Assembly: GCA_017536105.1 (NCBI GenBank)
Contig: JAFXRZ010000012.1
Span: 71,443 to 135,442 of the forward strand
Direction of reading: 5' to 3'
Source: Ruminococcus sp.
Lineage (GTDB): Bacteria > Bacillota_A > Clostridia > Oscillospirales > Ruminococcaceae
Length of the DNA stretch: 64,000 bases
Shown: piece after piece, positions 1 to 64,000 of the stretch
Numbering within the stretch: position 1 is the stretch's first letter
How the letters are laid out: the number at the start of each line of letters is the position of its first letter
Notes under the pieces: generated by a model
Told to the model about the DNA's origin: nothing
Seen by the model: only the letters and a program-made list of their open reading frames with translations
Database searches by the model: none
Made by a program: the position numbers and the translations under genes

Positions 1-1259
1 GCGTGTTCGGCCATATCGCTGCGATACTTCACCCGGTAGGTGAGAGCAAGGCTCTCGGCGGAATATTCGCTGGTCTGGGAGTTGAGCAGATACCCTGCAA
101 GATCGCAGGCGAAGCTGAGCCCCCGAAGCTCTTTCCCTGCGGAGATAGCAGCTTTGTGAGCAGCCTTTGCCTCAAAGCAGAGCTTCTCTCCCTCGCCGGA
201 AAAATAGTCTACAGCAAGGGCTTCGTCGTCGGTGGAAAAGATCGTGTCTCCGCACAGTACATCAAGCTTTCCGTCTGCGAAAACGAAGAAACTCTGCTTG
301 CCGGAAATGGCTTTTACTGCGGCTTCATCAAGCTCTGCCAGGGTGAATCTCTGAAGCTCTCCCTCGTCCATGACAGGCTCCTGAGAGGGCGCAGCTTCGG
401 CATTTCCCAGCCTCAGCTTGTCCATGAGGCGTATCATCTCAAGGTCGATCAAAAGCTGCTTCACGCCTGCAACATCAGGCGTCCCAAGCTTGTAGCTCTC
501 GGTATTTTTCTCGATGGGCGCTTCAAGGCATATCTCAGCCAGAAAGCGGCTGTCAACAGCGTCCTGATACCCCGAAGAAAGCTTTGCCCGGACAGAGGGG
601 GTCAAGGTCAAACTATCCAGTTTTTTGTACAGCTCGTCAACGCTGCCGCATTCCGCGATAAGAGAAAGAGCAGTCTTCTCGCCTATGCCGCGAACGCCCG
701 AAATGTTGTCGGAGGCATCCCCCATAAGGGCCTTGACCTCGATCATCTGCCTCGGAGAAACGCCGTATTCCTCCATTATCCGCTCCGGCGTGTAGAGCTT
801 CGTCTCCTTGTTTCCGGCAAGGCGGACGGTAACGTGATCGCTCACCAGCTGGAAGCTGTCCCGGTCTCCGGTGAGGATGAAGCACTCGTTGCCGCTGTCC
901 TCGGCAGCCTTCGCAAGTGTACCGAGGATGTCGTCGGCCTCAAAGCCCTCGCACTCCACGGTCTTTATCCCCAGAAGCCCCAGCAGCTGCTTTATAAGGG
1001 GCATCTGCATTGCAAGCTCCTCGGGCATACCCTTGCGGTTCGCCTTGTAGGATGCGTTTGCCTTGTGCCGGAAAGTCGGCGCACGGAGATCGAAAGCCAC
1101 GGCAACGCAGTCGGGCTTGACTTCGCCGATCTCCTTCATATAAATGTTCATAAAGCCCATTATCGCATTGGTGAAGACGCCCTTTGAGTTCGAGAGCGCC
1201 CTTATCCCGTAGAATGCGCGGTTCATTATGCTGTTTCCGTCTATCGCAAGAAGCTTCAT
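1..1259 (-). CDS. polA: DNA polymerase I, N-terminal part (cut by window edge)
   Basis: Replication and repair polymerase. Only the first 419 residues are in the window; the polymerase domain lies beyond base 1. The start MKLLAIDGNSIMNRAFYG is the classic 5'-nuclease opening, followed by AFDLRAPTFRHK, the EGFEADDILGTLA acidic cluster and LTGDRDSFQL, all metal-site motifs of the flap-nuclease domain (about residues 1-290). Residues from about 310 correspond to the 3'-5' exonuclease fold, but the DxE metal motif is not visible where expected (VFADGKLDVL). An inactive proofreading domain is common in Firmicutes PolA; here it is inferred. A GGAGG-like site precedes the ATG at 1259. It is the last gene of a minus-strand train after tsaD, separated by a pair of palindromes. 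Confidence 0.95.
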   Translation of the reverse strand, partial: MKLLAIDGNSIMNRAFYGIRALSNSKGVFTNAIMGFMNIYMKEIGEVKPDCVAVAFDLRAPTFRHKANASYKANRKGMPEELAMQMPLIKQLLGLLGIKTVECEGFEADDILGTLAKAAEDSGNECFILTGDRDSFQLVSDHVTVRLAGNKETKLYTPERIMEEYGVSPRQMIEVKALMGDASDNISGVRGIGEKTALSLIAECGSVDELYKKLDSLTLTPSVRAKLSSGYQDAVDSRFLAEICLEAPIEKNTESYKLGTPDVAGVKQLLIDLEMIRLMDKLRLGNAEAAPSQEPVMDEGELQRFTLAELDEAAVKAISGKQSFFVFADGKLDVLCGDTIFSTDDEALAVDYFSGEGEKLCFEAKAAHKAAISAGKELRGLSFACDLAGYLLNSQTSEYSAESLALTYRVKYRSDMAEH

Positions 1260-1278
1260 TTTCAGTTCCTCCGTAGTA

Positions 1279-1332
1279 AAAATACCTTATGCGGTATTTG
1301 CAATATTTCAAAAATACCTTATACGGTATTTT
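1279..1332. repeat. paired palindromes, locus A (tsaD/polA junction)
   Basis: Two near-perfect 20-22-bp palindromes of the form AAATACC-6nt-GGTATTT, centred at about 1289.5 and 1321.5, so 32 bp apart. The second arm of the right copy contains the tsaD stop codon (TTA at 1331-1333 on the plus strand). The same paired arrangement recurs at 2364-2414 and 3576-3628. Confidence 0.9.
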
Positions 1333-2347
1333 ATTCGGATATCTTGTCAAGGGAAAGAGTAGCGGTGCCGTTTAAGGACATATCAGCCCTCTTGCCTGCA
1401 AGGAAATCGTAATACGCCTGACAGCCGATCATCGCTGCGTTGTCGCCGCAGTACTTAAGCTCCGGCATATAGAACTTCACCCCGGCTTTTTCGCAGGCAT
1501 CTCCGAGGGCTTTCCGCACACCGCTGTTGGCCGAAACACCGCCTGCAAGGGCAACGGTCTTGTAGCCGAGATCCCGGCAGGCTCGCATGGTCTTGTCAAC
1601 GACGATCTCGCAGACCGTGCGCTGAAACGACGCAGCTGCGTCCTCTCGGCAGATAGTCTGTCCCTTCTGCCGGGCGTTGTGAACGAGGTTTATCACCGCA
1701 GTTTTCAGCCCCGAGAAGGAGAAATCATACTCGCAGCCATCCACCTTCGGGTGGGGAAAAGCGAAGGCTTTTGCATCGCCGACCCTGGCAGCTTCGTCAA
1801 TGAATTTTCCGCCGGGATAGTCGTAGCCGAGAGTACGTGCGACCTTGTCAAAGCACTCGCCTGCAGCATCGTCGTGAGTTCGGCCCACAACGTGATAGCG
1901 CGTGTAGTCCAGCACTTCCACGATGTGTGAATGTCCGCCGCTGAGTATCAGACAGAGATACGGGGGCTTGAGCTCGGGGTTCGAGATATAGTTTGAGGCG
2001 ATGTGCCCTGCGATGTGGTGAACGGGTATCAGCGGCTTGTTTGCCGCGAGTGCGAGCCCCTTTGCGAAACTGATGCCCACGAGCAGCGCTCCGATGAGTC
2101 CCGGCGCATAAGTCACAGCCACAGCGTCGATGTCGTCCAGCGTGCAGCCGGCCTCCTCAAAGGCCGCAGATGCGACGGCTGAGATGTTTTCTGCGTGTCT
2201 CCGCGAAGCGATCTCAGGCACGACACCGCCGTAAAGTCTGTGCTCCGCGATCTGTGTAGAGACTATGTTTGAGAGCACCTTTGTTCCGTCTTCGACTATG
2301 GCGCAGGCGGTCTCGTCGCAGGAGCTTTCTATTGCAAATATCTTCAT
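1331..2347 (-). CDS. tsaD: tRNA N6-adenosine threonylcarbamoyltransferase
   Basis: Transfers the threonylcarbamoyl group from TC-AMP onto A37 of ANN-decoding tRNAs, working with TsaB and TsaE in the cytosol. The 338-residue product has the normal family length. It opens MKIFAIESSCDETACAIVEDG (the ASKHA nucleotide fold), carries the metal-binding HHIAGH motif near residue 110, and has the SGGHSHI and GGVSANSGVR phosphate/adenosine loops. An AAGGAC site precedes the ATG. Its stop codon lies inside a palindrome (1311-1332), and another palindrome pair sits just upstream of its ribosome binding site. It is downstream of the methyltransferase and upstream of polA in the same minus-strand train. 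Confidence 0.97.
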   Translation of the reverse strand: MKIFAIESSCDETACAIVEDGTKVLSNIVSTQIAEHRLYGGVVPEIASRRHAENISAVASAAFEEAGCTLDDIDAVAVTYAPGLIGALLVGISFAKGLALAANKPLIPVHHIAGHIASNYISNPELKPPYLCLILSGGHSHIVEVLDYTRYHVVGRTHDDAAGECFDKVARTLGYDYPGGKFIDEAARVGDAKAFAFPHPKVDGCEYDFSFSGLKTAVINLVHNARQKGQTICREDAAASFQRTVCEIVVDKTMRACRDLGYKTVALAGGVSANSGVRKALGDACEKAGVKFYMPELKYCGDNAAMIGCQAYYDFLAGKRADMSLNGTATLSLDKISE

Positions 2348-2363
2348 ACTATCAGTCCTTCTG

Positions 2364-2414
2364 AATACATTATGCGGTATTTATATCATCTGCAAAATAC
2401 CTTATATGGTATTT
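2364..2414. repeat. paired palindromes, locus B (methyltransferase/tsaD junction)
   Basis: Second occurrence of the pair: 2364-2382 and 2394-2414, centres about 31 bp apart. The TAA stop of the methyltransferase (TTA at 2413-2415 on the plus strand) is formed by the outer arm. The 11-bp spacer between the two palindromes is not conserved between loci, so the palindrome itself is the conserved unit. Confidence 0.88.
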
Positions 2415-3120
2415 ACAGCCTGTATATCCTTTTCATTTCATCGGAGAATCCGCCGTCCTCACCTTGGGTGTAGAGGTTTTTCTCCACCTGCAAAAAGGGC
2501 TTTCCACCGCATCTTCCTTCCACCAGCACGAGCCAGGGAGCATCCTCCGGTGTTTTCGCGGCAAAGCGGACACGTTTGGGCTCGATGCCGTGGTGCCGCA
2601 TGGAAGTCAGAATATCGCAGAGGCGTTCGGGTCGGTTGCACAGGCAAAGCCGTCCGCCGAATTTCAGGCTTCGCTTTGCACAGGCGCACACATCGTCGAT
2701 AGTGCAGAGAAGCTCATGCCTTGCGATGCTTGCGGCTTCGCTTTCATTTTTTATCCCTGTCCCCTCTAGCTTGTAGGGGGGATTGCAGGTTATGAGATCA
2801 AGTGGCTTCTCCGGGCGGTAGTTCTTCAAGTCGCACAATATCGGGGAGATCACATCTATACCCGAACGATCGAGCGACATCTTCAAAAGCTCGTTCGCTT
2901 CCTCCTGTATCTCGACTGCATCAATATGTTTCGGTTTAAAATTCTGATACAGAAGCAGGGCAACGATGCCGCTTCCGGTGCAGAGATCACACACAAGGTC
3001 CTTATGCCGTGCCGCCGCAAAGTCGGCGAGAAGAAAGGCATCCGTGCCGAAACGGTGCTCTTCCGAGATCGCTATCTCGATGCCGTCGTGCAGCTTTTCA
3101 AAGGTCAGTCCTTCGATCAT
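2413..3120 (-). CDS. tRNA1(Val) A37 N6-methyltransferase family protein
   Basis: SAM-dependent methyltransferase of the YfiC/TrmN6 type. The SAM-binding motif CDLCTGSGIVALLL lies near residues 40-55, and the target-amino catalytic motif TCNPPY (the NPPY signature of N6-adenine methyltransferases) near 110-115. The start chosen is the second ATG (3120), seven bases behind AAGGAG; ATG 3126 would place the Shine-Dalgarno too close. It overlaps the 3' end of rimI by 23 bp, so the two are probably translationally coupled. Substrate is by family analogy only. Confidence 0.85.
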   Translation of the reverse strand: MIEGLTFEKLHDGIEIAISEEHRFGTDAFLLADFAAARHKDLVCDLCTGSGIVALLLYQNFKPKHIDAVEIQEEANELLKMSLDRSGIDVISPILCDLKNYRPEKPLDLITCNPPYKLEGTGIKNESEAASIARHELLCTIDDVCACAKRSLKFGGRLCLCNRPERLCDILTSMRHHGIEPKRVRFAAKTPEDAPWLVLVEGRCGGKPFLQVEKNLYTQGEDGGFSDEMKRIYRL

Positions 3121-3565
3121 CCTCATACTCCTTAATATATCTCGTCATCAGCAGGGCGTCTTCCGTTGGTGCGTCGTAGAAATTTCGCCGCCTGCCGACC
3201 TGCTTGAACCCGAATTTTTTGTACAGCTTTTGTGCTCCGATGTTGGAGCTCCTGACCTCCAGCGTTATGAATTCGCAGTCCGTAAACCGCTTGAGCGCTT
3301 CCTGCAAAAGTGCCGTACCTGCGCCTTTTGAGCGATGCTCTTCAATTACTGCGATGTTGTTGAGCGATACCTCTCCGCAGATGTTCCACAGGTTCGCGTA
3401 GCCGATGATCTCGCCGTCAGCCTCTGCGATAAGCGTCACGGAATTCGGATTTGAAAGCTCCTTCGCAAAGCCCTCGCTGCTCAGGGGCCTTGAAAAGCAG
3501 AGCCTTTCGATCTCAGCTATCTTTTCGCAGTCATCGGGCTGCATATCTCTTATATGTATATCCAT
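3098..3565 (-). CDS. rimI: ribosomal-protein-alanine N-acetyltransferase
   Basis: GNAT enzyme expected to acetylate the N-terminal alanine of ribosomal protein S18. The sequence MDIHIRDMQPDDCEKIAEIE begins the fold. The acetyl-CoA loop is seen as IAVIEEHRSKGAGTALLQ, followed by the RimI-typical LEVRSSNIGAQKLYKKFGF and VGRRRNFY. The ATG at 3565 with GGTGAT upstream is preferred to the TTG at 3577, which would fall in the palindrome. rimI beside tsaD is a widespread arrangement (often tsaB-rimI-tsaD), which supports the call over a generic GNAT. Confidence 0.88.
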   Translation of the reverse strand: MDIHIRDMQPDDCEKIAEIERLCFSRPLSSEGFAKELSNPNSVTLIAEADGEIIGYANLWNICGEVSLNNIAVIEEHRSKGAGTALLQEALKRFTDCEFITLEVRSSNIGAQKLYKKFGFKQVGRRRNFYDAPTEDALLMTRYIKEYEDDRRTDL

Positions 3566-3575
3566 AAATATCACC

Positions 3576-3628
3576 AAAATACCGTATAATGTATTTTCCT
3601 AATTGCTAAAATACCGCATACGGTATTT
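3576..3628. repeat. paired palindromes, locus C (rsmI/rimI junction)
   Basis: Third pair: 3576-3597 and 3608-3628, centres 32 bp apart. The outer arm carries the rsmI stop (TTA at 3627-3629 on the plus strand) and the inner one abuts the rimI ribosome binding site. The right-hand copy, with ACCGCATACGGT at its core, is one of the most symmetrical. Confidence 0.88.
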
Positions 3629-4451
3629 ATTCTTCTTCAAGCAAAGCCTGATACAGCTCTCCTTTGGAAAACTGCGTGTCCTTCGCCACCTGCCGGCAGG
3701 CTTCCGCAGCACGGATGCCCTCATTAACAAGAGCCTTCACCTTAGCAAGCGCATCCTCGATGGTCTCGTTTTCCTGCTGCTCCTTTGCACCCTCCACGAT
3801 CAGCACGAATTCTCCCTTCGGAGCATTTTCGGTGTAGTATTCGAGAGCCTGGGAAAGGGTCGTCCTCCGCACTTCCTCGTGCACTTTTGTAAGCTCCCGG
3901 CAGAGGGAGATCTTCCTGTCCCCCAGGGCTGAAAGCATATCCGAAAGGGTCCGCAGAAGCTTGTGGGGAGCCTCGTAAAATATGAGAGTTGCGCGGTTTG
4001 CGGCGATCTCTGCCAGCCGTTCGGAGCGCTGCTTTTTGTTCACCGAGAGGAAGCCCACGAACTCGAACCGGGAAGTGTCGAGGCCGCTGATTGCAAGGGC
4101 CGACACAGCCGCCGAGGGCCCCGGTACTACCACGACTTCTATCCCTCGCTCTGCGCAAAGCCTCACAAGCTCTTCCCCGGGGTCGGAGATGCAGGGCATA
4201 CCGGCGTCGGTTACTATGGCTGCATTCTCGCCCGAAACTATCCTTGCTGCGATGCTCTCTCCTGCCTGCCTCGCGTTGTGCTCATGGTAGCTGACCAGGG
4301 GCTTTTTTATCTCAAAATGATTGAGGAGCTTCGCGGTGACACGGGTGTCCTCGGCGCAGATGAAATCAACGCTTTGCAGGGTCTCCACAGCGCGGAAGGT
4401 CATATCTCCGAGGTTGCCGATCGGTGTCCCGACCACATAGAGCTTAGCCAT
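3627..4451 (-). CDS. rsmI: 16S rRNA 2'-O-methyltransferase (C1402)
   Basis: Methylates the ribose of C1402 in 16S rRNA. The true start is taken as ATG 4451 (MAKLYVVGTPIGNLGDMTFR), the invariant RsmI opening, with AGGACAG upstream; a longer reading frame exists but is non-homologous. Other hallmarks are ICAEDTRVTAKLL, SYHEHN and ISDPGEELVRLC with VPGPSAAVSALAISGL, the tetrapyrrole-methylase fold SAM site, and FYEAPHKLLRTL. The start overlaps the stop of the upstream GNAT gene by 8 bp. The stop codon lies in a palindrome. Confidence 0.95.
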   Translation of the reverse strand: MAKLYVVGTPIGNLGDMTFRAVETLQSVDFICAEDTRVTAKLLNHFEIKKPLVSYHEHNARQAGESIAARIVSGENAAIVTDAGMPCISDPGEELVRLCAERGIEVVVVPGPSAAVSALAISGLDTSRFEFVGFLSVNKKQRSERLAEIAANRATLIFYEAPHKLLRTLSDMLSALGDRKISLCRELTKVHEEVRRTTLSQALEYYTENAPKGEFVLIVEGAKEQQENETIEDALAKVKALVNEGIRAAEACRQVAKDTQFSKGELYQALLEEE

Positions 4452-4917
4452 TTTTCTGTCCTTTCTCTTTGTCCAAAGCCATTTCAAGCAGCGGGATCCA
4501 GCCGTCTTCAAACATCTTCTTGCCGGTCAGCTCAAAGCCGTTCCGTCTGTAAAAAGCCATGCCGCGTTCGTTGTATTCAAGCACCCAGAGCCATTCCGCT
4601 CCCAGCTTTTCGGCTGCATATCCAAGCAGTTTTGCGCCTATCCCGCAGCTCTGGAACTCCGGCTCCACAAACAGCTTTTCGATCTCGTTTCCCTTCACGC
4701 GGATAAAGCCTTTCACGACCCCGTCGTCATACACATAGGTGTTCGCAAGGGTCCGGGGATCGTTCTGATATTCCGCAGCGGTGTCGAGGACGTTCAACTC
4801 CTTGAAATAATAATCGTCATTTTTGAAGATGCGATAGAAATTCACCCGGTAGTTTACGACCATCAGCTCGGCGATGCGCGAGATATCCTGCTTTTCGGCT
4901 TGTCTGATCTTTTCCAT
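4444..4917 (-). CDS. GNAT family N-acetyltransferase
   Basis: 157-residue stand-alone GNAT. It starts MEKIRQAEKQDISRIAELMV. The acetyl-CoA binding strand-loop reads LFVEPEFQSCGIGAKLLGYA, followed by NERGMAFYRRNGFELTG, the C-terminal strand pair of the fold. The substrate cannot be read from sequence. Its last codons overlap the start of rsmI, so it belongs to the same transcript. Upstream lies another GNAT 12 bp away. Confidence 0.88.
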   Translation of the reverse strand: MEKIRQAEKQDISRIAELMVVNYRVNFYRIFKNDDYYFKELNVLDTAAEYQNDPRTLANTYVYDDGVVKGFIRVKGNEIEKLFVEPEFQSCGIGAKLLGYAAEKLGAEWLWVLEYNERGMAFYRRNGFELTGKKMFEDGWIPLLEMALDKEKGQKNG

Positions 4918-4929
4918 TCTGCTGTTCCC

Positions 4930-5676
4930 TTATTTCGAGATGAGCTTCAGAAAACGCTTCTCGTTCATCTGCTCGTTTGTGACATACTCTCCGTCGCGGA
5001 AGAGGGCATAGGTGGTTATGGGGGTCGGAGCGTTCTGTGCCGAGACTTTGTCGCAGAGCTTTACCGCCTTGAAGCTGATGCCGTTTTCGGCGGCAGTTTT
5101 CTCGACCTCGGGGACGTACTTTGCGTTGAAGGGGCACTGGGAGGTGTAGTAGAGCACATAGCCCTTTCCGTCGGCATGAGGGTGCTTCGCGCAGTCCTTG
5201 AACCGCGGCTTTTCGGCATTTTCCTCAAAGGGAAGATACCACAGCTCGATGCCGTTGTCGGCGGTGTCGCAGGGTGTGAAGCCCTTGTAATTTAAGAATT
5301 TCGGGTCGGCGAGGAAGGGCTTTTTCTTCGGGGATGAAAGTATGCACAGACCCTTTTTGCCCTTGGCCTTGCTGTCGTCGATGCAGGCGCCAAGCAGGTC
5401 GTTTGAATAGCCGTGCCCCTTGAAGGACCCCGACACCCAGAGGCAGTCGATGTACATATATCCCTCGGCGTCGATGGGGTTCCAGGCGTTCTCGGCAGGG
5501 ATGTACTCGATGAAGCACTTGCCGCGTTCGGTGCTTTTCAGGAACACGAGGCCGTCCTGGAATCTCTCCGAGAGCCAGGCTTTTTTCGACGCGACCTGCA
5601 CGTCGTTATTATTTGAGATAGCGCAGCAGATATGCTCTTTTTCGATATTTTTGGCAGTCACACGTACATATTCCAT
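4930..5676 (-). CDS. GNAT acetyltransferase with YoaP-like C-terminal domain
   Basis: 248 residues in two parts. Residues 1-150 form a GNAT-like half (YIDCLWVSGSFKGHGYSNDL is the CoA loop; YKGFTPCDTADNG follows). Residues about 155-248 resemble the YoaP domain (KGYVLYYTSQCPFNAKYVPEVE, then PTPITTYALFRDGEYVTNEQMN), a thioredoxin-like module with a single visible Cys in the usual CxxC place. Known family members are small-molecule acetyltransferases of unclear substrate. ACGGAGGG precedes the ATG. Confidence 0.82.
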   Translation of the reverse strand: MEYVRVTAKNIEKEHICCAISNNNDVQVASKKAWLSERFQDGLVFLKSTERGKCFIEYIPAENAWNPIDAEGYMYIDCLWVSGSFKGHGYSNDLLGACIDDSKAKGKKGLCILSSPKKKPFLADPKFLNYKGFTPCDTADNGIELWYLPFEENAEKPRFKDCAKHPHADGKGYVLYYTSQCPFNAKYVPEVEKTAAENGISFKAVKLCDKVSAQNAPTPITTYALFRDGEYVTNEQMNEKRFLKLISK

Positions 5677-5700
5677 ATTATTCCCTCCGTTATATCAGAT

Positions 5701-6135
5701 CTACAGCCACTGGACAAAAGCTGTTTTATCGTTTTTATTAAAACCTGCCTGCTCGTAAAAATCAAGAGTAGCTTTTTCCTTCGAGCCGGTCAGCAGCATG
5801 ATCTTATAGCAATTCTCTTTACTTGCGATCTCCTTTGCATGATCCAGACAAGCAGTCGCAAATCCTTTTTTTCTGTGCTCTTTATCGGTTATCACATTTT
5901 CGATAAAAGCATAGGGACGCTGTCCCCGTGTCAGATTCGGTATTACGACGCACACGCATGAGGATACGATAGCTCCGTTTTCTTCGGCGACGATCACATG
6001 ATGGTTTTTATCGCTTAAAATGCTGTTCCAGATGTCAAGAAGTTTGTCGTCCTTTTCGGGGAAGGGGTTATCGTGCAGCTGCATATATAGTTTTAGGAGA
6101 CCGTCCAAGTCGTTTTCTGTTATTTCCCGTATCAT
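5701..6135 (-). CDS. GNAT family N-acetyltransferase
   Basis: 144 residues with a complete GNAT fold: MIREITENDLDGLLKLYMQL, ENVITDKEHRKKGFATACLD (acetyl-CoA loop) and MLLTGSKEKATLDFYEQAGF. It is the first gene of the GNAT/rsmI train, 24 bp ahead of the YoaP-type gene. Base composition is a little more AT-rich than its neighbours. A possible -10 (TATAAT, minus strand, 6186-6191) lies about 50 bp upstream but has only a weak -35, so the promoter is uncertain. Substrate unknown. Confidence 0.85.
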   Translation of the reverse strand: MIREITENDLDGLLKLYMQLHDNPFPEKDDKLLDIWNSILSDKNHHVIVAEENGAIVSSCVCVVIPNLTRGQRPYAFIENVITDKEHRKKGFATACLDHAKEIASKENCYKIMLLTGSKEKATLDFYEQAGFNKNDKTAFVQWL

Positions 6136-6345
6136 GAAACTACCTCTGCTAAATTCTCTGCTTTTTTGTTTTTTCGGACTATGCTATTATAGGTTTTCAT
6201 TCTGCCGCTATGGGACGGAAGATCGCTTCCGTTCTTTCCTGAGAGTTCTGACTTATCGGCTTTGACGGCAGCGGATAAGTGCCTTCGGGCAAGAAAGATA
6301 AATGAGCTTCACTTTGCAGGTCCGCATTTTTATGCGCTTCACGTT

Positions 6346-7728
6346 TTACTTTCCTACGCAGAACTTTCCGAATACTTCGTCAACTACCGCTTCCGTCACT
6401 TTCTCTCCCGTCAGCGCCATAAGCTCCTCACAAGCGCAGTCGATAAGCACGGTCACAGCATCCAATGTCTCTCCCGAATCCAGCGCGGTCTCCGCTTCTC
6501 CCAGCTTCTCACTCGCTTTCTCGATACACCTCTTCTGCCGCTCGTTCGCGAATATCGTTTCGTCTCCGTCGAGATATGCTCCTCCGAACAGCTCCGCAAC
6601 GGCCTTTGAAAGCTCCTCTTTCCCCTCGCCCTTTGCGGCGGAAAGCTCGATGATCTTACAATCCAGCCGTTCAAGCAAGGTGCGGTCAAAGCAGTCGCCC
6701 AGGTCGTTTTTATTCAGCACGACTATCTTCTTTGCCCCGAGCCCGGAGATATATTCCACCAGCTCTTTATCCTCGCTGTCGGCCTGCTCAGATGTATCAA
6801 ATACCGCGATAACGAGTGAGCAGTCCGAAAGCCTTTTTCTTGCGATATCGACGCCCATGCTCTCGACTCTGTCGCTGGTCTCTCTGATGCCTGCGGTATC
6901 GGAGAGCCTCAGCTCGAATCCGCCGAGGGACACGCTTTCCTCGATGACGTCTCTTGTTGTTCCTGCAAGCTCGGTGACTATCGAACGCTCATACCCCAGC
7001 AGGGTATTCATAAGCGTTGATTTCCCGACGTTGGGCTTTCCGGCGATAACGGTATCTATCCCTCTGCGGAGAAGCATTCCCGTATCGTAGCCCTCGAGTA
7101 GTTTTTCAAGGCGCTTTTTTGCACTGCCGACTGAGGCTGCAAGAGCTTCGCTTTCGACGGCAGGCAGGTCTTCCTCGGGATAATCCACCCAGGCTGCAAG
7201 CTCTCCGAGAGTTTCCACCAGCTGCTGTTTTACAGCTTCTGCTTCGGCGTAGAGCCTGCCTTCTTTTGTGAGCCTTGCCGAACGCAGGGCGTGTTCTCCT
7301 TTGGCGCTTATCATATCCATAACGGCTTCGGCCTGTGTCAGCGAGAGCTTGCCGTTCAGGAAAGCTCTTTTTGTGAACTCTCCTCTGTCGGCTTGCTCGC
7401 AGCCGTTTTCAAGGCATAGCCTAAGTATCCTTTTTGCGATATACACTCCGCCGTGGCAGGATATCTCGGCAGTATCCTCTCCGGTATAGGAATGGGGAGC
7501 ACGGAAGATCGTCAGCACGGCATCGTCTATCTTCTCGCCAGTTTCGGGGTCGATGACTCTGCCGTAGGCGCAGGAATAGCCCTTCATTTCCTCGACCTTC
7601 GGGAACGAAAAAAACGGACAAAAGAGCCGCGACGCAGCATCGACAGCCCTTTCTCCGCTTATTCTTATCACAGCTATGCCGCCTTGCGCAAGCGGTGTAC
7701 ATACGGCGCAAACGGTGGACATATCCAT
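6346..7728 (-). CDS. mnmE: tRNA uridine-5-carboxymethylaminomethyl GTPase
   Basis: With MnmG it installs cmnm5U34 in tRNA. The 460 residues match the family length. The N-terminal formyl-THF-binding domain contains the glycine-rich CTPLAQGGIAVIRISG and FRAPHSYTGED. The inserted G domain shows GKPNVGKSTLMN (P-loop), TRDVIEE (switch I), DTAGIRETSDRVE (switch II) and NKND. The protein ends FGKFCVGK, the conserved catalytic Cys motif. A start at 7728 follows AAAGGAA. It lies 20 bp behind the YkgJ-like gene and is not next to mnmG or jag/yidC here. Confidence 0.97.
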   Translation of the reverse strand: MDMSTVCAVCTPLAQGGIAVIRISGERAVDAASRLFCPFFSFPKVEEMKGYSCAYGRVIDPETGEKIDDAVLTIFRAPHSYTGEDTAEISCHGGVYIAKRILRLCLENGCEQADRGEFTKRAFLNGKLSLTQAEAVMDMISAKGEHALRSARLTKEGRLYAEAEAVKQQLVETLGELAAWVDYPEEDLPAVESEALAASVGSAKKRLEKLLEGYDTGMLLRRGIDTVIAGKPNVGKSTLMNTLLGYERSIVTELAGTTRDVIEESVSLGGFELRLSDTAGIRETSDRVESMGVDIARKRLSDCSLVIAVFDTSEQADSEDKELVEYISGLGAKKIVVLNKNDLGDCFDRTLLERLDCKIIELSAAKGEGKEELSKAVAELFGGAYLDGDETIFANERQKRCIEKASEKLGEAETALDSGETLDAVTVLIDCACEELMALTGEKVTEAVVDEVFGKFCVGK

Positions 7729-7747
7729 TCATTCCTTTCTTATGCCG

Positions 7748-8224
7748 CTACGGTTTTGCGGCGATTATAGGCCAGCCCGGGATATAGGGCTTCACAAGCT
7801 CGGGAAATTCATCTGCCTGCGAAAACATATAGTCGCAGAGCTCCCTGCATTTTTCGCTTATCTCCCGAAGCGTTCTTTCCGCCGTAACGGGGCAGAGGGG
7901 AGATACGGCGATAACTCTCTTCCCCTCGAAGCTCATGAGCCTGAAAGGCCACAGGGCGCAGTCGAAGGGCTTTTCATCCCCCAGGATGCAGCCCGAGCTG
8001 TGATCCAGCAGCGGGCAGTAATACACATCGCTGCCCGGTTCCTGCTGCATCTTCATTATATAGCAGTTCTCCCGGCTGATGAACTCCTGCTCCGGTTTGA
8101 GCTCTTTTATCCTTTCTCTGAGCTTCGGAGTTATCAGCGGAGTTTCCCAGAGGTCGTACCGCTCGAAGGAGCAGCACTGTCTGCACCGGGCACATTCTTC
8201 CTTTGAAAGCAGACCGTCAAGCAT
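7748..8224 (-). CDS. YkgJ-like Cys-cluster (Zn/Fe-chelating) protein
   Basis: 158-residue cytosolic protein of the YkgJ/CxxCxxCC type. The signature CARCRQCC is at residues 10-17, with later Cys in CYIMKM, YYCPLLD, SGCILG and FDCALWPFR, the usual metal-binding set. Function in the family is undefined; a metal cluster is inferred. Start ATG 8224 is chosen (AAGGAA upstream, overlapping the GGDEF gene's stop by 8 bp) over a longer frame to 8275. It sits between a GGDEF protein and mnmE. Confidence 0.8.
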   Translation of the reverse strand: MLDGLLSKEECARCRQCCSFERYDLWETPLITPKLRERIKELKPEQEFISRENCYIMKMQQEPGSDVYYCPLLDHSSGCILGDEKPFDCALWPFRLMSFEGKRVIAVSPLCPVTAERTLREISEKCRELCDYMFSQADEFPELVKPYIPGWPIIAAKP

Positions 8225-10121
8225 TGTCTTTTCCTTCTGCTGCACGCTTCGCTCTTCTTTCAGCCTTGTCGGCATACATCATATCGTCGGCAGCTTTTAT
8301 AAGATCCTCGAAGGAAAGAGTCTCTCCCTTTTTCGAGCGGTAAACGCCTATGCTTGCCGAGATCTCGTAATCCTTGCCGGAGGTACGGCTGATAGACCGG
8401 AGCCTTGCCGCTATCTCAAGCTTGATGTCGTCAACGGGCAGCGATGACGACATGAATGCCACCATCTCGTCTCCGCCCATCCTTATGCAGACGGCGTTAT
8501 CCGGGCAGGAGTTTTTCAAAGCAGCAGCCGTTGATTTTATCGCATAGTCTCCCTCGGTGTGGCCGAAGTTGTCGTTGATGTATTTCAGCCTGTCGAGGTC
8601 CAGCATAACGACTGTCATGGGCTTGCCGGTCTGTTCCAGCTTATCGATGAGACGCTCGTAGGACCTCATGCAGCCTCCGCGGGTGAACAGACCCGTCAGC
8701 TGGTCGTACTGCGAGAGCATACGCACCTGCTCGGTGATGTGCTTCTGATAACGCATCGTTCGGTAAGCGCCCAGCGAGTTGTTGAGCATATTCACCATCT
8801 GCGGTATCTTCTCGTAGTTCGTTATGTCGTAGTTCTGATAGTTTATAACAAGATAGCCCATGGGCACATCGAGGAAGTTTATGGAGGTGAAGATTATGGG
8901 ATACCCCGTGGAAAGAGCTACCTCGAGCCCCGGGAAAAGTCCCTTGGCAGGGAAGTCATGGGGCACGAAAGGCGTGGGAGCATCGGAGTCAAAAAATACG
9001 CAGAGAGTGTCGCCGAAGCCTCTCTCGAAATTCACGGCGAAGGGATCGATGGTGTCGTCCGTCCATTCTTTCTTGAGCATACAGCGGGTGTTGTAGATAA
9101 CGCTGGTGGCAAGCTCGTTTGCAGCAGCCTGAAGATTCTCGCTGGAGAGTATGCGAACGCCGATCTCGTTGAAGGTCTTTTCCTCTTCCTTGTATCTGTA
9201 GAAACGGGAGTGCAGTTCGCTCATGTGCCTTGAAACATTTACGATAGTTCCTCCCGAGCAGCCGCAGCTCTCGTTTATCACCATTCTGGGTATAATGGGG
9301 ATGTACTTGGTCTTTTCGATCTCCTCGGGTTCAAGACAGAGCAGCTCGCATATCTTCTGTGCAATGTCGCCGTAGCAGCAGAGGCAGCTCGTTATCCTCG
9401 GCGAGAAGAAATTTATATCCACAATGCCGTCAAAGCCCGTGACAGCAACTTCCTCCGGCACCTTGACTCCTGCGTTGGAGAGAGAATCGCAGACTGTCAC
9501 AGCCATGGTGTCGTTGGCGCAGATTATGGCCTGGGGCAGCTTTTCCCTTTCAAGCAGCCTCTCGCAGGCAGCAGCGGTGGGCACGCTCCAGAAATCGCCG
9601 TAGCTCACCATGCTCTCCCGGTCAAAGGGTATGCCCTTTTCCTCAAGCACGCTCTTGAAAACTTCTATGCGTTCTTCGCTGAAGCTGTTGCCCTGCACAC
9701 CTGCCATGAAATGCAGGTCTGTCAGCCCGTGGAATTCGATTATATGGCGTACTACCTGTTCAAAGCCGCCTTTGTAGTCGAAGTCGATATTCACGGCGTT
9801 TTCTATATTTGCACCGATCATGATGACAGGCTTCTCAAATATCTGCGCCTTGTCGATCAGCTTGGCGATGAGCTTTTTGTTTTTTATCATGCGGTCAACG
9901 ATGATAAGGGCATCCACTGTCCGGAAATCGATGAGATCGAAAATAGCGATCTCGCCTCTTTCGCTGGCGGTGTCCCAGAAGAGGTCGGAGGTAGTGTGAA
10001 AGACAAAAAGTCTGTACCCTATCTCGATGAGTTTTTTGTTCAGCTCAACGACCATTTCATGCGAAGCTTCGTCATGGATCCTTGAGATACAAAGTCCTGC
10101 GATCTTATATTTTCCGATCAT
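8217..10121 (-). CDS. Periplasmic-binding-like sensor fused to GGDEF domain
   Basis: 634 residues. Residues 1-270 read as a LacI/Peripla_BP_3 ligand domain (MIGKYKIAGLCISRIHDEAS; IICANDTMAVTVCDSL; VAVTGFDGIVDI), but with no DNA-binding helix, signal peptide or membrane segment, so a cytosolic sensor. After a 170-residue linker comes a GGDEF domain: YDQLTGLFTRGGCMRSYE, LDLDRLKYINDNFGHTEGD, the active loop GGDEM at 549-553 (Met for Phe) and ADDMMYADKAERR. All acidic residues are kept, so cyclase activity is plausible; no RxxD inhibitory site is obvious. It heads an operon with the YkgJ-like gene and mnmE. Confidence 0.85.
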   Translation of the reverse strand: MIGKYKIAGLCISRIHDEASHEMVVELNKKLIEIGYRLFVFHTTSDLFWDTASERGEIAIFDLIDFRTVDALIIVDRMIKNKKLIAKLIDKAQIFEKPVIMIGANIENAVNIDFDYKGGFEQVVRHIIEFHGLTDLHFMAGVQGNSFSEERIEVFKSVLEEKGIPFDRESMVSYGDFWSVPTAAACERLLEREKLPQAIICANDTMAVTVCDSLSNAGVKVPEEVAVTGFDGIVDINFFSPRITSCLCCYGDIAQKICELLCLEPEEIEKTKYIPIIPRMVINESCGCSGGTIVNVSRHMSELHSRFYRYKEEEKTFNEIGVRILSSENLQAAANELATSVIYNTRCMLKKEWTDDTIDPFAVNFERGFGDTLCVFFDSDAPTPFVPHDFPAKGLFPGLEVALSTGYPIIFTSINFLDVPMGYLVINYQNYDITNYEKIPQMVNMLNNSLGAYRTMRYQKHITEQVRMLSQYDQLTGLFTRGGCMRSYERLIDKLEQTGKPMTVVMLDLDRLKYINDNFGHTEGDYAIKSTAAALKNSCPDNAVCIRMGGDEMVAFMSSSLPVDDIKLEIAARLRSISRTSGKDYEISASIGVYRSKKGETLSFEDLIKAADDMMYADKAERRAKRAAEGKDNA

Positions 10122-10170
10122 GGCACGATCCCTCCTTCAGCAAAGAGAAACACTTTCCCAATATACACTT

Positions 10171-10199
10171 ATTATAGCACATCGATCAATTTTCGTCAA
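10171..10199 (-). promoter_or_regulatory. sigma-A promoter for GGDEF-ykgJ-mnmE operon
   Basis: On the minus strand TTGACG (10199-10194), 17 bp, TATAAT (10176-10171), about 50 bp before the start codon. Confidence 0.85.
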
Positions 10200-10300
10200 G
10201 CAAAAGAAGCCGCTGTCCCTACACATTTTCTCCTGTCGGAAGACAGCCGGTATGCAGCGACCGCTTATGCCGCATCTCGTACCGCTTATACCGGGGGGTG

Positions 10301-10329
10301 TTGAATAATTATCAAATGTGTTGTATAAT
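10301..10329 (+). promoter_or_regulatory. sigma-A promoter for LytTR-DUF3021-surface protein operon
   Basis: TTGAAT (10301-10306), 17 bp, TATAAT (10324-10329). The start codon is about 195 bp beyond the predicted transcript start, so the leader is long. Confidence 0.82.
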
Positions 10330-10335
10330 AAGGAT

Positions 10336-10530
10336 ATACTTTGAGCAAATCAACGGTTTAAAACTATGAAAGTTCAACAAACAGATGCAGCGGCATGATA
10401 AACGGATATATTTGCTTTAACTGATCGGGGAATGCCCCTTGTTCGGCTGTCGGATATGCAGAACAAAGGAAGAGTTCCCTCATCAGAAACGGTGCAGACA
10501 CCCGAGAAAACTTAAGGACGGTGACTTCCC
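10336..10530 (+). other. long 5' leader with small hairpins
   Basis: Untranslated stretch between the predicted start of transcription and the LytTR gene. Small hairpins are visible at 10385-10396 (ATGC/GCAT) and 10427-10438 (GGGG/CCCC). I could not match it to a known riboswitch consensus, and no Shine-Dalgarno-led small gene is evident. A short AAGGACGG site precedes the LytTR ATG. The rest of the 10122-10300 gap holds the minus-strand promoter and nothing else recognised. Confidence 0.45.
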
Positions 10531-10989
10531 ATGAAAGAGATAACGGTGCGCTTTGAAGGATCACCCTCTGCCGAAGGCATAGAGGTGGTCATCCGCGCCG
10601 ATAAAAGAGACGCGGAGATCGAAGAGCTTATATACAGGATAAAAAGCGGCTTTGCAGATACTGTCAATGCAACGGACGGCGACGGCTCGACTGTGGTGAT
10701 AAGGACAGCCGATATAATATCCTTCTCGGTGGACGGAAAGAAAACTGAGGTCATCACGGCGGATAACAGATTCTTTCTTGTCCAGTCGCTGCAAAGCCTC
10801 GAAAAGCAGCTTGACGAAAAAACATTTATACGCATATCCCGCTACGAGATAATCAATCTGACAAAGGTAGTGCGCTATGACTTCACTCTGGCCGGAACAC
10901 TTCGCATAGAGCTTGAAGGCGGGATAGAAACATGGGCTTCAAGGCGCTGCATCCCGGCAATACGCAGGCGCCTTTCAGGAAAGGAGTGA
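10531..10989 (+). CDS. LytTR-domain DNA-binding regulator
   Basis: 152 residues without a receiver domain. The C-terminal LytTR fold (about 50-148) shows the characteristic strands: VIRTADIISFSVDGKKTEVI, FFLVQSLQSLEKQL, then the hallmark FIRISRYEIINLTKVVRYD. LytTR proteins bind direct repeats upstream of surface and peptide-sensing genes. It is the first gene of a tight operon (5 bp to a DUF3021 gene), a pairing widely seen in Firmicutes where the membrane partner holds the LytTR protein in check; that control is inferred here. Confidence 0.87.
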   Translation: MKEITVRFEGSPSAEGIEVVIRADKRDAEIEELIYRIKSGFADTVNATDGDGSTVVIRTADIISFSVDGKKTEVITADNRFFLVQSLQSLEKQLDEKTFIRISRYEIINLTKVVRYDFTLAGTLRIELEGGIETWASRRCIPAIRRRLSGKE

Positions 10990-10994
10990 CGGTC

Positions 10995-11486
10995 ATGCTT
11001 GGAAGGGTATTAAAGCGGGCAGGTCTCGGTTTCCTGCTCGGGATGGCAATGGGAGACATTATTGCTTATATCACATTCACCGGCAGCGGTATGCCCGTTG
11101 CTCCGGAATTTGTGGACAAAGTCGGCAGCGAGGCTGCGGCGTTCCTGATACAGACGGTGCTTTCCGGGCTGATAGGCGCTGCGGGCGTCGGAGGTATGCT
11201 TTTCTACGAGATAGAGAGCTGGAGTATGCTGCGTACCATGCTGACCCATTTTGCACTTATCTCGGCGGTGTTCCTGACAGTGAGCCGGGTGCTATGCTGG
11301 ATGACCGCGGTCAGCGAAATGCTTATCATGGAGGGCATTATGCTGGCGGCATACCTGATAGTATGGGTGATTATCTGTGCGGTCTACAGAGCGCAGGTCA
11401 AGGACCTTAACGCCTTGCAGGACGAGCTCAACAAAAGCTGCAAAGGCGAAAAGAATAAATCTTTCAACGGAGGTGCAGAGGAATGA
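10995..11486 (+). CDS. DUF3021 family four-helix membrane protein
   Basis: 163 residues with four predicted membrane spans (starting LKRAGLGFLLGMAMGDIIAY; then AAFLIQTVLSGLIGAAGVGG, MLTHFALISAVFLTVSRVL and EGIMLAAYLIVWVIICAVYR) and a charged cytosolic tail. This is the DUF3021 partner of LytTR regulators, often their membrane inhibitor. The TGA overlaps the ATG of the surface-protein gene (ATGA at 11483-11486), so expression is coupled. ATG 10995 is chosen (GGAG upstream). Confidence 0.85.
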   Translation: MLGRVLKRAGLGFLLGMAMGDIIAYITFTGSGMPVAPEFVDKVGSEAAAFLIQTVLSGLIGAAGVGGMLFYEIESWSMLRTMLTHFALISAVFLTVSRVLCWMTAVSEMLIMEGIMLAAYLIVWVIICAVYRAQVKDLNALQDELNKSCKGEKNKSFNGGAEE

Positions 11487-14400
11487 GAACCAAGAAACAC
11501 AGATTCGGCAAACGATTGACAGCATTGATAACGGTAATGTGTATGATCTTTACGATGCTGCCGATAAACGCTCTGGCGTTTAATCCCGACTGGTACAAAA
11601 CTCATATACAGAGTATAACTATCGGTAAGCCGGCAACGGATACGAACGGAAGGAAATACCTTCCCGTCACCGTTGTATTCACGGCGGATGAGGATATAAA
11701 CGACAGCAACGTTGTATATTTCCTTGAGGGATATCTGAAAGCAAAGCTTGCAAACGGAAAAACAGCCGAAGGCATTTCGGGCAACGGTATGACGCTTGTG
11801 CCGGTAGAACCTGACGATTTTGACGATGCAGGCATAAACTCCTATTCGTGGAAATGGAGCCAGGGCGGCGGAAAAGGCGCTGTAAAATACAAGCTTCCGG
11901 TGCTGGGAGCCAGCGACACACAGACCATTGAAAAAAGCCCCTATACAGGGCAGAAAGAGGTAAACGGTCTTAAAGTCGGTGACGAGGTCACTCTGAGTAT
12001 CGAGACGGTATTCAACAAGCAGAACATTCCCGAAGAGATAACAAAAGACCTTATGTCTGATGAGTTTAAGATCGTTATCGAGGATCTGAGCACATACCCC
12101 AAGACAGTTGAAGCTGGATCCTGCGAGCACGACGGCGATATTATCTACGAGTCAAACGGAGAGACCACCCACAACGCTTTATGCTCAAAGTGCAGAGCGG
12201 TGCTCGTTAAGGATGTTCCTCATGTTGATACGGGAGCAAAGAAGTATTCCTCCGAAAAGCATTGGAACGTCTGCGATGACTGCAAGCAGGTGTTCGGCGA
12301 GACCGCTCACACTCTCAGCTACGTTTATAACGATACCCAGCACCGGCAGAAATGCAGCGGCTGTAATTACAAGAGCGAAGCTGTTGATCACGAGTGGACA
12401 TGGATAATGAATTCAGAGGGCATATATACCGGCCAGAAATGTAAATGCGGTAAAACAAGAACTTCCAGCATCCCCGGCATCATCAATCTCGGCAAATCAG
12501 AGATCACTTTCCCGGAGGGCAAAGATGCAAACAGCGAGTTCACCAAGGAAGAAGCAGAGAGCATCGGCTTGAAGGACGACAAGGGCACGGCCATTGACCA
12601 GGACAGCTATACATTATCAGTTGAACCAAGCAAGACCGATGACAGCAAGTGGACAGTTGATTTTAAGTCTGTCGAGGACAAGAGCATAAACCGAAAGACC
12701 GTAGATGTGCTTAAAAAGTGCGAGCATGACGGCGAATATATATATGAATCAACGGGACCAAACTTCCACGATGTTAAATGTGCTAAGTGCTTGGATGTAA
12801 TATACAGCAGCTTGAACCATACCAGCAGCTTGGGAAAAGCTGGTCATGACACGGAATATCACTGGGAAATTTGCGATGACTGCGGTCAAAAATACAATGA
12901 GCAGCAGCACACGCTGACATATAAGTACGATGATGATACCCACTGGCAGGAATGCAGCGGCTGTGAATACAAGACCGAGGCAGTCGGCCACGAATGGAAA
13001 TGGGAAATGGACTCGGACGGAATATATACCGGTCAGAAGTGTGAATGCGGAGCAACAAGATCCACCATCACCGGCATCGTCGATCTCGGCAGATCAGAGA
13101 TCAGTTTCCCCGACGGCAAGGACGAGAACAGCGAGTTCAACAAAGAGGAAGCAAAGAACATAGGTCTTAAAGATGAAAGCAGCGAAACGATAGACAAGGA
13201 CAGCTACACCGTTTCTGTTGAAAAGAACAAGGACGACGGGACCAAGTGGACAGTTGAATTCAAGTCTGTCGAGGACAAGAGCATAGGCAAAAAGGAAATA
13301 ACTGTCCAGAGGTCAGAGGATTCCTACTATGCGGCAGTTACCTATGTTATGGCTGAGGGTCTTACAGCTCCCGAAGGCTTCATAGTATCAAAGGAGCAGA
13401 CAGACCTCAAGAGCGGACAGAATTATTCCATAGAATCGCCGAAATATCCGGGCTTCAAGCCAAGCGATGCGATCGTTTTAGGCACTATAGGCAGCTCCGA
13501 TGTTGAGATAACAGTTACCTATACAGCCTGCACACATACAAACTACACTGTCACCGACTTTGTAAAGCCTACCTGCACAGAGGATTCCGATGCGGTACTG
13601 GCTGCCTGCGATGACTGCGGCAAGGTGTTATCGCTCACAGCGGCTGAGATACACGCACTGGGCGATCCTTATGTTGCAACAGGACATAACTTCGACGAAG
13701 AATGGCACAGAGAGTACGGCATAAGCTCCAAGCCCGGCGCAGGACACTATCACAAGTGCCAGAACCCCGGCTGCTACGAAAGACAGTATGAAGCACACGT
13801 ATGGAAGGGCGAGCAAAAGTACGGCGAGAAATGCGGCGTTGACCTGTATTTTGAAGACGAGTGCGAGATATGCGGCGCTAAGTATGAATATGCTCCCACA
13901 GAGTGCAAGCTCGAACGCACACCCGAAAAGGATGTTGCACCCACCTGCGAAGAATACGGCTTTGAGAAATATGTTTGCACAGTGTGCGGCAACGAAGCGT
14001 CCGATGCCATAGCTCCCCTGGGCCACGATATGGAAGTGGTTGAAGAAGAAAAGGCCGACTGCGAAAAGGAAGGCTATAAGCTCAAGAAGTGCAAGCGTGA
14101 GGGCTGCGACCACGAGGAAAAGGAAATAATCGAGAAGCTCAGCAAGAACGGAAAGCACTCCTGGACGAAGAACATAAAGGTCGAGCCCACCTGCGAAGGC
14201 ATAGGCTCATACGAAGGTCAGATATGCACGGTATGCGGCAAGACCGAAACAGCCCAGGGCGACTACGGTATAATCGACGCGCTGGGACACAATGTAATAA
14301 CCACAAAGAAAAATCTCGGCACTAAGCCCGGCGTTACAAAGAACGGCACACCTGTTGACATAACCCTGTACGAGGTCATCTATTCCTGCACACGCTGCAG

Positions 14401-15355
14401 AGCACACCTCGGCACAGAAGCATGGACAGTGGCAACAGCCGCCAAGCCTCCGAGATATGAGATCATCCCCGGCAGAAAGGCGGAGATAACCGATCTGGGC
14501 AACGGCATCCACGTCGACGGTAATATGGCTCAGGACGGCGGTGTATATTTCAGAGATCAGGTAATGAAGGGCTTTGACGACGTTGTTGATTCAGAATCCG
14601 CAAAGAGCAAGTATCAGTACAAGAAGATCAAGGCAAACAGCTTTATAATCGAGTTTTCGGAATCCTTCCTCGCGGAGCTGGAAGACGGCGTTTATCCCGT
14701 TGAGGTAATAAACGGAAATGAGTTCTGGCCTCTTATGGTAACGGTGAAGGATCACAAGCTCACAGAGCTCGCAGATCAGGAATATCCCAAGGAAACGACC
14801 CTCACAAACGAGGAATTTGCAGAGCTCCTGGAAAACGCCGAAGCCGAAGGCGCAGAAGTAAAATCTTTGTTTGTCACACCTCTCTCCGAGGAAGACCTTG
14901 CAGATATCCGGGATTATACTCAGCCTTCTCTTGATAATGGCTCGGCAGAGTTTGACAAGAATTCTCCGGCAGATATAGCCATAGGCGTGAACGAAGGCAG
15001 CTTTAGGTTTGATTCCGTATCACTCGGCGGAGAAGCTTTAACAAGCTCCGATTACAGCTTTGCAGACGGCAAGCTTGTTATCAGCTCGGGATTCCTGGCG
15101 AAGCTGGAGGAAGGGGAGTATGTTTTCGACATACTGTTCACAGACATAAACGAAGTTGTCGAGCCGGATGCACTTACATTTACGGTAACGGTCGTTGACA
15201 GGAAGTCCGACAGCGGCAGCTCCGATGAAACAGGACCCGGGAACACCGGCGACGGAGGCTCGGCGCAGAATCCCTCCACAGGCGCAGCATCTTCTCTGCT
15301 CGGAACAGCAGCCTTGATAGCAGCAGCATTCGTTGTTATAAAGAAGAGGAAATGA
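11483..15355 (+). CDS. Large sortase-anchored CxxC-repeat surface protein
   Basis: 1290 residues. A signal peptide (RLTALITVMCMIFTMLPINA) is followed by an N-terminal beta-type domain (30-210). Two ~199-residue tandem repeats begin with CEHDG at 214 and 413; each has paired Cys (CSKC/CAKC, CDDC, CSGC, CKCG/CECG) plus nearby His, a likely metal ribbon. More CxxC units follow (CDDC, CEIC, CTVC, CTRC) to about 990, then two X2-like beta domains (the second holds SVSLGGEALTSSDYSF). A Gly/Ser spacer leads to NPSTG near 1263-1267, a hydrophobic span and KKRK: a cell-wall sorting signal. No enzymatic motif is seen; adhesion is a guess. Coupled to the LytTR/DUF3021 genes. Confidence 0.85.
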   Translation: MRTKKHRFGKRLTALITVMCMIFTMLPINALAFNPDWYKTHIQSITIGKPATDTNGRKYLPVTVVFTADEDINDSNVVYFLEGYLKAKLANGKTAEGISGNGMTLVPVEPDDFDDAGINSYSWKWSQGGGKGAVKYKLPVLGASDTQTIEKSPYTGQKEVNGLKVGDEVTLSIETVFNKQNIPEEITKDLMSDEFKIVIEDLSTYPKTVEAGSCEHDGDIIYESNGETTHNALCSKCRAVLVKDVPHVDTGAKKYSSEKHWNVCDDCKQVFGETAHTLSYVYNDTQHRQKCSGCNYKSEAVDHEWTWIMNSEGIYTGQKCKCGKTRTSSIPGIINLGKSEITFPEGKDANSEFTKEEAESIGLKDDKGTAIDQDSYTLSVEPSKTDDSKWTVDFKSVEDKSINRKTVDVLKKCEHDGEYIYESTGPNFHDVKCAKCLDVIYSSLNHTSSLGKAGHDTEYHWEICDDCGQKYNEQQHTLTYKYDDDTHWQECSGCEYKTEAVGHEWKWEMDSDGIYTGQKCECGATRSTITGIVDLGRSEISFPDGKDENSEFNKEEAKNIGLKDESSETIDKDSYTVSVEKNKDDGTKWTVEFKSVEDKSIGKKEITVQRSEDSYYAAVTYVMAEGLTAPEGFIVSKEQTDLKSGQNYSIESPKYPGFKPSDAIVLGTIGSSDVEITVTYTACTHTNYTVTDFVKPTCTEDSDAVLAACDDCGKVLSLTAAEIHALGDPYVATGHNFDEEWHREYGISSKPGAGHYHKCQNPGCYERQYEAHVWKGEQKYGEKCGVDLYFEDECEICGAKYEYAPTECKLERTPEKDVAPTCEEYGFEKYVCTVCGNEASDAIAPLGHDMEVVEEEKADCEKEGYKLKKCKREGCDHEEKEIIEKLSKNGKHSWTKNIKVEPTCEGIGSYEGQICTVCGKTETAQGDYGIIDALGHNVITTKKNLGTKPGVTKNGTPVDITLYEVIYSCTRCRAHLGTEAWTVATAAKPPRYEIIPGRKAEITDLGNGIHVDGNMAQDGGVYFRDQVMKGFDDVVDSESAKSKYQYKKIKANSFIIEFSESFLAELEDGVYPVEVINGNEFWPLMVTVKDHKLTELADQEYPKETTLTNEEFAELLENAEAEGAEVKSLFVTPLSEEDLADIRDYTQPSLDNGSAEFDKNSPADIAIGVNEGSFRFDSVSLGGEALTSSDYSFADGKLVISSGFLAKLEEGEYVFDILFTDINEVVEPDALTFTVTVVDRKSDSGSSDETGPGNTGDGGSAQNPSTGAASSLLGTAALIAAAFVVIKKRK

Positions 15356-15401
15356 GCCTGCTCCAATAGAGCAAACTAACAGAAAATAAACAGTTATCAG
15401 C

Positions 15402-15433
15402 ACAGAGGCTGTCGCTAATGCGATAGCCTCTGT
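15402..15433 (+). terminator. hairpin after surface-protein gene
   Basis: ACAGAGGCT...AGCCTCTGT stem extended inward by GTCGC/GCGAT around a TAAT loop, 47 bp past the stop. The T-run is short, so termination is likely but not certain. Confidence 0.65.
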
Positions 15434-15450
15434 TTACGCCCATAGTTTTT

Positions 15451-15949
15451 CGGTCGCAGCGGCGACTGCGCTTGACACGTGACGCAAGCTGCGCATGCTT
15501 ACATAGAGCAAAACGGAATATATCCCACGCGGACAAAGCCTTGCAAGGGGTAAGCTACGCTTAAAGCTATGCGCAGCATTACAAATAGCAGCACGCTCTT
15601 GTTGGTGGCTTTCCGATCGGTCGCAGCGGCGACTGCGCTTGACACGTGACGCAAGCAGAGCTTGCTTACATAGAGCAAAACGGAACAAATCCCACGCGAG
15701 CATAGCCTTGCAAGGGGTAAGCTACGCTTAAAGCTATGCGTAGTATTATAAATCGCAGCACGCTCTGTTGGGGGCTTTCCGATCGGTCGGTGCCCCGACG
15801 GGTCTTGACACGTTACGCAAGCAGAGCTTGCTTACATAGAGCAAAACGGAACAAATCCCACGCGAGCAAAGCCTTGCAAGGGGTAAGCTACGCTTAAAGC
15901 TATGCGTAGTATTATAAATTGTCCCACGCTCTTGTTGGGGGCTTTCCGA
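15451..15949. repeat. three tandem ~166-bp non-coding repeats
   Basis: Copies start at 15451, 15618 and 15784. Each contains CTTGACACGT, an inverted GCAAGC-AGA-GCTTGC core (varied in copy 1), CATAGAGCAAAACGGAA, CCTTGCAAGGGGTAAGC and ends near GGGGGCTTTCCGATC. Copies 2 and 3 are more alike than copy 1. Short frames in them repeat too but lack ribosome sites. Beyond the array a 21-bp CCCCAAACCCCTTCGGATAC motif occurs twice (about 15954 and 16003); 16023-16210 holds no feature I recognise. Confidence 0.85.
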
Positions 15950-16213
15950 TCGCCCCCAAACCCCTTCGGATACCCTCTATCTTTTTCTTGGTGGTAAAGA
16001 TAACCCCAAACCCCTTCGGATACAAAGCGTTATCTTTAGACAAAGCCTTGATAGAACACCTCGCATCAAGCCTCTCCCAACGGTGTCAACGCGAACTCAT
16101 ACATAAAGCTACCTGCCTCCCCTCCGGGGAGGCCTGGCGAAGGCAGCCTTTTCCTCCTATTAAAAGCTGGTGGGGGAATTAAAAATAAATGTTTAAATTT
16201 TTGGCAAAAAAGA

Positions 16214-16242
16214 TTGACAAAGTGTGTATTGTATGATATACT
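16214..16242 (+). promoter_or_regulatory. sigma-A promoter
   Basis: TTGACA (16214-16219), 17 bp, TATACT (16237-16242), about 80 bp before the membrane-protein gene. Confidence 0.85.
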
Positions 16243-16320
16243 GATTTATGTATAGGCGGCACAGGCTTTTCTTTGTTATGCCCTGCCGTTTTTAGAATGA
16301 TTAGCGAAGAGGTTAGAGCC

Positions 16321-17055
16321 ATGGCTGCTGCTGGAGAACTGGATCGACTCAAACAGGCGAAAGAGTATTTCGAGCGCTATTATGAGTTTGAGGACGCCGT
16401 TAAAGTCAATGCACAGAATAAAGAATATCTGAAAAGCTATATACACAACCGTTATGACGTTGAAAAGGAATTCGATTTCAAGGCAAAATGTATGAAAGCT
16501 GCCGTCGCATCCGTCGGATGCGGTCTCGTGCTGGCGCTTCTCATACTGCTGATAATCGGCTTCGATCAGTGGCTCGTCGGGCTCATCATTTTCGTCGCTG
16601 TGACTGCAGGTCTTTTTGCGGCATTGTTTATGGTGCTGAAATACCGGCTGTCCGAAGCCTGCGAGCATCAGTCTGAGGTCAACAACGGCATAACTGAGCA
16701 GATCGCCGTGCTTGAAGCCCGCGATGCCCAGCTCGTCCGCCAGAGAGACGACTACTACAGAGGCCTTAAAAAGCGTGTGGATTTTATGTCCCTCGATTAT
16801 ATGGATAATATCGACCAGATCATCGAGATCATCGAGAATAACGAGGCCGAGACCTGCGACGAGGCTGTCGCAGTCTTCGAGCAGAAGCTCCTTATGAAGG
16901 AAATGTCTTCCTTCCTTAATACCCCCGAGTCTGAGCCCGTTCCCCTCGACCCCGAAAAGGCTAAGGAAATGTTCGGTGATCCCCTCGAGATCATCCGCCA
17001 GAATGCAAAGAAAAAGAAAAAAGGTAAAAAAGCAGACTCTATCTTCGAGCTCTGA
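16321..17055 (+). CDS. Membrane protein with coiled-coil flanks, unknown
   Basis: 244 residues; family not recognised. Residues 1-60 are charged and helical (GELDRLKQAKEYFERYYEFE). Two adjacent membrane spans (AAVASVGCGLVLALLILLII and LVGLIIFVAVTAGLFAALFM) sit near 65-115. A long helical region follows, and the tail ends in a lysine run (KKKKKGKKADSIFEL). Both ends should be cytosolic. ATG 16321 with AGAGG eight bases upstream is preferred to ATG 16297. It is a single-gene unit with its own strong promoter and terminator. Confidence 0.75.
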   Translation: MAAAGELDRLKQAKEYFERYYEFEDAVKVNAQNKEYLKSYIHNRYDVEKEFDFKAKCMKAAVASVGCGLVLALLILLIIGFDQWLVGLIIFVAVTAGLFAALFMVLKYRLSEACEHQSEVNNGITEQIAVLEARDAQLVRQRDDYYRGLKKRVDFMSLDYMDNIDQIIEIIENNEAETCDEAVAVFEQKLLMKEMSSFLNTPESEPVPLDPEKAKEMFGDPLEIIRQNAKKKKKGKKADSIFEL

Positions 17056-17061
17056 TATAAA

Positions 17062-17096
17062 ACAACGGCAGGGAAAAATCCTGCCGTTGTTTTTTC
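17062..17096 (+). terminator. Rho-independent terminator
   Basis: 12-bp perfect stem (AACAACGGCAGG/CCTGCCGTTGTT) with a 7-nt loop and a T6 tail, seven bases after the stop. Confidence 0.95.
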
Positions 17097-17159
17097 ATTT
17101 GCCGCTCTGCTGTGCTTCTCGGCAGTGTGCTGTTCCTTGTGCGGGAATTGCCTTTCGGA

Positions 17160-17480
17160 TTCCGATAGGATGAACAAATAAAGGTGTAGGTCACACCGCT
17201 TTTGATTTTTGACGAACGACAGGTCAGCTTTGCACCGCAGTCGGCACAGAAAACAACCCCCGCAAATATGCTCTTGTAACCGGTTTTGGTGAATCTGCGC
17301 CTGTTTGCCCGAAGCTGCTGCGCTGTCTCCCAGGTCGTTTTATCGACTATCGCTTCGTGAGTATTCTCGGTAACGATCTGCTTTTCGGGCGGATTTTTCA
17401 AGCGTTTATGCACCTTGTAGGATAGTGTTTCCGTCTTTAAGCTTGTTGTATTTCCGACCCGCTTTTATTATTTCTGATCT
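17160..17480 (-). pseudogene. Serine-recombinase remnant (C-terminal zinc-ribbon part)
   Basis: The fragment reads NPPEKQIVTENTHEAIVDKT, TTWETAQQLRANRRR, then GVVFCADCGAKLTCRSSK: the Recombinase domain end and the zinc beta-ribbon of large serine recombinases of mobile elements. It lacks the catalytic resolvase domain. Upstream of 17413 related sequence (KYNKLKDGN) appears in another frame, and past the FICSSYR strand the frame degenerates into the terminator region. A decayed integrase gene is the simplest reading; it marks an old insertion next to the accessory region. Confidence 0.75.
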
Positions 17481-17499
17481 GCTTTCACATAAAGAATAA

Positions 17500-17955
17500 T
17501 CAAATCCTCAACTGTTCAAGCGCGTCAAATATCTTGTGATATACCACCTGACTGGGACAGTAATCATAGTTGGCAAAAACCGATATCCCGCTGTGGTAAA
17601 AATGCTCCAGTATAGCTGCAGCACAGCCCGCGCTCCTGCTTTGACCGTACTCGCACTGGCAGATGATATCCATACCGCTATTGTATGCACGGTAGATAAA
17701 TGCGGCGATATCGGGAGCTTCGGGGAAATAGGTGTCGTATGAATATCCTTTGCTTTTCAGAACATCAAGATCAAGGTCATCAAGCTCGCTGTAGAAAACC
17801 GTGTCGCAGACACCGCTGAAATCAACGTGGGTATAATCCTTGTCGATGCGTTTTATCTCAGGATCGTAAAAGCTGATGACAGCGGTTTTTTCGGGGAACT
17901 TCCGTTCCGAGATGATCTCTTCTATGGCTTCGCGGGAACAGATCTGTACATTCAT
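17500..17955 (-). CDS. Protein tyrosine phosphatase-like protein
   Basis: 151 residues. The phosphatase loop CEYGQSRSAG (Cys101, Arg107) fits CX5R-S/T. An upstream aspartate-containing segment (residues 61-80) could carry the general acid. The overall size suits a minimal dual-specificity-type phosphatase. It sits alone between the recombinase remnant and the DnaA-like ATPase, transcribed away from the latter. Proteins like this are common near mobile elements; the substrate is unknown. Confidence 0.65.
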   Translation of the reverse strand: MNVQICSREAIEEIISERKFPEKTAVISFYDPEIKRIDKDYTHVDFSGVCDTVFYSELDDLDLDVLKSKGYSYDTYFPEAPDIAAFIYRAYNSGMDIICQCEYGQSRSAGCAAAILEHFYHSGISVFANYDYCPSQVVYHKIFDALEQLRI

Positions 17956-18058
17956 ATTTTATCTCCTTTTCTGTCCGTTTTCAGATTTCGTATTTATAAT
18001 AACATATACTATGGACACAAAACGGGTCATCATAATAATCTTTTTCATTTGAAAATGC

Positions 18059-18095
18059 GTGGGAGCTTTTCTGCTCATAGCCTGATATATAATAT
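18059..18095 (+). promoter_or_regulatory. palindromic box over putative promoter, copy 1
   Basis: GTGGGAGC-TTTTCT-GCTCATA followed by CCTGATATATAATA. The same layout recurs at 18829-18863 upstream of the WYL gene. It holds TATAAT-like -10 sequence and an inverted repeat suited to a dimeric repressor. Confidence 0.6.
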
Positions 18096-18153
18096 AATTC
18101 GGGAAGTTCAAACCTTTTAAAAAGTCTTATGATAACTAAGCAGGAGGTATTTT

Positions 18154-18675
18154 ATGAAAAAAGAACACATTACATCAAAGGGCTCACAGTACAATTTCAA
18201 CAACTTCAATATCACAGAGAATAACCGTGCCGCTTTTGAAATGGCAAAGCAATTTGCTGAAAACGTCAATGCTAAGCCGCTGCACATCCACGGAAAAACA
18301 GCTACAGGCAAAACGCATCTGCTGTATGCAGTGAAAAATCATATTGAGCTGCATAAGCCGGATGTAAAGGTGATACTGACGAATGCTGAGGTATTTAGTG
18401 AAAAACTGATAAATACAATTAAAGAATGCTCATCGATACCTGCGTTTCGTGTAATGTATAGCGAGGCCGATGTGCTGCTGATGGATGATATCCAGCTGCT
18501 TGCCGGGAAACCTACGGTACAGCAGCAACTAATACTTATATTTAATTCCCTGTATGAATCCGGCTGCCGTATTATGACAACCTCTTCGGATACCGATATC
18601 GATGTTATGCTCGAGGATCGTTTGCGTTCAAGGTTGTATTTCGAGGATTACATTACAATAAAAGCTGAAGTCTGA
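18154..18675 (+). CDS. Stand-alone DnaA-domain-III-like AAA+ ATPase
   Basis: 173 residues resembling only the ATPase core of DnaA. It opens with YNFNNFNITENNRAAFEMA (DnaA has a similar lead-in), then Walker A GKTATGKT (47-54), Walker B LLMDDIQLLAGK, sensor I MTTSSD and the arginine-finger stretch DRLRSRL, ending directly after. The DNA-binding domain IV and the N-terminal helicase-loading domain are absent, so it resembles Hda in layout. A strong AGGAGG site precedes ATG. Role unknown: replication control of a mobile element, or DnaA interference. Confidence 0.78.
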   Translation: MKKEHITSKGSQYNFNNFNITENNRAAFEMAKQFAENVNAKPLHIHGKTATGKTHLLYAVKNHIELHKPDVKVILTNAEVFSEKLINTIKECSSIPAFRVMYSEADVLLMDDIQLLAGKPTVQQQLILIFNSLYESGCRIMTTSSDTDIDVMLEDRLRSRLYFEDYITIKAEV

Positions 18676-18722
18676 TCTACGGGCTAACTTTCTGATCCGA
18701 AGCAGCTCGATACAAACAGAAA

Positions 18723-18762
18723 AAGGTCTCTCGATCTATTGCAGATCGGAGACCTTGTTTTG
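18723..18762 (+). terminator. Rho-independent terminator
   Basis: GGTCTC-CGATC / GATCG-GAGACC stem followed by TTGTTTTG, 50 bp after the ATPase gene. Confidence 0.85.
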
Positions 18763-18828
18763 TATTAAATATATGGCTCGTTATGTGTAATTAGGACGAG
18801 TAGAATAATTATCTCACGCCAAAAAACG

Positions 18829-18863
18829 GTGGGAGCTTTTCTCCCCATACCCTAAGATATAAT
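18829..18863 (+). promoter_or_regulatory. palindromic box over putative promoter, copy 2
   Basis: GTGGGAG-CTTTT-CTCCCCATA then CCTAAGATATAATA. About 28 of 35 positions match copy 1 at 18059. Lies just upstream of the WYL regulator's better promoter. Confidence 0.62.
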
Positions 18864-18877
18864 AATTACAGAAAAAC

Positions 18878-18906
18878 TTGAACCCCACCGAAAAATATAG
18901 TATAAT
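18878..18906 (+). promoter_or_regulatory. sigma-A promoter for WYL gene
   Basis: TTGAAC (18878-18883), 17 bp, TATAAT (18901-18906), 30 bp before the start codon. Confidence 0.8.
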
Positions 18907-18935
18907 ATCATCAACAATCACAAGGAGGTATCGCT

Positions 18936-19970
18936 ATGCAGGAGAAATCCAAGCAGCCCAAGAAGCTGGCTGTGATCTACATTCTGAAGATCTTGCAGGA
19001 CTACACCGATTCGGACAACACCCTCACTCAGACGGAGATAGCCGAGCGGCTGATGGATGAGTATGGTATGTCCCTTGACCGCAAGAGCGTGCGTCACAAT
19101 CTCTCGAAGCTCATGGAGGCGGGATACCCGATCCATTACAAAGAGAACGTCACCCGTATCGGCGCGGGCGGCGAGGAGCAGACGATCAAGTCGGACTGGT
19201 ACTACGATCAGGAAGACCGCTTTGATAAAAGCGAGCTGCGCGTGATGATCGACAGCCTGCTGTATGCCAACGGACTGCCGCAGTACCAGCTTTCAAGACT
19301 TATCGAAAAGATCGTAAACCTGGGCGGCAGATTCGAGCGAAACTCCCTACGCAAGGCGAAAGCTGTGCTGAATACCCGCCCCGACAACAAGCAGATGTTC
19401 TATAACGTGTCGATGATAACCGAGGCCGTGGAGGCGGGCAAAATGATATGCTTCAATTACGGCTCCCGCGGCCTCGACGGCAAGCTCCACGCCAAAGAGC
19501 AGGACGGCAAGCCCAAGCTCTACACCGTCACGCCCCGGAAAATGGTGTTGTTAAACGGACGGTATTACCTTGTTGCAACTAAAAAGGACGGCACCCTCAC
19601 CAACTTCCGTGTTGACCGCATTATGAATATATCCCACACAGATGAGAAAGCCGACAGGCGCAGTATCCGGCAGGACGACCTCCGGGACTATGTCACCGAA
19701 CATCCCTATATGTGGACGGGTGAGGTCTGCCACGGGAGCTTCCGCTGTCCCGAGTGGCTCATTCCCGACATCATCGACACCTTCGGCACCAATTACTCTG
19801 TGATGAAGCAGGAGAACGGCAATATCGAGGTAAGTGTCCGCGTCGGGATGAAAGACCTTGAGCAGTGGGGTATGCATTACTGCGACCAGGTTGAGATCCT
19901 TTACCCGAAGGAGGTCAGAGAGGCAGTTGCCAGGACGCTGAAAGAAGCTGCGGCAAGATATGGGGGATGA
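18936..19970 (+). CDS. WYL-domain transcriptional regulator
   Basis: 344 residues. An N-terminal winged helix (TLTQTEIAERLMDEYGMS, RKSVRHNLSKLMEAGYPI) is followed by a WYL core (about 150-245: EAVEAGKMICFNYGSRG; PRKMVLLNGRYYLVA; FRVDRIMNI) and a C-terminal WCX-like segment. WYL regulators bind ligands such as nucleic-acid fragments and are frequent in phage-defence loci. An AAGGAGG site precedes ATG. The palindromic box at 18829 is a candidate autoregulatory operator. Confidence 0.9.
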   Translation: MQEKSKQPKKLAVIYILKILQDYTDSDNTLTQTEIAERLMDEYGMSLDRKSVRHNLSKLMEAGYPIHYKENVTRIGAGGEEQTIKSDWYYDQEDRFDKSELRVMIDSLLYANGLPQYQLSRLIEKIVNLGGRFERNSLRKAKAVLNTRPDNKQMFYNVSMITEAVEAGKMICFNYGSRGLDGKLHAKEQDGKPKLYTVTPRKMVLLNGRYYLVATKKDGTLTNFRVDRIMNISHTDEKADRRSIRQDDLRDYVTEHPYMWTGEVCHGSFRCPEWLIPDIIDTFGTNYSVMKQENGNIEVSVRVGMKDLEQWGMHYCDQVEILYPKEVREAVARTLKEAAARYGG

Positions 19971-19992
19971 GAAGTTTTTTACCCACCCTCTC

Positions 19993-20001
19993 TGATATAA
20001 T
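19993..20001 (+). promoter_or_regulatory. extended -10 promoter
   Basis: TGATATAAT with no recognisable -35, 41 bp before the next gene. Confidence 0.5.
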
Positions 20002-20041
20002 GTTATCACAGAGAACGTTATGAGACAGAAAGGCGGTACTT

Positions 20042-20452
20042 ATGAAATTCAGCTGCACACTTGGGACACTCCGAGCAAAGCTCGACAGTATGGAAGACCT
20101 TTTCGGCGACAAGATCAAGGCGGAGTTTGTTTCCTACAACGGTTCAGTGACTGTAAGGAAGGATGACAGAGAGGAACTGCGGCATCAGGCGTATAATTAT
20201 CTGCTCCGGTTTCCCAACCTCGGTTTTGTGCTTCGTCTGGGCGATGTATGCTGGTGGTACGAAGAAGAACAGCGCAAGGAGCTTCGCAACCCGGCGGTGT
20301 TCCTGTGTTCGGATGACGGCAGGGTGGAATACTACTGTGCGCAACGGATAGACGATCTTTTCGAGTGTTATGCAGCCGAAGAGAATGTCAGCGACGAGGA
20401 GCTTGACCGTCTTGAATGTGTGATCGAGACGGAGTTTGAGGCGGATGTGTGA
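20042..20452 (+). CDS. Unknown acidic protein
   Basis: 136 residues, unrecognised. A compact alpha/beta composition with FVSYNGSVTVRKDDREELRH, LGFVLRLGDVCWWYEEEQRK and a strongly acidic tail (EENVSDEELDRLECVIETEF). No signal peptide or membrane span. AAAGGCGG lies upstream of ATG. Codon use and GC resemble the WYL gene, unlike the AT-rich gene that follows. Confidence 0.6.
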   Translation: MKFSCTLGTLRAKLDSMEDLFGDKIKAEFVSYNGSVTVRKDDREELRHQAYNYLLRFPNLGFVLRLGDVCWWYEEEQRKELRNPAVFLCSDDGRVEYYCAQRIDDLFECYAAEENVSDEELDRLECVIETEFEADV

Positions 20453-20530
20453 AAGGAGGGATGATTTGGGATTATTAAACGATTCTAACTCGAATGATTA
20501 GTCTATTATGATTTTAAAAGGAGGATTAGT

Positions 20531-21205
20531 ATGTATTTACAATCATTAAAAGGTTATGACAACTTAGTAAACGATTTTAAAGATTCCTACAAGGGTTGGT
20601 ACAATCGTAATCAGTCGAAAGAACTTGATATAACCAATAAAGAACTGATTATGTATTTTTCGCTTGAGAAAGGCTTTAACGTTGATATGATGCCACTTAC
20701 ATTCCAAAAACTCGTTAAAGGATCAAATGTATATATTGATCAGAATATCAAAGGAGAAATACTGAGCTGGTTTTCGGATGAGATTCTCAAATATATTCTC
20801 AATGGGACAAATAAGAGTTACGATGAATGGCATAGTAAGTTAGGCAATGCTTTTGTAGTTAAAGTGAATAATGAGTTATTTAAAGATAAGTATTATCCTA
20901 TGCAGTATGGAAAAGCTCAAAAACTCATAAATATGACAATGAAATATCTATCTACTTGTGACAATGCTGATAAGTATGAAGAAAGATTTAAGGATTGTCA
21001 TATGGCTTTAGACAGTAAGATTTTAGATTGGTATTATAATGAAGTTAGACCTGATATCAAGAAGTCTTATAGAAAAAGCTGGAGTTCTCTTGATGAAATC
21101 TCATATTTTGAAATACAAAATGACATAAGAGAATACTGCAAAACACATAATTATATTCCATTTGTTCAAGAATGGCCTATATGGGCAGAGTATATGAAAA
21201 AATAG
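20531..21205 (+). CDS. Unknown AT-rich gene
   Basis: 224 residues, no family recognised. Rich in Lys, Asn, Tyr and Trp (SYKGWYNRNQSKELDITNKE; ILDWYYNEVRPDIKKSYRKS). No membrane span or signal peptide. The base composition is clearly more AT-rich than genes on both sides, a sign of recent transfer. A good AAAGGAGG site precedes ATG 20531. It shares this composition with the nuclease gene at 23005. It could be an effector or a toxin-antitoxin-like protein; nothing in the sequence decides. Confidence 0.65.
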   Translation: MYLQSLKGYDNLVNDFKDSYKGWYNRNQSKELDITNKELIMYFSLEKGFNVDMMPLTFQKLVKGSNVYIDQNIKGEILSWFSDEILKYILNGTNKSYDEWHSKLGNAFVVKVNNELFKDKYYPMQYGKAQKLINMTMKYLSTCDNADKYEERFKDCHMALDSKILDWYYNEVRPDIKKSYRKSWSSLDEISYFEIQNDIREYCKTHNYIPFVQEWPIWAEYMKK

Positions 21206-21219
21206 AAAGGAGCGTCCCC

Positions 21220-21570
21220 ATGCCCGCCCCCATCCTCACCGCCTCCACCCGCAGACTCCGCAGCATAGCCGAGATCACCGCCGAGCGCGGGGTCATCAAG
21301 ACCCCCGGCTATTACATTTTTGAGGTCGCTTACGCAAAACCCGAACGCCCGAACAACGACCCGACACGGTTCATCAACGGCGTTGTGATGTGTGTTGCAA
21401 CGATGAAGCTCTGCGTCCATTCCGTCGTTTACGGTGCGGACTATATCAGCTTCGAGTGCAGCGGTCAGGATGCCTACGGCTACAATGCGAGCGGCACTTA
21501 CTATTACTATCAGTCGCCCTTGTATATGCGCGGTGACAGGCCCTTCGTGCTGTCTGTCACTCCCGCGTGA
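21220..21570 (+). CDS. Unknown small protein
   Basis: 116 residues from ATG 21220 (AAAGGAG seven bases upstream); an in-frame extension into the previous gene is unlikely. Beta-rich and aromatic (SASGTYYYYQ-like stretch, then SPLYMRGDRPFVLSVTPA). No recognisable domain, no membrane span. GC-rich again, so composition switches abruptly at 21206. First of four closely packed genes (21220-22921). Confidence 0.6.
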   Translation: MPAPILTASTRRLRSIAEITAERGVIKTPGYYIFEVAYAKPERPNNDPTRFINGVVMCVATMKLCVHSVVYGADYISFECSGQDAYGYNASGTYYYYQSPLYMRGDRPFVLSVTPA

Positions 21571-21582
21571 AAGGAGAACATT

Positions 21583-21885
21583 ATGCAGATCACCGACGAA
21601 TATGCCGCCAAGCTCAACGAATATTTCAAGCCCGAGAAGCCCCTCACCGCAGAGCAGTACGGGGCGATGATCGAGCCTTTTGCCGAACATATGCGCAGCG
21701 TGCTTCTGCTGCACGTCTGCGAGGGCAAGAGCCTTACGGAGGTCTCTGCTATCAGGGATTCCAACGTAATGCGCATACAGCAGATATTCAGCAAGGCCGA
21801 GCGCATGATGAAGCACAGAGTTCAAAACCCCGGCAAGAAGTACCGCGTGAAGGATTTTCTCGACAAACCGGAGGACGGCAAATGA
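21583..21885 (+). CDS. Small HTH (sigma-70 region 4-like) protein
   Basis: 100 residues. The centre (SVLLLHVCEGKSLTEVSAIR, then VMRIQQIFSKAERMMKHR) matches the recognition-helix layout of sigma region 4 / phage-type HTH activators. GAAAGGAG precedes ATG 21583. Its TGA overlaps the next ATG. Likely a local regulator; DNA target unknown. Confidence 0.62.
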   Translation: MQITDEYAAKLNEYFKPEKPLTAEQYGAMIEPFAEHMRSVLLLHVCEGKSLTEVSAIRDSNVMRIQQIFSKAERMMKHRVQNPGKKYRVKDFLDKPEDGK

Positions 21886-22343
21886 ATAAAAACGAAGACA
21901 CAAGAAATCTGCTGACCGAAAACTGGGTCTACTTTACCACAAAGATCCGTAACGGTAAAATAGACATTACTTCAATGATCCCGAATTATAAACGGACGTG
22001 GTCATATTTTTCGGAAGTTGTCGGAAGCGGCTCGTTTTCTGTCGATGATATAAAGCTCATAAATGCGATCCACAGATTTACTTCTGAACTGACCGAGGCA
22101 GCAAGATATTTTTATTATATAAATCCGCACCATGAGGTTTCCTCAAATCTTCTCATCATGTCCATGCTGATCTATAAGCTGCTGGACAACATCGCAGACA
22201 AACGCTTTTCAACAGGTGTGCTGAGATTTGAGATCTTCGGGAAAAAGAACATAGTTTTCCTTGACGGTTTTGATCATACTTTCCGTGATCTGTGGAAGGA
22301 GTGCTTTGAAAGGCTGAAACAGGGACAGGAGGATTTTTTATGA
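21882..22343 (+). CDS. Unknown helical protein
   Basis: 153 residues, helical, with no domain I recognise. It starts at ATG 21882 inside the ATGA overlap with the HTH gene, and its own TGA overlaps the next ATG (22340), so this is a translationally coupled middle gene. Aromatic and charged (RTWSYFSEVVGSGSFSVDDI; FRDLWKECFERLKQGQEDFL). No signal peptide or catalytic motif is visible. Confidence 0.6.
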   Translation: MNKNEDTRNLLTENWVYFTTKIRNGKIDITSMIPNYKRTWSYFSEVVGSGSFSVDDIKLINAIHRFTSELTEAARYFYYINPHHEVSSNLLIMSMLIYKLLDNIADKRFSTGVLRFEIFGKKNIVFLDGFDHTFRDLWKECFERLKQGQEDFL

Positions 22344-22921
22344 TAAAGATACTGAACATCCACGGCTATCACGGCAGCCCCAAGAACAGCGCATATCAGG
22401 CGCTTGAAGCCCTCGGCTGCGAGATCATCGCGCCCGCGCTTGATTACGATAACGTGTCGCCGGATAACATCCTCGGCAGCCTGAAATACATTCTTGCGGA
22501 CAAGCGCCCCGATATCATCGTCGGGACAAGTCTCGGAGGATTTTATGCGGCGGTGCTGAGCGCACAGTGCGATCATCCCGTGATGCTCGTCAACCCGTTT
22601 CTGATGTCGTTTCTCACATTCGACGGCGACGTCCGTCCGCGCAGGGATATCAAGCCGCTGATCGGTCTGTTCGGACATCTGTCGCAGCTCGACAGCAGTA
22701 ATGTCAGCTGCATCGTCGGCGATAACGACGAGCTGCTCGGCGACCACAAATTCACGGAAGAGCTTCTCGGCAACACACGCTTCCGCCGCATCCCCGGCGG
22801 AGGGCATTCGGGGTACACCCTGCCGCTGAAAGAGTATTTTGCGGAGATGCTGCCTTACTATACGGATGTCCTGCCGAGGAGAGAGTGGGCAGATGGGTTT
22901 CCGGGGCTTGATGAGGATTAG
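22340..22921 (+). CDS. YqiA-like alpha/beta hydrolase
   Basis: 193 residues of the UPF0227/YqiA esterase type. It opens MIKILNIHGYHGSPKNSAYQ (oxyanion-loop HG), has the nucleophile elbow VGTSLGGFYA (Ser64), an acid region VGDNDELLG and the catalytic His in GGGHSGY. Cytosolic. The last gene of the coupled quartet, probably a housekeeping-type esterase picked up with the cassette; substrate unknown. Confidence 0.82.
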   Translation: MIKILNIHGYHGSPKNSAYQALEALGCEIIAPALDYDNVSPDNILGSLKYILADKRPDIIVGTSLGGFYAAVLSAQCDHPVMLVNPFLMSFLTFDGDVRPRRDIKPLIGLFGHLSQLDSSNVSCIVGDNDELLGDHKFTEELLGNTRFRRIPGGGHSGYTLPLKEYFAEMLPYYTDVLPRREWADGFPGLDED

Positions 22922-22927
22922 CTGGTG

Positions 22928-22956
22928 TTGACAGATGGTGAATGGTTTGATATGAT
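22928..22956 (+). promoter_or_regulatory. sigma-A promoter for nuclease gene
   Basis: TTGACA (22928-22933), 17 bp, TATGAT (22951-22956), immediately after the hydrolase stop. Confidence 0.82.
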
Positions 22957-23004
22957 TGTTATATAGAGTGACGTTAAAACGAGAGGTTGAATGGAGGTTT
23001 GAAT

Positions 23005-24123
23005 ATGAGTAGATCGCTTTTTAACAGATTATATAAACGTAGTATGACGATTAATGAACAAAGAGAGGACTTTCTAACAGAAATGCTTGCATGGATGGTG
23101 GACACTCTTCCTCAATTTGCTAAAGATTATGTACAATGTTTGTGTGAAAGTGCTACTAATATTTCTTTACCTCCAAACTTTAATGTTCAAGCCGAAACAC
23201 AAATAATTGTTGAAAAAGGACGAATAGATTTAATAATATATACCGATTGTGGAATAGGATTTATTTGTGAACATAAAGTGGATAGTGAATTAGCAGAACG
23301 TCAGCTTGAAAAATACAAAGAATGTATCCCCGAAATCCAGCAGAAATATAAATCAGAAACAGGAATTGATACAGAATACTACATTGTATTGGTAACCAAA
23401 AGCGATATACAACACAAACAAAAGTCCGATATTAAGTTGATATGGTATGATATTTTTAAGTATTTCTATGAGCGTCTTAATTCCTACGATGACAGAGAAA
23501 AACTCATAGTTGAACAATTTCTAGATTATTTAACAGAGGAGGAAATGGGAATGAAAGAAGCGGTTAATATTCAAGGAATAAAGAGTTTCTGCGCTGCATT
23601 TGATATGATATCTATTTTTGAAAATATGATTAGAGATTACGAAAAAAATATTAACTGGGCAGAAGTATGCCCTGGGCTTGATAGTTTTGTTTCCGATTAT
23701 AACAATAATATTGGAAGATTATACTTTAAAGATGATCGTAGGACAATTGAATTCGGATCGTGGAGGCCCTCAATATTTGCCGGATTAATATATAAAAACA
23801 AGCTCTATAATATCTCATGTTTTGATAACGAACCGTTATTGGTTATTGCTGTAGAATACGATAAAAAAAGACAGGACGTTATTAGAGAAAAAAACTGGTA
23901 TAATGAAATGGTAAAAGAAGAATCAATTATTAGAAATCAAAAAGGTTTCTTTATGGATCCAAAACCCGGTAATAAAAATATAACGTTAATACTGTGTAAA
24001 CCCCTAAGTGAAGTGTTGAATGGAGTCGAAGAAGATTATCGTCCGCAAAAAGAAAAAGTATTGAAAGAAATTATCAATGGAATAAATCTGATACTTGAGT
24101 ACAATAATCGAGCAAAAATATAA
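23005..24123 (+). CDS. PD-(D/E)XK superfamily nuclease
   Basis: 372 residues of the PDDEXK_4 type. The core is GRIDLIIY (Asp75), then ICEHKVDSELAERQLEKYKE with Glu89 and Lys91 forming the E-x-K metal/catalytic pair; the N-terminal EDFLTEMLAWMVD helix is typical of the family. The C-terminal half (about 200-372) is unrecognised. GGAGG precedes ATG 23005. AT-rich relative to the chromosome, with its own promoter. No methyltransferase or specificity partner is adjacent, so it is not a plain restriction system; a defence or repair role is possible. Confidence 0.82.
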   Translation: MSRSLFNRLYKRSMTINEQREDFLTEMLAWMVDTLPQFAKDYVQCLCESATNISLPPNFNVQAETQIIVEKGRIDLIIYTDCGIGFICEHKVDSELAERQLEKYKECIPEIQQKYKSETGIDTEYYIVLVTKSDIQHKQKSDIKLIWYDIFKYFYERLNSYDDREKLIVEQFLDYLTEEEMGMKEAVNIQGIKSFCAAFDMISIFENMIRDYEKNINWAEVCPGLDSFVSDYNNNIGRLYFKDDRRTIEFGSWRPSIFAGLIYKNKLYNISCFDNEPLLVIAVEYDKKRQDVIREKNWYNEMVKEESIIRNQKGFFMDPKPGNKNITLILCKPLSEVLNGVEEDYRPQKEKVLKEIINGINLILEYNNRAKI

Positions 24124-24361
24124 CTGTATTATGGTATCTGAATATAAATCGACCGGAATTGTTGAGATGTATATTAGTTTCTCTCACGGTGTGGTCTTTA
24201 GAAAGAAGTAATACTCTCCCCACAGCTTCATAAACTTCTACGATCTTCCCCCCTCCCCCGAAACCTCAGGGCACTAATAAGGTACAACGCCTCTCAAAAC
24301 CTGCCAGGCCAGCACCAAACCGCAGCATTTTACAGCACTTTATTTGGAACCTATATATAAA

Positions 24362-24387
24362 AAGCCGACATAAAAACTTGTCGGCTT
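24362..24387 (+). terminator. hairpin after nuclease gene
   Basis: AAGCCGACA/TGTCGGCTT stem with a 7-nt loop, but an AT-rich rather than T-only tail and 240 bp beyond the stop. Confidence 0.6.
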
Positions 24388-24486
24388 AATTATTTGATCT
24401 GTCGGTCTGGCGCTGTTCCTTAACGGAGTTATTAGCCCCGGACACCCTCACCAAAAAATCGTTTAAAGTCTTTGGAAATGGAGTCA

Positions 24487-24531
24487 AGCTTTGCGAAGCA
24501 AAGCTGGGGCTAACCTTTCTTCAGAAAGGTT
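24487..24531. repeat. two adjacent short hairpins in intergenic DNA
   Basis: AGCTTTGC-gaa-GCAAAGCT (24487-24505) and AACCTTTCT-tc-AGAAAGGTT (24512-24531) back to back. It looks like a dispersed intergenic repeat. Around it (24124-24684) no gene or promoter was recognised. Confidence 0.6.
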
Positions 24532-24684
24532 TCCCTCAGTAGCTTCCGCACAGGGAGCGGCATATCACCGAGAAGCAGAGCAGGGAAGACAGGGTGAAAA
24601 AAACAATGTCAGGTTTTTGCGGCTGTGGGGGACTATATTATTAGGGTGATACACAAGTATTGCCTTCAAAAAGGGGTGAGGAGC

Positions 24685-25191
24685 TTGAGCGACGAAAAGA
24701 TACTAAAGCTGATGAAACGCAGCGAGAACGAGGGGTTTGAGGCACTTGTCCACCGCTACTCGGGGTATGTGCGGACGATAGCGATATCAAAGCTTGGGTC
24801 GGCTGCGGCGGAAGACGCCGTGAACGGGGTATTTTTCGAGATACTGAAAGCGCTCAGGCGTGAGAAATACGAGATACGTTCGCTGAAAGCGTTAGTCTCG
24901 GTGATAGCCGTGCGGCACTGCTCGGGGCTGTTTTCGGAGCAGATGAAGCAGGAGGCCCTGCCGATAGACGAGCAGTTTTTCGAGCCGATGTACGAGGAAG
25001 CCTACGACCGGGCGGAGCTCATCGCCTCGCTGAAAAGCCTTGGAGAGCCGGACTGCGAGATATTCCTGCGCAAGTATTTCTTGGGACAGACCAGCGCGGA
25101 GATAGGGGCAGCTCTCGGGCTGAAAACGAACACGGTGGATCAGAGGATATCACGCGGACTTCGCAAGCTGCGGGATATGATGGAGGGTTGA
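24685..25191 (+). CDS. ECF-type sigma factor
   Basis: 168 residues. Region 2 is visible as FEALVHRYSGYVRTIAISKL with EDAVNGVFFEILKAL (DxVxxVF pattern), region 4 as SAEIGAALGLKTNTVDQRIS with RGLRKLRDMME. A TTG start at 24685 behind AGGGGTG is preferred; GTG 24625 gives a 188-residue alternative. Four bases separate its stop from a large membrane protein, the standard sigma/anti-sigma arrangement. Confidence 0.88.
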   Translation: MSDEKILKLMKRSENEGFEALVHRYSGYVRTIAISKLGSAAAEDAVNGVFFEILKALRREKYEIRSLKALVSVIAVRHCSGLFSEQMKQEALPIDEQFFEPMYEEAYDRAELIASLKSLGEPDCEIFLRKYFLGQTSAEIGAALGLKTNTVDQRISRGLRKLRDMMEG

Positions 25192-25195
25192 AGCC

Positions 25196-26971
25196 ATGGA
25201 AAAATATTTGTATGATCTTTTCGGCACAGCCTCCGAGGAGGAGCTTGCCGAGTTCGACGACGAGCTTGAAAGCATAATCGGCAGCTGCAAGAATACCGAC
25301 AGACAAATAATCTCCGCTGTGCAGGAGCTTGCAGAGGACGGAGGAGAGCCTGTCAAGCAGCCTGCGACGGCGGTGAAGGTCAGGAGCCTGCTGCCTGCGG
25401 TCATAGCTGCCGCAGTCGCGCTGGTGCTTTTTGCGGGGCTGTTTTTCAAGATAGAGCACAGTGTCAGACGTTCGGCGGAGACTGCTCCCGGGGCAGAAAG
25501 CTCCGAGCAGGAGAGCACCGTCAATGTGACAGGCAAGGAAGCTGCGGAAATGCTGAAAGCCTTTTTCGACGACTATGTCAAGGCGGTCAAGGAAGGCCTC
25601 GTCGGGGCGAATACCATATCCCTGAGAGGCTTCGCTGTGGATCTTTCAAAAACGGATTCATTCAATTACAGGATACTGAAAAATGTCCAGAAAACGCTTC
25701 AGGATATTTCAAGGGACAGAGGCGAGGACAACGATCATCCTCTCCCTGAAAACGGAGAGTTCTATGTGTATATCGCTCCCGACCTGGTCGTTGCCATGGT
25801 GGAATGGCGAGAGAGCAGCGGCTCTGAACCGATCTACCTCAGCGACGAGGGCATGATCGTTGATGGCTCGGGCTTCGGCGGAGTTAAGCTCACAGGCTGC
25901 TACGAGGGCTACAGCTCTCCCAAGGCCACAAAGTCTTCCGACGGCATCTGGGCAGCAGGAGACCTTGCTTCGGCGACAGCACAAAAAAACTTCGATCTTA
26001 TCATTTCAAATGCTCCGAACAACTTTACAAGGCTGAATGTCTTTGACCATGTCAATTTCTCGACCAGCGAGTGCAGCCGCATAAAAACAGGCATCTGCGG
26101 CTATGCCGACGCCTATCCTTTTGTGGAGATATATGTCGTTGCCGAAACAAAGGACGGCCTGCCTTTCGACATCGAAGGCCTTGGCACAAAGATTTACAGC
26201 GGCGGCTATGATGATCTTATCTCTGAGTATTCCTTCACCGACATAAACGGCGGCGACAGGATATCCGGCATCATCTACTGGAACTTCGACCGCGGTTCTT
26301 CCGAAGCTATAGGCAGGATACTCGTTCCTGTTGCAAGAGCCGAAAGCTTCCCCGGAGAGAGCTCAGCCGAAAACAATGAGGACACTGCGAGCTCCTACGA
26401 TAATTCGGAGTGGTCCATCGACCTGAACATCGACCCGATAATGAAAGGGCAGCTCAGCGATCAGGATATCTACTATCTCAGCGGCGGCAGACTTGAATTT
26501 GACTATACAAGCAATTCTGTAAATGACAGCAGTCAGTACACGGTATGCTGGAATACGTATTCGCGTCATGAAAACCACGATATCATTTCCGATAAAGCTG
26601 TCACCTCAAACGAAAAGGAGCTTTTGGAAAAGATGAACAGCTTTGCAGAGTATGTTGCGCTGAGGGCCGATCGTTTGTCGAGAAATAATTTTAAAGATAA
26701 CTCTGCCGCAGGTATAGCGCTCAATTCCACCGCAGCAAACACCGAATATAAAGCCTGCCTTGATAACGGTCTGGCTCTCGGCTTCAAGAAGTCGGAAGAC
26801 GGGGTATATCAGGCCGAGCTTGCAGCCGGCAGCACGCTCTTCACGATCAGCAGTGACGGCAAGCAGGAGATGCTGGGCGAGCTGTACGAATATGTAGATA
26901 AGTACGTCAAAGAAAACTCAGAAAGTGCAGAAACAAGAGAAGTTGATATACCCGTTGACGAACAGAGCTGA
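25196..26971 (+). CDS. Membrane anti-sigma-like protein with large outer domain
   Basis: 591 residues: a short acidic cytosolic segment (1-60), one span (SLLPAVIAAAVALVLFAGLF near 66-86) and a ~500-residue extracytoplasmic part. Position behind an ECF sigma factor and topology suggest a cognate anti-sigma factor that senses something outside, but no zinc-type HxxxCxxC anti-sigma motif is seen. The outer part (EAAEMLKAFFDDYVKAVKEG; VVAETKDGLPFDIEGLGTKI) is unrecognised, with an odd run of Ser/Asn/Asp-rich linkers. Ends at a bidirectional terminator. Confidence 0.65.
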   Translation: MEKYLYDLFGTASEEELAEFDDELESIIGSCKNTDRQIISAVQELAEDGGEPVKQPATAVKVRSLLPAVIAAAVALVLFAGLFFKIEHSVRRSAETAPGAESSEQESTVNVTGKEAAEMLKAFFDDYVKAVKEGLVGANTISLRGFAVDLSKTDSFNYRILKNVQKTLQDISRDRGEDNDHPLPENGEFYVYIAPDLVVAMVEWRESSGSEPIYLSDEGMIVDGSGFGGVKLTGCYEGYSSPKATKSSDGIWAAGDLASATAQKNFDLIISNAPNNFTRLNVFDHVNFSTSECSRIKTGICGYADAYPFVEIYVVAETKDGLPFDIEGLGTKIYSGGYDDLISEYSFTDINGGDRISGIIYWNFDRGSSEAIGRILVPVARAESFPGESSAENNEDTASSYDNSEWSIDLNIDPIMKGQLSDQDIYYLSGGRLEFDYTSNSVNDSSQYTVCWNTYSRHENHDIISDKAVTSNEKELLEKMNSFAEYVALRADRLSRNNFKDNSAAGIALNSTAANTEYKACLDNGLALGFKKSEDGVYQAELAAGSTLFTISSDGKQEMLGELYEYVDKYVKENSESAETREVDIPVDEQS

Positions 26972-27000
26972 TAGATATACAGGCTCTGCCGAAACAAAAA

Positions 27001-27035
27001 AGCTGCGCGATCCGTCTTGGACCGCGCAGTTTTTT
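27001..27035. terminator. bidirectional terminator
   Basis: CTGCGCG-TCC / GGA-CGCGCAG stem flanked by T6 in one direction and by TTTTTTG in the other, serving the membrane protein (plus) and the GH5 gene (minus). Confidence 0.92.
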
Positions 27036-27042
27036 ATGTGAT

Positions 27043-28878
27043 TCAAGTCTTATACACAAGCTCGTAGCTTACATCCAGACCGTCCGTTATCGGAACGCTG
27101 CTGTTCGGGATGTTTTTCAGCGTAGCGATTATGTAAACGTAGCCGTCAGCCGGACGGTATGTCGTATCGCCTGCCTTGATACCGGTGTAGTACTTTGTGC
27201 ACTTGATGATCTTAGTGTAGCCTATCGCAGGATAGGTGAAGGTGATGTTCACATAGTCTATCTTATCGACCTCGCTCTCCGCCAGCTCGATAACACCCCT
27301 CTGAGTGTACTTGCCGTTGGCATCGAGCTCGGTGAACTGCTTGTAGACCCCGTTAACGACCTTGTTGACTTTCCATTCAACGGTTCTTGTTTCGCCTTCA
27401 CCGCAGCTTACACCGATCGCGATCACTTTGTTCTCTATTTCTGAAACAGGAACTGTGTATTCGGATAGATCGGAGGTCGAGTTCCAAGATGAATCAAATA
27501 CAGTGAATTTAAAATCACTCTTAAGAGTAACAGAGATAACATTATCTTCATCATTGCCGGCAAGAAGTGTACTCTTTGAGATAGAGGTCTGAGACCAATA
27601 GTCTGAATTGCCTTCAAGAATTACATATCCGTCGCGGTCATATACGGGAACGAACGGAACCTCTTCATTGCCAAGAATACTGCAAAGCTTATCAACAACA
27701 GGTTCAGAAACAGAATACCATTCCAATTTAGCTCTGTTTAAATAGCCGTGGAGCTCCGACCTTTTTTCGTACTCGGTTGTGGATATCGCGTTATTATCCC
27801 ATAGTACGGCAGATACAGAAGTGTTGCTGTATTTGGTGCTTAATGCTTTAACCTTGTTTGCATAATACTCTGCCCATTTAACACGTTCACTTGTGTTATT
27901 CATATTAGTTGCGCTGAATTCGCCTATGCAGATCGAATAACCTTTAGAAAGGAAAAGACTATCCATCTGATTGAAAACATAGTTCATGTCGGACTTGTAG
28001 CTGTCATCGAATACAGCACCTTCGGTTTTTGAAAATGCGAAATTATTATGGATATATGCGTGCAGCGAAACAATAAGATTACTGTCATTGAAAGTGCTCA
28101 TATAGTTTGAAAGAGCTGTCATTGCATTATCGCTTATTGAAGCTGCATAGGTCGGCACCATAAGAGCTCTTGTGGAATTGTTTCCGCCTGTGGCACGAAC
28201 AGTATCAACGAAATCTTTGTTGAGCTGATTTACAACATTGCGCTGTTCATCGGTTCCGCCAATCCATTCTTCATTACCTGCATCATAGTTTCTCGGCTCA
28301 TTCATTCCCTCGAAGATCAGGTGGTAGTCATAGTCGGCGAAATATGTTGCGATCTGTCCCCACAAAGCTTTCAGCTCCGTGCTTGCAGCAGAATAATTTG
28401 AAGGCAAGGGTCTGTTCCAGTTGTCGTGATGAGAATTGAGTATTACATACATATCCTCATCTATCGCATAGTCAACAACTTCCTTGACACGTGCAAACCA
28501 ATCAGCGCTGACTGTATAATCTCCTCCGGCTTCGTTTGCCATTGCGTATCTCCAAGTTACAGGAACACGAATGGTATTGAAGCCTTTTGCTTTTACAGCG
28601 AGGATCATGTTCTTTGTTGTTCTCGGATTTCCCCACGCTGTTTCCCCGTAAACATAAGTCTGGAGATTATTGTCGTAATAGCTACTTTCAAACGAGTTGC
28701 CCAGATTCCAGCCGAGACCCATGTCTGCAACTATCTCCTTTGCAGTCGGAGCCGCTGCTTCGGCGGTGGCGGTCATGATCGCCGGCGAGGTCACGGGCAG
28801 AGAGGCTGCAAGCCCCAGCGCAAGGGCTGCCGAGGTCAGCAGGCCGAGAAGCCTTTTCTTGATCGATTTAGATATCAT
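27043..28878 (-). CDS. Secreted GH5 endoglucanase-like enzyme
   Basis: 611 residues from ATG 28878 (AAAGGAA upstream; the longer frame has no site). A signal peptide (KKRLLGLLTSAALALGLAAS, AXA cut near 39) leads to a GH5 barrel (about 45-385): MGLGWNLGNSFESSYY, VPVTWRYAM, ILNSHHDNW, acid/base Glu194 in MNEPRNY, SLHAYIH and nucleophile Glu320 in CIGEFSATN. The 220-residue C-terminal part is a beta-rich module pair not recognised as a known CBM. No dockerin or sorting signal, so a free secreted cellulase/hemicellulase; the exact subfamily is uncertain. Confidence 0.9.
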   Translation of the reverse strand: MISKSIKKRLLGLLTSAALALGLAASLPVTSPAIMTATAEAAAPTAKEIVADMGLGWNLGNSFESSYYDNNLQTYVYGETAWGNPRTTKNMILAVKAKGFNTIRVPVTWRYAMANEAGGDYTVSADWFARVKEVVDYAIDEDMYVILNSHHDNWNRPLPSNYSAASTELKALWGQIATYFADYDYHLIFEGMNEPRNYDAGNEEWIGGTDEQRNVVNQLNKDFVDTVRATGGNNSTRALMVPTYAASISDNAMTALSNYMSTFNDSNLIVSLHAYIHNNFAFSKTEGAVFDDSYKSDMNYVFNQMDSLFLSKGYSICIGEFSATNMNNTSERVKWAEYYANKVKALSTKYSNTSVSAVLWDNNAISTTEYEKRSELHGYLNRAKLEWYSVSEPVVDKLCSILGNEEVPFVPVYDRDGYVILEGNSDYWSQTSISKSTLLAGNDEDNVISVTLKSDFKFTVFDSSWNSTSDLSEYTVPVSEIENKVIAIGVSCGEGETRTVEWKVNKVVNGVYKQFTELDANGKYTQRGVIELAESEVDKIDYVNITFTYPAIGYTKIIKCTKYYTGIKAGDTTYRPADGYVYIIATLKNIPNSSVPITDGLDVSYELVYKT

Positions 28879-28921
28879 ATCATCATTCCTTTCGCAAAGA
28901 TGCCTATATTTCCACATTATA

Positions 28922-28950
28922 ATTATACAGTATCTGCCCGGAAAAATCAA
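28922..28950 (-). promoter_or_regulatory. sigma-A promoter for GH5 gene
   Basis: Minus strand TTGATT (28950-28945), 17 bp, TATAAT (28927-28922), 44 bp before the start codon. Confidence 0.88.
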
Positions 28951-29026
28951 TCTGTGTTTCAAACAACTTTTTCAAAACCTATTTGGGCAATTTAACAAAG
29001 GCCGGTATTTTTTCAGCTGCCTTTGC

Positions 29027-29060
29027 ACAAAAAAGACGCACGCAAAAGCGCACGTCTTTG
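29027..29060 (-). terminator. terminator after YfhO gene
   Basis: On the minus strand AAGACG..CGC-TTTT-GCG..CGTCTT then TTTTTTG. Two wobble positions in the stem. Confidence 0.85.
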
Positions 29061-29063
29061 CTT

Positions 29064-31433
29064 TTATTCTTCGCTTTTCTTTCTCCGCAGGGCAAGGGGC
29101 AGCAGGATATATCCCGCAAGAACAGCCAGTGCCCCAAGGCTTATCACACGCCCCCACACCACATAGCCGTTTCGGTAGGTGAAGACGATCTCGTTCTCTC
29201 CCTCGCCGCAGAGCACGGCCATAAGCCCGTTATCAACCTTCTCGACTTCTGCCTTTTCGCCGTTGACCTCAGCCGTCCACCACTCGGAATAGGGCACCGA
29301 GAAGAAGACCAGGTTCTGCCTGTCAAGGGTTATGTGGGACTCAAAGCCCGTGGAGGTGTATTCAAACCTGTCCGCTGCCGAGGCCCGGCGTTCTGCGCAG
29401 ATCTCGCTGTAGCGGTCGAAGACCGTCCGGCAGTCCTCGGGGTCGTATTTCTCAAGGATATCTCCGTAGCGTTCAGCCTGTTCGCTGTCGAGCACTATCG
29501 CTTCGAGCAGTGCCGAGCTTTGCAGCAGCGATGGATAGCCGTCCAGCTCGCCCTCGGTCACATATTTATCAAACGCGAAGCCCATGGGGATGAACTCGGT
29601 ATTCTCGTAAAAATCCAGCCCATGCTGCTGATAAAGCGCCTTGAATGTACCCTTCGTTGCCGTGAGCTCTTCGCTCATGGGCTTGATCTCTCCGTTGGCA
29701 TCGTAGTAGGGGTCGTCGATGTAGTATCTTACGGAAAGCAGGGTCATAAGCGGATAGTAACTCGGCTCGTAGCTGGATTTCACGACCCTGTTGATGCCTA
29801 TAGAGCTGTAGAAGTCCGTTATCGTCGGCTCGACGGTGGAGTTGAAATACCTTACCGTATCATCGCCCCAGACCGTGGGCATATTGTTCAGGTTCGGACC
29901 CGATGAAACACGGTAATATCCGCCCTTCGGGAGCCTGTCGCCGGAGGAGGCGTATTCCACAACGGCACGCATATTATCAACTTCCGACGTCCCTCGGAAC
30001 ATATATGCGCTCCATACAAAAACGCATATACCGGCTGTGCAGAACACGGCTGTCCGATTGAACAGCTTGCCGAGCATAACGGCCTTGTCGGGGCTTTCGG
30101 GCTTGTATAGGCTGAGCCCAAGCATCCCCAGCGAGAATACCGTGAATACCAGCTGTATGTAAACATAGGTGTAGTTCTCAAAGCCTATTTTCAGCACCTT
30201 GTTTTTTGCCAGCAGGGTGATGACAAGCTCCGCCGCAAGTATAACGGCAGTTATTATTGCCGTGGGAACAAAGCCCTTTTTGAGTTCAAGCTCATCCTTC
30301 CGCCAAAGCTCCAGAGCCTTGGCTGTCACAACGCTGCATATCAGCATCGGCATATAGAACCAGCGTCCGTAGAACATCGTGTTGAAAAACGAGAAGGACT
30401 GGTTCAGCACCGGAACAGCTATGAACACAAGGCACACGCCCAGCAGGACTTTAAAGAGATCCTTTCCCTTTACGCAGCGGAAATATGCGATAACGCCGGT
30501 CAGGGAGAAGAAGTGTATAAAGGATGCGTAAGATGTTGCGTCCAGCTCGTTTGCCCGGTCAACGCCGAAGTTCTTGATAAGGGTGATGTTCGGCAGCGAG
30601 AACATATTCTGGATGATATACAGATAGACCGACTTGTAGCGGTAAACAAAAAGCTCGCTGCCCGAGAGAAAGCTCGTGACTCTCGGGTTGTTGATTATGG
30701 ACATCGCAGAGGGAATGAGCAGCAGAGCAGCGCAGGCTGTTCCGAGGACGCTCTCAAATGCCAGCAGCCCGAAGCGCTTGGCGCTGAGCTTGAAATGCCC
30801 GGTGATGACAGCGACGATGAAATACATCACGATGAAGATGACCTGTCCGAAGAAGAAGTAATAGCTTGTGAAAGCTGCAAGAGCAACGCTTAGGGCAAAC
30901 ACACCGCGCCTGCCGTCTTTGACGAGGCATTCAAGAGCCCAGAGCATGAAGGGCAGCATGAGTATAGCATCGTGGAAGTGGTTGTAGATAAGATTTGCCG
31001 TGCTGTATGAGGACAGTCCGAAAAGCACCGCACCTGTCATGCAGGCAGTCTTGTCTTCGCAGAAACGCCTTATAAAGCCGTAGGCTCCCACAGAAGCTAT
31101 GGAGGCTTTGAGGGCTATGAGCCAGGGCATCGCTGCGATAACGGCACCCGAGGGCAGAAGGGTCGAGAGCCAGAAGAATGGACTTCCGAGCAGGTAGAAG
31201 GAATAAGTCGCAGCAGTGTCAGAGCCGAGGTCGGCTGCGTGATCCCACATGGGCAAGCCGTCGCGGACCATGTCGTGGAGGTGGGTGTAGAAGGCTACCT
31301 GCTGCTTGTTGTAATCTCCGTAGTAGAAAAAATCACCGCCGTTCAGTATGATGATCGGCAGAAAGCAGATGCCGCAGGCGATGAAGCTTATCAGAAATAC
31401 GCGAAGATATTTTTCTTTGTTTTTTTCAGGCAA
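29064..31433 (-). CDS. YfhO family membrane glycosyltransferase-like protein
   Basis: 789 residues with about 12-13 membrane spans and a C-terminal outer domain (from about 490), the GT-C-fold YfhO layout. It starts from TTG 31433 behind AAAGGAG (PEKNKEKYLRVFLISFIACG). The first outer loop has GDYNKQQVAFYTHLHDMVRD, typical of the family, where acidic residues bind the lipid-linked sugar. Known YfhO relatives modify teichoic or wall polymers. The last gene of the train beginning with ABC-F; 46 bp after hisC. Confidence 0.85.
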   Translation of the reverse strand: MPEKNKEKYLRVFLISFIACGICFLPIIILNGGDFFYYGDYNKQQVAFYTHLHDMVRDGLPMWDHAADLGSDTAATYSFYLLGSPFFWLSTLLPSGAVIAAMPWLIALKASIASVGAYGFIRRFCEDKTACMTGAVLFGLSSYSTANLIYNHFHDAILMLPFMLWALECLVKDGRRGVFALSVALAAFTSYYFFFGQVIFIVMYFIVAVITGHFKLSAKRFGLLAFESVLGTACAALLLIPSAMSIINNPRVTSFLSGSELFVYRYKSVYLYIIQNMFSLPNITLIKNFGVDRANELDATSYASFIHFFSLTGVIAYFRCVKGKDLFKVLLGVCLVFIAVPVLNQSFSFFNTMFYGRWFYMPMLICSVVTAKALELWRKDELELKKGFVPTAIITAVILAAELVITLLAKNKVLKIGFENYTYVYIQLVFTVFSLGMLGLSLYKPESPDKAVMLGKLFNRTAVFCTAGICVFVWSAYMFRGTSEVDNMRAVVEYASSGDRLPKGGYYRVSSGPNLNNMPTVWGDDTVRYFNSTVEPTITDFYSSIGINRVVKSSYEPSYYPLMTLLSVRYYIDDPYYDANGEIKPMSEELTATKGTFKALYQQHGLDFYENTEFIPMGFAFDKYVTEGELDGYPSLLQSSALLEAIVLDSEQAERYGDILEKYDPEDCRTVFDRYSEICAERRASAADRFEYTSTGFESHITLDRQNLVFFSVPYSEWWTAEVNGEKAEVEKVDNGLMAVLCGEGENEIVFTYRNGYVVWGRVISLGALAVLAGYILLPLALRRKKSEE

Positions 31434-31479
31434 GGCGGCTCTGCTCCTTTCTCAGAAGATCCGGATAATTCTCAGGCGC

Positions 31480-32538
31480 TCAGAGAATGAGCTCTTTGAG
31501 CGCCGAGATAAGCTTGTCCATTTGTTCGTCCGTGCCGATGGTTATGCGCAGACGGTTGTCGATACGCTTCTTTTTGAAGAAGCGCACATATATGCCCTTT
31601 TCGCGCAGGAAGAGGAAGATGTCCTCCGCTCTGTGCTTTGGGTGTTCCGCAAAAAGGAAATTCGTGCTGCTGTCGGGAAGGATGAAACCTAGGGCTCTCA
31701 GCTCTTTGGCTGTGCGGTCTCTTGTGGCTATTATCTTCCTGCAGGTGGCTTCAAAATACTCTCTGTCCTCGAAGGCTGCGCAGGCGGCTTTTATCGCAAC
31801 TGCGTCAACGGGATAGGAATTATAGGAATCCTTTACAGCGTCAAGATACTTTATAAGATAGGGGTCTGCAATAGCGACAGCGGCTCTCATCCCCGCAAGG
31901 GAGCGGGATTTTGAAAGGGTCTGCGTCACAACGAGATTGGGATATTTCTTTATCAGCGGCACGCAGCTCACTTCTCCGAAATCCGCATAGGCTTCGTCGA
32001 TGATAACGATGCTGTCTGTGTTGTGCTGCAGGAGCTTTTCTATCTCGCTCAGCCCCAGGGCTATCGTCGTAGGCGCATTGGGGTTCGGCAGGACTATACC
32101 GCCGTTCGGAACGAAAAAGTCCTCCACGTTTATCCTGTAATCCTCATCCACCGGCAGGGTCTTATAAGGCACACGCAGCAGCTCGCACCACACGGGATAG
32201 AAGGAATAGGTTATATCGGGGTAGAGGATAGGCTCCTCAGAATTGAAAAACGCACGGAAGGCAGCCGCAAGTATGTCATCCGAGCCGTTGCCTGCGAACA
32301 CACACTCCGGCTCGATGCCGTAGAATTTTGCGACGGCACGCCTGAGAGGTGCTGCGTCCATAGGGGGATAGAGCCTCAGCGAACCGGCGTCGAACTCCGC
32401 GATGGCTTTCGTCACCAGCGGCGACGGAGGATAGGGGTTCTCGTTTGCGTTGAGCTTTATTATATCATCCGACTTCGGCTGTTCACCTGCCGTGTAGGGT
32501 TCGATATTTATGAGATTTTTTTCCCACGCTCTGTTCAT
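31480..32538 (-). CDS. hisC: Histidinol-phosphate aminotransferase
   Basis: 352 residues, fold-type I PLP enzyme. PLP-lysine sits in TLSKSRSLAGMR; other landmarks are NENPYPPSP near the start, GNGSDDILAAAF and DEAYADFG. Converts imidazole acetol phosphate to histidinol phosphate; related family members accept other aromatic substrates. It is isolated from the other his genes, lying between a radical SAM protein and YfhO, so a paralogue with a different substrate is possible. Confidence 0.88.
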   Translation of the reverse strand: MNRAWEKNLINIEPYTAGEQPKSDDIIKLNANENPYPPSPLVTKAIAEFDAGSLRLYPPMDAAPLRRAVAKFYGIEPECVFAGNGSDDILAAAFRAFFNSEEPILYPDITYSFYPVWCELLRVPYKTLPVDEDYRINVEDFFVPNGGIVLPNPNAPTTIALGLSEIEKLLQHNTDSIVIIDEAYADFGEVSCVPLIKKYPNLVVTQTLSKSRSLAGMRAAVAIADPYLIKYLDAVKDSYNSYPVDAVAIKAACAAFEDREYFEATCRKIIATRDRTAKELRALGFILPDSSTNFLFAEHPKHRAEDIFLFLREKGIYVRFFKKKRIDNRLRITIGTDEQMDKLISALKELIL

Positions 32539-32553
32539 AATGTTTCTCCTTTG

Positions 32554-33171
32554 TTAATCGGGAATATATTCTCTTACCCTCAGACGGATGCCGACCTTCT
32601 CGGCTATCCGGCGGGACTTTTCTATCTCTTCCTCGCCGATGATGTCAACAACTGTGAACACCACCTCGGGGACATATTCCTTTACTCTGCCTGCGAAGGA
32701 GAGCATCTCGCTGTAGCAGTCAACGTCCTTGAAGCTCGGGCGGGTCACCTTTGCGTAGGCTTCGGGGTCAGAGGCGTTGAGGCTTATGGAGATAACATCG
32801 CACACACCCTTAAATTCCGGCGCTGTGTCACGCTTGTTGATAAGATCCGAAAGCCCTACGGTGTTTATGCGTATCTTTATATCGCTGACGCTGCGGATAT
32901 ATGCCGCAACGGTCTTCAAAATCTCCAGCTCACAGGTGGGCTCGCCGTAGCCGCAGAAGACCACCTCGCTGTATTTCGAGAGATCGCGTTTCTTCACGGC
33001 TTCGATGACCTCTTCGGCTGTGGGCTGATGCTCGAGCCACAGGGGATCGGAACCGTAAGCTCCGTCGCCGTTGTGCCTGATGCAGAAGGTGCAGTTGCAG
33101 GGGCACTTGTTGGTTATGTTAAGATAGAGGCCTGTGCCGACCTCGTATGTCAGAGTCATGCTTTTTTTCAT
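32554..33171 (-). CDS. Radical SAM protein (TatD-associated type)
   Basis: 205 residues. The [4Fe-4S] motif is CPCNCTFC read as CX3CX2C near 22-29, in LYLNITNKCPCNCTFCIRHN. Then come WLEHQPTAEEVIEAV, VVFCGYGEPTCELEIL (the GGE-like SAM site) and IRINTVGLSDLINKRD. This matches the TatD-family-associated radical SAM group of unknown reaction. TatD itself is not adjacent here. Start ATG 33171 follows AAAAGGA. It is in one operon with hisC (15 bp) and the esterase (27 bp). Confidence 0.82.
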   Translation of the reverse strand: MKKSMTLTYEVGTGLYLNITNKCPCNCTFCIRHNGDGAYGSDPLWLEHQPTAEEVIEAVKKRDLSKYSEVVFCGYGEPTCELEILKTVAAYIRSVSDIKIRINTVGLSDLINKRDTAPEFKGVCDVISISLNASDPEAYAKVTRPSFKDVDCYSEMLSFAGRVKEYVPEVVFTVVDIIGEEEIEKSRRIAEKVGIRLRVREYIPD

Positions 33172-33198
33172 AATAATGCTTCCTTTTGCTTTGAAATA

Positions 33199-34704
33199 TT
33201 ATTCGTCCTGCATCGAAGTGCGGAAGGGCGCAAGGGGCAGGCCGTTTCCTCCGAAGAGGGAATACTCCGGGAAGTTGCCCCAGCAGTATCTTGCGAACCT
33301 CGGTGAAGAGACCTCGCTGCTTGTAAGAACTATCCTGCTGCCTTCTATCTCTGCCCGGGCAGGGAAGAACTTTTTGTCCTCTCCTGCGACCTCGAAGCCT
33401 GTAACAGCTCCCTCAGCGTGGAGACCGTCGGCATAGTCCAGCGAAACTATCAGCTTGCTGCCGTCGGTGACATAGCTTTTATAAAGCGGTCCGAAAGCGG
33501 AGACATCCATGCCATAGACCAGCTTTTCCGCCTGTAAGCAAAGCCTTTCGCCCACGGGCTTTTTGTCCAGCGGGTGGATGTTGTTGAACTCTCCGCAGTC
33601 GATGCAGACGGCTATGCCTGTGTTCTTTACTGTCTCGAAGGCACGCATCTGAGCTTCGCGGATAAGACACCAGTGCTTGTAGTCGGGGTCTGCTTCAAAC
33701 TTGAAGGCCGGCAGCTGCACCATTATAAAGGGCAGCCTGTCGTCCTCCCATTTCTCGCGCCAGATGCGGATGAGCTTTGTGAACAGCGAGTAGTAAACAC
33801 GGGGCTTGTGGTCGTCGCTTTCTCCCTGATAGTAGAGGAAGCCTGCCAGCGTGTAGGGGCATACCCTCATCAGCATACTTTCGTACATCTTTCCGGGAAC
33901 GAAGGGGTTGAATTCGTTCTTGGGCCCGGGCCAGATGTTCTTGCCGATCTTGTCCTGCAGCTCCAGCCAGCCGATAGTCGGCTCGACTTTATAAACTTCC
34001 TGAGCCTTTTCGTTCCAATCCTTGTCGTAGGCGAGATAATCCTCGTAGTCCTTCTTCTGCTGCTCGAGGCTCTTGCCCTTGACTTCGTTGTAGTATTCGT
34101 CCATGTAGTCGGCGATCTCGCTGTCTGCAAGGATATGCTCCTTGTCTATCCAGGAAGTAGCTGAAGTTCCTCCCCAGTTGCAGCCGATGAGCCCCACAGT
34201 TACACCCAGCTCCTTTGAGAGCTTTCTTGCAAAGTGATAGCCCACAGCGCTCCAGGCACGGGAACCTTCGGGATCGCAAACTCCCCAGCCGGAATTCTTT
34301 TCGGCTTCGATGGCTTCTTCAACCGAGCCCACTTTGTTTGTATAATAGAACCTTACGGGTATATCTGCCGTCAAAGTCTTGAGCTCTTCCTTGCCGTCCT
34401 TGGCGTTCTGCAGTTCAAGCTCCATATTGGACTGTCCGCCGCAGAGCCATACTTCGCCTATCATAACGTTATAGAACCTGCGCTGCTCCGAGCCGTCAAG
34501 CTCCAGCACCAGCTCATAAGGTCCGCCGGCCTGCATGGGAGGCAGGGTAACGCACCATTTGCCGTCCTTCACCGAGCATTCGGCGCTGCTGCCCGAAATG
34601 CTTGCCCTGACTGTTCCGTCACAGTCGCACTCTCCCCAGAGCTTTACGTTTTTGCCTCTCTGGAGGACCATATTATCCGAAAAAACCGCTGCTGCCTTGA
34701 ACAT
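33199..34704 (-). CDS. Sialate O-acetylesterase-like (SASA) carbohydrate esterase
   Basis: 501 residues. It starts MFKAAAVFSDNMVLQRG and carries the SGNH-like nucleophile motif CGGQSNMELELQNA, then LIGCNWGGTSATSWID and YQGESD with the HPLDK region near the end. Such enzymes deacetylate sialic acid or plant acetyl-xylan. There is no signal peptide at the N-terminus, so a cytosolic or non-classically placed esterase acting on imported oligosaccharides is inferred. GGAGG precedes ATG 34704. Confidence 0.88.
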   Translation of the reverse strand: MFKAAAVFSDNMVLQRGKNVKLWGECDCDGTVRASISGSSAECSVKDGKWCVTLPPMQAGGPYELVLELDGSEQRRFYNVMIGEVWLCGGQSNMELELQNAKDGKEELKTLTADIPVRFYYTNKVGSVEEAIEAEKNSGWGVCDPEGSRAWSAVGYHFARKLSKELGVTVGLIGCNWGGTSATSWIDKEHILADSEIADYMDEYYNEVKGKSLEQQKKDYEDYLAYDKDWNEKAQEVYKVEPTIGWLELQDKIGKNIWPGPKNEFNPFVPGKMYESMLMRVCPYTLAGFLYYQGESDDHKPRVYYSLFTKLIRIWREKWEDDRLPFIMVQLPAFKFEADPDYKHWCLIREAQMRAFETVKNTGIAVCIDCGEFNNIHPLDKKPVGERLCLQAEKLVYGMDVSAFGPLYKSYVTDGSKLIVSLDYADGLHAEGAVTGFEVAGEDKKFFPARAEIEGSRIVLTSSEVSSPRFARYCWGNFPEYSLFGGNGLPLAPFRTSMQDE

Positions 34705-34706
34705 AT

Positions 34707-35405
34707 CTATACCTCCGAAATATCGTCGTCTTCATCGTTTTCCTGTTCCGAGCCGGGCTTGATGACCGAATATATCTTCCAGTCGTCATCCTCGTTTATC
34801 TTCGCAAGATAGAATCTCCAGCCCTTGTTTTCGCCGTCAAGCTCCTTGTCGCCTGCGCCGAAATGGCTGGTGTATCTGAAATCTACTTCAAAAGCCGCCC
34901 TGTCATAGCAGCCGCCGTAACGCCAGTCGTCCTCGCTGAGCTTCTTGACCCCTGTCAGCTTTATGGAGCACAGCAGGTCAAGATCCATTACATAGTTCTT
35001 TGACACCGATGCCGCCGAGCCTGAATCCGGCAGGGCTGCAAGCTGCATACCCACGTTGTTGCCGTCGTCCCAGTAGCTGAAATATTGCCTAAGGGTCTCC
35101 TCGGCTGTCATTCCCGAGGGCAGCTTTGTATCTGCGCATTTGTCTATCATCGAATGAACGTGCACAACGAGAGACACCGTCGTTATAGCCGCTGCGGCCA
35201 AGATCCCCGTCAGCACATACATGATGATATGCAGCACTTTCGAGCGCTTTGCAGGCTTGGCTTCTGCTTCCGTGCTTTCAGCTTCGCCGTCGGCAGCTGT
35301 TTCTTCCTCGGGCTTTTCTTCGTTAGCCTGCTCTGTTTCTTTTATTTCCTCTGCCGCTTCCTCTTTCAAAACAGCGGCTTCTTTCAGGATCTCTTTCTCT
35401 TCCAT
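34707..35405 (-). CDS. Single-span membrane protein, unknown
   Basis: 232 residues from ATG 35405 (AAGGGGAATT upstream). The first 70 residues are Glu/Ala-rich (EEAAEEIKETEQANEEKPEE), followed by a span (VLHIIMYVLTGILAAAAITT) and an outer domain of about 130 residues with RYTSHFGAGDKELDGENKGW. It looks like a small DUF4878-type lipocalin-like outer domain, but the assignment is weak. It lies 2 bp from the esterase gene. Confidence 0.65.
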   Translation of the reverse strand: MEEKEILKEAAVLKEEAAEEIKETEQANEEKPEEETAADGEAESTEAEAKPAKRSKVLHIIMYVLTGILAAAAITTVSLVVHVHSMIDKCADTKLPSGMTAEETLRQYFSYWDDGNNVGMQLAALPDSGSAASVSKNYVMDLDLLCSIKLTGVKKLSEDDWRYGGCYDRAAFEVDFRYTSHFGAGDKELDGENKGWRFYLAKINEDDDWKIYSVIKPGSEQENDEDDDISEV

Positions 35406-35425
35406 AATTCCCCTTAGATCAAAAA

Positions 35426-37015
35426 TCAATAGTATCCGAGCTCTGTTGTTATGGCGGCTCGTTCGTCGGCGAGCTTGCCCTCGTAGCCGCTTTCCGGCAT
35501 GAACAGGCTCGAATAGCTGTAGAGTGCCACTCCGTCAGCTCCGTAGGAATAGCTGTCGTGTATCTGCTTTGCGATGATATTGCTCGTTGACGAATACTCG
35601 CTGACGAGCATTATGTTTGCCGGAGCTATGCCTATGTACATGGAAGCTCCGCTGTGACGCGGCATATTCAGCCACTGGCTCAGCGTCGAAAGGAAAGGCC
35701 TGTACTGGTTGCTGTAGCCGAAATATATCTGCGGTGCGATATAGTCCAGGAAGCCGGGCTCTGACACCCATCTCTCCACATCCGCATACTGGGAGTAGTA
35801 ATTCACTTCCACATTTCCGCCGGGAGCAACTCCGAACTGCACCGAAGGATCATAGGCCTTCACCGTGTTGTACATACCCCTCACGGTCTCGGAGCAGTTA
35901 TAGAAACGCCATTCCTTAAGGGACATACCGTCGCCGTATTTTAGGTAGGCGGAGTCGTCGAAGGAAGCGTCTGTTGTGGGGTAGAAGTAGTCGTCGATGT
36001 TCACGCCGTCAACATCATATCTTGATACGATCTCCGCAACGCCGTTGTTGATGAGCTGCCTTACCTCGGGGATGCCGGGGTTCAGCCATACCCAGCCCGT
36101 CGAATCGACGTAGGTCATGTATTCGGGGTAAAGTCCCGGATAGCTGTACCACTGTCTTATGGTGCAGTCGGGCATCGCTGCGATGTTGTCCGGCTTGTCA
36201 ACGCGGTAGGGATTGATCCAGGCGTGGACGGAAAGCCCGTACTGATGTCCCAGCTCCACCATGACCGCCAGGGGATCGTAGCCGGGGTCTTTTCCGGACG
36301 AGCCGGTTATCCACCGTGACCAGACAAAGAGATCAGACTTGTAGAAAGCGTCGCTGAAAGCTCTTGTGTGAACATACAGCGTGTTTATCCCCAGGTCCTT
36401 TGCGTTCTGGCAGAGGGTCGAGAAGTTATTTCGGAAGTTCTGTTCTCCGCCGCCGGACATCAGCTCCGAAAGGGTCATGCAGGTGACCCACATGGCCTTC
36501 TGCTGCATATAGTTGAGCCTGTCTCCCGAGATCCTGGAGTCTCCGCGCTGGCTTTCCGAACTCTCAACGGGAGTCTGCTCCTCTTCCTCTTCGGGTTCTT
36601 CCTCCTCGGGAGGTATCTCCTCGGGAGCTGTTGTGATCGTTGTGGTCGTGGTCTTCTTTTTCTTCTTTTTTGTAGTTGTTTCTTCCGGCTCCGGTTCTTC
36701 GGGAGCTGTTGTGGTCGTTTCCTTTTTTGTCTTCTTTTTCTCTTCCTTTTTCTTATCCTCCGAGAGCTTCACAAGCTCCTCGCTGTCCAGAGTCGTCACG
36801 GTAAGTGTGAACTCCGGCTCGACGGTGGTGACGGTTGTGGTCGCAGGTGCGGAGGCGGGGACAGCTGTTTCGGTGACAGTCTCCACAGCCGTCTGAACAG
36901 GCTCGGCTGTTTTGATGGGGCTTTCGCCGGCTGTCCGGGAAGCGATACCGGGAGCGAGCAGCGCAAATACAACAGCCGACAGCATAGCGGCTGCGCTTTT
37001 CAGCTTGTATCTCAT
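35426..37015 (-). CDS. GHL10/DUF187 family glycoside hydrolase-like protein
   Basis: 529 residues. A signal peptide (MLSAVVFALLAPGIA) is followed by a 140-residue Thr/Glu/Lys/Pro-rich linker, then a GHL10 (DUF187) barrel from about 170: QQKAMWVTCMTLSELM, GINTLYVHTRAFSDAFYKSD, GLSVHAWINPYRVD, DGVNIDDYFYPTTD and FGVAPGGN. The family cleaves peptidoglycan or muropeptides in some members. The linker suggests a domain held away from the membrane. Starts with GGAG nine bases upstream, 23 bp behind ABC-F. Confidence 0.85.
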   Translation of the reverse strand: MRYKLKSAAAMLSAVVFALLAPGIASRTAGESPIKTAEPVQTAVETVTETAVPASAPATTTVTTVEPEFTLTVTTLDSEELVKLSEDKKKEEKKKTKKETTTTAPEEPEPEETTTKKKKKKTTTTTITTAPEEIPPEEEEPEEEEEQTPVESSESQRGDSRISGDRLNYMQQKAMWVTCMTLSELMSGGGEQNFRNNFSTLCQNAKDLGINTLYVHTRAFSDAFYKSDLFVWSRWITGSSGKDPGYDPLAVMVELGHQYGLSVHAWINPYRVDKPDNIAAMPDCTIRQWYSYPGLYPEYMTYVDSTGWVWLNPGIPEVRQLINNGVAEIVSRYDVDGVNIDDYFYPTTDASFDDSAYLKYGDGMSLKEWRFYNCSETVRGMYNTVKAYDPSVQFGVAPGGNVEVNYYSQYADVERWVSEPGFLDYIAPQIYFGYSNQYRPFLSTLSQWLNMPRHSGASMYIGIAPANIMLVSEYSSTSNIIAKQIHDSYSYGADGVALYSYSSLFMPESGYEGKLADERAAITTELGYY

Positions 37016-37038
37016 CTGCTCTCACTCCGTTTCGTTTT

Positions 37039-38655
37039 TTATTCGATGAAGGACTTCATGCCGTGTTCGCGGCGGTAGTCCAGATATTCTTCGTATGTTC
37101 CCTCGCGGCAGATACAGCCGTCGGGGGTGATCTCGATTATCTTGTTTGCAACGGTCTGCATGATCTCGTGGTCGTGGGAAGCGAAGATAACTACTCCCTT
37201 GAAATCCCTGAGTCCGTTGTTCACGGCGGTTATCGACTCCAGGTCCAGGTGGTTGGTGGGCCTGTCCAGAAGAAGCACGTTCGAGCCGAACAGCATCATC
37301 CTCGAGAACATACACCTTACCTTTTCTCCTCCCGAAAGCACATCTACCTTCTTGTAGATGTCGTCGCCCGAGAAGAGCATCTTCCCGAGGAAGCCCCTCA
37401 GGAACGTATCCGTCACCTCGGTGGTGGAATACTGCCTTATCCAGTCAACGATAGTCATATCGCAGCCGTTGAAGAAGGCGCTGTTGTCCTTGGGGAAGTA
37501 GGAACGGGATGTGGTCGAACCCCATTTTATGCTGCCCTCGTCGGGCTCCGTGTTCTCGGCAAGGATCTCGAAAAGTGCTGTTATAGCCTGCTCGCTCTCG
37601 CCGATGAATGCCACCTTGTCTGTGCGTCCGAGGGTGAAGGTGATGTTGTTCAGAAGCTTCTCGCCGTCAACGGTCTTGGAAAGCCCCTCGACCTTGAGTA
37701 TCTCCTTGCCGGGCTCTCTGTCCATTTCAAATCCGACGTAGGGGTATTTTCTCGACGAAGCAGGCATCTCTTCAACTGTCAGCTTGTCAAGGAGCTTGCG
37801 GCGTGAAGTCGCCTGCTTGGACTTGGACTTGTTTGCCGAAAAGCGGTTGATGAATTCCTGCAGCTCTTTTATCTTTTCCTCGGCCTTCTTGTTCTGCTGC
37901 TTTATCATCCTCTGCATCAGCTGAGAGGACTCGTACCAGAACTCGTAGTTGCCGACATACATTTTTATCTTGGTGTAGTCGATATCCACGATGTGGGTGC
38001 AGACGTTATTGAGGAAGTGTCTGTCGTGGGAAACGACGAGCACCGTGCCGAAGTATTCCGAAAGGAAATCCTCGAGCCAGCGTATAGCGTCAATATCCAG
38101 GTGGTTTGTAGGCTCGTCAAGCAGGATGATATCCGGGTTGCCGAACAGAGCCTGAGCCAGCAGCACCTTGACCTTTTCGTTGCCCGAGAGGGAAGACATC
38201 TGGGAATAGAGTATCTCCTCCGGCAGCCCGAGCCCCTGGATGAGCTTCGAGGCATCGCTCTCAGCCTCCCAGCCGTTGAGCTCTGCAAACTCGCTTTCCA
38301 GCTCACCTGCGCGGTCTCCGTCCTCCTCGCTGAAATCCTCTTTGGCGTAGAGCGCGTCCTTTTCCTGCATTATATCGTAGAGCCTTTTGTTTCCCATTAT
38401 CACGGTGTCGAGGACGTTGTACTCATCAAAAGCGAAGTGGTCCTGCCTGAGTACAGACATTCTCGTTCCCTTGTCGATAATGACCTCGCCCTTTGTAGGC
38501 TCGATCTCTCCGCAGAGGATCTTCAAAAACGTACTTTTTCCGGCACCGTTCGCACCGATTATGCCATAGCAATTACCGCCTGTAAATTTCAGGTCGGCGT
38601 CCTTGAACAGCAGCTGTCCTCCGAAAGACAGAGTCAGTTCGTTTACAGTTATCAT
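37039..38655 (-). CDS. ABC-F family ATPase with degenerate second site
   Basis: 538 residues, two ABC domains and no membrane span. The first is intact: GANGAGKSTFLKIL, the LSGNEKVKV signature and LLDEPTNHLD. The second has IGESEQAITALFEIL in place of Walker A and LLLDRPTNHLD with Arg465 where the catalytic Glu should be. Known YbiT-like ABC-F proteins vary at these points, so the protein may be regulatory. ABC-F proteins act on the ribosome (antibiotic protection or translation factor). First gene of a long minus-strand train. Confidence 0.9.
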   Translation of the reverse strand: MITVNELTLSFGGQLLFKDADLKFTGGNCYGIIGANGAGKSTFLKILCGEIEPTKGEVIIDKGTRMSVLRQDHFAFDEYNVLDTVIMGNKRLYDIMQEKDALYAKEDFSEEDGDRAGELESEFAELNGWEAESDASKLIQGLGLPEEILYSQMSSLSGNEKVKVLLAQALFGNPDIILLDEPTNHLDIDAIRWLEDFLSEYFGTVLVVSHDRHFLNNVCTHIVDIDYTKIKMYVGNYEFWYESSQLMQRMIKQQNKKAEEKIKELQEFINRFSANKSKSKQATSRRKLLDKLTVEEMPASSRKYPYVGFEMDREPGKEILKVEGLSKTVDGEKLLNNITFTLGRTDKVAFIGESEQAITALFEILAENTEPDEGSIKWGSTTSRSYFPKDNSAFFNGCDMTIVDWIRQYSTTEVTDTFLRGFLGKMLFSGDDIYKKVDVLSGGEKVRCMFSRMMLFGSNVLLLDRPTNHLDLESITAVNNGLRDFKGVVIFASHDHEIMQTVANKIIEITPDGCICREGTYEEYLDYRREHGMKSFIE

Positions 38656-38713
38656 TTCATACTCTCCTTAATCATCGACTTTCCTTCGACTCTTCAAATT
38701 ATCAGTACCTTTT

Positions 38714-38742
38714 ATTATAACACGTTTTTCTGATTTTGGCAA
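38714..38742 (-). promoter_or_regulatory. sigma-A promoter for ABC-F/GH/YfhO train
   Basis: Minus strand TTGCCA (38742-38737), 17 bp, TATAAT (38719-38714), 59 bp before the ABC-F start codon. Confidence 0.85.
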
Positions 38743-38800
38743 TACCCAATTTTTCGGCAGGCGTTTTCGCAGACTCCGCCTGCTTCAACCGCTTGGCGTT

Positions 38801-38838
38801 AAAAACGGCACCCCACAGTTTTCCGTGAGGTGCCGTTC
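38801..38838 (-). terminator. terminator after LCP gene
   Basis: On the minus strand AACGGCACC...GGTGCCGTT, then TTTTTAA. Loop about 16 nt. Confidence 0.85.
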
Positions 38839-38845
38839 GTTAGTT

Positions 38846-40735
38846 CTAAAATGCGTTGTAGTTGCTGCTGTTGTTTCCGTATCGGTACTGGTCTTCGTAG
38901 TCTATCCAGTTTCCGTTGTCATCGTAGTATCCGTTGTGATCGTAGGGGTTCGAGCTCGGCGTTGTGTCGTTCTCGTCGCGGCTGTCTTCTTCGATCACCG
39001 TCGTTCCGTAGATCATCTGCTGTACTATCCTTGCGTTAGCTCTCAGGTCTGCCAGCAGCACCGACTTGTGGTCAACAAAGTGTCCCGAGAATGTTTCCTC
39101 GGCAGGTATCTGTACCTGCTGTATCTCGTAACCCATATACTCGAAGGCGTGCAGCAGCAGCGAAGCAGTTTCTCCTTCTTCAAGGTCGGTGTAGGTGTCG
39201 GGAAGTATCTTGTCGGCAAGCTCCTTGAGCTGCATGAGCGATGCTCCCTTTGCCTTCTTGATTATCAGCGAGATAACTTCTCTCTGTCTTGCGGTCCTTC
39301 CGAAGTCTGCGTACTTCGTTCCCTTGTCGATGTGTCTCAGTCTTGCATAAGCAAGCGCCTGGTTTCCGTTGCAGTGAACGATCTCGCCCTCTTCGCTGAG
39401 CTCCGGCAGGTAGTCGGTTCCCCAGTCGTTGCCGAGGATCGCGTTCTGCTCGTCCAGGGGATTTTCCATACCTCTGGTATTATCGCCGTCGGGGTTGTTC
39501 GTTCTCTCGTTCAGATAACCGTGAGCCTCGTCGTTGGTGATCTCGATATCGAGTCCGCCGAGAGTATCGACTATCTCAACGAACTGGTTGAAGTTCACTA
39601 TTACATATCTGTCGATCTTTACCGCGAAATACTGCTGGATAGTATCCTTCAGAGTTGTTATGCCGCTGAGGTAGTAGGCTGCATTTAGTCTGTCGGAAGC
39701 ATCGATATCCGGGATATACAGGTACAGGTCGCGCATGAACGAGGTCATGGTTATGGTACCGAGCCTCTTGTTCAGCGAGATCAGCATCATAACGTCGGTA
39801 TTTCCGCGGACTTCCTCGGAGCCGGAACGCAGGTCCTCGCCGACGAGCAGCACGTTGAACACATCCTGGTCGCTCATTATGTCTGTAGCATTCCGTTCAA
39901 GCTCTTCTTTAAGGCGTCTTTCCTCTTCCTCCGGGTCAAAGGTGTCGGACATATTCGGGTCGGTATCCGCATAGCTCATGGGAGCTGACGGGTCTGCACG
40001 GCTGTCCTCGCCTGCGAGCTTCCCGAAATAGAAGTGGAAGATCAGGAATATCACCAGCGCTATCAGGCAAAGCCCGAGGAAGACTGTTCCTGCGATAAAG
40101 AGTATCTTCTGTTTTGTGGTGAGCTTTTTCTTTTTGCCCTTGCCGTTCTTTCCGCCGGAGGTCTTTTTGCCCTGGCTCGAGCTTCCGGCAGTTTTGCTGC
40201 GGCTGCTCTGTTTTCCGTTTTCGGGTCTTATATTTTTCGGATGGCCGTTCTTTGTATGCTGGCCGTTCCTTGCACGGTTCCCGTTTCCGGCACCGGCGGG
40301 TCTTTTTCTCTGAGCCGGTCTGTGCTCGGGGTCACGAGCTGCGGCAGCTGCGATCTTTTCCTTGGGCACAGGCTTTATTTCGTCATCTATCTTTTCCGAA
40401 GGCTTTTTTTCAGGCTCTTCGTCCTTGATCTCCGGCTTTTCGCTGCGGTCGGGTCTCGGGAGCTCTTCCTTCTCGGGCTCGGGCTCTTTGGGAGCTTCTG
40501 CCTTTTCGGGGACATCCTTCATTTCTGTACTTGCTGCAAGTGCCCGTTCTTTTTTCTTTGCCATTGCAGCCGAGATGATATCTCCGAGATCGCTCTCGCC
40601 GTTATCCGCATCAGAGGGAACTTCGGCAGGCTCTTCCGTCTGCTGCTCCCGCTGTTTTTTCTTGCTTATCGCAGCGGAGATTATCTGTTCAAGCTCGTCG
40701 TCCTCCGAGCCAATCAGTTTATTCTTGTCTGACAT
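38846..40735 (-). CDS. LytR-CpsA-Psr (LCP) cell-wall polymer ligase
   Basis: 629 residues from ATG 40735 (GAGAGG upstream). A long charged cytosolic region (1-210, Glu/Lys/Pro-rich, then Arg/Asn/Lys-rich) precedes one span (ILFIAGTVFLGLCLIALVIF) and an LCP domain: NVLLVGEDLRSG, RGNTDVMMLISLNKRLGTIT, SFMRDLYLYIPD, NAAYYLSGITTLKDTI and FNQFVEIVDTLGGLDIEI, with the Arg/Asp set that binds polyprenyl phosphate. It attaches anionic polymers or glycans to peptidoglycan outside. The N-terminal tail is unusually long. Confidence 0.93.
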   Translation of the reverse strand: MSDKNKLIGSEDDELEQIISAAISKKKQREQQTEEPAEVPSDADNGESDLGDIISAAMAKKKERALAASTEMKDVPEKAEAPKEPEPEKEELPRPDRSEKPEIKDEEPEKKPSEKIDDEIKPVPKEKIAAAAARDPEHRPAQRKRPAGAGNGNRARNGQHTKNGHPKNIRPENGKQSSRSKTAGSSSQGKKTSGGKNGKGKKKKLTTKQKILFIAGTVFLGLCLIALVIFLIFHFYFGKLAGEDSRADPSAPMSYADTDPNMSDTFDPEEEERRLKEELERNATDIMSDQDVFNVLLVGEDLRSGSEEVRGNTDVMMLISLNKRLGTITMTSFMRDLYLYIPDIDASDRLNAAYYLSGITTLKDTIQQYFAVKIDRYVIVNFNQFVEIVDTLGGLDIEITNDEAHGYLNERTNNPDGDNTRGMENPLDEQNAILGNDWGTDYLPELSEEGEIVHCNGNQALAYARLRHIDKGTKYADFGRTARQREVISLIIKKAKGASLMQLKELADKILPDTYTDLEEGETASLLLHAFEYMGYEIQQVQIPAEETFSGHFVDHKSVLLADLRANARIVQQMIYGTTVIEEDSRDENDTTPSSNPYDHNGYYDDNGNWIDYEDQYRYGNNSSNYNAF

Positions 40736-40820
40736 TTGCAACCTCTCTTTTGCTGTCGGGCGGTCTTTTTGCCCTGTGTCGTTATGTCCGGTGCTGTCCG
40801 AACACAACACCGCATCTTAT

Positions 40821-40849
40821 ATTATATACTATTCTTTCCGAAATTACAA
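40821..40849 (-). promoter_or_regulatory. sigma-A promoter for LCP gene
   Basis: Minus strand TTGTAA (40849-40844), 17 bp, TATAAT (40826-40821), about 85 bp before the start. Confidence 0.82.
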
Positions 40850-40976
40850 CACTATTCCAAATATTTTTAAAATTTTTTCAATATGTCGCACCAAGCCGAA
40901 CTTACCCGGCTGCATATTTGGTAAAGTTCGATAAATAAAGCTCCTCCGGCTGGTATAATAAGGAATTTCAGAGGCA

Positions 40977-41014
40977 CAAAAAAGGCACCTGCGCCGTTTT
41001 TGGCGCAAGTGCCT
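40977..41014 (-). terminator. terminator after cellobiose phosphorylase gene
   Basis: Minus strand GGCAC..GCGCC/GGCGC..GTGCC stem with AAAAAC loop, then TTTTTT. Confidence 0.93.
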
Positions 41015-41037
41015 GAGCTGTCAGAACTCTGAGCTCA

Positions 41038-43491
41038 TCAGCCGAGAACTACCTCGACCTCATGCTCTGTGCCTGCATCGAATACGGGAAGAACGTTTCC
41101 GTTGATCTTAACGCCGTCAACAACAACGCTCTTTACGCCCTTGCTTACATGATCGGGGTTCTTGATGGTGATGTTGTAGGTGTTGCCGCGGAACTTTCTT
41201 GTCAGCTTGTAGCCGTCCCAAGCCTCGGGGATGGAAGGATCGACTTTCAGTCCGTTGTAGTCGGGGACCATTCCGAGGATGTACTGCGAGATAGCAACGA
41301 AGTTCCAGGAAGCAGTACCTGTCAGCCAGCTGTTCTTGGCTTCGCCGTGTCTCTTGGCGTCCTTGCCTGCGATCATCTGAGCATAAACATAGGGCTCAGT
41401 CCTGTGCAGGTCGGAGATATCCTCAAGATATGCCGGAGCGATCTTGGAGTAATACTCGAATGCCTGATCTCCGCGGCCGATAGCAGCCTCAGCGCAGATT
41501 ATCCAAGCGTTGTTGTGGCAGAAGATACCTGCGTTCTCCTTGTAGCCGCCGGGATAGGTCGAGATCTCGCCGTACTCTTTATAATACTTTGTGAATGCCG
41601 GATTGTTAAGCACAAGACCGTACTTGGAATCAAGGTACTTCTTGACGCTGTTCATCGTGATAACGTCCTTGCCGCTTTCCTTGCCGAGTCCGCCCATTAC
41701 AGCGAAGCCCTGAGGCTCGATGAAGATCTTGCCTTCCTCGCACTCCTTGGAGCCCACCTTCTTGCCGAAGTCGTCGTAAGCACGGATGAACCATTCGCCG
41801 TCCCAGCCGTAGTCGAGAGTAGCCTTGTTCATCTTGTCGATCTCAGCCTGTGCAGCAGCAGCCTCGTCGTCGAGTCCCTTATACTTGCAGAGTGCAACGT
41901 ACTCGGGTCCGATGAAGCTCATCATTGCAGCCACCATCACGGATTCTGCGATCTGGCTGAACTTCTTCTCGCCGTACTTGGGAGAAGTATAGGTCTGGAA
42001 GCTCTCGCCCGGTGTGTCGGAATGGCAGGAGAGGTTCAGGCAGTCGTTCCAGTCAGCTCTCATTGCAAGAGGCAGACCGTGAGGTCCTACGAACTTGGCA
42101 ACGTGCCAGAAGCTCATCTTCAGGTGGTGCATCATGCTCTGAGCCTTGCTCTCGTCGTTGTCGTAGGGCACCTGCTCGTCCAGGATGCTGTAGTCGCCTG
42201 TCTCCTTTATGTACTGAGCTGTGGAGAGGATCATCCACAGCGGGTCATCCGAGAAGTCGCCGCCGATAGCGTCGTTGCCCTTCTTGGTGAGAGGCTGATA
42301 CTGGTGATAGCAGCCGCCGTCCTCAAACTGTGTTGCAGCGAGGTCGAGGATACGCTCTCTTGCTCTGTCGGGGATCTGGTGAACGAAGCCCAGGAGGTCC
42401 TGGTTGGAATCGCGGAAGCCCATGCCTCTGCCGATACCGCTCTCGAAGTAGGAAGCGGATCTGGACATATTGAATGTTACCATGCACTGATACTGGTTCC
42501 AGATATTTACCATCCTGTTGAGCTTGTCGTCGGCAGTCTCAACATGATACTGGGAAAGCAGACCGTCCCAGTAAGCCTTGAGCTCTGCCAGAGCGGCGTC
42601 AGCCTTCTCGGCGGTGTTCATCGACTCGATCATGGCGTAAGCCTTGGACTTGTTCATGCTGCCGTCAGCGTTCCACTTGTCTGTGCCGTTCTCAACGTAG
42701 CCCAGGAGGAAGACAAGGCTCTTCTCTTCGCCGGCTGCAAGGGTGATGTCGAGGCAGTGGGAAGCAACGGGGCTCCAGCCGTCGGCAACGGAATTCTGAG
42801 GTTTGCCCTCGAAAACGGTGCCGGGATTTGCAAAGCCGTTGTAGATGCTGCCCATAAAGGTCTCTCTGTCGGTGTCGAAGCCGCAGATGTCGGCATTAAC
42901 GGTATAGAATGCAAAATGATCGCGGCGCTCTTTATACTCGGTCTTGTGGAATATGGTGGAGCCTTCGATCTCAACTTCACCGGTGTTGAAGTTTCTCTGG
43001 AAATTCTCGCCGTCGTCGGAAGCATTCCAGAGGCACCACTCGAGGAAGGAGAAGAGCTTGAAGCTCTTAGCCTTATCAGAAGTGTTCTTGAGGACTACCT
43101 TCTGAACTTCGCCGTTAAAATTCTGGGGAACGAAGAAGCTGACCTCAGCCGAAAGGCCGTTCTTTTCGCCCTTGATAACGGTGTAGCCGATACCGTGGCG
43201 GCAGGAATAGCCGTCGAGCTCGGTCTTAACAGGGCTCCAGCCCGGAGACCAAACGCACTCGCCGTCATTGATATAGAAATACTTGCCACCCATATCGACG
43301 GGAACGTTATTATAGCGATAGCGGGTTATTCTCCTGAGACGTGCGTCCTTGAAGAAGCTGTAGCCTCCTGCTGTATTGGAGATGAGCGAGAAAAACTCCT
43401 GTGTTCCGAGGTAGTTGATCCAGGGATAGGGAGTTCTCGGGTTGGTGATGACATATTCCTTGTTTACGTCATCGAAGAAACCGAATTTCAT
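41038..43491 (-). CDS. GH94 cellobiose phosphorylase
   Basis: Reversible phosphorolysis of cellobiose to glucose-1-phosphate and glucose in the cytosol. 817 residues from ATG 43491 (AAGGTGG upstream). Family marks: [59 protein letters not shown], and [10 protein letters not shown] around 480-483, where the general acid Asp lies in GH94. The length and motifs fit cellobiose rather than cellodextrin or chitobiose phosphorylase. It lies 57 bp behind the membrane protein and galM, all from one promoter. Confidence 0.95.
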
Positions 43492-43548
43492 AGAAATTCC
43501 ACCTTTCATAAGTTATGTATAAAAATTTATTTCCATAAATTATTACCG

Positions 43549-44217
43549 TTATTTACTGAAGCCTACGCTTTCATAGATCACCGAGTATTCATAGTAGGTG
43601 ACGTCGATCTCGGAGCTGTATAGAGCGGCATCGCTGTATCCGCCGTATTCCGATCCGTCGATGAGACGCCAACTCCTCGAAAGATAGGTCTTGTTCGAGG
43701 GAGTGGGTTCGCCGTCTTTGAGCTCGCTGTATTTTTCCTTCGGGATAACGAGAACGATACTGTCAGAGGAGCCTTCTTCGTCGAACACCAGCAGGCATTT
43801 GCCGTCCTGCATACACGTCACATAGCTGCTTACGGTGACTTCCGTGGGGTGTTTCAGCTCGGAGCTTATCTTTATAACTGCGCTTGCCGGAACGAATATC
43901 CCGTAAAGGACTATCAGCCCTGCGGCTATGGTGAATACCAGCTGAAAGATCGAGCTTTCGCGCCCTTTCCAGGTCTTTATCACCAGAAAGATAAATACCG
44001 CCAAAGCCACCAGAGAAAAGGCCAGCGTTGCGATGTTTATGCTCTTAAAGCCTTCCACCGTAGCTTTTCCGCCGAGGAGATCGGCTTTGTCCAGCGCATC
44101 TTTCCTCAGCCAGCGAGCGATCAGATAAGTGAGGGCGAAGCCTGCAAAGAATGCAGCCCATTTTCTTTCTTCAAATCTCGTTTCCCGTATCTTATCGAGG
44201 TCAAAAAATCCGTCCAT
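43549..44217 (-). CDS. Three-span membrane protein, unknown
   Basis: 222 residues. Three spans (WAAFFAGFALTYLIARWL; INIATLAFSLVALAVFIFLV; IFQLVFTIAAGLIVLYGIFV) and a C-terminal outer domain of about 100 residues with SSYVTCMQDGKCLLVFDEEG (two Cys, possibly disulphide). It is 9 bp behind galM and 57 bp before the phosphorylase, so co-expressed with cellobiose catabolism, but no transport or enzyme motif is visible. Confidence 0.65.
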   Translation of the reverse strand: MDGFFDLDKIRETRFEERKWAAFFAGFALTYLIARWLRKDALDKADLLGGKATVEGFKSINIATLAFSLVALAVFIFLVIKTWKGRESSIFQLVFTIAAGLIVLYGIFVPASAVIKISSELKHPTEVTVSSYVTCMQDGKCLLVFDEEGSSDSIVLVIPKEKYSELKDGEPTPSNKTYLSRSWRLIDGSEYGGYSDAALYSSEIDVTYYEYSVIYESVGFSK

Positions 44218-44226
44218 GCCGCTTGG

Positions 44227-45246
44227 TTATCCGATCGTGAAAAATCTCTGCCAGCACTGGTAGCTCTCGCCTTTTTTGAGCTCCTGATATCCGCTGACAT
44301 CGCCCTTGAGCTTAAGGTTTGCCGAGTTTATCATGGCTGTCATGGGCTCGGGGCAGAAGAATCCGGCTGTGCCGCGGCAGTTCCAGACGTTCCAGAACCT
44401 GTATTCCTTGGATACCTCGTTGCACACCCGCTTGCCTGTGATCTTGTCGGTGACTACGGCCCCGTAGAAGGGCTTGCCGTCAAGGTCGGTGGTCTCGGCG
44501 GTGTACATCTCGTTGTTTATAGTGTGGAGAACGGGATGCATGGAGCCGTTGGGATAGCGCTTGTCTCTGCTTGTGAGAGGCAGGAGCTGCTCCGTTGGCA
44601 GGCATCTTTCGTTGAGCTCGCATCTCTCGCCCACAGCTATCCTGAGCCTCATGCCCTTCTGCTTGCCTCCGGGAGTTATCGGAGCGCTGAGGCAGGTGTG
44701 GGTGCATACCGAGACAGGCAGCCGCTTGTCCGAAAGATTGTCGAGGATAACGGTCTGCTTCAGACCTTCCTCCTCCGAGAGCTCATATTTATATGTGAGC
44801 TTGAAATCAAGAGGGAAGTACTCATACATCTTGTCGGTCTTGTCGAAGGTGTATGAGGTCACGCACACGGCTTTGTCACCCTGAACTTCTGCAAGCTCCA
44901 GCTTGTGCTCTCTGTCGTGTACCCAGCCGTGGATGAAATTATTGAGCTTGGGCTCGTTTATCGGCAGGTGATAGGTAGCGTCACTGGTCTTTAGGGTACC
45001 GCCGTCAAAGCGGTTCGGGAGATAAAGCGTAGGCAGACCCCAGAGGACTCTTGCCTTGTTGATCTCTTTCAATGTTGCCTTTTCCGACCAGCGGAACACT
45101 TCAATGTTGTTTTCGGTATCGAAAAGCCTGAGAACGCAGCTGCCGATAGCCGGTGCCACAATGGCAAAATAACGCCCTGCGGTAAGCTTAACACAGTCAA
45201 CGCCCTTGCACTTGAACGCGGTCTCTGCCGAAAGTTCCATATCCAT
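44227..45246 (-). CDS. Aldose 1-epimerase-like (mutarotase)
   Basis: 339 residues of the galactose-mutarotase-like fold. It runs ELSAETAFKCKGVDCVKLTA, GRYFAIVAPAIGSCVLRL, GLPTLYLPNRFDGGTL, NFIHGWVHDREHKLELAEVQ and VCTHTCLSAPIT, with the catalytic HGW and a distal Glu expected. It would interconvert anomers of the sugar released by the co-transcribed cellobiose phosphorylase; glucose-6-phosphate epimerase-like members exist too. AAAGGAG precedes ATG 45246. Confidence 0.85.
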   Translation of the reverse strand: MDMELSAETAFKCKGVDCVKLTAGRYFAIVAPAIGSCVLRLFDTENNIEVFRWSEKATLKEINKARVLWGLPTLYLPNRFDGGTLKTSDATYHLPINEPKLNNFIHGWVHDREHKLELAEVQGDKAVCVTSYTFDKTDKMYEYFPLDFKLTYKYELSEEEGLKQTVILDNLSDKRLPVSVCTHTCLSAPITPGGKQKGMRLRIAVGERCELNERCLPTEQLLPLTSRDKRYPNGSMHPVLHTINNEMYTAETTDLDGKPFYGAVVTDKITGKRVCNEVSKEYRFWNVWNCRGTAGFFCPEPMTAMINSANLKLKGDVSGYQELKKGESYQCWQRFFTIG

Positions 45247-45303
45247 CTGTCTCCTTTGCCGTACCTGCGCCGTTTCCGGCAGCTTAAACGTTTATATACA
45301 ACA

Positions 45304-45332
45304 ATTATACCATATTTGCTTTGGATTGTCCA
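45304..45332 (-). promoter_or_regulatory. sigma-A promoter for galM-phosphorylase operon
   Basis: Minus strand TGGACA (45332-45327), 17 bp, TATAAT (45309-45304), 58 bp before galM. Confidence 0.85.
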
Positions 45333-45383
45333 GTATTTTTTAACTTTTTTTATAAAAAGATTTTAACATTATTTATAAGAAGA

Positions 45384-45421
45384 AAAAGCCCCGATGCAGA
45401 GCTTTTTTCTCCGCAAAGGGG
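45384..45421 (-). terminator. terminator after birA
   Basis: Minus strand CCCC-TGC-GAG / CTC-GCA-GGGG interrupted stem, then TTTTTC. Confidence 0.78.
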
Positions 45422-45427
45422 TGTATT

Positions 45428-46402
45428 TCATTGCTTTCTTATGCTTATCTCTCCGCTGAGGACGGTCTTTTTTTCGCCGTTTTCGGTCCGGACCAGCAGC
45501 CGGCAGCTGTCGTCAACGTCCTCGAGAACGCAGCTGTAGGAGCTCTCTCCGCTGATGACCCTGATCTTCTCGCCTTTCCACATCAGCCTGCTGCGGTAGC
45601 TTTCGAGGAAGCTCCTGCTTTCGAGCTCGCGGTAGTATCTCATCAGCCTTCTCAGCACATCTCCGGCAAGCCTGTTCCGCAGATCGCCCTCGGCCGAATC
45701 GAAAACAGCCGCTGCAACCTCCCGGAGCTCTTCGGGGAAACCGCCCTTCGGCTCGCAGGCGTTTATCCCGATGCCCACTATCGCATATTCGAGACCGCCG
45801 TTCTCAAGTGAGACAGAAGCCTCGGTCAGGATCCCGCAGATCTTCCTGTCTCCGATATAAACGTCGTTCACCCATTTGATGCCGCATTTTTTGCCGGAGG
45901 CTGCTTCAACCGCCTCTGCCACAGCGGCTGCGGCTGCGGTGGTTATGAGAGTTGCCTGCTCTGCCGGAAGGTCTGTCCTCAGCAGCAGGCTCATGTAAAG
46001 CCCTGTGTCCTCCGGGGAATAAAAGCTCCTGCCGAGCCGTCCCTTGCCTGCCGTCTGAGCCCCGGCGATGATCGCCGTTCCCTCGCAGGCTCCCGAGACA
46101 GCAGCCTCACGAAGCCTTGTATTGGTTGAATCCACGGACTTGAAGACCTCGGGAAAGACAGTATCTTTCGCCTCTCCCAGATATTTTTTTATCCCGGCTG
46201 CGGTGAGCATATCGCTTTTTTCTTCGAGCCTGTAGCCCCGGTTCGTGACAGCCGAGATAGCATAGCCTTCCTTTTGCAAAGCTCTCACGGCTTTCCAGAC
46301 AGCACCTCTCGTGCAGCCAAGCTCCTTTGCCAGCTCTTCTCCCGAGACGAATCCTCCCCGGTTTTCCGCAAGGAGTGCGGCAAGCCTTTCCCGGGTGTTC
46401 AT
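45428..46402 (-). CDS. birA: Biotin-protein ligase / biotin operon repressor
   Basis: 324 residues. An N-terminal winged helix (GFVSGEELAKELGCTRGAVW, KAVRALQKEGYAISAVTNRG) is followed by the ligase with SVDSTNTRLREAA, TAGKGRLGRSFYSP, LYMSLLLRT, KWVNDVYIGDRKICGILTEA and GIGINACEP. Activates biotin to biotinyl-AMP and modifies carboxylases; the HTH makes it a class II, repressor-type BirA. The start overlaps the stop of the DUF4261 gene by 4 bp. Confidence 0.96.
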   Translation of the reverse strand: MNTRERLAALLAENRGGFVSGEELAKELGCTRGAVWKAVRALQKEGYAISAVTNRGYRLEEKSDMLTAAGIKKYLGEAKDTVFPEVFKSVDSTNTRLREAAVSGACEGTAIIAGAQTAGKGRLGRSFYSPEDTGLYMSLLLRTDLPAEQATLITTAAAAAVAEAVEAASGKKCGIKWVNDVYIGDRKICGILTEASVSLENGGLEYAIVGIGINACEPKGGFPEELREVAAAVFDSAEGDLRNRLAGDVLRRLMRYYRELESRSFLESYRSRLMWKGEKIRVISGESSYSCVLEDVDDSCRLLVRTENGEKKTVLSGEISIRKQ

Positions 46403-47196
46403 TGCAGGTTCTTGAAGCCTATCTTAAGGCTCTCTCCGTCAATGCTGACGGCATCGGAAAGCGCTATTGGCAGCTTTTCGTCATCGGAGAAGCCAATAGT
46501 CTCGCCGTCCTTGAGCTCCACATCTTCGCTGATGACATACTCGGCGATAGAAACGAGAAAACCGAAAAGCTCCGCAGGCTGAGCGCTTGTCCCGACGACC
46601 TCGATCTCTTCCTTGCCGAAACGCCTGAGTCCGCAGGTGAAGCCGTTGAGCACGCTGCCCTTTTCTCCCTGGGTGATATACATTCCCGCATGGACCAGCA
46701 GGGGAGTGGGCAGATCACCGTCCTTGAGCATCTCCGCTATCTTTATATAGTAATCTTTCTCATATACCGTCGGGTTCTGGTAGAAGCCGATAGCGTTCTT
46801 GAGCTTCATCGCCGAGCTTGCGATCTTCACAAGGAGCAGAGCCTGTTCGAGAGGCTGGCCTCTGTCCATGACCGCCGTCAGCAGGTGAGCCTTGTGTTTT
46901 GAGACTTCCTTTTCTCCCTCTCCCCATAGAACATTGTTCTTTGCGCAGCTCTCAGCTTCGCCGTTTGGAACGGGGTTCGGCATCAGCGAGCAGGCAGCCA
47001 TAAGATCGCCGCAGCGGAAAACCACGGCTCCGTCCTTGGGATCCTCCTTGAACTCTATCTGCCAGTCCTCTTTGAGGTAGTGGCGGAACCTCGGCCAGTC
47101 GAAGTTGGCGTCGGTGAAAAGCGCAAAGCCAAGTGAGGCGGTGCCCTTTTTTTCGTTGGTGTTGTCAACTGCATTTTCGTTGATGTTTTCGCTCAT
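46399..47196 (-). CDS. DUF4261 protein
   Basis: 265 residues from ATG 47196 (AAAGGAA upstream). Family marks: FALFTDANFDWPRFRHYLKE, GDLMAACSLMPNPVPNGEAE, HLLTAVMDRGQPLEQALLLV, NAIGFYQNPTVYEKDYYIKI, TQGEKGSVLNGFTCGLRRFG and a C-terminal beta segment. The function of the family is unknown; cytosolic. Coupled to birA by a 4-bp overlap. Confidence 0.82.
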   Translation of the reverse strand: MSENINENAVDNTNEKKGTASLGFALFTDANFDWPRFRHYLKEDWQIEFKEDPKDGAVVFRCGDLMAACSLMPNPVPNGEAESCAKNNVLWGEGEKEVSKHKAHLLTAVMDRGQPLEQALLLVKIASSAMKLKNAIGFYQNPTVYEKDYYIKIAEMLKDGDLPTPLLVHAGMYITQGEKGSVLNGFTCGLRRFGKEEIEVVGTSAQPAELFGFLVSIAEYVISEDVELKDGETIGFSDDEKLPIALSDAVSIDGESLKIGFKNLQ

Positions 47197-47257
47197 TTTA
47201 TTCTTTCCTTTCAGTAAGAGATACTTTGTACAGACAAACAAACGGGCGAATGTTTAA

Positions 47258-47293
47258 GGCAACACCGCATTTGAGATGTGCGGTGTTGCCTTT
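47258..47293. terminator. hairpin between PRTase and DUF4261 genes
   Basis: AAGGCAACACCGCA / TGCGGTGTTGCCTT perfect stem with an 8-nt loop and only TT/TTTT beyond. It can serve the minus-strand PRTase gene; it also shares GGCAACACCGCA with 63881-63892. Confidence 0.75.
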
Positions 47294-47309
47294 TGTCCGC
47301 CCTTGATCG

Positions 47310-47939
47310 TCAGATCTTTGAATAGCCGAAGCTGTTTATCAGCGCATCTACCTTTCTGCCGTCAGCGCACATCGGGCAGGTGGTGGAGCTGTAGCTGTCG
47401 TATTTAGGCAGGTCCTCGGAATAGAAGATCGCGTGTACGGGGATGTTGTGGGATTCCTTTATAGCCGAGAAGATAGCGCCTATGGCTGCAAGATGACCGT
47501 TGTAATATTTCAGGCAGTCAACTGCACGGACGATGCTCTTGCCCGTGGAAGCTGAGGAGATCAGCAGGAGCACCTGCTTGCCCCAGATCTGCTTCTGGGT
47601 GTTGTCCCGGAAGATCATCTGGTTGTTCATGTTGAGCTCGGGAGTTACCACAGCGATGTCAGCGCCTCTGTTTATGCCCTGCTCGGACAGGCTCTCCGCA
47701 AGGAAAGCTCCCAGCATCTCTGTTCCCTCAAGGCAGATTATCGTGTCGATATGGGTCGAGGTGTAGGTGCCTGCAAGCTCCTTTGCAGCTTCGTTTGCCA
47801 TCTTGTGGCTGGTCTTTATCGAGGTCATGTCAACGTAGTAATTGACATGGGAGTGGTTGGTGGCGAAATGTCCGGGAATGATGCCGATCTTGATGCGGTT
47901 GTTCCTGGTGTTGGTTATAGTCTGTATCCTGTTTTCCAT
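47310..47939 (-). CDS. Phosphoribosyltransferase-like protein
   Basis: 209 residues resembling the orotate PRTase fold. The segment VLLLISSASTGKSIVRAVDC lies where the PRPP loop (DDVxTTG) should be but lacks both acidic residues; TIICLEGTEMLGAFLAESL is the fold's earlier core. A C-terminal TTCPMCADGRKVD pair (CPMC) suggests a zinc site. It may bind a nucleotide or regulate, not catalyse. GGAGG before ATG 47939. Confidence 0.68.
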   Translation of the reverse strand: MENRIQTITNTRNNRIKIGIIPGHFATNHSHVNYYVDMTSIKTSHKMANEAAKELAGTYTSTHIDTIICLEGTEMLGAFLAESLSEQGINRGADIAVVTPELNMNNQMIFRDNTQKQIWGKQVLLLISSASTGKSIVRAVDCLKYYNGHLAAIGAIFSAIKESHNIPVHAIFYSEDLPKYDSYSSTTCPMCADGRKVDALINSFGYSKI

Positions 47940-47974
47940 ATAGATACCTCCGTGAAATAATAATCTACCTTAAC

Positions 47975-48003
47975 ATTATATCACAGAACTGTTCATATTT
48001 CAA
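47975..48003 (-). promoter_or_regulatory. sigma-A promoter for PRTase-like gene
   Basis: Minus strand TTGAAA (48003-47998), 17 bp, TATAAT (47980-47975), 36 bp before the start. Confidence 0.86.
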
Positions 48004-48056
48004 GCACCGCCCTGCCAAAAACATACACCTATTTTTGTATATTTTGCTAAACCGTG

Positions 48057-48488
48057 TCAGAGCTGACCGGATATCTTGTCCATGAATTCCTGCATCTTGC
48101 TCTCAAAATATCCTGCCGGGATGAGAGCTATGCCCACCTCGTCGCTGAGGACCATGAGCCTGTCTCCGCCTTTGAAGGAGAACTGATCTCTTGCCGCCTT
48201 TGGAATGACTATCTGCCCTCTGTCTCCGATAGTGACAGTCCCCCAGATGTTCTTTCCGGTGGGCGCCGGAGGTATTATCCCGATGCCGTCGGCGGTCTCG
48301 GTCTTCATCAGGCCGTCGATAGTCACCCCATAGACCTGCGCCAGCAGCGAAGCCTTTTCGATGTCGGGGATGGTGGAGCCGTTTTCCCATTTTGCATAAG
48401 CCTGCCTGGAAATACCGATCTTTTCGGCTATCTGCTCCTGTGAGTAGCCGCTGAGTTTTCTCAGCATTATAAGATTGTCTTTCAGCAT
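48057..48488 (-). CDS. Xre-type HTH fused to AbrB/MazE-like domain
   Basis: 143 residues. Residues 1-65 are a Cro/CI helix-turn-helix (NLIMLRKLSGYSQEQIAEKI, GISRQAYAKWENGSTIPDIE). Residues about 80-130 form a swapped-hairpin AbrB-type domain (WGTVTIGDRGQIVIPKAARD, QFSFKGGDRLMVLSDEVGIA). Two different DNA-binding folds in one protein. Last gene of the ABC transporter operon, a natural place for its regulator; operator candidates lie around 49902-49970. Confidence 0.85.
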   Translation of the reverse strand: MLKDNLIMLRKLSGYSQEQIAEKIGISRQAYAKWENGSTIPDIEKASLLAQVYGVTIDGLMKTETADGIGIIPPAPTGKNIWGTVTIGDRGQIVIPKAARDQFSFKGGDRLMVLSDEVGIALIPAGYFESKMQEFMDKISGQL

Positions 48489-48500
48489 ATCTCCACCCCT

Positions 48501-49154
48501 TTATAAGTCTATCATTTCAAATCTCTTGCACGAAAGCTTGTATGCCCAAAGCGTCAGCAGGATATATGAGATCGTCCCGCAAAGCAGCAGCGATACCTGC
48601 AAAACTATATGGTCGAAGCCGAAAGCGTTCACAGCCTCAAGCCCCGGGATGTGGTGCAGGGATTCAGCAATACCGATCAGCAGAAAGCAGACGATTATGT
48701 GAGTTACGAAGGGCTTTCCGAGCTTGTAGCCCGTCTTGAAAAATCCTCCGATAAAGATAAGATTGAACAAACCGAAGAGAAGAAATGCCATGCCGAGGAA
48801 GAACAGGTTTGCGTTCATCAAAGCGTTCTCGCGGTAAGCCTTGGCTTCGGAAAGCACCGTCATGCGGACAAGGGTCAGAGAGGACATAACTGCCATGCCG
48901 CACAGCTCGATAAATACCGAAAACTGGAATTTGCCCTTTACCACATCGTGCTTAGCAACGGGGAGCAGAGCGAAATAAACGATGTCATTCGCCTCTCTGG
49001 CGCTCTGGAAGCTCTGGAAGATGCCCATGGAGATGAAGAACGCTCCGCAGAGAACGGGATACCCCGGCAGCATCGCCATAACTCCGAAAGCGATGAACAG
49101 ATAGGACAGTATCGATGCGCTGAGCTTCAGCTCTTTTTTCAGCAGTGCGTTCAT
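48501..49154 (-). CDS. ABC-2 type transporter permease
   Basis: 217 residues with six membrane spans (LSASILSYLFIAFGVMAMLP and GAFFISMGIFQSFQSAREAN mark the N-terminal half; VTHIIVCFLLIGIAESLHHI and LQVSLLLCGTISYILLTLWA the C-terminal). Positioned 4 bp overlapping the ATPase stop. Together they form a simple exporter; the substrate is not evident. It is followed after 12 bp by the HTH-AbrB gene. Confidence 0.82.
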   Translation of the reverse strand: MNALLKKELKLSASILSYLFIAFGVMAMLPGYPVLCGAFFISMGIFQSFQSAREANDIVYFALLPVAKHDVVKGKFQFSVFIELCGMAVMSSLTLVRMTVLSEAKAYRENALMNANLFFLGMAFLLFGLFNLIFIGGFFKTGYKLGKPFVTHIIVCFLLIGIAESLHHIPGLEAVNAFGFDHIVLQVSLLLCGTISYILLTLWAYKLSCKRFEMIDL

Positions 49155-49870
49155 GACCTCGCCTCCCTCTCCAGCCTCAGGAATATCTCTTCAAGAGTCT
49201 CGCCGGGCTCTCCGAGATCGCGGATAAGATCCGTTTTCGGGCAGCTTGCCTTGATCTCTCCGCGGCTGATGTAAATAATGTTATCGGCGCAGCGTTCAAG
49301 GTCGGAGGTGATGTGCGTCGAAAAAAGTATGGTCGATCCGTGGTCTTTCAGCGTCGTGAAAACCTCCAGCAGCTCGTCCCTGGAAAAGGGGTCGAGTCCG
49401 CTCGTGGGCTCGTCAAGGATAAGAACCTCGGCCTTGTGGGAAAGAGCGAGCAGCAGGTTGAATTTCACCTTCATGCCCTCGGAAAGCTCCAAGGGCTTTT
49501 TGTTTTCGTCAAGGCAGAACAGGGACATATATTTCCTGTAAGACTCCTCGTCCCAGCTGCGGTAAAAGCTCTTGGTAACCTCGGCGATCTGCCGGATAGT
49601 CTTTCTCGGATACCAGCTGACAGTGCCGGTGGAATAGCCGATGCGCTGTTTGATCTCGGATTCGCTGCCGGAAAGGGGCAGACCGAAATAGCTAATCTCT
49701 CCGCTGTCCGTGTGGATGAGATTCAGCATGGACTTTATAGTGGTGGTCTTGCCTGCACCGTTGCGGCCGATGAAGCCGGTGATCTTTCCGCTCTCGAGCG
49801 AGAAAGAAACATCGTTCAGCCGAAATTCGGGGTAAGTCTTGCAAACGTTTTTCAACTCAACAATATTCAT
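49151..49870 (-). CDS. ABC transporter ATP-binding protein
   Basis: 239 residues from ATG 49870 (CAGGAGG upstream). Walker A GRNGAGKTTTIKSML, Q-loop YSTGTVSWYPRKTIR, signature LSEGMKVKFNLLLALS (LSEGM in place of LSGGQ), Walker B VLILDEPTSGLDP and H-loop STHITSDLERC. The LSEGM signature and size are typical of the YtrB/CcmA-like antibiotic-efflux class with GntR or Xre regulators. Pairs with the permease. Confidence 0.92.
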   Translation of the reverse strand: MNIVELKNVCKTYPEFRLNDVSFSLESGKITGFIGRNGAGKTTTIKSMLNLIHTDSGEISYFGLPLSGSESEIKQRIGYSTGTVSWYPRKTIRQIAEVTKSFYRSWDEESYRKYMSLFCLDENKKPLELSEGMKVKFNLLLALSHKAEVLILDEPTSGLDPFSRDELLEVFTTLKDHGSTILFSTHITSDLERCADNIIYISRGEIKASCPKTDLIRDLGEPGETLEEIFLRLEREARS

Positions 49871-49901
49871 AGCTGCCTCCTGTGGTGTGATTTCTGTGAA
49901 T

Positions 49902-49930
49902 ATGGTAACATACGGTTGCGTAAAAGTCAA
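49902..49930 (-). promoter_or_regulatory. promoter with overlapping inverted repeat, ABC operon
   Basis: Minus strand TTGACT (49930-49925), 17 bp, TACCAT (49907-49902). GGTTG-9nt-CAACC overlaps the -35 and spacer, and a second GGTTGCGT direct copy lies at about 49962. Candidate operator for the operon's HTH-AbrB protein. Confidence 0.68.
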
Positions 49931-50215
49931 CCAACCAAAGATAACACGCAATGCCTGTTTTGGTTGCGTTTTTCGTAAATTTCACAGTTCGTGCTGCGAT
50001 ATTGCGGGGCCGATGGAAACTTGTACCGCCTCTTTGTGCAGAATGACGAAGTGATCCTGCCGTTCGACAGGCCGAAAAAGTATGTCTCTTTTTGCAACTG
50101 TGCGAAAAATTACCCGATTGAAAAATCCGGGTGCGGTTTTTCGGGAGTTTTGGCCGTGAAGTTTTTCTTGGATCTGTGTCGGATAAGGTCAGAAGGGAGT
50201 TTTTTTGTACTTGAT

Positions 50216-50296
50216 CTGTTACAAATTGTTGAAATTCGTAACAAAACAGTTACAACTGTCCAAAACATTACACGCAAATGATTACTGACGAGTTAC
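50216..50296. other. cluster of GTTAC/GTAAC motifs
   Basis: TGTTAC, CGTAAC, CAGTTACAACTG (palindromic, 50249-50260), ATTAC and AGTTAC within 80 bp, upstream of the murA promoter. The remainder of the 49931-50515 gap, AT-rich, holds no gene I can support. Confidence 0.35.
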
Positions 50297-50354
50297 GATT
50301 TTCGTTCAAAACGGAGAAAATTTTGTTTGGAGCGCAAAATTACATTATTTACTA

Positions 50355-50383
50355 TTGATTTTTTAGTGCATTTGTGTTAAAAT
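50355..50383 (+). promoter_or_regulatory. sigma-A promoter for murA
   Basis: TTGATT (50355-50360), 17 bp, TAAAAT (50378-50383), 133 bp before the TTG start. Confidence 0.78.
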
Positions 50384-50515
50384 ATTATTGTCTTTTGAAG
50401 CGAATTATGTCGCAGAGCGTAAAATGCCCTGCGATGCCTATATATTTTATTACTCTGCACGGCGTAAATGCGTGCTTTGCGGCTGAGACCGCAACTCACA
50501 AGGAGAGTGTTCACT

Positions 50516-51802
50516 TTGGAAAAGTTTGTAATAAAAGGCGGCAGACCGCTCAGCGGCGAGGTGACTATCAGCGGAGCTAAGAACGCTGCTGTTGCCATTG
50601 TTGCTGCCACTATTCTCTGCGACGAGCCCTGCGTGCTCGAGAATGTCCCCGAGATAAGCGATATCACCATCTGCATGAAGATACTTTCAAGCATGGGCGC
50701 TGTCGTTAAGCTGGTGGATAAGAATACCGTATATTTCGATACAAGAGGGATAACCAAGCCTGAGGTGCCTTATGAGCTTGCACGCTCTATGAGAGCTTCG
50801 ACCTATTTTCTCGGAACTCTGCTCGGCAGATTCCATAATGCCTATGTCGCAATGCCCGGCGGCTGCGACCTCGGCGACAGGCCGATAGATCAGCACCTGA
50901 AGGCTTTTGCTTCGCTCGGTGCCGAAAACGATATCGAGAACGGACAGGTCCATGTCTGGGCTGACGACCTTATCGGCGCTCAGATCTATTTCGACTTCAA
51001 TACCGTCGGCGGTACGATAAACGCTATCATGGCTGCCTGCAAGAGCAAGGGCCTTACGGTTATCGAGAATGCCGCTAAGGAACCCCATATCGTTGACCTT
51101 GCAAACTTCCTCAACTCCATGGGAGCTGATATAAGAGGCGCAGGTACCGACGTCATCAAGATCAGAGGCGTCAATTACCTCAAGGGCATAACCTACGGCA
51201 TCATCCCCGACCAGATCGAGGCCGGCACTTATATGGTAGCCGCTGCTGCAACGAAGGGCGACGTTATCATCAAGAACGTTATCCCCAAGCACCTCGAATC
51301 TATAACAGCCAAGCTGAGAAAAGTGGGCGTTACCGTTATAGAAGAGGACGAGAGCGTCGAAGTCAAGGTCGACGGACCGCTCCAGAAGACCTCGCTGAAG
51401 ACCATGCCGCATCCCGGATTCCCCACGGATATGCAGCCTCAGTTCTCCACGATGCTGACGCTGGCAGAGGGAACGAGCATCGTCACCGACGACATTTTCG
51501 ACAACCGCTTCAAATATGTTTCGGAGCTCAGAAGAATGGGCGCTGACATTTCCGTTGACGGCACTGTTGCAGTAATACAGGGCAAGGGCTGGCTCAAGGG
51601 AGCGCCTGTTGTAGCCACCGACCTCCGTGCAGGAGCTGCGCTGATAATCGCAGGACTTGCGGCAGAGGGAACGACGGAAGTTGAGAACATACATTTCATC
51701 GAGAGAGGATACGAGGAGATAGACAAGAAGCTCCGCGGACTCGGTGCAGACATCAAGAGGGTAGTGATCCCCGACCCGATAAGAATGGCGAAGATAGGAT
51801 AA
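50516..51802 (+). CDS. murA: UDP-N-acetylglucosamine 1-carboxyvinyltransferase
   Basis: First committed step of peptidoglycan synthesis, transferring enolpyruvate from PEP to UDP-GlcNAc. 428 residues from TTG 50516, eight bases behind AAGGAGAG; the 16-residue longer frame is not conserved. Hallmarks: MEKFVIKGGRPLSGEVTISG, ELARSMRASTYFLGTLLGRF, PGGCDLGDRPIDQHL with catalytic Cys117, PDQIEAGTYMVAAA and PHPGFPTDMQPQ. The Cys is present, so the fosfomycin-sensitive form. Has its own promoter and terminator. Confidence 0.97.
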   Translation: MEKFVIKGGRPLSGEVTISGAKNAAVAIVAATILCDEPCVLENVPEISDITICMKILSSMGAVVKLVDKNTVYFDTRGITKPEVPYELARSMRASTYFLGTLLGRFHNAYVAMPGGCDLGDRPIDQHLKAFASLGAENDIENGQVHVWADDLIGAQIYFDFNTVGGTINAIMAACKSKGLTVIENAAKEPHIVDLANFLNSMGADIRGAGTDVIKIRGVNYLKGITYGIIPDQIEAGTYMVAAAATKGDVIIKNVIPKHLESITAKLRKVGVTVIEEDESVEVKVDGPLQKTSLKTMPHPGFPTDMQPQFSTMLTLAEGTSIVTDDIFDNRFKYVSELRRMGADISVDGTVAVIQGKGWLKGAPVVATDLRAGAALIIAGLAAEGTTEVENIHFIERGYEEIDKKLRGLGADIKRVVIPDPIRMAKIG

Positions 51803-51810
51803 AAATGACG

Positions 51811-51845
51811 AAAGGCATTGCGCTAAAGCGATGCCTTTTTTATAT
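51811..51845 (+). terminator. terminator after murA
   Basis: AAAGGCAT..GC-taaa-GC..ATGCCTTTTTT, nine bases past the stop. Confidence 0.9.
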
Positions 51846-51937
51846 GCGAACGCGCTGCGCGGTCTCCTTGATAGCGGGCTGTCAAATAAGCCTTGCCGAG
51901 CGCTCGGTCGAAACATCGGCGGGCGAGCAAAAAGGGG

Positions 51938-51966
51938 TTGCAAATGACAGATGTGTGTGTTATAAT
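51938..51966 (+). promoter_or_regulatory. sigma-A promoter for phosphorelay operon
   Basis: TTGCAA (51938-51943), 17 bp, TATAAT (51961-51966), 62 bp before the kinase gene. Confidence 0.85.
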
Positions 51967-52027
51967 ATAAGGTACGGTCGTTTGTGGCTGTGGCATACCG
52001 AAAAGCCGGGGAAGGAGTGAACGGACA

Positions 52028-55000
52028 ATGAAAAGCAATTCAAGACAGATTTTCGTCATCATTATCGTTGCCGTTCTTCTTATTGCCGCAAACGTCGCGG
52101 AGATCATGCTTGTCTTCAACGTCACCTCGACCCAGACAAAACAGTCCGGCGCGGACAGGCTCGAGGTCATAGGCGGCGAGCTCGAGGAGACCATAAATGA
52201 CGCCAAGCTCTCCGTTATGAAATTCGGCTTCGAGATACAGCCCCTTCTCGGCAGCGAAAGCTCCTGCCGGGAATATGTCCGCAGCAAAAAACAACAAATG
52301 CTCGATTCGACGGATTCCGTCTGCTTCAATGTTTATTTGGCTTCGGGGAGCTGGTATTACATCCCCGACTTCGAGGAGCCTGACGATTACGAGATAGAAA
52401 AGCGTTCGTGGTATGTCGGAGCTATGAGGCAGAAGGGCGAGCCTTATGTCACCGACCCCTATGTTGACGCTATGACGGGTAATATCTGCTATACCGTCTC
52501 CGTTATGCTGGAGGACGGGAAGACCATCGTCTGCATGGACTACACGATGGAGAACATCCAGCAGCACATAAAGCAGATGGACGAAAAGGGTTCGCAGCAG
52601 GCAATTATCGTCACCGACGAGGGGATAATCGCAGGCTGCTCCGACGAGGAGCTTGTGGGAAAAGGCCTTGTACAGAGCCTGCCGGACTATGCGGGCATCT
52701 TCTCGCTGGTGAAGAACAGCGACAGCACCGTTTCGATAAATCAGCGCGGAGAAAACCTCTTTGCGGCACGTTCGGGCTTCGGCTGGTATCTCATAGTCAG
52801 CGAGAACAACTGGACCCTTTACAGAACTTCCTATGTCGCGATGATAATAATGATCGTGCTTTCCCTTTCGATGTTCTGTATCGTCCTTGCCCTCTATTTC
52901 AGAAATCTGAGACACGCAAAGAACGTGCAGCTCAAGCTGGACGCCGAGCGGGAGTTTTTGCACGGCATCGCAAACGAGCTGCGTGAACCTGCGGACCGCA
53001 TCAACAGCGGAGCCAGCATCGAGAACATCAAAAACTCCACGGATTACGAGCAGGAGTTCGTGAGCATAAGAGACGCCGGTGCAGAGCTTACGGAGATGCT
53101 CTCGAAGCTCCATTCCTATTCCGAGCTTTCGGACAGCTACGATGAGAGAGCGGAGAAGAAAGAGAAAAAGAAGCAGAGATCCCGTGAGGTAACTGTCAGC
53201 AGGCATTTCCGCTCTATCATACTTGCGGCACTGCTGCTGGTCATGGTGATCTGTGTATATATAAACATAAACGCCTCCATGCGATACGGCACGGGTCAGA
53301 TGCAGAAGGCTGTCAGCAATTACGAATACCAGCTTGCCGAGTGGATAGACACCCAGAAGAGCATCCTCGATATGTTCTGCAGCAATATCTCCACCAATCC
53401 CGAAATGCTCAACGACTATGAAGCCACAGTGGAGTATCTCGACCGCATAACAAAGCAGTATCCCGAGATATCGGTGAGCTATATGGCAAATCCTGATCTT
53501 CCCCATACGGTAATAATGAACAACGGCTGGGAGCCTGACGGCGACTGGCACGTTGAGGAGAGAAGCTGGTATAAGGATCTCATGGCTTCGGAGAAGAACT
53601 GGATAATCTCCGCTCCTTATTACGATGAGCAGACGGGACTTTACTGCGTGACTCTTGCAGAAAGAGTATATAATGACCGCACAGGCGAGTTCCTCGGGAA
53701 TTTCGGTATAGATTTCTATATGGACAAGCTGGTGGATATCCTGGGCAGCAGCTATTCCGACAGCAGCTATGCCTTCCTTGTTGATGCCGGGGGAGAGATA
53801 ATCAACCACCCCTACGGCAAATATCAGATGTCCGAGAACGGCTCGGCAAACATCATCGAGCTGCCCTACAACAAGGCAGAACCCAGCGGCGAGGATGTCC
53901 GCTTCATCAAGGACTACGACGGCAAGTACAAGGCCGTTATCGCAACGAGAAACGAAGCCTCGGGCTTCAGCATATATGTGGTAGATAACATCGCGACCAT
54001 ATACAAGGGCATAATGATCTACGGCACTATTTGTATCCTTGTGCTCATCGCCTGCGTCATCGTTGTGTATAAGGTAATGACGAGCCTCATCAGACTCCAG
54101 GACGAAGCCAACGCCAAGCTCAAGGAATCGGCTGATGCAGCTATCGCAGCCGACAAGGCAAAGAGCGACTTCCTGGCACAGATGTCCCACGAGATCAGAA
54201 CGCCTATCAACGCCGTGCTTGGAATGAACGAAATGATAATCCACGAGAGCGGCGACGAGAGCATAAGAGAGTATGCGTCGAATATCCAGAGCTCCGGAAG
54301 GACTCTGCTTTCGCTGATAAATTCCATCCTTGACTTCTCAAAGATCGAGGACGGCAAGATGGAGATAATCCCTGCCGAGTACGACACGGCGGTAATGATA
54401 AACGACCTTGTGACATCTATCGCACCGAGAGCTGCTTCAAAGAAGCTGGAGCTCATCGTCGATGCCGACGAGAGCCTGCCCTGTATGCTCAAGGGCGACG
54501 ATGTCCGTATCAAGCAGGTCATTCTCAACCTGCTCACCAATGCCGTGAAATACACCGAGAAGGGCTCGGTCAGACTGACTGTCCGGGGAGAGAACACCAC
54601 AGCCGGAGAAACGGAGCTTTGCGTTGAAGTCGCCGACACCGGCATAGGTATTAAGGAAGAAGATATAGGCGCACTCTTCGAGACCTTCAAGCGCCTTGAA
54701 GAAAAGCGCAACCGCAACATCGAGGGCACAGGCCTCGGAATGTCCATAGTCACAAGGCTCCTTGAGATGATGGGCAGCAAGCTGGAGGTGGAGAGCGTTT
54801 ACGGCGAAGGTTCGACATTCAGCTTCCGGCTGAAGCAGGGCGTTGTGAACGCCGAGCCCATGGGCAGCTATGAAAAGAGAGCAGCCGCTTCCAGCGGCAC
54901 AGCCCAGCCGGGACAGTATCTCTCTGCACCGGACGTTAAGGTCCTCGTTGTTGATGACAACCCCATGAACCTGAAAGTCGCACAGAACCTGCTGTCTCTC

Positions 55001-55735
55001 TACGAGATAAACGCCGAGGTCGCCGAGTCCGGCGAGCAGGCTCTCGGGATGATAAAGAAGAACAGCTACGACATCGTCTTCCTCGACCACATGATGCCGA
55101 AAATGGACGGCATCGAGGTCATCAGGGAGATAAAGGCAGAGCATCTTCTTCCGGAGAGCACCCCTGTTATCGCTCTGACAGCCAACGCGATAATCGGCGC
55201 AAGAGAGATGTATCTTGCCGAGGGCTTCACAGGCTATCTCACCAAACCTATCGAAAAGCGTGAGCTTGAAAAGCAGCTGAGAAAGAGCCTGCCGGAGAGC
55301 AAGCTGCAGTACCGCGAAGCTCCCGAACGCAAAAAGCGATCGGAGCCCGAGCCCGCAGACGACAGCTTCACCTTCGATGAGATAATAAAGATCAGGGAGA
55401 TATGCCCCGACCTCAACCTGGCAGCAGGCTTCGGACACTGCATGGATTCGAGAGAGTTCTGGCTCGACACCCTTAAGGGATTTGTGGAGGCGGACAAGTC
55501 GGAGGAGCTCGAAAAGGCCTTTGAAAGCAAGGATGCGGAGCTCTACCGTATAACGGCTCACAGCATAAAGAGCGCTGCAAAGACCATAGGCGCAGACGTT
55601 CTCTCGGAGCAGGCAAGGATGCTTGAATTTGCCGCAAGAGACGGCGACACGGGATACATCGCTTCTCATCACGAGGAGTTTATAAAGGCTTACAGAAAAC
55701 TGATCGAAGAGATCGGAAGGGTGGCAGAGCTATGA
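52028..55735 (+). CDS. Hybrid sensor kinase with duplicated sensory front end
   Basis: 1235 residues, in order: span (IFVIIIVAVLLIAANVAEIM), dCache domain (EKRSWYVGAMRQ; TDPYVDAMTG), span (AMIIMIVLSLSMFCIVLALY), a HisKA-like helix pair with FLHGIANELREP (Asn316 where His should be), then again span, dCache (ERSWYKDLMAS; SAPYYDEQTG), span, HisKA MSHEIRTPINAV (His721), HATPase (GDDVRIKQVILNLLTNAVKY; DTGIGIKEEDIGALFETFKR), receiver (LDHMMPKMDG, Asp1020) and HPt (AHSIKSAAKTIG, His1178). It can pass phosphate His-Asp-His within one chain. The next gene overlaps its stop by 4 bp. Confidence 0.93.
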   Translation: MKSNSRQIFVIIIVAVLLIAANVAEIMLVFNVTSTQTKQSGADRLEVIGGELEETINDAKLSVMKFGFEIQPLLGSESSCREYVRSKKQQMLDSTDSVCFNVYLASGSWYYIPDFEEPDDYEIEKRSWYVGAMRQKGEPYVTDPYVDAMTGNICYTVSVMLEDGKTIVCMDYTMENIQQHIKQMDEKGSQQAIIVTDEGIIAGCSDEELVGKGLVQSLPDYAGIFSLVKNSDSTVSINQRGENLFAARSGFGWYLIVSENNWTLYRTSYVAMIIMIVLSLSMFCIVLALYFRNLRHAKNVQLKLDAEREFLHGIANELREPADRINSGASIENIKNSTDYEQEFVSIRDAGAELTEMLSKLHSYSELSDSYDERAEKKEKKKQRSREVTVSRHFRSIILAALLLVMVICVYININASMRYGTGQMQKAVSNYEYQLAEWIDTQKSILDMFCSNISTNPEMLNDYEATVEYLDRITKQYPEISVSYMANPDLPHTVIMNNGWEPDGDWHVEERSWYKDLMASEKNWIISAPYYDEQTGLYCVTLAERVYNDRTGEFLGNFGIDFYMDKLVDILGSSYSDSSYAFLVDAGGEIINHPYGKYQMSENGSANIIELPYNKAEPSGEDVRFIKDYDGKYKAVIATRNEASGFSIYVVDNIATIYKGIMIYGTICILVLIACVIVVYKVMTSLIRLQDEANAKLKESADAAIAADKAKSDFLAQMSHEIRTPINAVLGMNEMIIHESGDESIREYASNIQSSGRTLLSLINSILDFSKIEDGKMEIIPAEYDTAVMINDLVTSIAPRAASKKLELIVDADESLPCMLKGDDVRIKQVILNLLTNAVKYTEKGSVRLTVRGENTTAGETELCVEVADTGIGIKEEDIGALFETFKRLEEKRNRNIEGTGLGMSIVTRLLEMMGSKLEVESVYGEGSTFSFRLKQGVVNAEPMGSYEKRAAASSGTAQPGQYLSAPDVKVLVVDDNPMNLKVAQNLLSLYEINAEVAESGEQALGMIKKNSYDIVFLDHMMPKMDGIEVIREIKAEHLLPESTPVIALTANAIIGAREMYLAEGFTGYLTKPIEKRELEKQLRKSLPESKLQYREAPERKKRSEPEPADDSFTFDEIIKIREICPDLNLAAGFGHCMDSREFWLDTLKGFVEADKSEELEKAFESKDAELYRITAHSIKSAAKTIGADVLSEQARMLEFAARDGDTGYIASHHEEFIKAYRKLIEEIGRVAEL

Positions 55736-56079
55736 AAGTACTGATAATCGATGACGACAGCATGATACTGCGTATGGCAGGATTCATCCTGAAAAAAGGA
55801 GGTCACGAAGCCGTTGCGGCAGGCTCCGGCGAGGAAGGCATCAGCCTTGCCGGGGAAAGCGCTTTCGATATGGTCTTCGTTGACGTCGAGATGCCGGGGA
55901 TGAACGGATTCGAGACCCTTGAAAAGCTCAAAGCCGGACCCTGTGGGGATATAAGGGTCTGCATGATGTCGGGCACGGTAACTGACGAAGTCAGACAGAA
56001 GGCATCGCAGCTGGGAGCTGTGGGAGTCATCGGAAAGCCTCTCGATGCTGCCGAGGTGCTTGGGATAATAAACGGCTGA
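55732..56079 (+). CDS. Single-domain response regulator
   Basis: 115 residues, receiver only. It has MKVLIIDDDSMILRMAGFIL, phosphoacceptor Asp51 in FVDVEMPGMNG, the T/S switch in MMSGTV and the conserved Lys in VIGKPLDA. No output domain; typical of an intermediate or phosphate sink in a relay. Coupled to the kinase by an ATGA overlap and followed at 27 bp by the HD-GYP gene. Confidence 0.93.
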   Translation: MKVLIIDDDSMILRMAGFILKKGGHEAVAAGSGEEGISLAGESAFDMVFVDVEMPGMNGFETLEKLKAGPCGDIRVCMMSGTVTDEVRQKASQLGAVGVIGKPLDAAEVLGIING

Positions 56080-56106
56080 TGCCGCTTTGACGGAAGGAGA
56101 AAAAAT

Positions 56107-57558
56107 ATGGGATACTGGGCTGCGATCGTAGATGACGACGCTTCAAATCTTAAAGCGGCGGACAGGATACTGAGTTTTCAGGGATATAAGGTAGATTGCC
56201 TCAGCTCCGGCGAAGAGCTGCTGGAGTTCGTCAAGGAAAACACGCCGGACGTTATTCTGCTGGACCTGCATATGGAAGGTATAGACGGCTTCGAGACTCT
56301 TACCCGTCTGAAAAAGGACAGGAAGAGCCGCGATATACCCGTTATTTTCCTGACGGCAGACGACGACAGCGACACCGAGACAAAGGCTCTTGCGGCAGGA
56401 GCTATGGACTTCGTGACAAAGCCCTTCACACCCTCGGTGCTGATAATGAGAGCGAGAAACACCATCGAGCTCATGCGTCTCCAGACAGACCTCAAAAAAG
56501 AGGTCCGCAGCATGACAATGGAGATAGTCAAGGAGCACGAAAAGAACGAGAGGCTCTCTCTTCAGATAGTCAAGACCCTTGCAGGCACCATAGACGCCAA
56601 GGACAGCTACACAAGAGGACATTCCAGCCGTGTGGCCGAATACGCCCGTGAGATCGCCAAGAGGGCAGGGTGGTCCGAAAAGGCTCAGGAGGAGATCTAC
56701 ATGATGGGCCTTCTGCACGACGTGGGAAAAATAGGCATACCCGATACTGTAATAAACAAGCCCTCGCGTCTTACCGAAGAGGAGTATGAGATAATAAAGA
56801 CTCATCCCATGGTGGGCTTCGAGATACTGAGGAACATCACCGAGATGCCGAAGCTGGCAATAGGCGCAAGGTGGCACCACGAACGCTACGACGGCAAGGG
56901 TTATCCCGACGGCCTCGCAGGGAAGGACATCCCCGAGGAAGCAAGGATAATCGCAGTTGCCGACGCTTACGACGCTATGTCTTCAAGGCGAAGCTACCAC
57001 GAGATATTTGCCCAGCAGTATATCATCGAGGAGCTTGCAAAGGGCAAGGGAACACAGTTCGACCCCGGCTTTGCGGATATAATGCTTTTGATAATCAGTG
57101 AGGATAAGGATTACGTTATGAAGGAACATATAGAGGTGAACGAAAACGAAAATGAAGCCTCCGACCGCAGCGGCTCGGACGACAGAGTGTTCAGCTTCCT
57201 TGCGATGCTGGAGGTGGGCGGTCTCAATACGTCTATCGGTATGAAATACTGCATAAACGATGTGGATTTCTATATCGAGATGCTGGAGGAATTCGCCCAG
57301 GGCTCCAACGAGCGCATAGAAAAGCTGGAGAGCAGCTTTGCCGACAAGGACCTCAAGACCTACCGCATAGCAGTCCATTCCCTCAAGAGTGCGTCGAAAA
57401 CTATCGGCGCGGAGAAGCTCTCAGAGGCTGCAAAGGCTCTGGAGGATGCCGCAAAGAACGAAGACCTTGAATACGTCGAGGCTCACCACGAGAACCTGAT
57501 CGGCAGTCTCAGGATAACCGTCAGTGGCATACTCATGGCGACGGGTATGTATCAGTAA
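56107..57558 (+). CDS. REC-HD-GYP-HPt response regulator
   Basis: 483 residues. Receiver (1-120; Asp53 in ILLDLHMEGIDG), coiled helix, HD-GYP domain (about 160-330) with GHSSRVAEYA, MGLLHDVGKIGIPD, HHERYDGKGYPDGLAG and VADAYDAMSS, all metal and GYP residues intact, so c-di-GMP hydrolysis is predicted. The C-terminal segment from about 380 is a histidine phosphotransfer domain (VHSLKSASKTIG, His424), close in sequence to the kinase's HPt. An HPt fused behind HD-GYP is unusual. GAAGGAG precedes ATG. Confidence 0.93.
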   Translation: MGYWAAIVDDDASNLKAADRILSFQGYKVDCLSSGEELLEFVKENTPDVILLDLHMEGIDGFETLTRLKKDRKSRDIPVIFLTADDDSDTETKALAAGAMDFVTKPFTPSVLIMRARNTIELMRLQTDLKKEVRSMTMEIVKEHEKNERLSLQIVKTLAGTIDAKDSYTRGHSSRVAEYAREIAKRAGWSEKAQEEIYMMGLLHDVGKIGIPDTVINKPSRLTEEEYEIIKTHPMVGFEILRNITEMPKLAIGARWHHERYDGKGYPDGLAGKDIPEEARIIAVADAYDAMSSRRSYHEIFAQQYIIEELAKGKGTQFDPGFADIMLLIISEDKDYVMKEHIEVNENENEASDRSGSDDRVFSFLAMLEVGGLNTSIGMKYCINDVDFYIEMLEEFAQGSNERIEKLESSFADKDLKTYRIAVHSLKSASKTIGAEKLSEAAKALEDAAKNEDLEYVEAHHENLIGSLRITVSGILMATGMYQ

Positions 57559-57578
57559 GGATAACAGATCGAAAGCCA

Positions 57579-57617
57579 AAACACCTTCCCGGGAGAACCG
57601 GCGAAGGTGTTTTTTTG
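57579..57617 (+). terminator. terminator after phosphorelay operon
   Basis: ACACCTTC-CGG / CCG-GAAGGTGT stem, T7 tail. The following 57618-57998 stretch is AT-rich and holds the mannanase promoter. Confidence 0.93.
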
Positions 57618-57906
57618 TATGTTTGGCAAAGGTAAATAAATCTGTGCAGTTATCAAAGTTTAATCATATTTAACCAGCTTGCAAACAGAGGCGGCAGCTA
57701 TGCTTTTTCTCCGCTTTTGAAGCTCGTTTGATGAACATAGCGAAGAATATACGCCATTTGTTTCAAATCGAAACAAAATACATGAATTCAACACTAATAT
57801 ACAAACATAGTATAATATTTTAGCGATAATGAACAAATCGGGCAGGCTAAATTTAGCCAAGGATACAAAGTTGATTTAGTGGATACGTTTACATCTTTGT
57901 GAACTA

Positions 57907-57935
57907 TTGACTAAATTTTAATTTGGTGATATGTT
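57907..57935 (+). promoter_or_regulatory. sigma-A promoter for mannanase gene
   Basis: TTGACT (57907-57912), 17 bp, TATGTT (57930-57935), 64 bp before the start. A second TATAAT at about 57810 lacks a clear -35. Confidence 0.68.
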
Positions 57936-57998
57936 TAATTTAACGGGAAATATCCCACTGCTGAACGTTAAATCTGATACGAAAGGAAATGATGTAAG

Positions 57999-59972
57999 AT
58001 GGTCAACACTAAGTCCGCTTCAATGCGAATAGCCGCTCTGCTTCTGGCAGTTCTCACCATGTCGCTGTTTCTGGGCGATCTTGATCTCAGCGCCAATGCC
58101 GAGTCGAGCCCGGGATTTTATGTCAGCGGCACGAACATCATGGACGCTAACGGCAATGCGTTCGTGATGAGAGGCGTGAACATCGCACACGCCTGGTATT
58201 CCTCATACACCGAGGATTCCATCAGGGCTGCGGCACAGAACGGAGCCAACACAGTAAGAGTAGTTGTTGCCGACGGCAGCAGGTGGTCAAAGACTTCAAA
58301 GAGCGATCTGAGCAGCATCATTTCGATGTGCAGGGAAAACAAGGTCGTTTGTATCCTTGAAGTCCACGACGCAACAGGCAGCGACAACATCTACGATCTT
58401 GATGCAGCGGTAAACTACTGGATCGAGAACAAGAGCGTCCTTCAGGGCAACGAGAAGTATGTTATAGTCAACATCGCAAACGAATGGTACGGCTCCTGGA
58501 ACGGTTCCTCCTGGGCAGAGGGCTACAAGACAGCGATAAAGGCTCTCAGGAACGCAGGCATCAGCAATATGCTTATGGTGGATTGTGCCGGCTGGGGACA
58601 GTATCCCGATTCCATAAAATACTACGGCAGGGAAGTATTCAATGCCGACAGCCAGGCCAACACCGTTTTCTCTATCCATATGTATGAGTATGCAGGCGGA
58701 AATGCCAATACCGTCAGGACCAATATCGACAACGCCCTCGGCATAGGTGTGCCGGTAGTGATCGGCGAGTTCGGCGGACAGCACACCAACGGCGACGTTG
58801 ACGAAGCAACCATAATGAGCTACTGCACACAGAAGGGCGTAGGCTATCTCGGCTGGTCATGGAAGGGCAACAGCTCCGACCTTGCATATCTCGATATTGC
58901 AAACGACTGGTCGGGCTCATCCCTCACTTCCTGGGGCAATACCCTTATTAACGGCAGCAGCGGTATTAAGGCAACATCCAAGACCTGCACGATCTTTACC
59001 GGCGAAACTCCTGCGGACAGCTCGAGCGAAGACAGCTCAGAGGTCAATGACAGCTCCTCCGAGACAGCTTCCGACACAAGCTCCGAAACAGACAACAGCA
59101 GCGAATATGTTTCGTTATTCTGGGGAGAGGGTTCTGCCGGAGCATGGGGTCAGGCAGTATCTGTAATGACCTCCAAGAACGGAGGCTCCTTCGATGCTTC
59201 AAACATCAAGCCCGGCGGACATTTCTACGTTGAATACACAAGCAGCGACAAGGAACAGATCGAGCTTATCCTGCAAAGCTGGTCCGGCGGTGAAGGCTGG
59301 GCTAAGGTCTGGGCTTCCGAATACGGCAGCGCAAACGGACATCACTTTGCCAAGTTCTCCTATGATGACTGCGTAAGCGCGTTCCGCAGCTCCAACTTCC
59401 CGGGACTTCTCGACAAGCTCTATGTGGGCTGCAAGACTGTGGGCGCAACGGTATATTCCGTATGCTACGACTACGGCACAGGCAGCACCGATACCGACAG
59501 CTCCTCCGAAGTCATCCCCGACAGCAGCTCCGCAGCTGAAAGCACAGCAGAGTCCGCAGCAGACAGCACCTTGGAGACAGAGAACGAAGGCGATCCTTAT
59601 GTGTCCCTGTTCTGGGGCGAGAGCTCTGCCGGAGCATGGGGTCAGCCTGTATCGGTAATGACATCCAAGAACGGCGGTCCCTTCGATGCGGCAAACATCA
59701 CAAGGGGCGGATACTTCTACGTTGAGTATTCAAACAGCGATCAGAAGCAGATCGAGCTGATACTCCAGAGCTGGTCAGGCGCAGAAGGCTGGGCTAAGGT
59801 CCAGGCATCTGAGTACGGCAGCGCCAACGGTCATCACTTTGCAAAATTCTCATACGATGACTGCGTAAGCACATTCGGCAGCTCGTATTTCTCCGGGTAT
59901 CTTGACCAGATCCATGTGGGCTGCAAGAAGGATACTACCACCGTATATTCGGTTTGTTACTGCTATCCGTGA
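57999..59972 (+). CDS. GH5_8-type endo-beta-mannanase with two C-terminal modules
   Basis: 657 residues. Signal peptide (RIAALLLAVLTMSLFLGD, cut near 35), then a GH5 barrel of the type seen in bacterial mannanases (PGFYVSGTNIMDANGNAFVM, RGVNIAHAWYSSYTEDS), acid/base Glu162 in NIANEWYGSWN, and nucleophile Glu257 in VVIGEFGGQHTNGD, WSWKGNSSD. Ser/Glu-rich linkers separate two ~120-residue modules (369-490 and 533-657) that share SLFWGExSAGAWGQ, IELILQSWSG, EGWAKV and GSANGHHFAKFSYDDCVS: likely a carbohydrate-binding family. No dockerin or anchor. GAAAGGA precedes ATG. Confidence 0.88.
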   Translation: MVNTKSASMRIAALLLAVLTMSLFLGDLDLSANAESSPGFYVSGTNIMDANGNAFVMRGVNIAHAWYSSYTEDSIRAAAQNGANTVRVVVADGSRWSKTSKSDLSSIISMCRENKVVCILEVHDATGSDNIYDLDAAVNYWIENKSVLQGNEKYVIVNIANEWYGSWNGSSWAEGYKTAIKALRNAGISNMLMVDCAGWGQYPDSIKYYGREVFNADSQANTVFSIHMYEYAGGNANTVRTNIDNALGIGVPVVIGEFGGQHTNGDVDEATIMSYCTQKGVGYLGWSWKGNSSDLAYLDIANDWSGSSLTSWGNTLINGSSGIKATSKTCTIFTGETPADSSSEDSSEVNDSSSETASDTSSETDNSSEYVSLFWGEGSAGAWGQAVSVMTSKNGGSFDASNIKPGGHFYVEYTSSDKEQIELILQSWSGGEGWAKVWASEYGSANGHHFAKFSYDDCVSAFRSSNFPGLLDKLYVGCKTVGATVYSVCYDYGTGSTDTDSSSEVIPDSSSAAESTAESAADSTLETENEGDPYVSLFWGESSAGAWGQPVSVMTSKNGGPFDAANITRGGYFYVEYSNSDQKQIELILQSWSGAEGWAKVQASEYGSANGHHFAKFSYDDCVSTFGSSYFSGYLDQIHVGCKKDTTTVYSVCYCYP

Positions 59973-60181
59973 TAAGGGCGGCAGATCACAAAGCCAAATC
60001 CGATCCCTACCATAGAAGCGCGGCTCCGCGCAGAAAGCCCATCTCTGACGGCTGTCAGCGGTGGACTTTTTGTTTATGCGTAAATTATATGTTAGTTCGG
60101 CAGCCGGGGCAGCGGACTATGTTTTGTGAAATGTCACTATATAAAAAAACAATAAAGCCCGAAATTCTCCAAATAGCGTAA

Positions 60182-60210
60182 TTGACGGGTTTTGCGCGGT
60201 GTGGTATAAT
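60182..60210 (+). promoter_or_regulatory. sigma-A promoter for module-bearing membrane protein
   Basis: TTGACG (60182-60187), 17 bp, TATAAT (60205-60210), 57 bp before the start. Separate from the mannanase promoter; no convincing terminator lies between (GCGCGG/CGCGC hairpin near 60027 only). Confidence 0.87.
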
Positions 60211-60266
60211 ATTATATGCTTAAAGTATTAACAAATCTTATAATGAAAACAAAAAGGAGAAGGATA

Positions 60267-61439
60267 ATGAAAAAAGCATTGGCTATGCTCATGGGAGCTG
60301 TGGCTGCGATGGCTTTCAGCGTTTTTTCGGCAGCAGCTGCGGATGTTGAGATCGACACCAAAACGGCAGTCGAGACTTCGGACGGCGTTTCCTTTACCGT
60401 TAAGTCAAATAAGCTCGCCGCTTCACAGCTCAAGGAAGATTCGACTATCACCGTGACCTGTGACGGAGCAGAGGGTGACGAGAGCCCTGCAAAGCTCGTC
60501 CTTGATTACTGGGATGCAGCTTCTTCGGAAAATCTCAGTATCGGCGAACCTGCTTCTGTGGAAGTGGCAGCAAGCGAGTATTCGGACGGCAAGGCTGTAT
60601 TTACATACGCAGATATCAAAGCAGCCCTTGGCGACACCGACCTTTCCCTGGTCTATGCAATGGATGTTTCCGCGGCTTCCGGCTCGGCATTCACCTGCAC
60701 GGGCGTTCAGGCAGCAAATGTTTATTCCGAAGCCGAAATGGCTGAGAACGGCATAAACCGCACCATCTGGGTACACCCCAAGACCCCTTCGACAAGCGAG
60801 AACTGGGGACAGACTCTTACAGTCAGTGTGGATCAGTTCGACACCAGCACACTTACCCCCAACTCTTACGTAGTTGCACTTTACGAGACAGATGCAGTTG
60901 ACGAGCTGCCCGCATCGCCTGTTGAGTTCATCCTCCAGAGCACGGACGATGACGTTTCTCCCAAGGCAAAGAAGGGAACTGTATGGGCTAAGGTATCTCC
61001 CGAGATGTTCACCAACACCTTCGCTTATTTCAACTATGATACTATCGTTGATGCCTACGGTATCGATGATTTCAGCTGCGTTTCCGTAGCCTATGTCGGA
61101 GACACCGGCAAGCACGCAGTTACCTGCACCGATCTGTTCGTATTCAACTGCAAGACCCTTGCACCTGCCGTACCCGAAGAGCCCGAGGAAAGCTCCAAGG
61201 AAGAGACAACGACGACCGCTGCCCCTGCTCCTGCTGCAGCTCCCGAGGAGACCACTACCACCGCAGCATCCAGCTCCTCCGACAGCAGCTCATCTTCCCT
61301 CGGCAGCAACGTGATTTTCATCGTTATCGGCGTTGTTTCCGGTATCGTTATCGCCATAGTTGCACTGTATGTCTTCCTCGGCAAGAAGAGCAAGGAGACC
61401 TACGATGTCAACAGCCACAAGTTCGTAAACAAGAAATAA
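60267..61439 (+). CDS. Membrane-anchored carbohydrate-binding-module-like protein
   Basis: 390 residues from ATG 60267 (AAGGAGAAGG upstream). Signal peptide (ALAMLMGAVAAMAFSVFSAA), a first beta module (25-165; LDYWDAASSENLSIGEPASV), a second (about 175-305) that aligns with the mannanase modules (NWGQTLTVSVDQFDTSTL, PVEFILQST, GTVWAKV, FAYFNYDTIVDAYG, VSVAYVGD), a Thr/Ala/Pro/Glu/Ser linker, a C-terminal span (IFIVIGVVSGIVIAIVALYV) and the tail KKSKETYDVNSHKF. A surface glycan binder held on the membrane is inferred. Confidence 0.78.
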   Translation: MKKALAMLMGAVAAMAFSVFSAAAADVEIDTKTAVETSDGVSFTVKSNKLAASQLKEDSTITVTCDGAEGDESPAKLVLDYWDAASSENLSIGEPASVEVAASEYSDGKAVFTYADIKAALGDTDLSLVYAMDVSAASGSAFTCTGVQAANVYSEAEMAENGINRTIWVHPKTPSTSENWGQTLTVSVDQFDTSTLTPNSYVVALYETDAVDELPASPVEFILQSTDDDVSPKAKKGTVWAKVSPEMFTNTFAYFNYDTIVDAYGIDDFSCVSVAYVGDTGKHAVTCTDLFVFNCKTLAPAVPEEPEESSKEETTTTAAPAPAAAPEETTTTAASSSSDSSSSSLGSNVIFIVIGVVSGIVIAIVALYVFLGKKSKETYDVNSHKFVNKK

Positions 61440-61453
61440 TAAACAGAACGACA

Positions 61454-61487
61454 AAGAGCAGGCCTGAAAAAGCCTGCTCTTTTTTTG
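61454..61487. terminator. bidirectional terminator
   Basis: AGAGCAGGC / GCCTGCTCT stem, T7 on the plus side and T-rich on the minus side, between two convergent genes. Confidence 0.93.
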
Positions 61488-61492
61488 TTGTT

Positions 61493-63109
61493 TCAGAACT
61501 CTGTCCAGCTTGTCTGCATATCGGGGGTCTGCCAATATGAAAAATCTCTGTAGATCAGATCGGCATACATATACACAAGCAGCTCATCGCCGCAGTTCAC
61601 CGTCAATTCGACCTGATGTACAGCCGGATCTTTTTGGTTATAAGCGTCTATCTCTCTCATGATAAGGGCGATGTTCTCGTTTATCGCCTCGTCATCTCTT
61701 TCCGGAAAGCCCAGCCGGATATGCAGGGTGCTGCCGGCGGCAGAGGAGCTTACGTCCAGATTTACTTCAACATCCTCCGCTGTAACTTTCTTTATCGATG
61801 CTTCCGGTTTTTCAAGATCGGGAACTGCGGCCCTGTTTTGGAGAAGGGAAATGCACTCGGGGAAGTCCGGCAGCTCCATGATATCCGATTCGGATTCAAG
61901 GATCACAGCACCTGCCGAGTTTACAATGACCTCGTTGTACTTTTTCATAGAGGAGATCATGCTCAGATCTTCAGCTTCGTATCTCAGAGTGTTTCGGGCG
62001 ATCCGCTTTGCATATATTGAGGCTTTGCCCTCCGGTTGTGATCTTATTGTGAGCTTCAGACAGTTATTTTCCTCATTATACTCGCAGTTATCAACGCTGA
62101 CGCCTTTCTCCGCAAGCCTGCGGGTAAGGATATCTGTATCTGACGGGGTATCGTCGGGGTATTTTGCCTCAACGTCCGCCAGCTTTTGCTCGGTGGAAAC
62201 GAGCCTTGTTTCCAGCAGGCGTCTGCCTTCTTTATCAACAACATCGAGGTCGCGGGCTGTTTTGATAACAGCATCTGTCATTGACCTTGCAAGCTCTTTG
62301 TAATTGTCGGAGAAGAAGACGTTTGAGGTCTCGCTTGTGACCGAACCGACTTTTACGATACAGCTCGGCATAGATACGATATTGAGCACCATATCCTGCT
62401 CAGGATGATCGGGATATCCCTTTTTCACACTGCTGCCGGTCATCCCGGCTTCTTCCATTGCGGAGACGATATTCTCTGCAAGCACTTTGTCCGGCTCGGG
62501 TCTCGAGCTGTGTATCCAGGCTGTGCAGCTGTCGTCGCTGCCCGACCTGTTCAGCGAGATGAACATATCCGCTCCGTAGAACTCAGCCTTCCTGCAAATA
62601 TCATCCACGGTGTTGAAGCTGTCATCCTCGCGGCTCAAAATCACTTTCACTCCCCGGGCTTCAAGATCGCTTTTCAATTCCAGCGCAAGGCAAAGGTTGT
62701 CGTCCTTTTCGGCACGAATGATCTCTCCTGTTTCCTCATCGACAAGAGTCTGACCGTTGTCTTCACCGCCTTTGCCGGGGTCGATGAAAACGCTGAACTG
62801 CTGGGTGCCTTCTGTCCATTCGCCCCATTGATCCACGGCTTTCTTTGCGATATCTTTCTCGTTCTCAGGCTCTGCTCTCTTGCCTGCCATGTGTGTGCCT
62901 ACCACAAAGGCGCTGATACCTATGGCAGCAGCCAGAACTGCCGCAGCTATGCCGATGTTCTTTCTTTTGAGCTGTGCAGGCCTTGTGGTCTTTGTATTTT
63001 TTTCTCCTTCATTTTTTTGCGGCTCGTCCGCAGCTTCGACGACCCTTTGCATCAAGGTCTCGTCCGGGGCGAGCTGTGATCTTATAGAACGGAATATATC
63101 TCTATTCAA
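61493..63109 (-). CDS. Membrane protein with pseudo-amidase outer domain (candidate anti-sigma)
   Basis: 538 residues from TTG 63109. A 50-residue cytosolic part, one span (NIGIAAAVLAAAIGISAFVV, 51-70), then an Amidase_3-like fold (106-285): FIDPGKGGEDNG, LALELKSDLEARGVKVILSR, ADMFISLNRSG and SCIVKVGSVTSETSN. The zinc His positions are Lys113 and Asn187, and the catalytic Glu position is Lys253; Glu134 remains. It should therefore bind but not cut peptidoglycan. The last 250 residues are unrecognised. It overlaps the sigma-factor gene by 8 bp, the usual anti-sigma position. Confidence 0.75.
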   Translation of the reverse strand: MNRDIFRSIRSQLAPDETLMQRVVEAADEPQKNEGEKNTKTTRPAQLKRKNIGIAAAVLAAAIGISAFVVGTHMAGKRAEPENEKDIAKKAVDQWGEWTEGTQQFSVFIDPGKGGEDNGQTLVDEETGEIIRAEKDDNLCLALELKSDLEARGVKVILSREDDSFNTVDDICRKAEFYGADMFISLNRSGSDDSCTAWIHSSRPEPDKVLAENIVSAMEEAGMTGSSVKKGYPDHPEQDMVLNIVSMPSCIVKVGSVTSETSNVFFSDNYKELARSMTDAVIKTARDLDVVDKEGRRLLETRLVSTEQKLADVEAKYPDDTPSDTDILTRRLAEKGVSVDNCEYNEENNCLKLTIRSQPEGKASIYAKRIARNTLRYEAEDLSMISSMKKYNEVIVNSAGAVILESESDIMELPDFPECISLLQNRAAVPDLEKPEASIKKVTAEDVEVNLDVSSSAAGSTLHIRLGFPERDDEAINENIALIMREIDAYNQKDPAVHQVELTVNCGDELLVYMYADLIYRDFSYWQTPDMQTSWTEF

Positions 63110-63602
63110 AGTATTCGCCCTCCAATCTCTTTTTCAGCATCTTTCTTGCACGGGACAGCCGCATCTTGACAGCTCCCGCACTCAGCCCGAGGACATCAGC
63201 GATATCCTTCTCGGTCATCTCCTCAAAGTAGTACAGCCACACAGGCACTCGGTATTTCTCCTTAAGCGAACGCACGGCAGTATAGACCTCGTTCTCCTCC
63301 TTCGAGAGAAATTCCACTGTCAGCTCCTCGCCGGCCTTCTCCTGCTTGTCCACCCGGGTGTTCCAGATGCTTTTGTTCGATCTTCTGCAAAGGTTGAGGG
63401 TAGTGCGGACGAGCCATGCACGCAGAGCCTGCTCGTTGGGGCACTGCGGCTTCTTTCGGAAATAGGTCAGGAAAACTTCCTGGAAAACGTCGTCAGCCTC
63501 GCTTTTCAGCCGAAGCTGGGACACGGCAAGCCCATAGACGGTCTGCTTGTAGAGCTCCATTGCTTCGTCAAGCGACGGAGCGAATATTTCCGTTTCGCGC
63601 AT
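63102..63602 (-). CDS. ECF-type sigma factor
   Basis: 166 residues from ATG 63602 behind AGGAGGTGAG; the longer frame to 63674 is not needed. Region 2: YGLAVSQLRLKSEADDVFQE with VFLTYFRKKPQ; region 4: MTEKDIADVLGLSAGAVKMR and LSRARKMLKKRL, the recognition helix. The region 2-4 linker is long (about 70). It overlaps the pseudo-amidase gene, so the two are co-expressed. Confidence 0.93.
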   Translation of the reverse strand: MRETEIFAPSLDEAMELYKQTVYGLAVSQLRLKSEADDVFQEVFLTYFRKKPQCPNEQALRAWLVRTTLNLCRRSNKSIWNTRVDKQEKAGEELTVEFLSKEENEVYTAVRSLKEKYRVPVWLYYFEEMTEKDIADVLGLSAGAVKMRLSRARKMLKKRLEGEYFE

Positions 63603-63693
63603 TTCTCTCACCTCCTGTAATAAGATCGCTCCAAAGAGCCGAAAGGTAACAGTTTTTGAAAAAATTTCAAGCAAAAGGCATTATCCTTATTGT

Positions 63694-63722
63694 ATTATAG
63701 CCTGTTTCGGGAAATATTTCAA
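63694..63722 (-). promoter_or_regulatory. sigma-A promoter for ECF sigma operon
   Basis: Minus strand TTGAAA (63722-63717), 17 bp, TATAAT (63699-63694), about 90 bp before the start. No clear ECF-type -35 (GGAAC-like) is seen. Confidence 0.75.
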
Positions 63723-64000
63723 TATCAAAGCTGCGGACAGAGCTTGTGTTGCCTTAATGTATTTATATTGACTTTAATTGTAAATCATGATATGATTGTT
63801 ATGAGATTATTACGGAAAATCGTTATGACCCACGGTAGATTTTCGTGCGGAGCATCATTTAGCTCTGCTGTACAGTAAAGGCAACACCGCACGACCCGCG
63901 GCTAACGCCTCTGCACATCATCTGCTTGCCAGCTCTCCGTCATATTACCCAAATTCTCCTTGACGTTGCGTAAAGCGAAGTGAACTTCGCTTGCAAGCCT
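63723..64000. other. intergenic DNA with a possible repeat start at 63879
   Basis: No gene supported. From about 63879 the sequence AAAGGCAACACCGCAC begins a GC-richer stretch running off the window. It shares GGCAACACCGCA with 47258-47293 and ends with an inverted AAGCGAAGT/ACTTCGCTT near 63977. It may be the edge of an insertion sequence or dispersed repeat. Confidence 0.4.

Follow-up and report, generated by a model that had tools for sequence, protein, structure and literature searches.

The locus examined here raises the question of what an enzyme fold deprived of its catalytic residues may be doing in the membrane protein encoded next to a sigma factor. It lies in a stretch of 64,000 nucleotides from Ruminococcus sp. 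(hereafter the window), placed close to R. albus by its ABC-F gene, which shares 96% identity with that of Ruminococcus sp. RGIG4809 (L001, a MAG from roe-deer reticulum) and 86% with that of R. albus 8 (L010). The sigma gene (63102-63602, (-) strand) encodes sigma-70 regions 2 and 4, both recognised above cut-off by Pfam and NCBIfam sigma70-ECF models (TIGR02937, 75.7 bits against a cut-off of 42.9), and Pfam and NCBIfam scans gave no match to any region 3 family, which assigns the protein to the ECF type. Its partner, a putative anti-sigma factor of 538 aa (61493-63109, (-) strand), starts at a TTG codon and overlaps the sigma gene by 8 nt, in line with the overlap reported in an initial annotation of this DNA; with one hydrophobic segment, it has the form of a single-pass protein co-encoded with a sigma factor. 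Between this gene and a convergent CBM65 gene lies a strong hairpin, a probable terminator (61453-61482, -20.5 kcal/mol, z -4.2), so that the operon probably consists of two genes; upstream sequence in the window is limited to about 400 bases from the sigma start (63602). The anatomy of the pair follows the plan of an ECF sigma/anti-sigma pair, on which sigma binding and signalling by the partner can be presumed.

The first 52 residues of the partner (62954-63109, (-) strand) form a tail with two short predicted helices (residues 3-12 and 17-27, modelled with a pLDDT of only about 40-50), which is probably the segment binding the sigma factor. It is followed by a transmembrane helix, assigned from sequence and charge to residues 53-73 (62891-62953, (-) strand) and modelled as a helix over residues 45-73; the charge difference across it is the sole indication that the tail faces the cytosol. 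The NCBIfam 'anti-sigma factor' model NF052375 matches the partner weakly (15.2 bits against a cut-off of 100), and similarly weak matches were found at the further loci L137, L138, L140 and L143.

The outer part begins with an amidase domain (residues 102-290; 62240-62806, (-) strand), assigned to Amidase_3 both by a profile score above the curated cut-off (PF01520, 69.4 bits against 27, partner residues 107-282) and by fold, the modelled block having a pLDDT of 66-96 across residues 101-290. Structure prediction therefore returned the fold initially annotated and not an unrelated one. The alignment likewise agrees with the three replacements listed in that annotation: Lys113 (62771-62773) occupies the place of the first zinc His, Asn187 (62549-62551) that of the second and Lys253 (62351-62353) that of the catalytic Glu, all on the (-) strand and located by family alignment. 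Among 25 aligned homologues (24 best matches and one second match, from 24 genomes), His was present at both zinc positions in all 25, as was the third ligand, corresponding to Glu134, which the window protein retains as one of three (K113, E134, N187). The 18 other database relatives have H, H and E at the positions of Lys113, Asn187 and Lys253. The position of Lys253 is held by Glu in 18 of the 25 homologues, by Asp in 6 and by Asn in 1. The homologues with Asp or Asn (L089, L092-L095, L098 and L100) retain their zinc ligands, and altered activity is possible in them.

Excerpts of PMC8496864 describe His49, Glu65 and His133 of CwlD as zinc ligands and Glu199 as catalytic, and report that each of the substitutions H49A, E65A and E199A destroys function. 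The equivalents of H49, H133 and E199, as mapped via the family alignment, are gone from the window protein. Changes also extend beyond the active site. The alignment has 44 columns with at least 90% conservation among the homologues; in the window protein 15 of them are altered (the two His and 13 others) and 29 are kept, whereas 24 homologues, scored one by one, each have 0 to 7 altered. Some of the altered columns are close in sequence to the active-site motifs. Because of these further losses, a simple, unchanged muropeptide sensor is doubtful, and this part of the initial idea of a dead binder sensing wall fragments has to be weakened; its other part, a dead amidase serving as the outer domain of a sigma partner, is retained, the anti-sigma role being likely from the sister pairs described below.

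The origin of the amidase part was traced through its homologues. These were found in 24 of 30 genomes, mostly as membrane amidases of 280-400 aa, at identities of 33-41% for 23 of the 24 matches and 29% for one, and the similarity to Ruminococcus amidases does not stop with the domain but reaches about residue 305, within what is the tail of those amidases. Of 25 amidase loci, 18 have a neighbouring gene for aspartate carbamoyltransferase (pyrB; three confirmed by Pfam, the others by tblastn with one of these three), and the remaining loci include contig ends. These data point to descent of the amidase part from a pyrB-linked Ruminococcus membrane amidase. The pyrB-linked proteins (L081-L104) resemble the window domain as the source of its fold and of its post-domain tail; they differ from it in retaining the zinc ligands and in lacking the sigma-type N-tail. 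No ECF sigma match was found in their flanks of up to 1.5 kb, some of which end at contig ends.

The region that follows (residues 301-538; 61496-62209, (-) strand) has no assigned fold, its models being of low confidence (mean pLDDT of 45 for the single-sequence model). A search of 294 genomes returned no convincing match to it, only three short weak ones, two of which correspond to the tail of ordinary amidases (L085 and L178). In the protein database only the region itself was recovered, and no relative was found among the other ECF partners compared. By these comparisons the last 230 or so residues of the partner appear to be new.

A search of 150 genomes with the window sigma factor returned four close relatives, 74, 67, 68 and 59% identical to it (in G031, G001, G035 and G002, respectively; 57-73% for the four nearest relatives by BLAST). 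Downstream of each of the four genes lies that of a membrane protein whose N-terminal segment, transmembrane helix included, is related to that of the window partner, with 42% identity at L137 and 20-26% at the other three sisters (18-26% at the seven partners other than L137 in alignment A2). The 8-nt overlap from a TTG start recurs at L137, L139 and L140 and, counted from the equivalent TTG, at L138. When the N-tail alignment (A2) was searched as a profile, strong matches were limited to five pairs, each already a row of that alignment, and the weaker matches were, as judged by eye, mostly over hydrophobic segments. In a tree of 111 ECF proteins, the window factor and its four sisters form a five-row clade (support 96/87), nested in a nine-row clade that adds L141, L142, L144 and L145 (support 99/97).

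The outer parts of these proteins behave differently from the related N-tails. None of the four sister partners has an amidase match in its outer part (Pfam, NCBIfam), and the five outer domains are mutually unrelated by BLAST at 1e-4, a level at which remote fold kinship is possible. Among pairs of sigma factors 50-80% identical, the outer domain was common to 0 of 10 pairs in the window group and to 110 of 159 other pairs, the pairs in this comparison not being independent. Near sigma relatives with related N-tails and unrelated outer domains indicate that a module otherwise kept constant has exchanged its outer domain, and that such exchange has been unusually fast in this ECF clade.

A second wall-enzyme fold was found in a sister branch of the same clade. 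The partners at L144 (214-2580, (-) strand, genome G035) and L145 (2955-5219, (+) strand, genome G033) both carry a class B sortase domain together with PASTA, the latter above cut-off in L144 and slightly below it in L145 (23.0 against 23.2 bits). The sortase domain was detected by the NCBIfam class B model (1.3e-15 for L144 and 1.4e-13 for L145, both below the curated equivalog cut-off) and by comparison of the L145 sequence with solved sortase B structures (best match 1.2e-7), while Pfam sortase models reported it in neither protein, even at E 10. The position of the catalytic His is occupied by Lys in L144 and by Arg in L145 and that of the catalytic Cys by Asn in both. Both residues are retained in all of the 19 sortase loci from related genomes that were aligned for comparison, these being the best matches of a longer list that spans 104 of the 150 genomes. 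L145 additionally has Gln in place of a conserved Arg, which we take to be the third catalytic residue of sortase. Between L144 and L145, identity reaches 109/189 in the dead sortase, 172/349 in the stretch before it and 74/197 in the stretch after it; that the sortase is the most conserved of the three is the pattern expected if a binding function had been kept. On this evidence the sister branch appears to have acquired its dead sortase and PASTA independently, and the presence of two dead wall enzymes in a single ECF clade suggests that sensors are recruited from copies of housekeeping wall enzymes.

Upstream of the window sigma gene, a candidate autoregulated ECF promoter was identified (GTTACCTT-N15-GATCTT; 63622-63650, (-) strand). 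The same elements, with identical spacing, precede the sigma genes of L137, L138 and L139; no such motif occurs at L140 upstream of the start used, and L144 and L145 have GTTACTT in common and lack the second element. The exact motif is found once in the window, and with two mismatches allowed there are 10 matches (nine of them inexact) where 3.7 are expected. Its exact form occurs at 12 sites in 12 genomes, 3 of these sites belonging to sister operons; the reversed control occurs at 9, and there is no excess elsewhere. The elements shared with the sisters and the lack of excess over the control suggest self-control and no wider target set.

Considered together, these features make it probable that the pair is a self-activating ECF sigma/anti-sigma module in which a dead amidase serves as the outer sensor and the sigma factor is freed by proteolysis. 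The N-tail would hold the sigma factor at the membrane, and the outer part is a catalytically dead copy of the pyrB-adjacent amidase, to which the new C-terminal region is joined. Contact of this dead amidase with a wall-linked target, or the end of such contact, would lead regulated intramembrane proteolysis to cut the partner, and the freed sigma factor would then transcribe its own operon and possibly further targets. A precedent is offered by RsiV/SigV, likewise an ECF sigma factor paired with a membrane-bound anti-sigma factor; RsiV acts on its outer side as receptor for a wall-acting enzyme, and lysozyme binding lets signal peptidase, then RasP, cut it (excerpts of PMC5014341). The RsiV ectodomain differs in consisting of DUF4163 and DUF3298 (PMC5014341) and not of an enzyme fold, and since no match to either domain was found in the window partner up to E 1 (Pfam), it falls outside the RsiV family.

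The nature of the target is where the alternatives mainly diverge. The pseudo-amidase could be a receptor for a protein, be it a wall hydrolase, an activator of amidases or some other partner of theirs, and would then report that protein and not peptidoglycan. RsiV, an anti-sigma factor that binds lysozyme, sets an example of this, dedicated amidase partners such as GerS and ActH exist (PDB titles; excerpts of PMC8496864), and the loss of family-conserved residues beyond the catalytic ones would also fit; against these points, no candidate partner gene adjoins the pair within the window, the two-gene operon ending at the hairpin, and we regard a protein receptor as rather unlikely. It is also conceivable that the fold serves as a scaffold for an unrelated ligand (a plant polysaccharide, for instance, or some peptide), as would suit a bacterium that lives by degrading fibre. 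The genes convergent with the pair (57999-61439, (+) strand) encode a GH5 cellulase that contains two CBM65 modules and, adjoining it, a presumed membrane protein that combines CBM65 with a hydrophobic segment at its C-terminus, and some sister ectodomains are without wall-enzyme match, as in the sister partner at L140 (349-1572, (-) strand), whose outer domain contains choice-of-anchor X stretches. However, none of nine regions around CBM65 homologues in other genomes, several of them cut by contig ends, held a match to either ECF sigma factor of the window, and for want of synteny in those nine regions the CBM65 neighbour is not counted as part of the sigma system. The dead sortase and PASTA of the sister branch, both wall-related, also speak against an unrelated ligand, which makes this proposal improbable.

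Decay offers another account of the same residue losses, in which a recent fusion left a non-functional ectodomain and a module that is constitutive or silent. The partner is known from a single lineage: a search of 5.8 billion proteins (candidates sharing exact words) recovered only the protein itself, and no close relative of the whole partner was confirmed in the genome contigs searched. This restricted occurrence and the 15 altered columns are what decay would predict; set against them are the intact frame of 538 codons, the presence of the partner in the protein database as 3 sequences on 14 contigs, the 29 conserved columns kept and the confidently modelled block over residues 101-290, so that decay appears very improbable. 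That the domain still cuts peptidoglycan via another metal site, for which the retained E134 could be invoked, is hardly credible given the loss of two His ligands and of the catalytic Glu and the requirement of CwlD for each of H49, E65 and E199 (excerpts of PMC8496864).

The clade of the pair may be viewed, tentatively, as a sensor platform: a module that repeatedly captures wall enzymes of its own cell (the pyrB-linked amidase in one case, sortase B with PASTA in the other), loses their chemistry and keeps their fold as an anti-sigma outer domain, allowing the cell to read the substrate or partner of each enzyme. The use of an enzyme-family domain as a membrane sensor, as proposed for the window partner, is known from BlaR1 and MecR1. 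BlaR1 differs from the window partner in having kept its reactive serine and in signalling via a protease and a repressor. The outer domains of RsgI anti-sigma factors are exchangeable. Like the clade of the window, the carbohydrate-sensing RsgI/SigI systems of Clostridium thermocellum include a number of paralogous membrane anti-sigma factors, which respond to differing substrates outside the cell (excerpts of PMC12203970). The window pair falls outside these systems as well, its sigma factor being of ECF and not SigI type and its partner giving no RsgI N-terminal match up to E 1 (Pfam). Should the platform exist, bacteria would have a route to wall sensors that consists in duplicating a wall enzyme, losing its chemistry and fusing it to an ECF anti-sigma stem, and the ligands of orphan ECF pairs, a standing open question, could be guessed from the housekeeping enzyme behind each outer domain.

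The frequency of such partners was estimated in 12 related genomes, which contain 9 to 30 matches each to the sigma region 4 family, not all of them ECF genes. From the matches listed, 101 places were chosen; 100 could be retrieved and 98 had a downstream ORF, which in 87 of these 98 resolved ECF loci was at least 200 aa long with exactly one predicted transmembrane segment; a sigma gene succeeded by a membrane partner is therefore the rule here. Overlaps between sigma and partner genes were of 4 nt in 53 cases and of 8 nt in 17, counts that are biased by the choice of start (nearest 4-nt overlap). Pfam recognised DUF4367 in 12 of the 87 partners, DUF4179 in 10, zf-HC2 in 2, and serpin, beta-propeller, DUF3221 and FG-GAP in one each; NCBIfam reported nothing at 1e-5. 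No amidase or sortase was found among the 87 by Pfam or NCBIfam, a scan that could miss other dead enzymes, since the sortases of L144 and L145 were themselves missed by Pfam and fall below the NCBIfam cut-off. Dead wall enzymes that can be recognised as such are thus uncommon in the ECF partners of these genomes, and both kinds occur in the clade of the window, its members having been found via the window sigma factor and the 87 partners otherwise, as two samples drawn differently.

The survey for further sigma/pseudo-amidase pairs that had been proposed with the initial annotation yielded no second pair in the parts searched, namely the 87 partners and the matches listed from an Amidase_3 search of 100 genomes, which were compared by eye with the sigma matches, 15 regions being retrieved. 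The one match near a sigma gene, L209 (G063), was rejected: its amidase gene is upstream of the sigma gene, and since similar 700-aa amidases (L210-L212) have no sigma gene nearby, the adjacency was taken as chance. Among the open-licence papers searched, no title or abstract opening mentions an ECF anti-sigma factor with a domain of the amidase or sortase type. An ECF sigma factor with a membrane anti-sigma factor is a known plan; what is most likely new is its use of wall enzymes of the same cell as dead copies, found twice in one clade. If this reading is right, the labels Amidase_3 and sortase may denote non-enzymes in genomes of this kind.

Two of the surveyed ECF partners deserve separate mention. 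The one at L270 (1336-2868, (-) strand) carries a serpin domain (4.3e-58, residues 149-509) and is perhaps a protease-sensing anti-sigma factor; the one at L308 (486-2867, (-) strand) has a beta-propeller domain (3.4e-18). Finally, the window contains a second pair of an ECF sigma factor and a membrane partner (24625-26971, (+) strand). Its sigma factor is 70% identical to that of L316, and the partners at these two loci have part of their outer domain in common.
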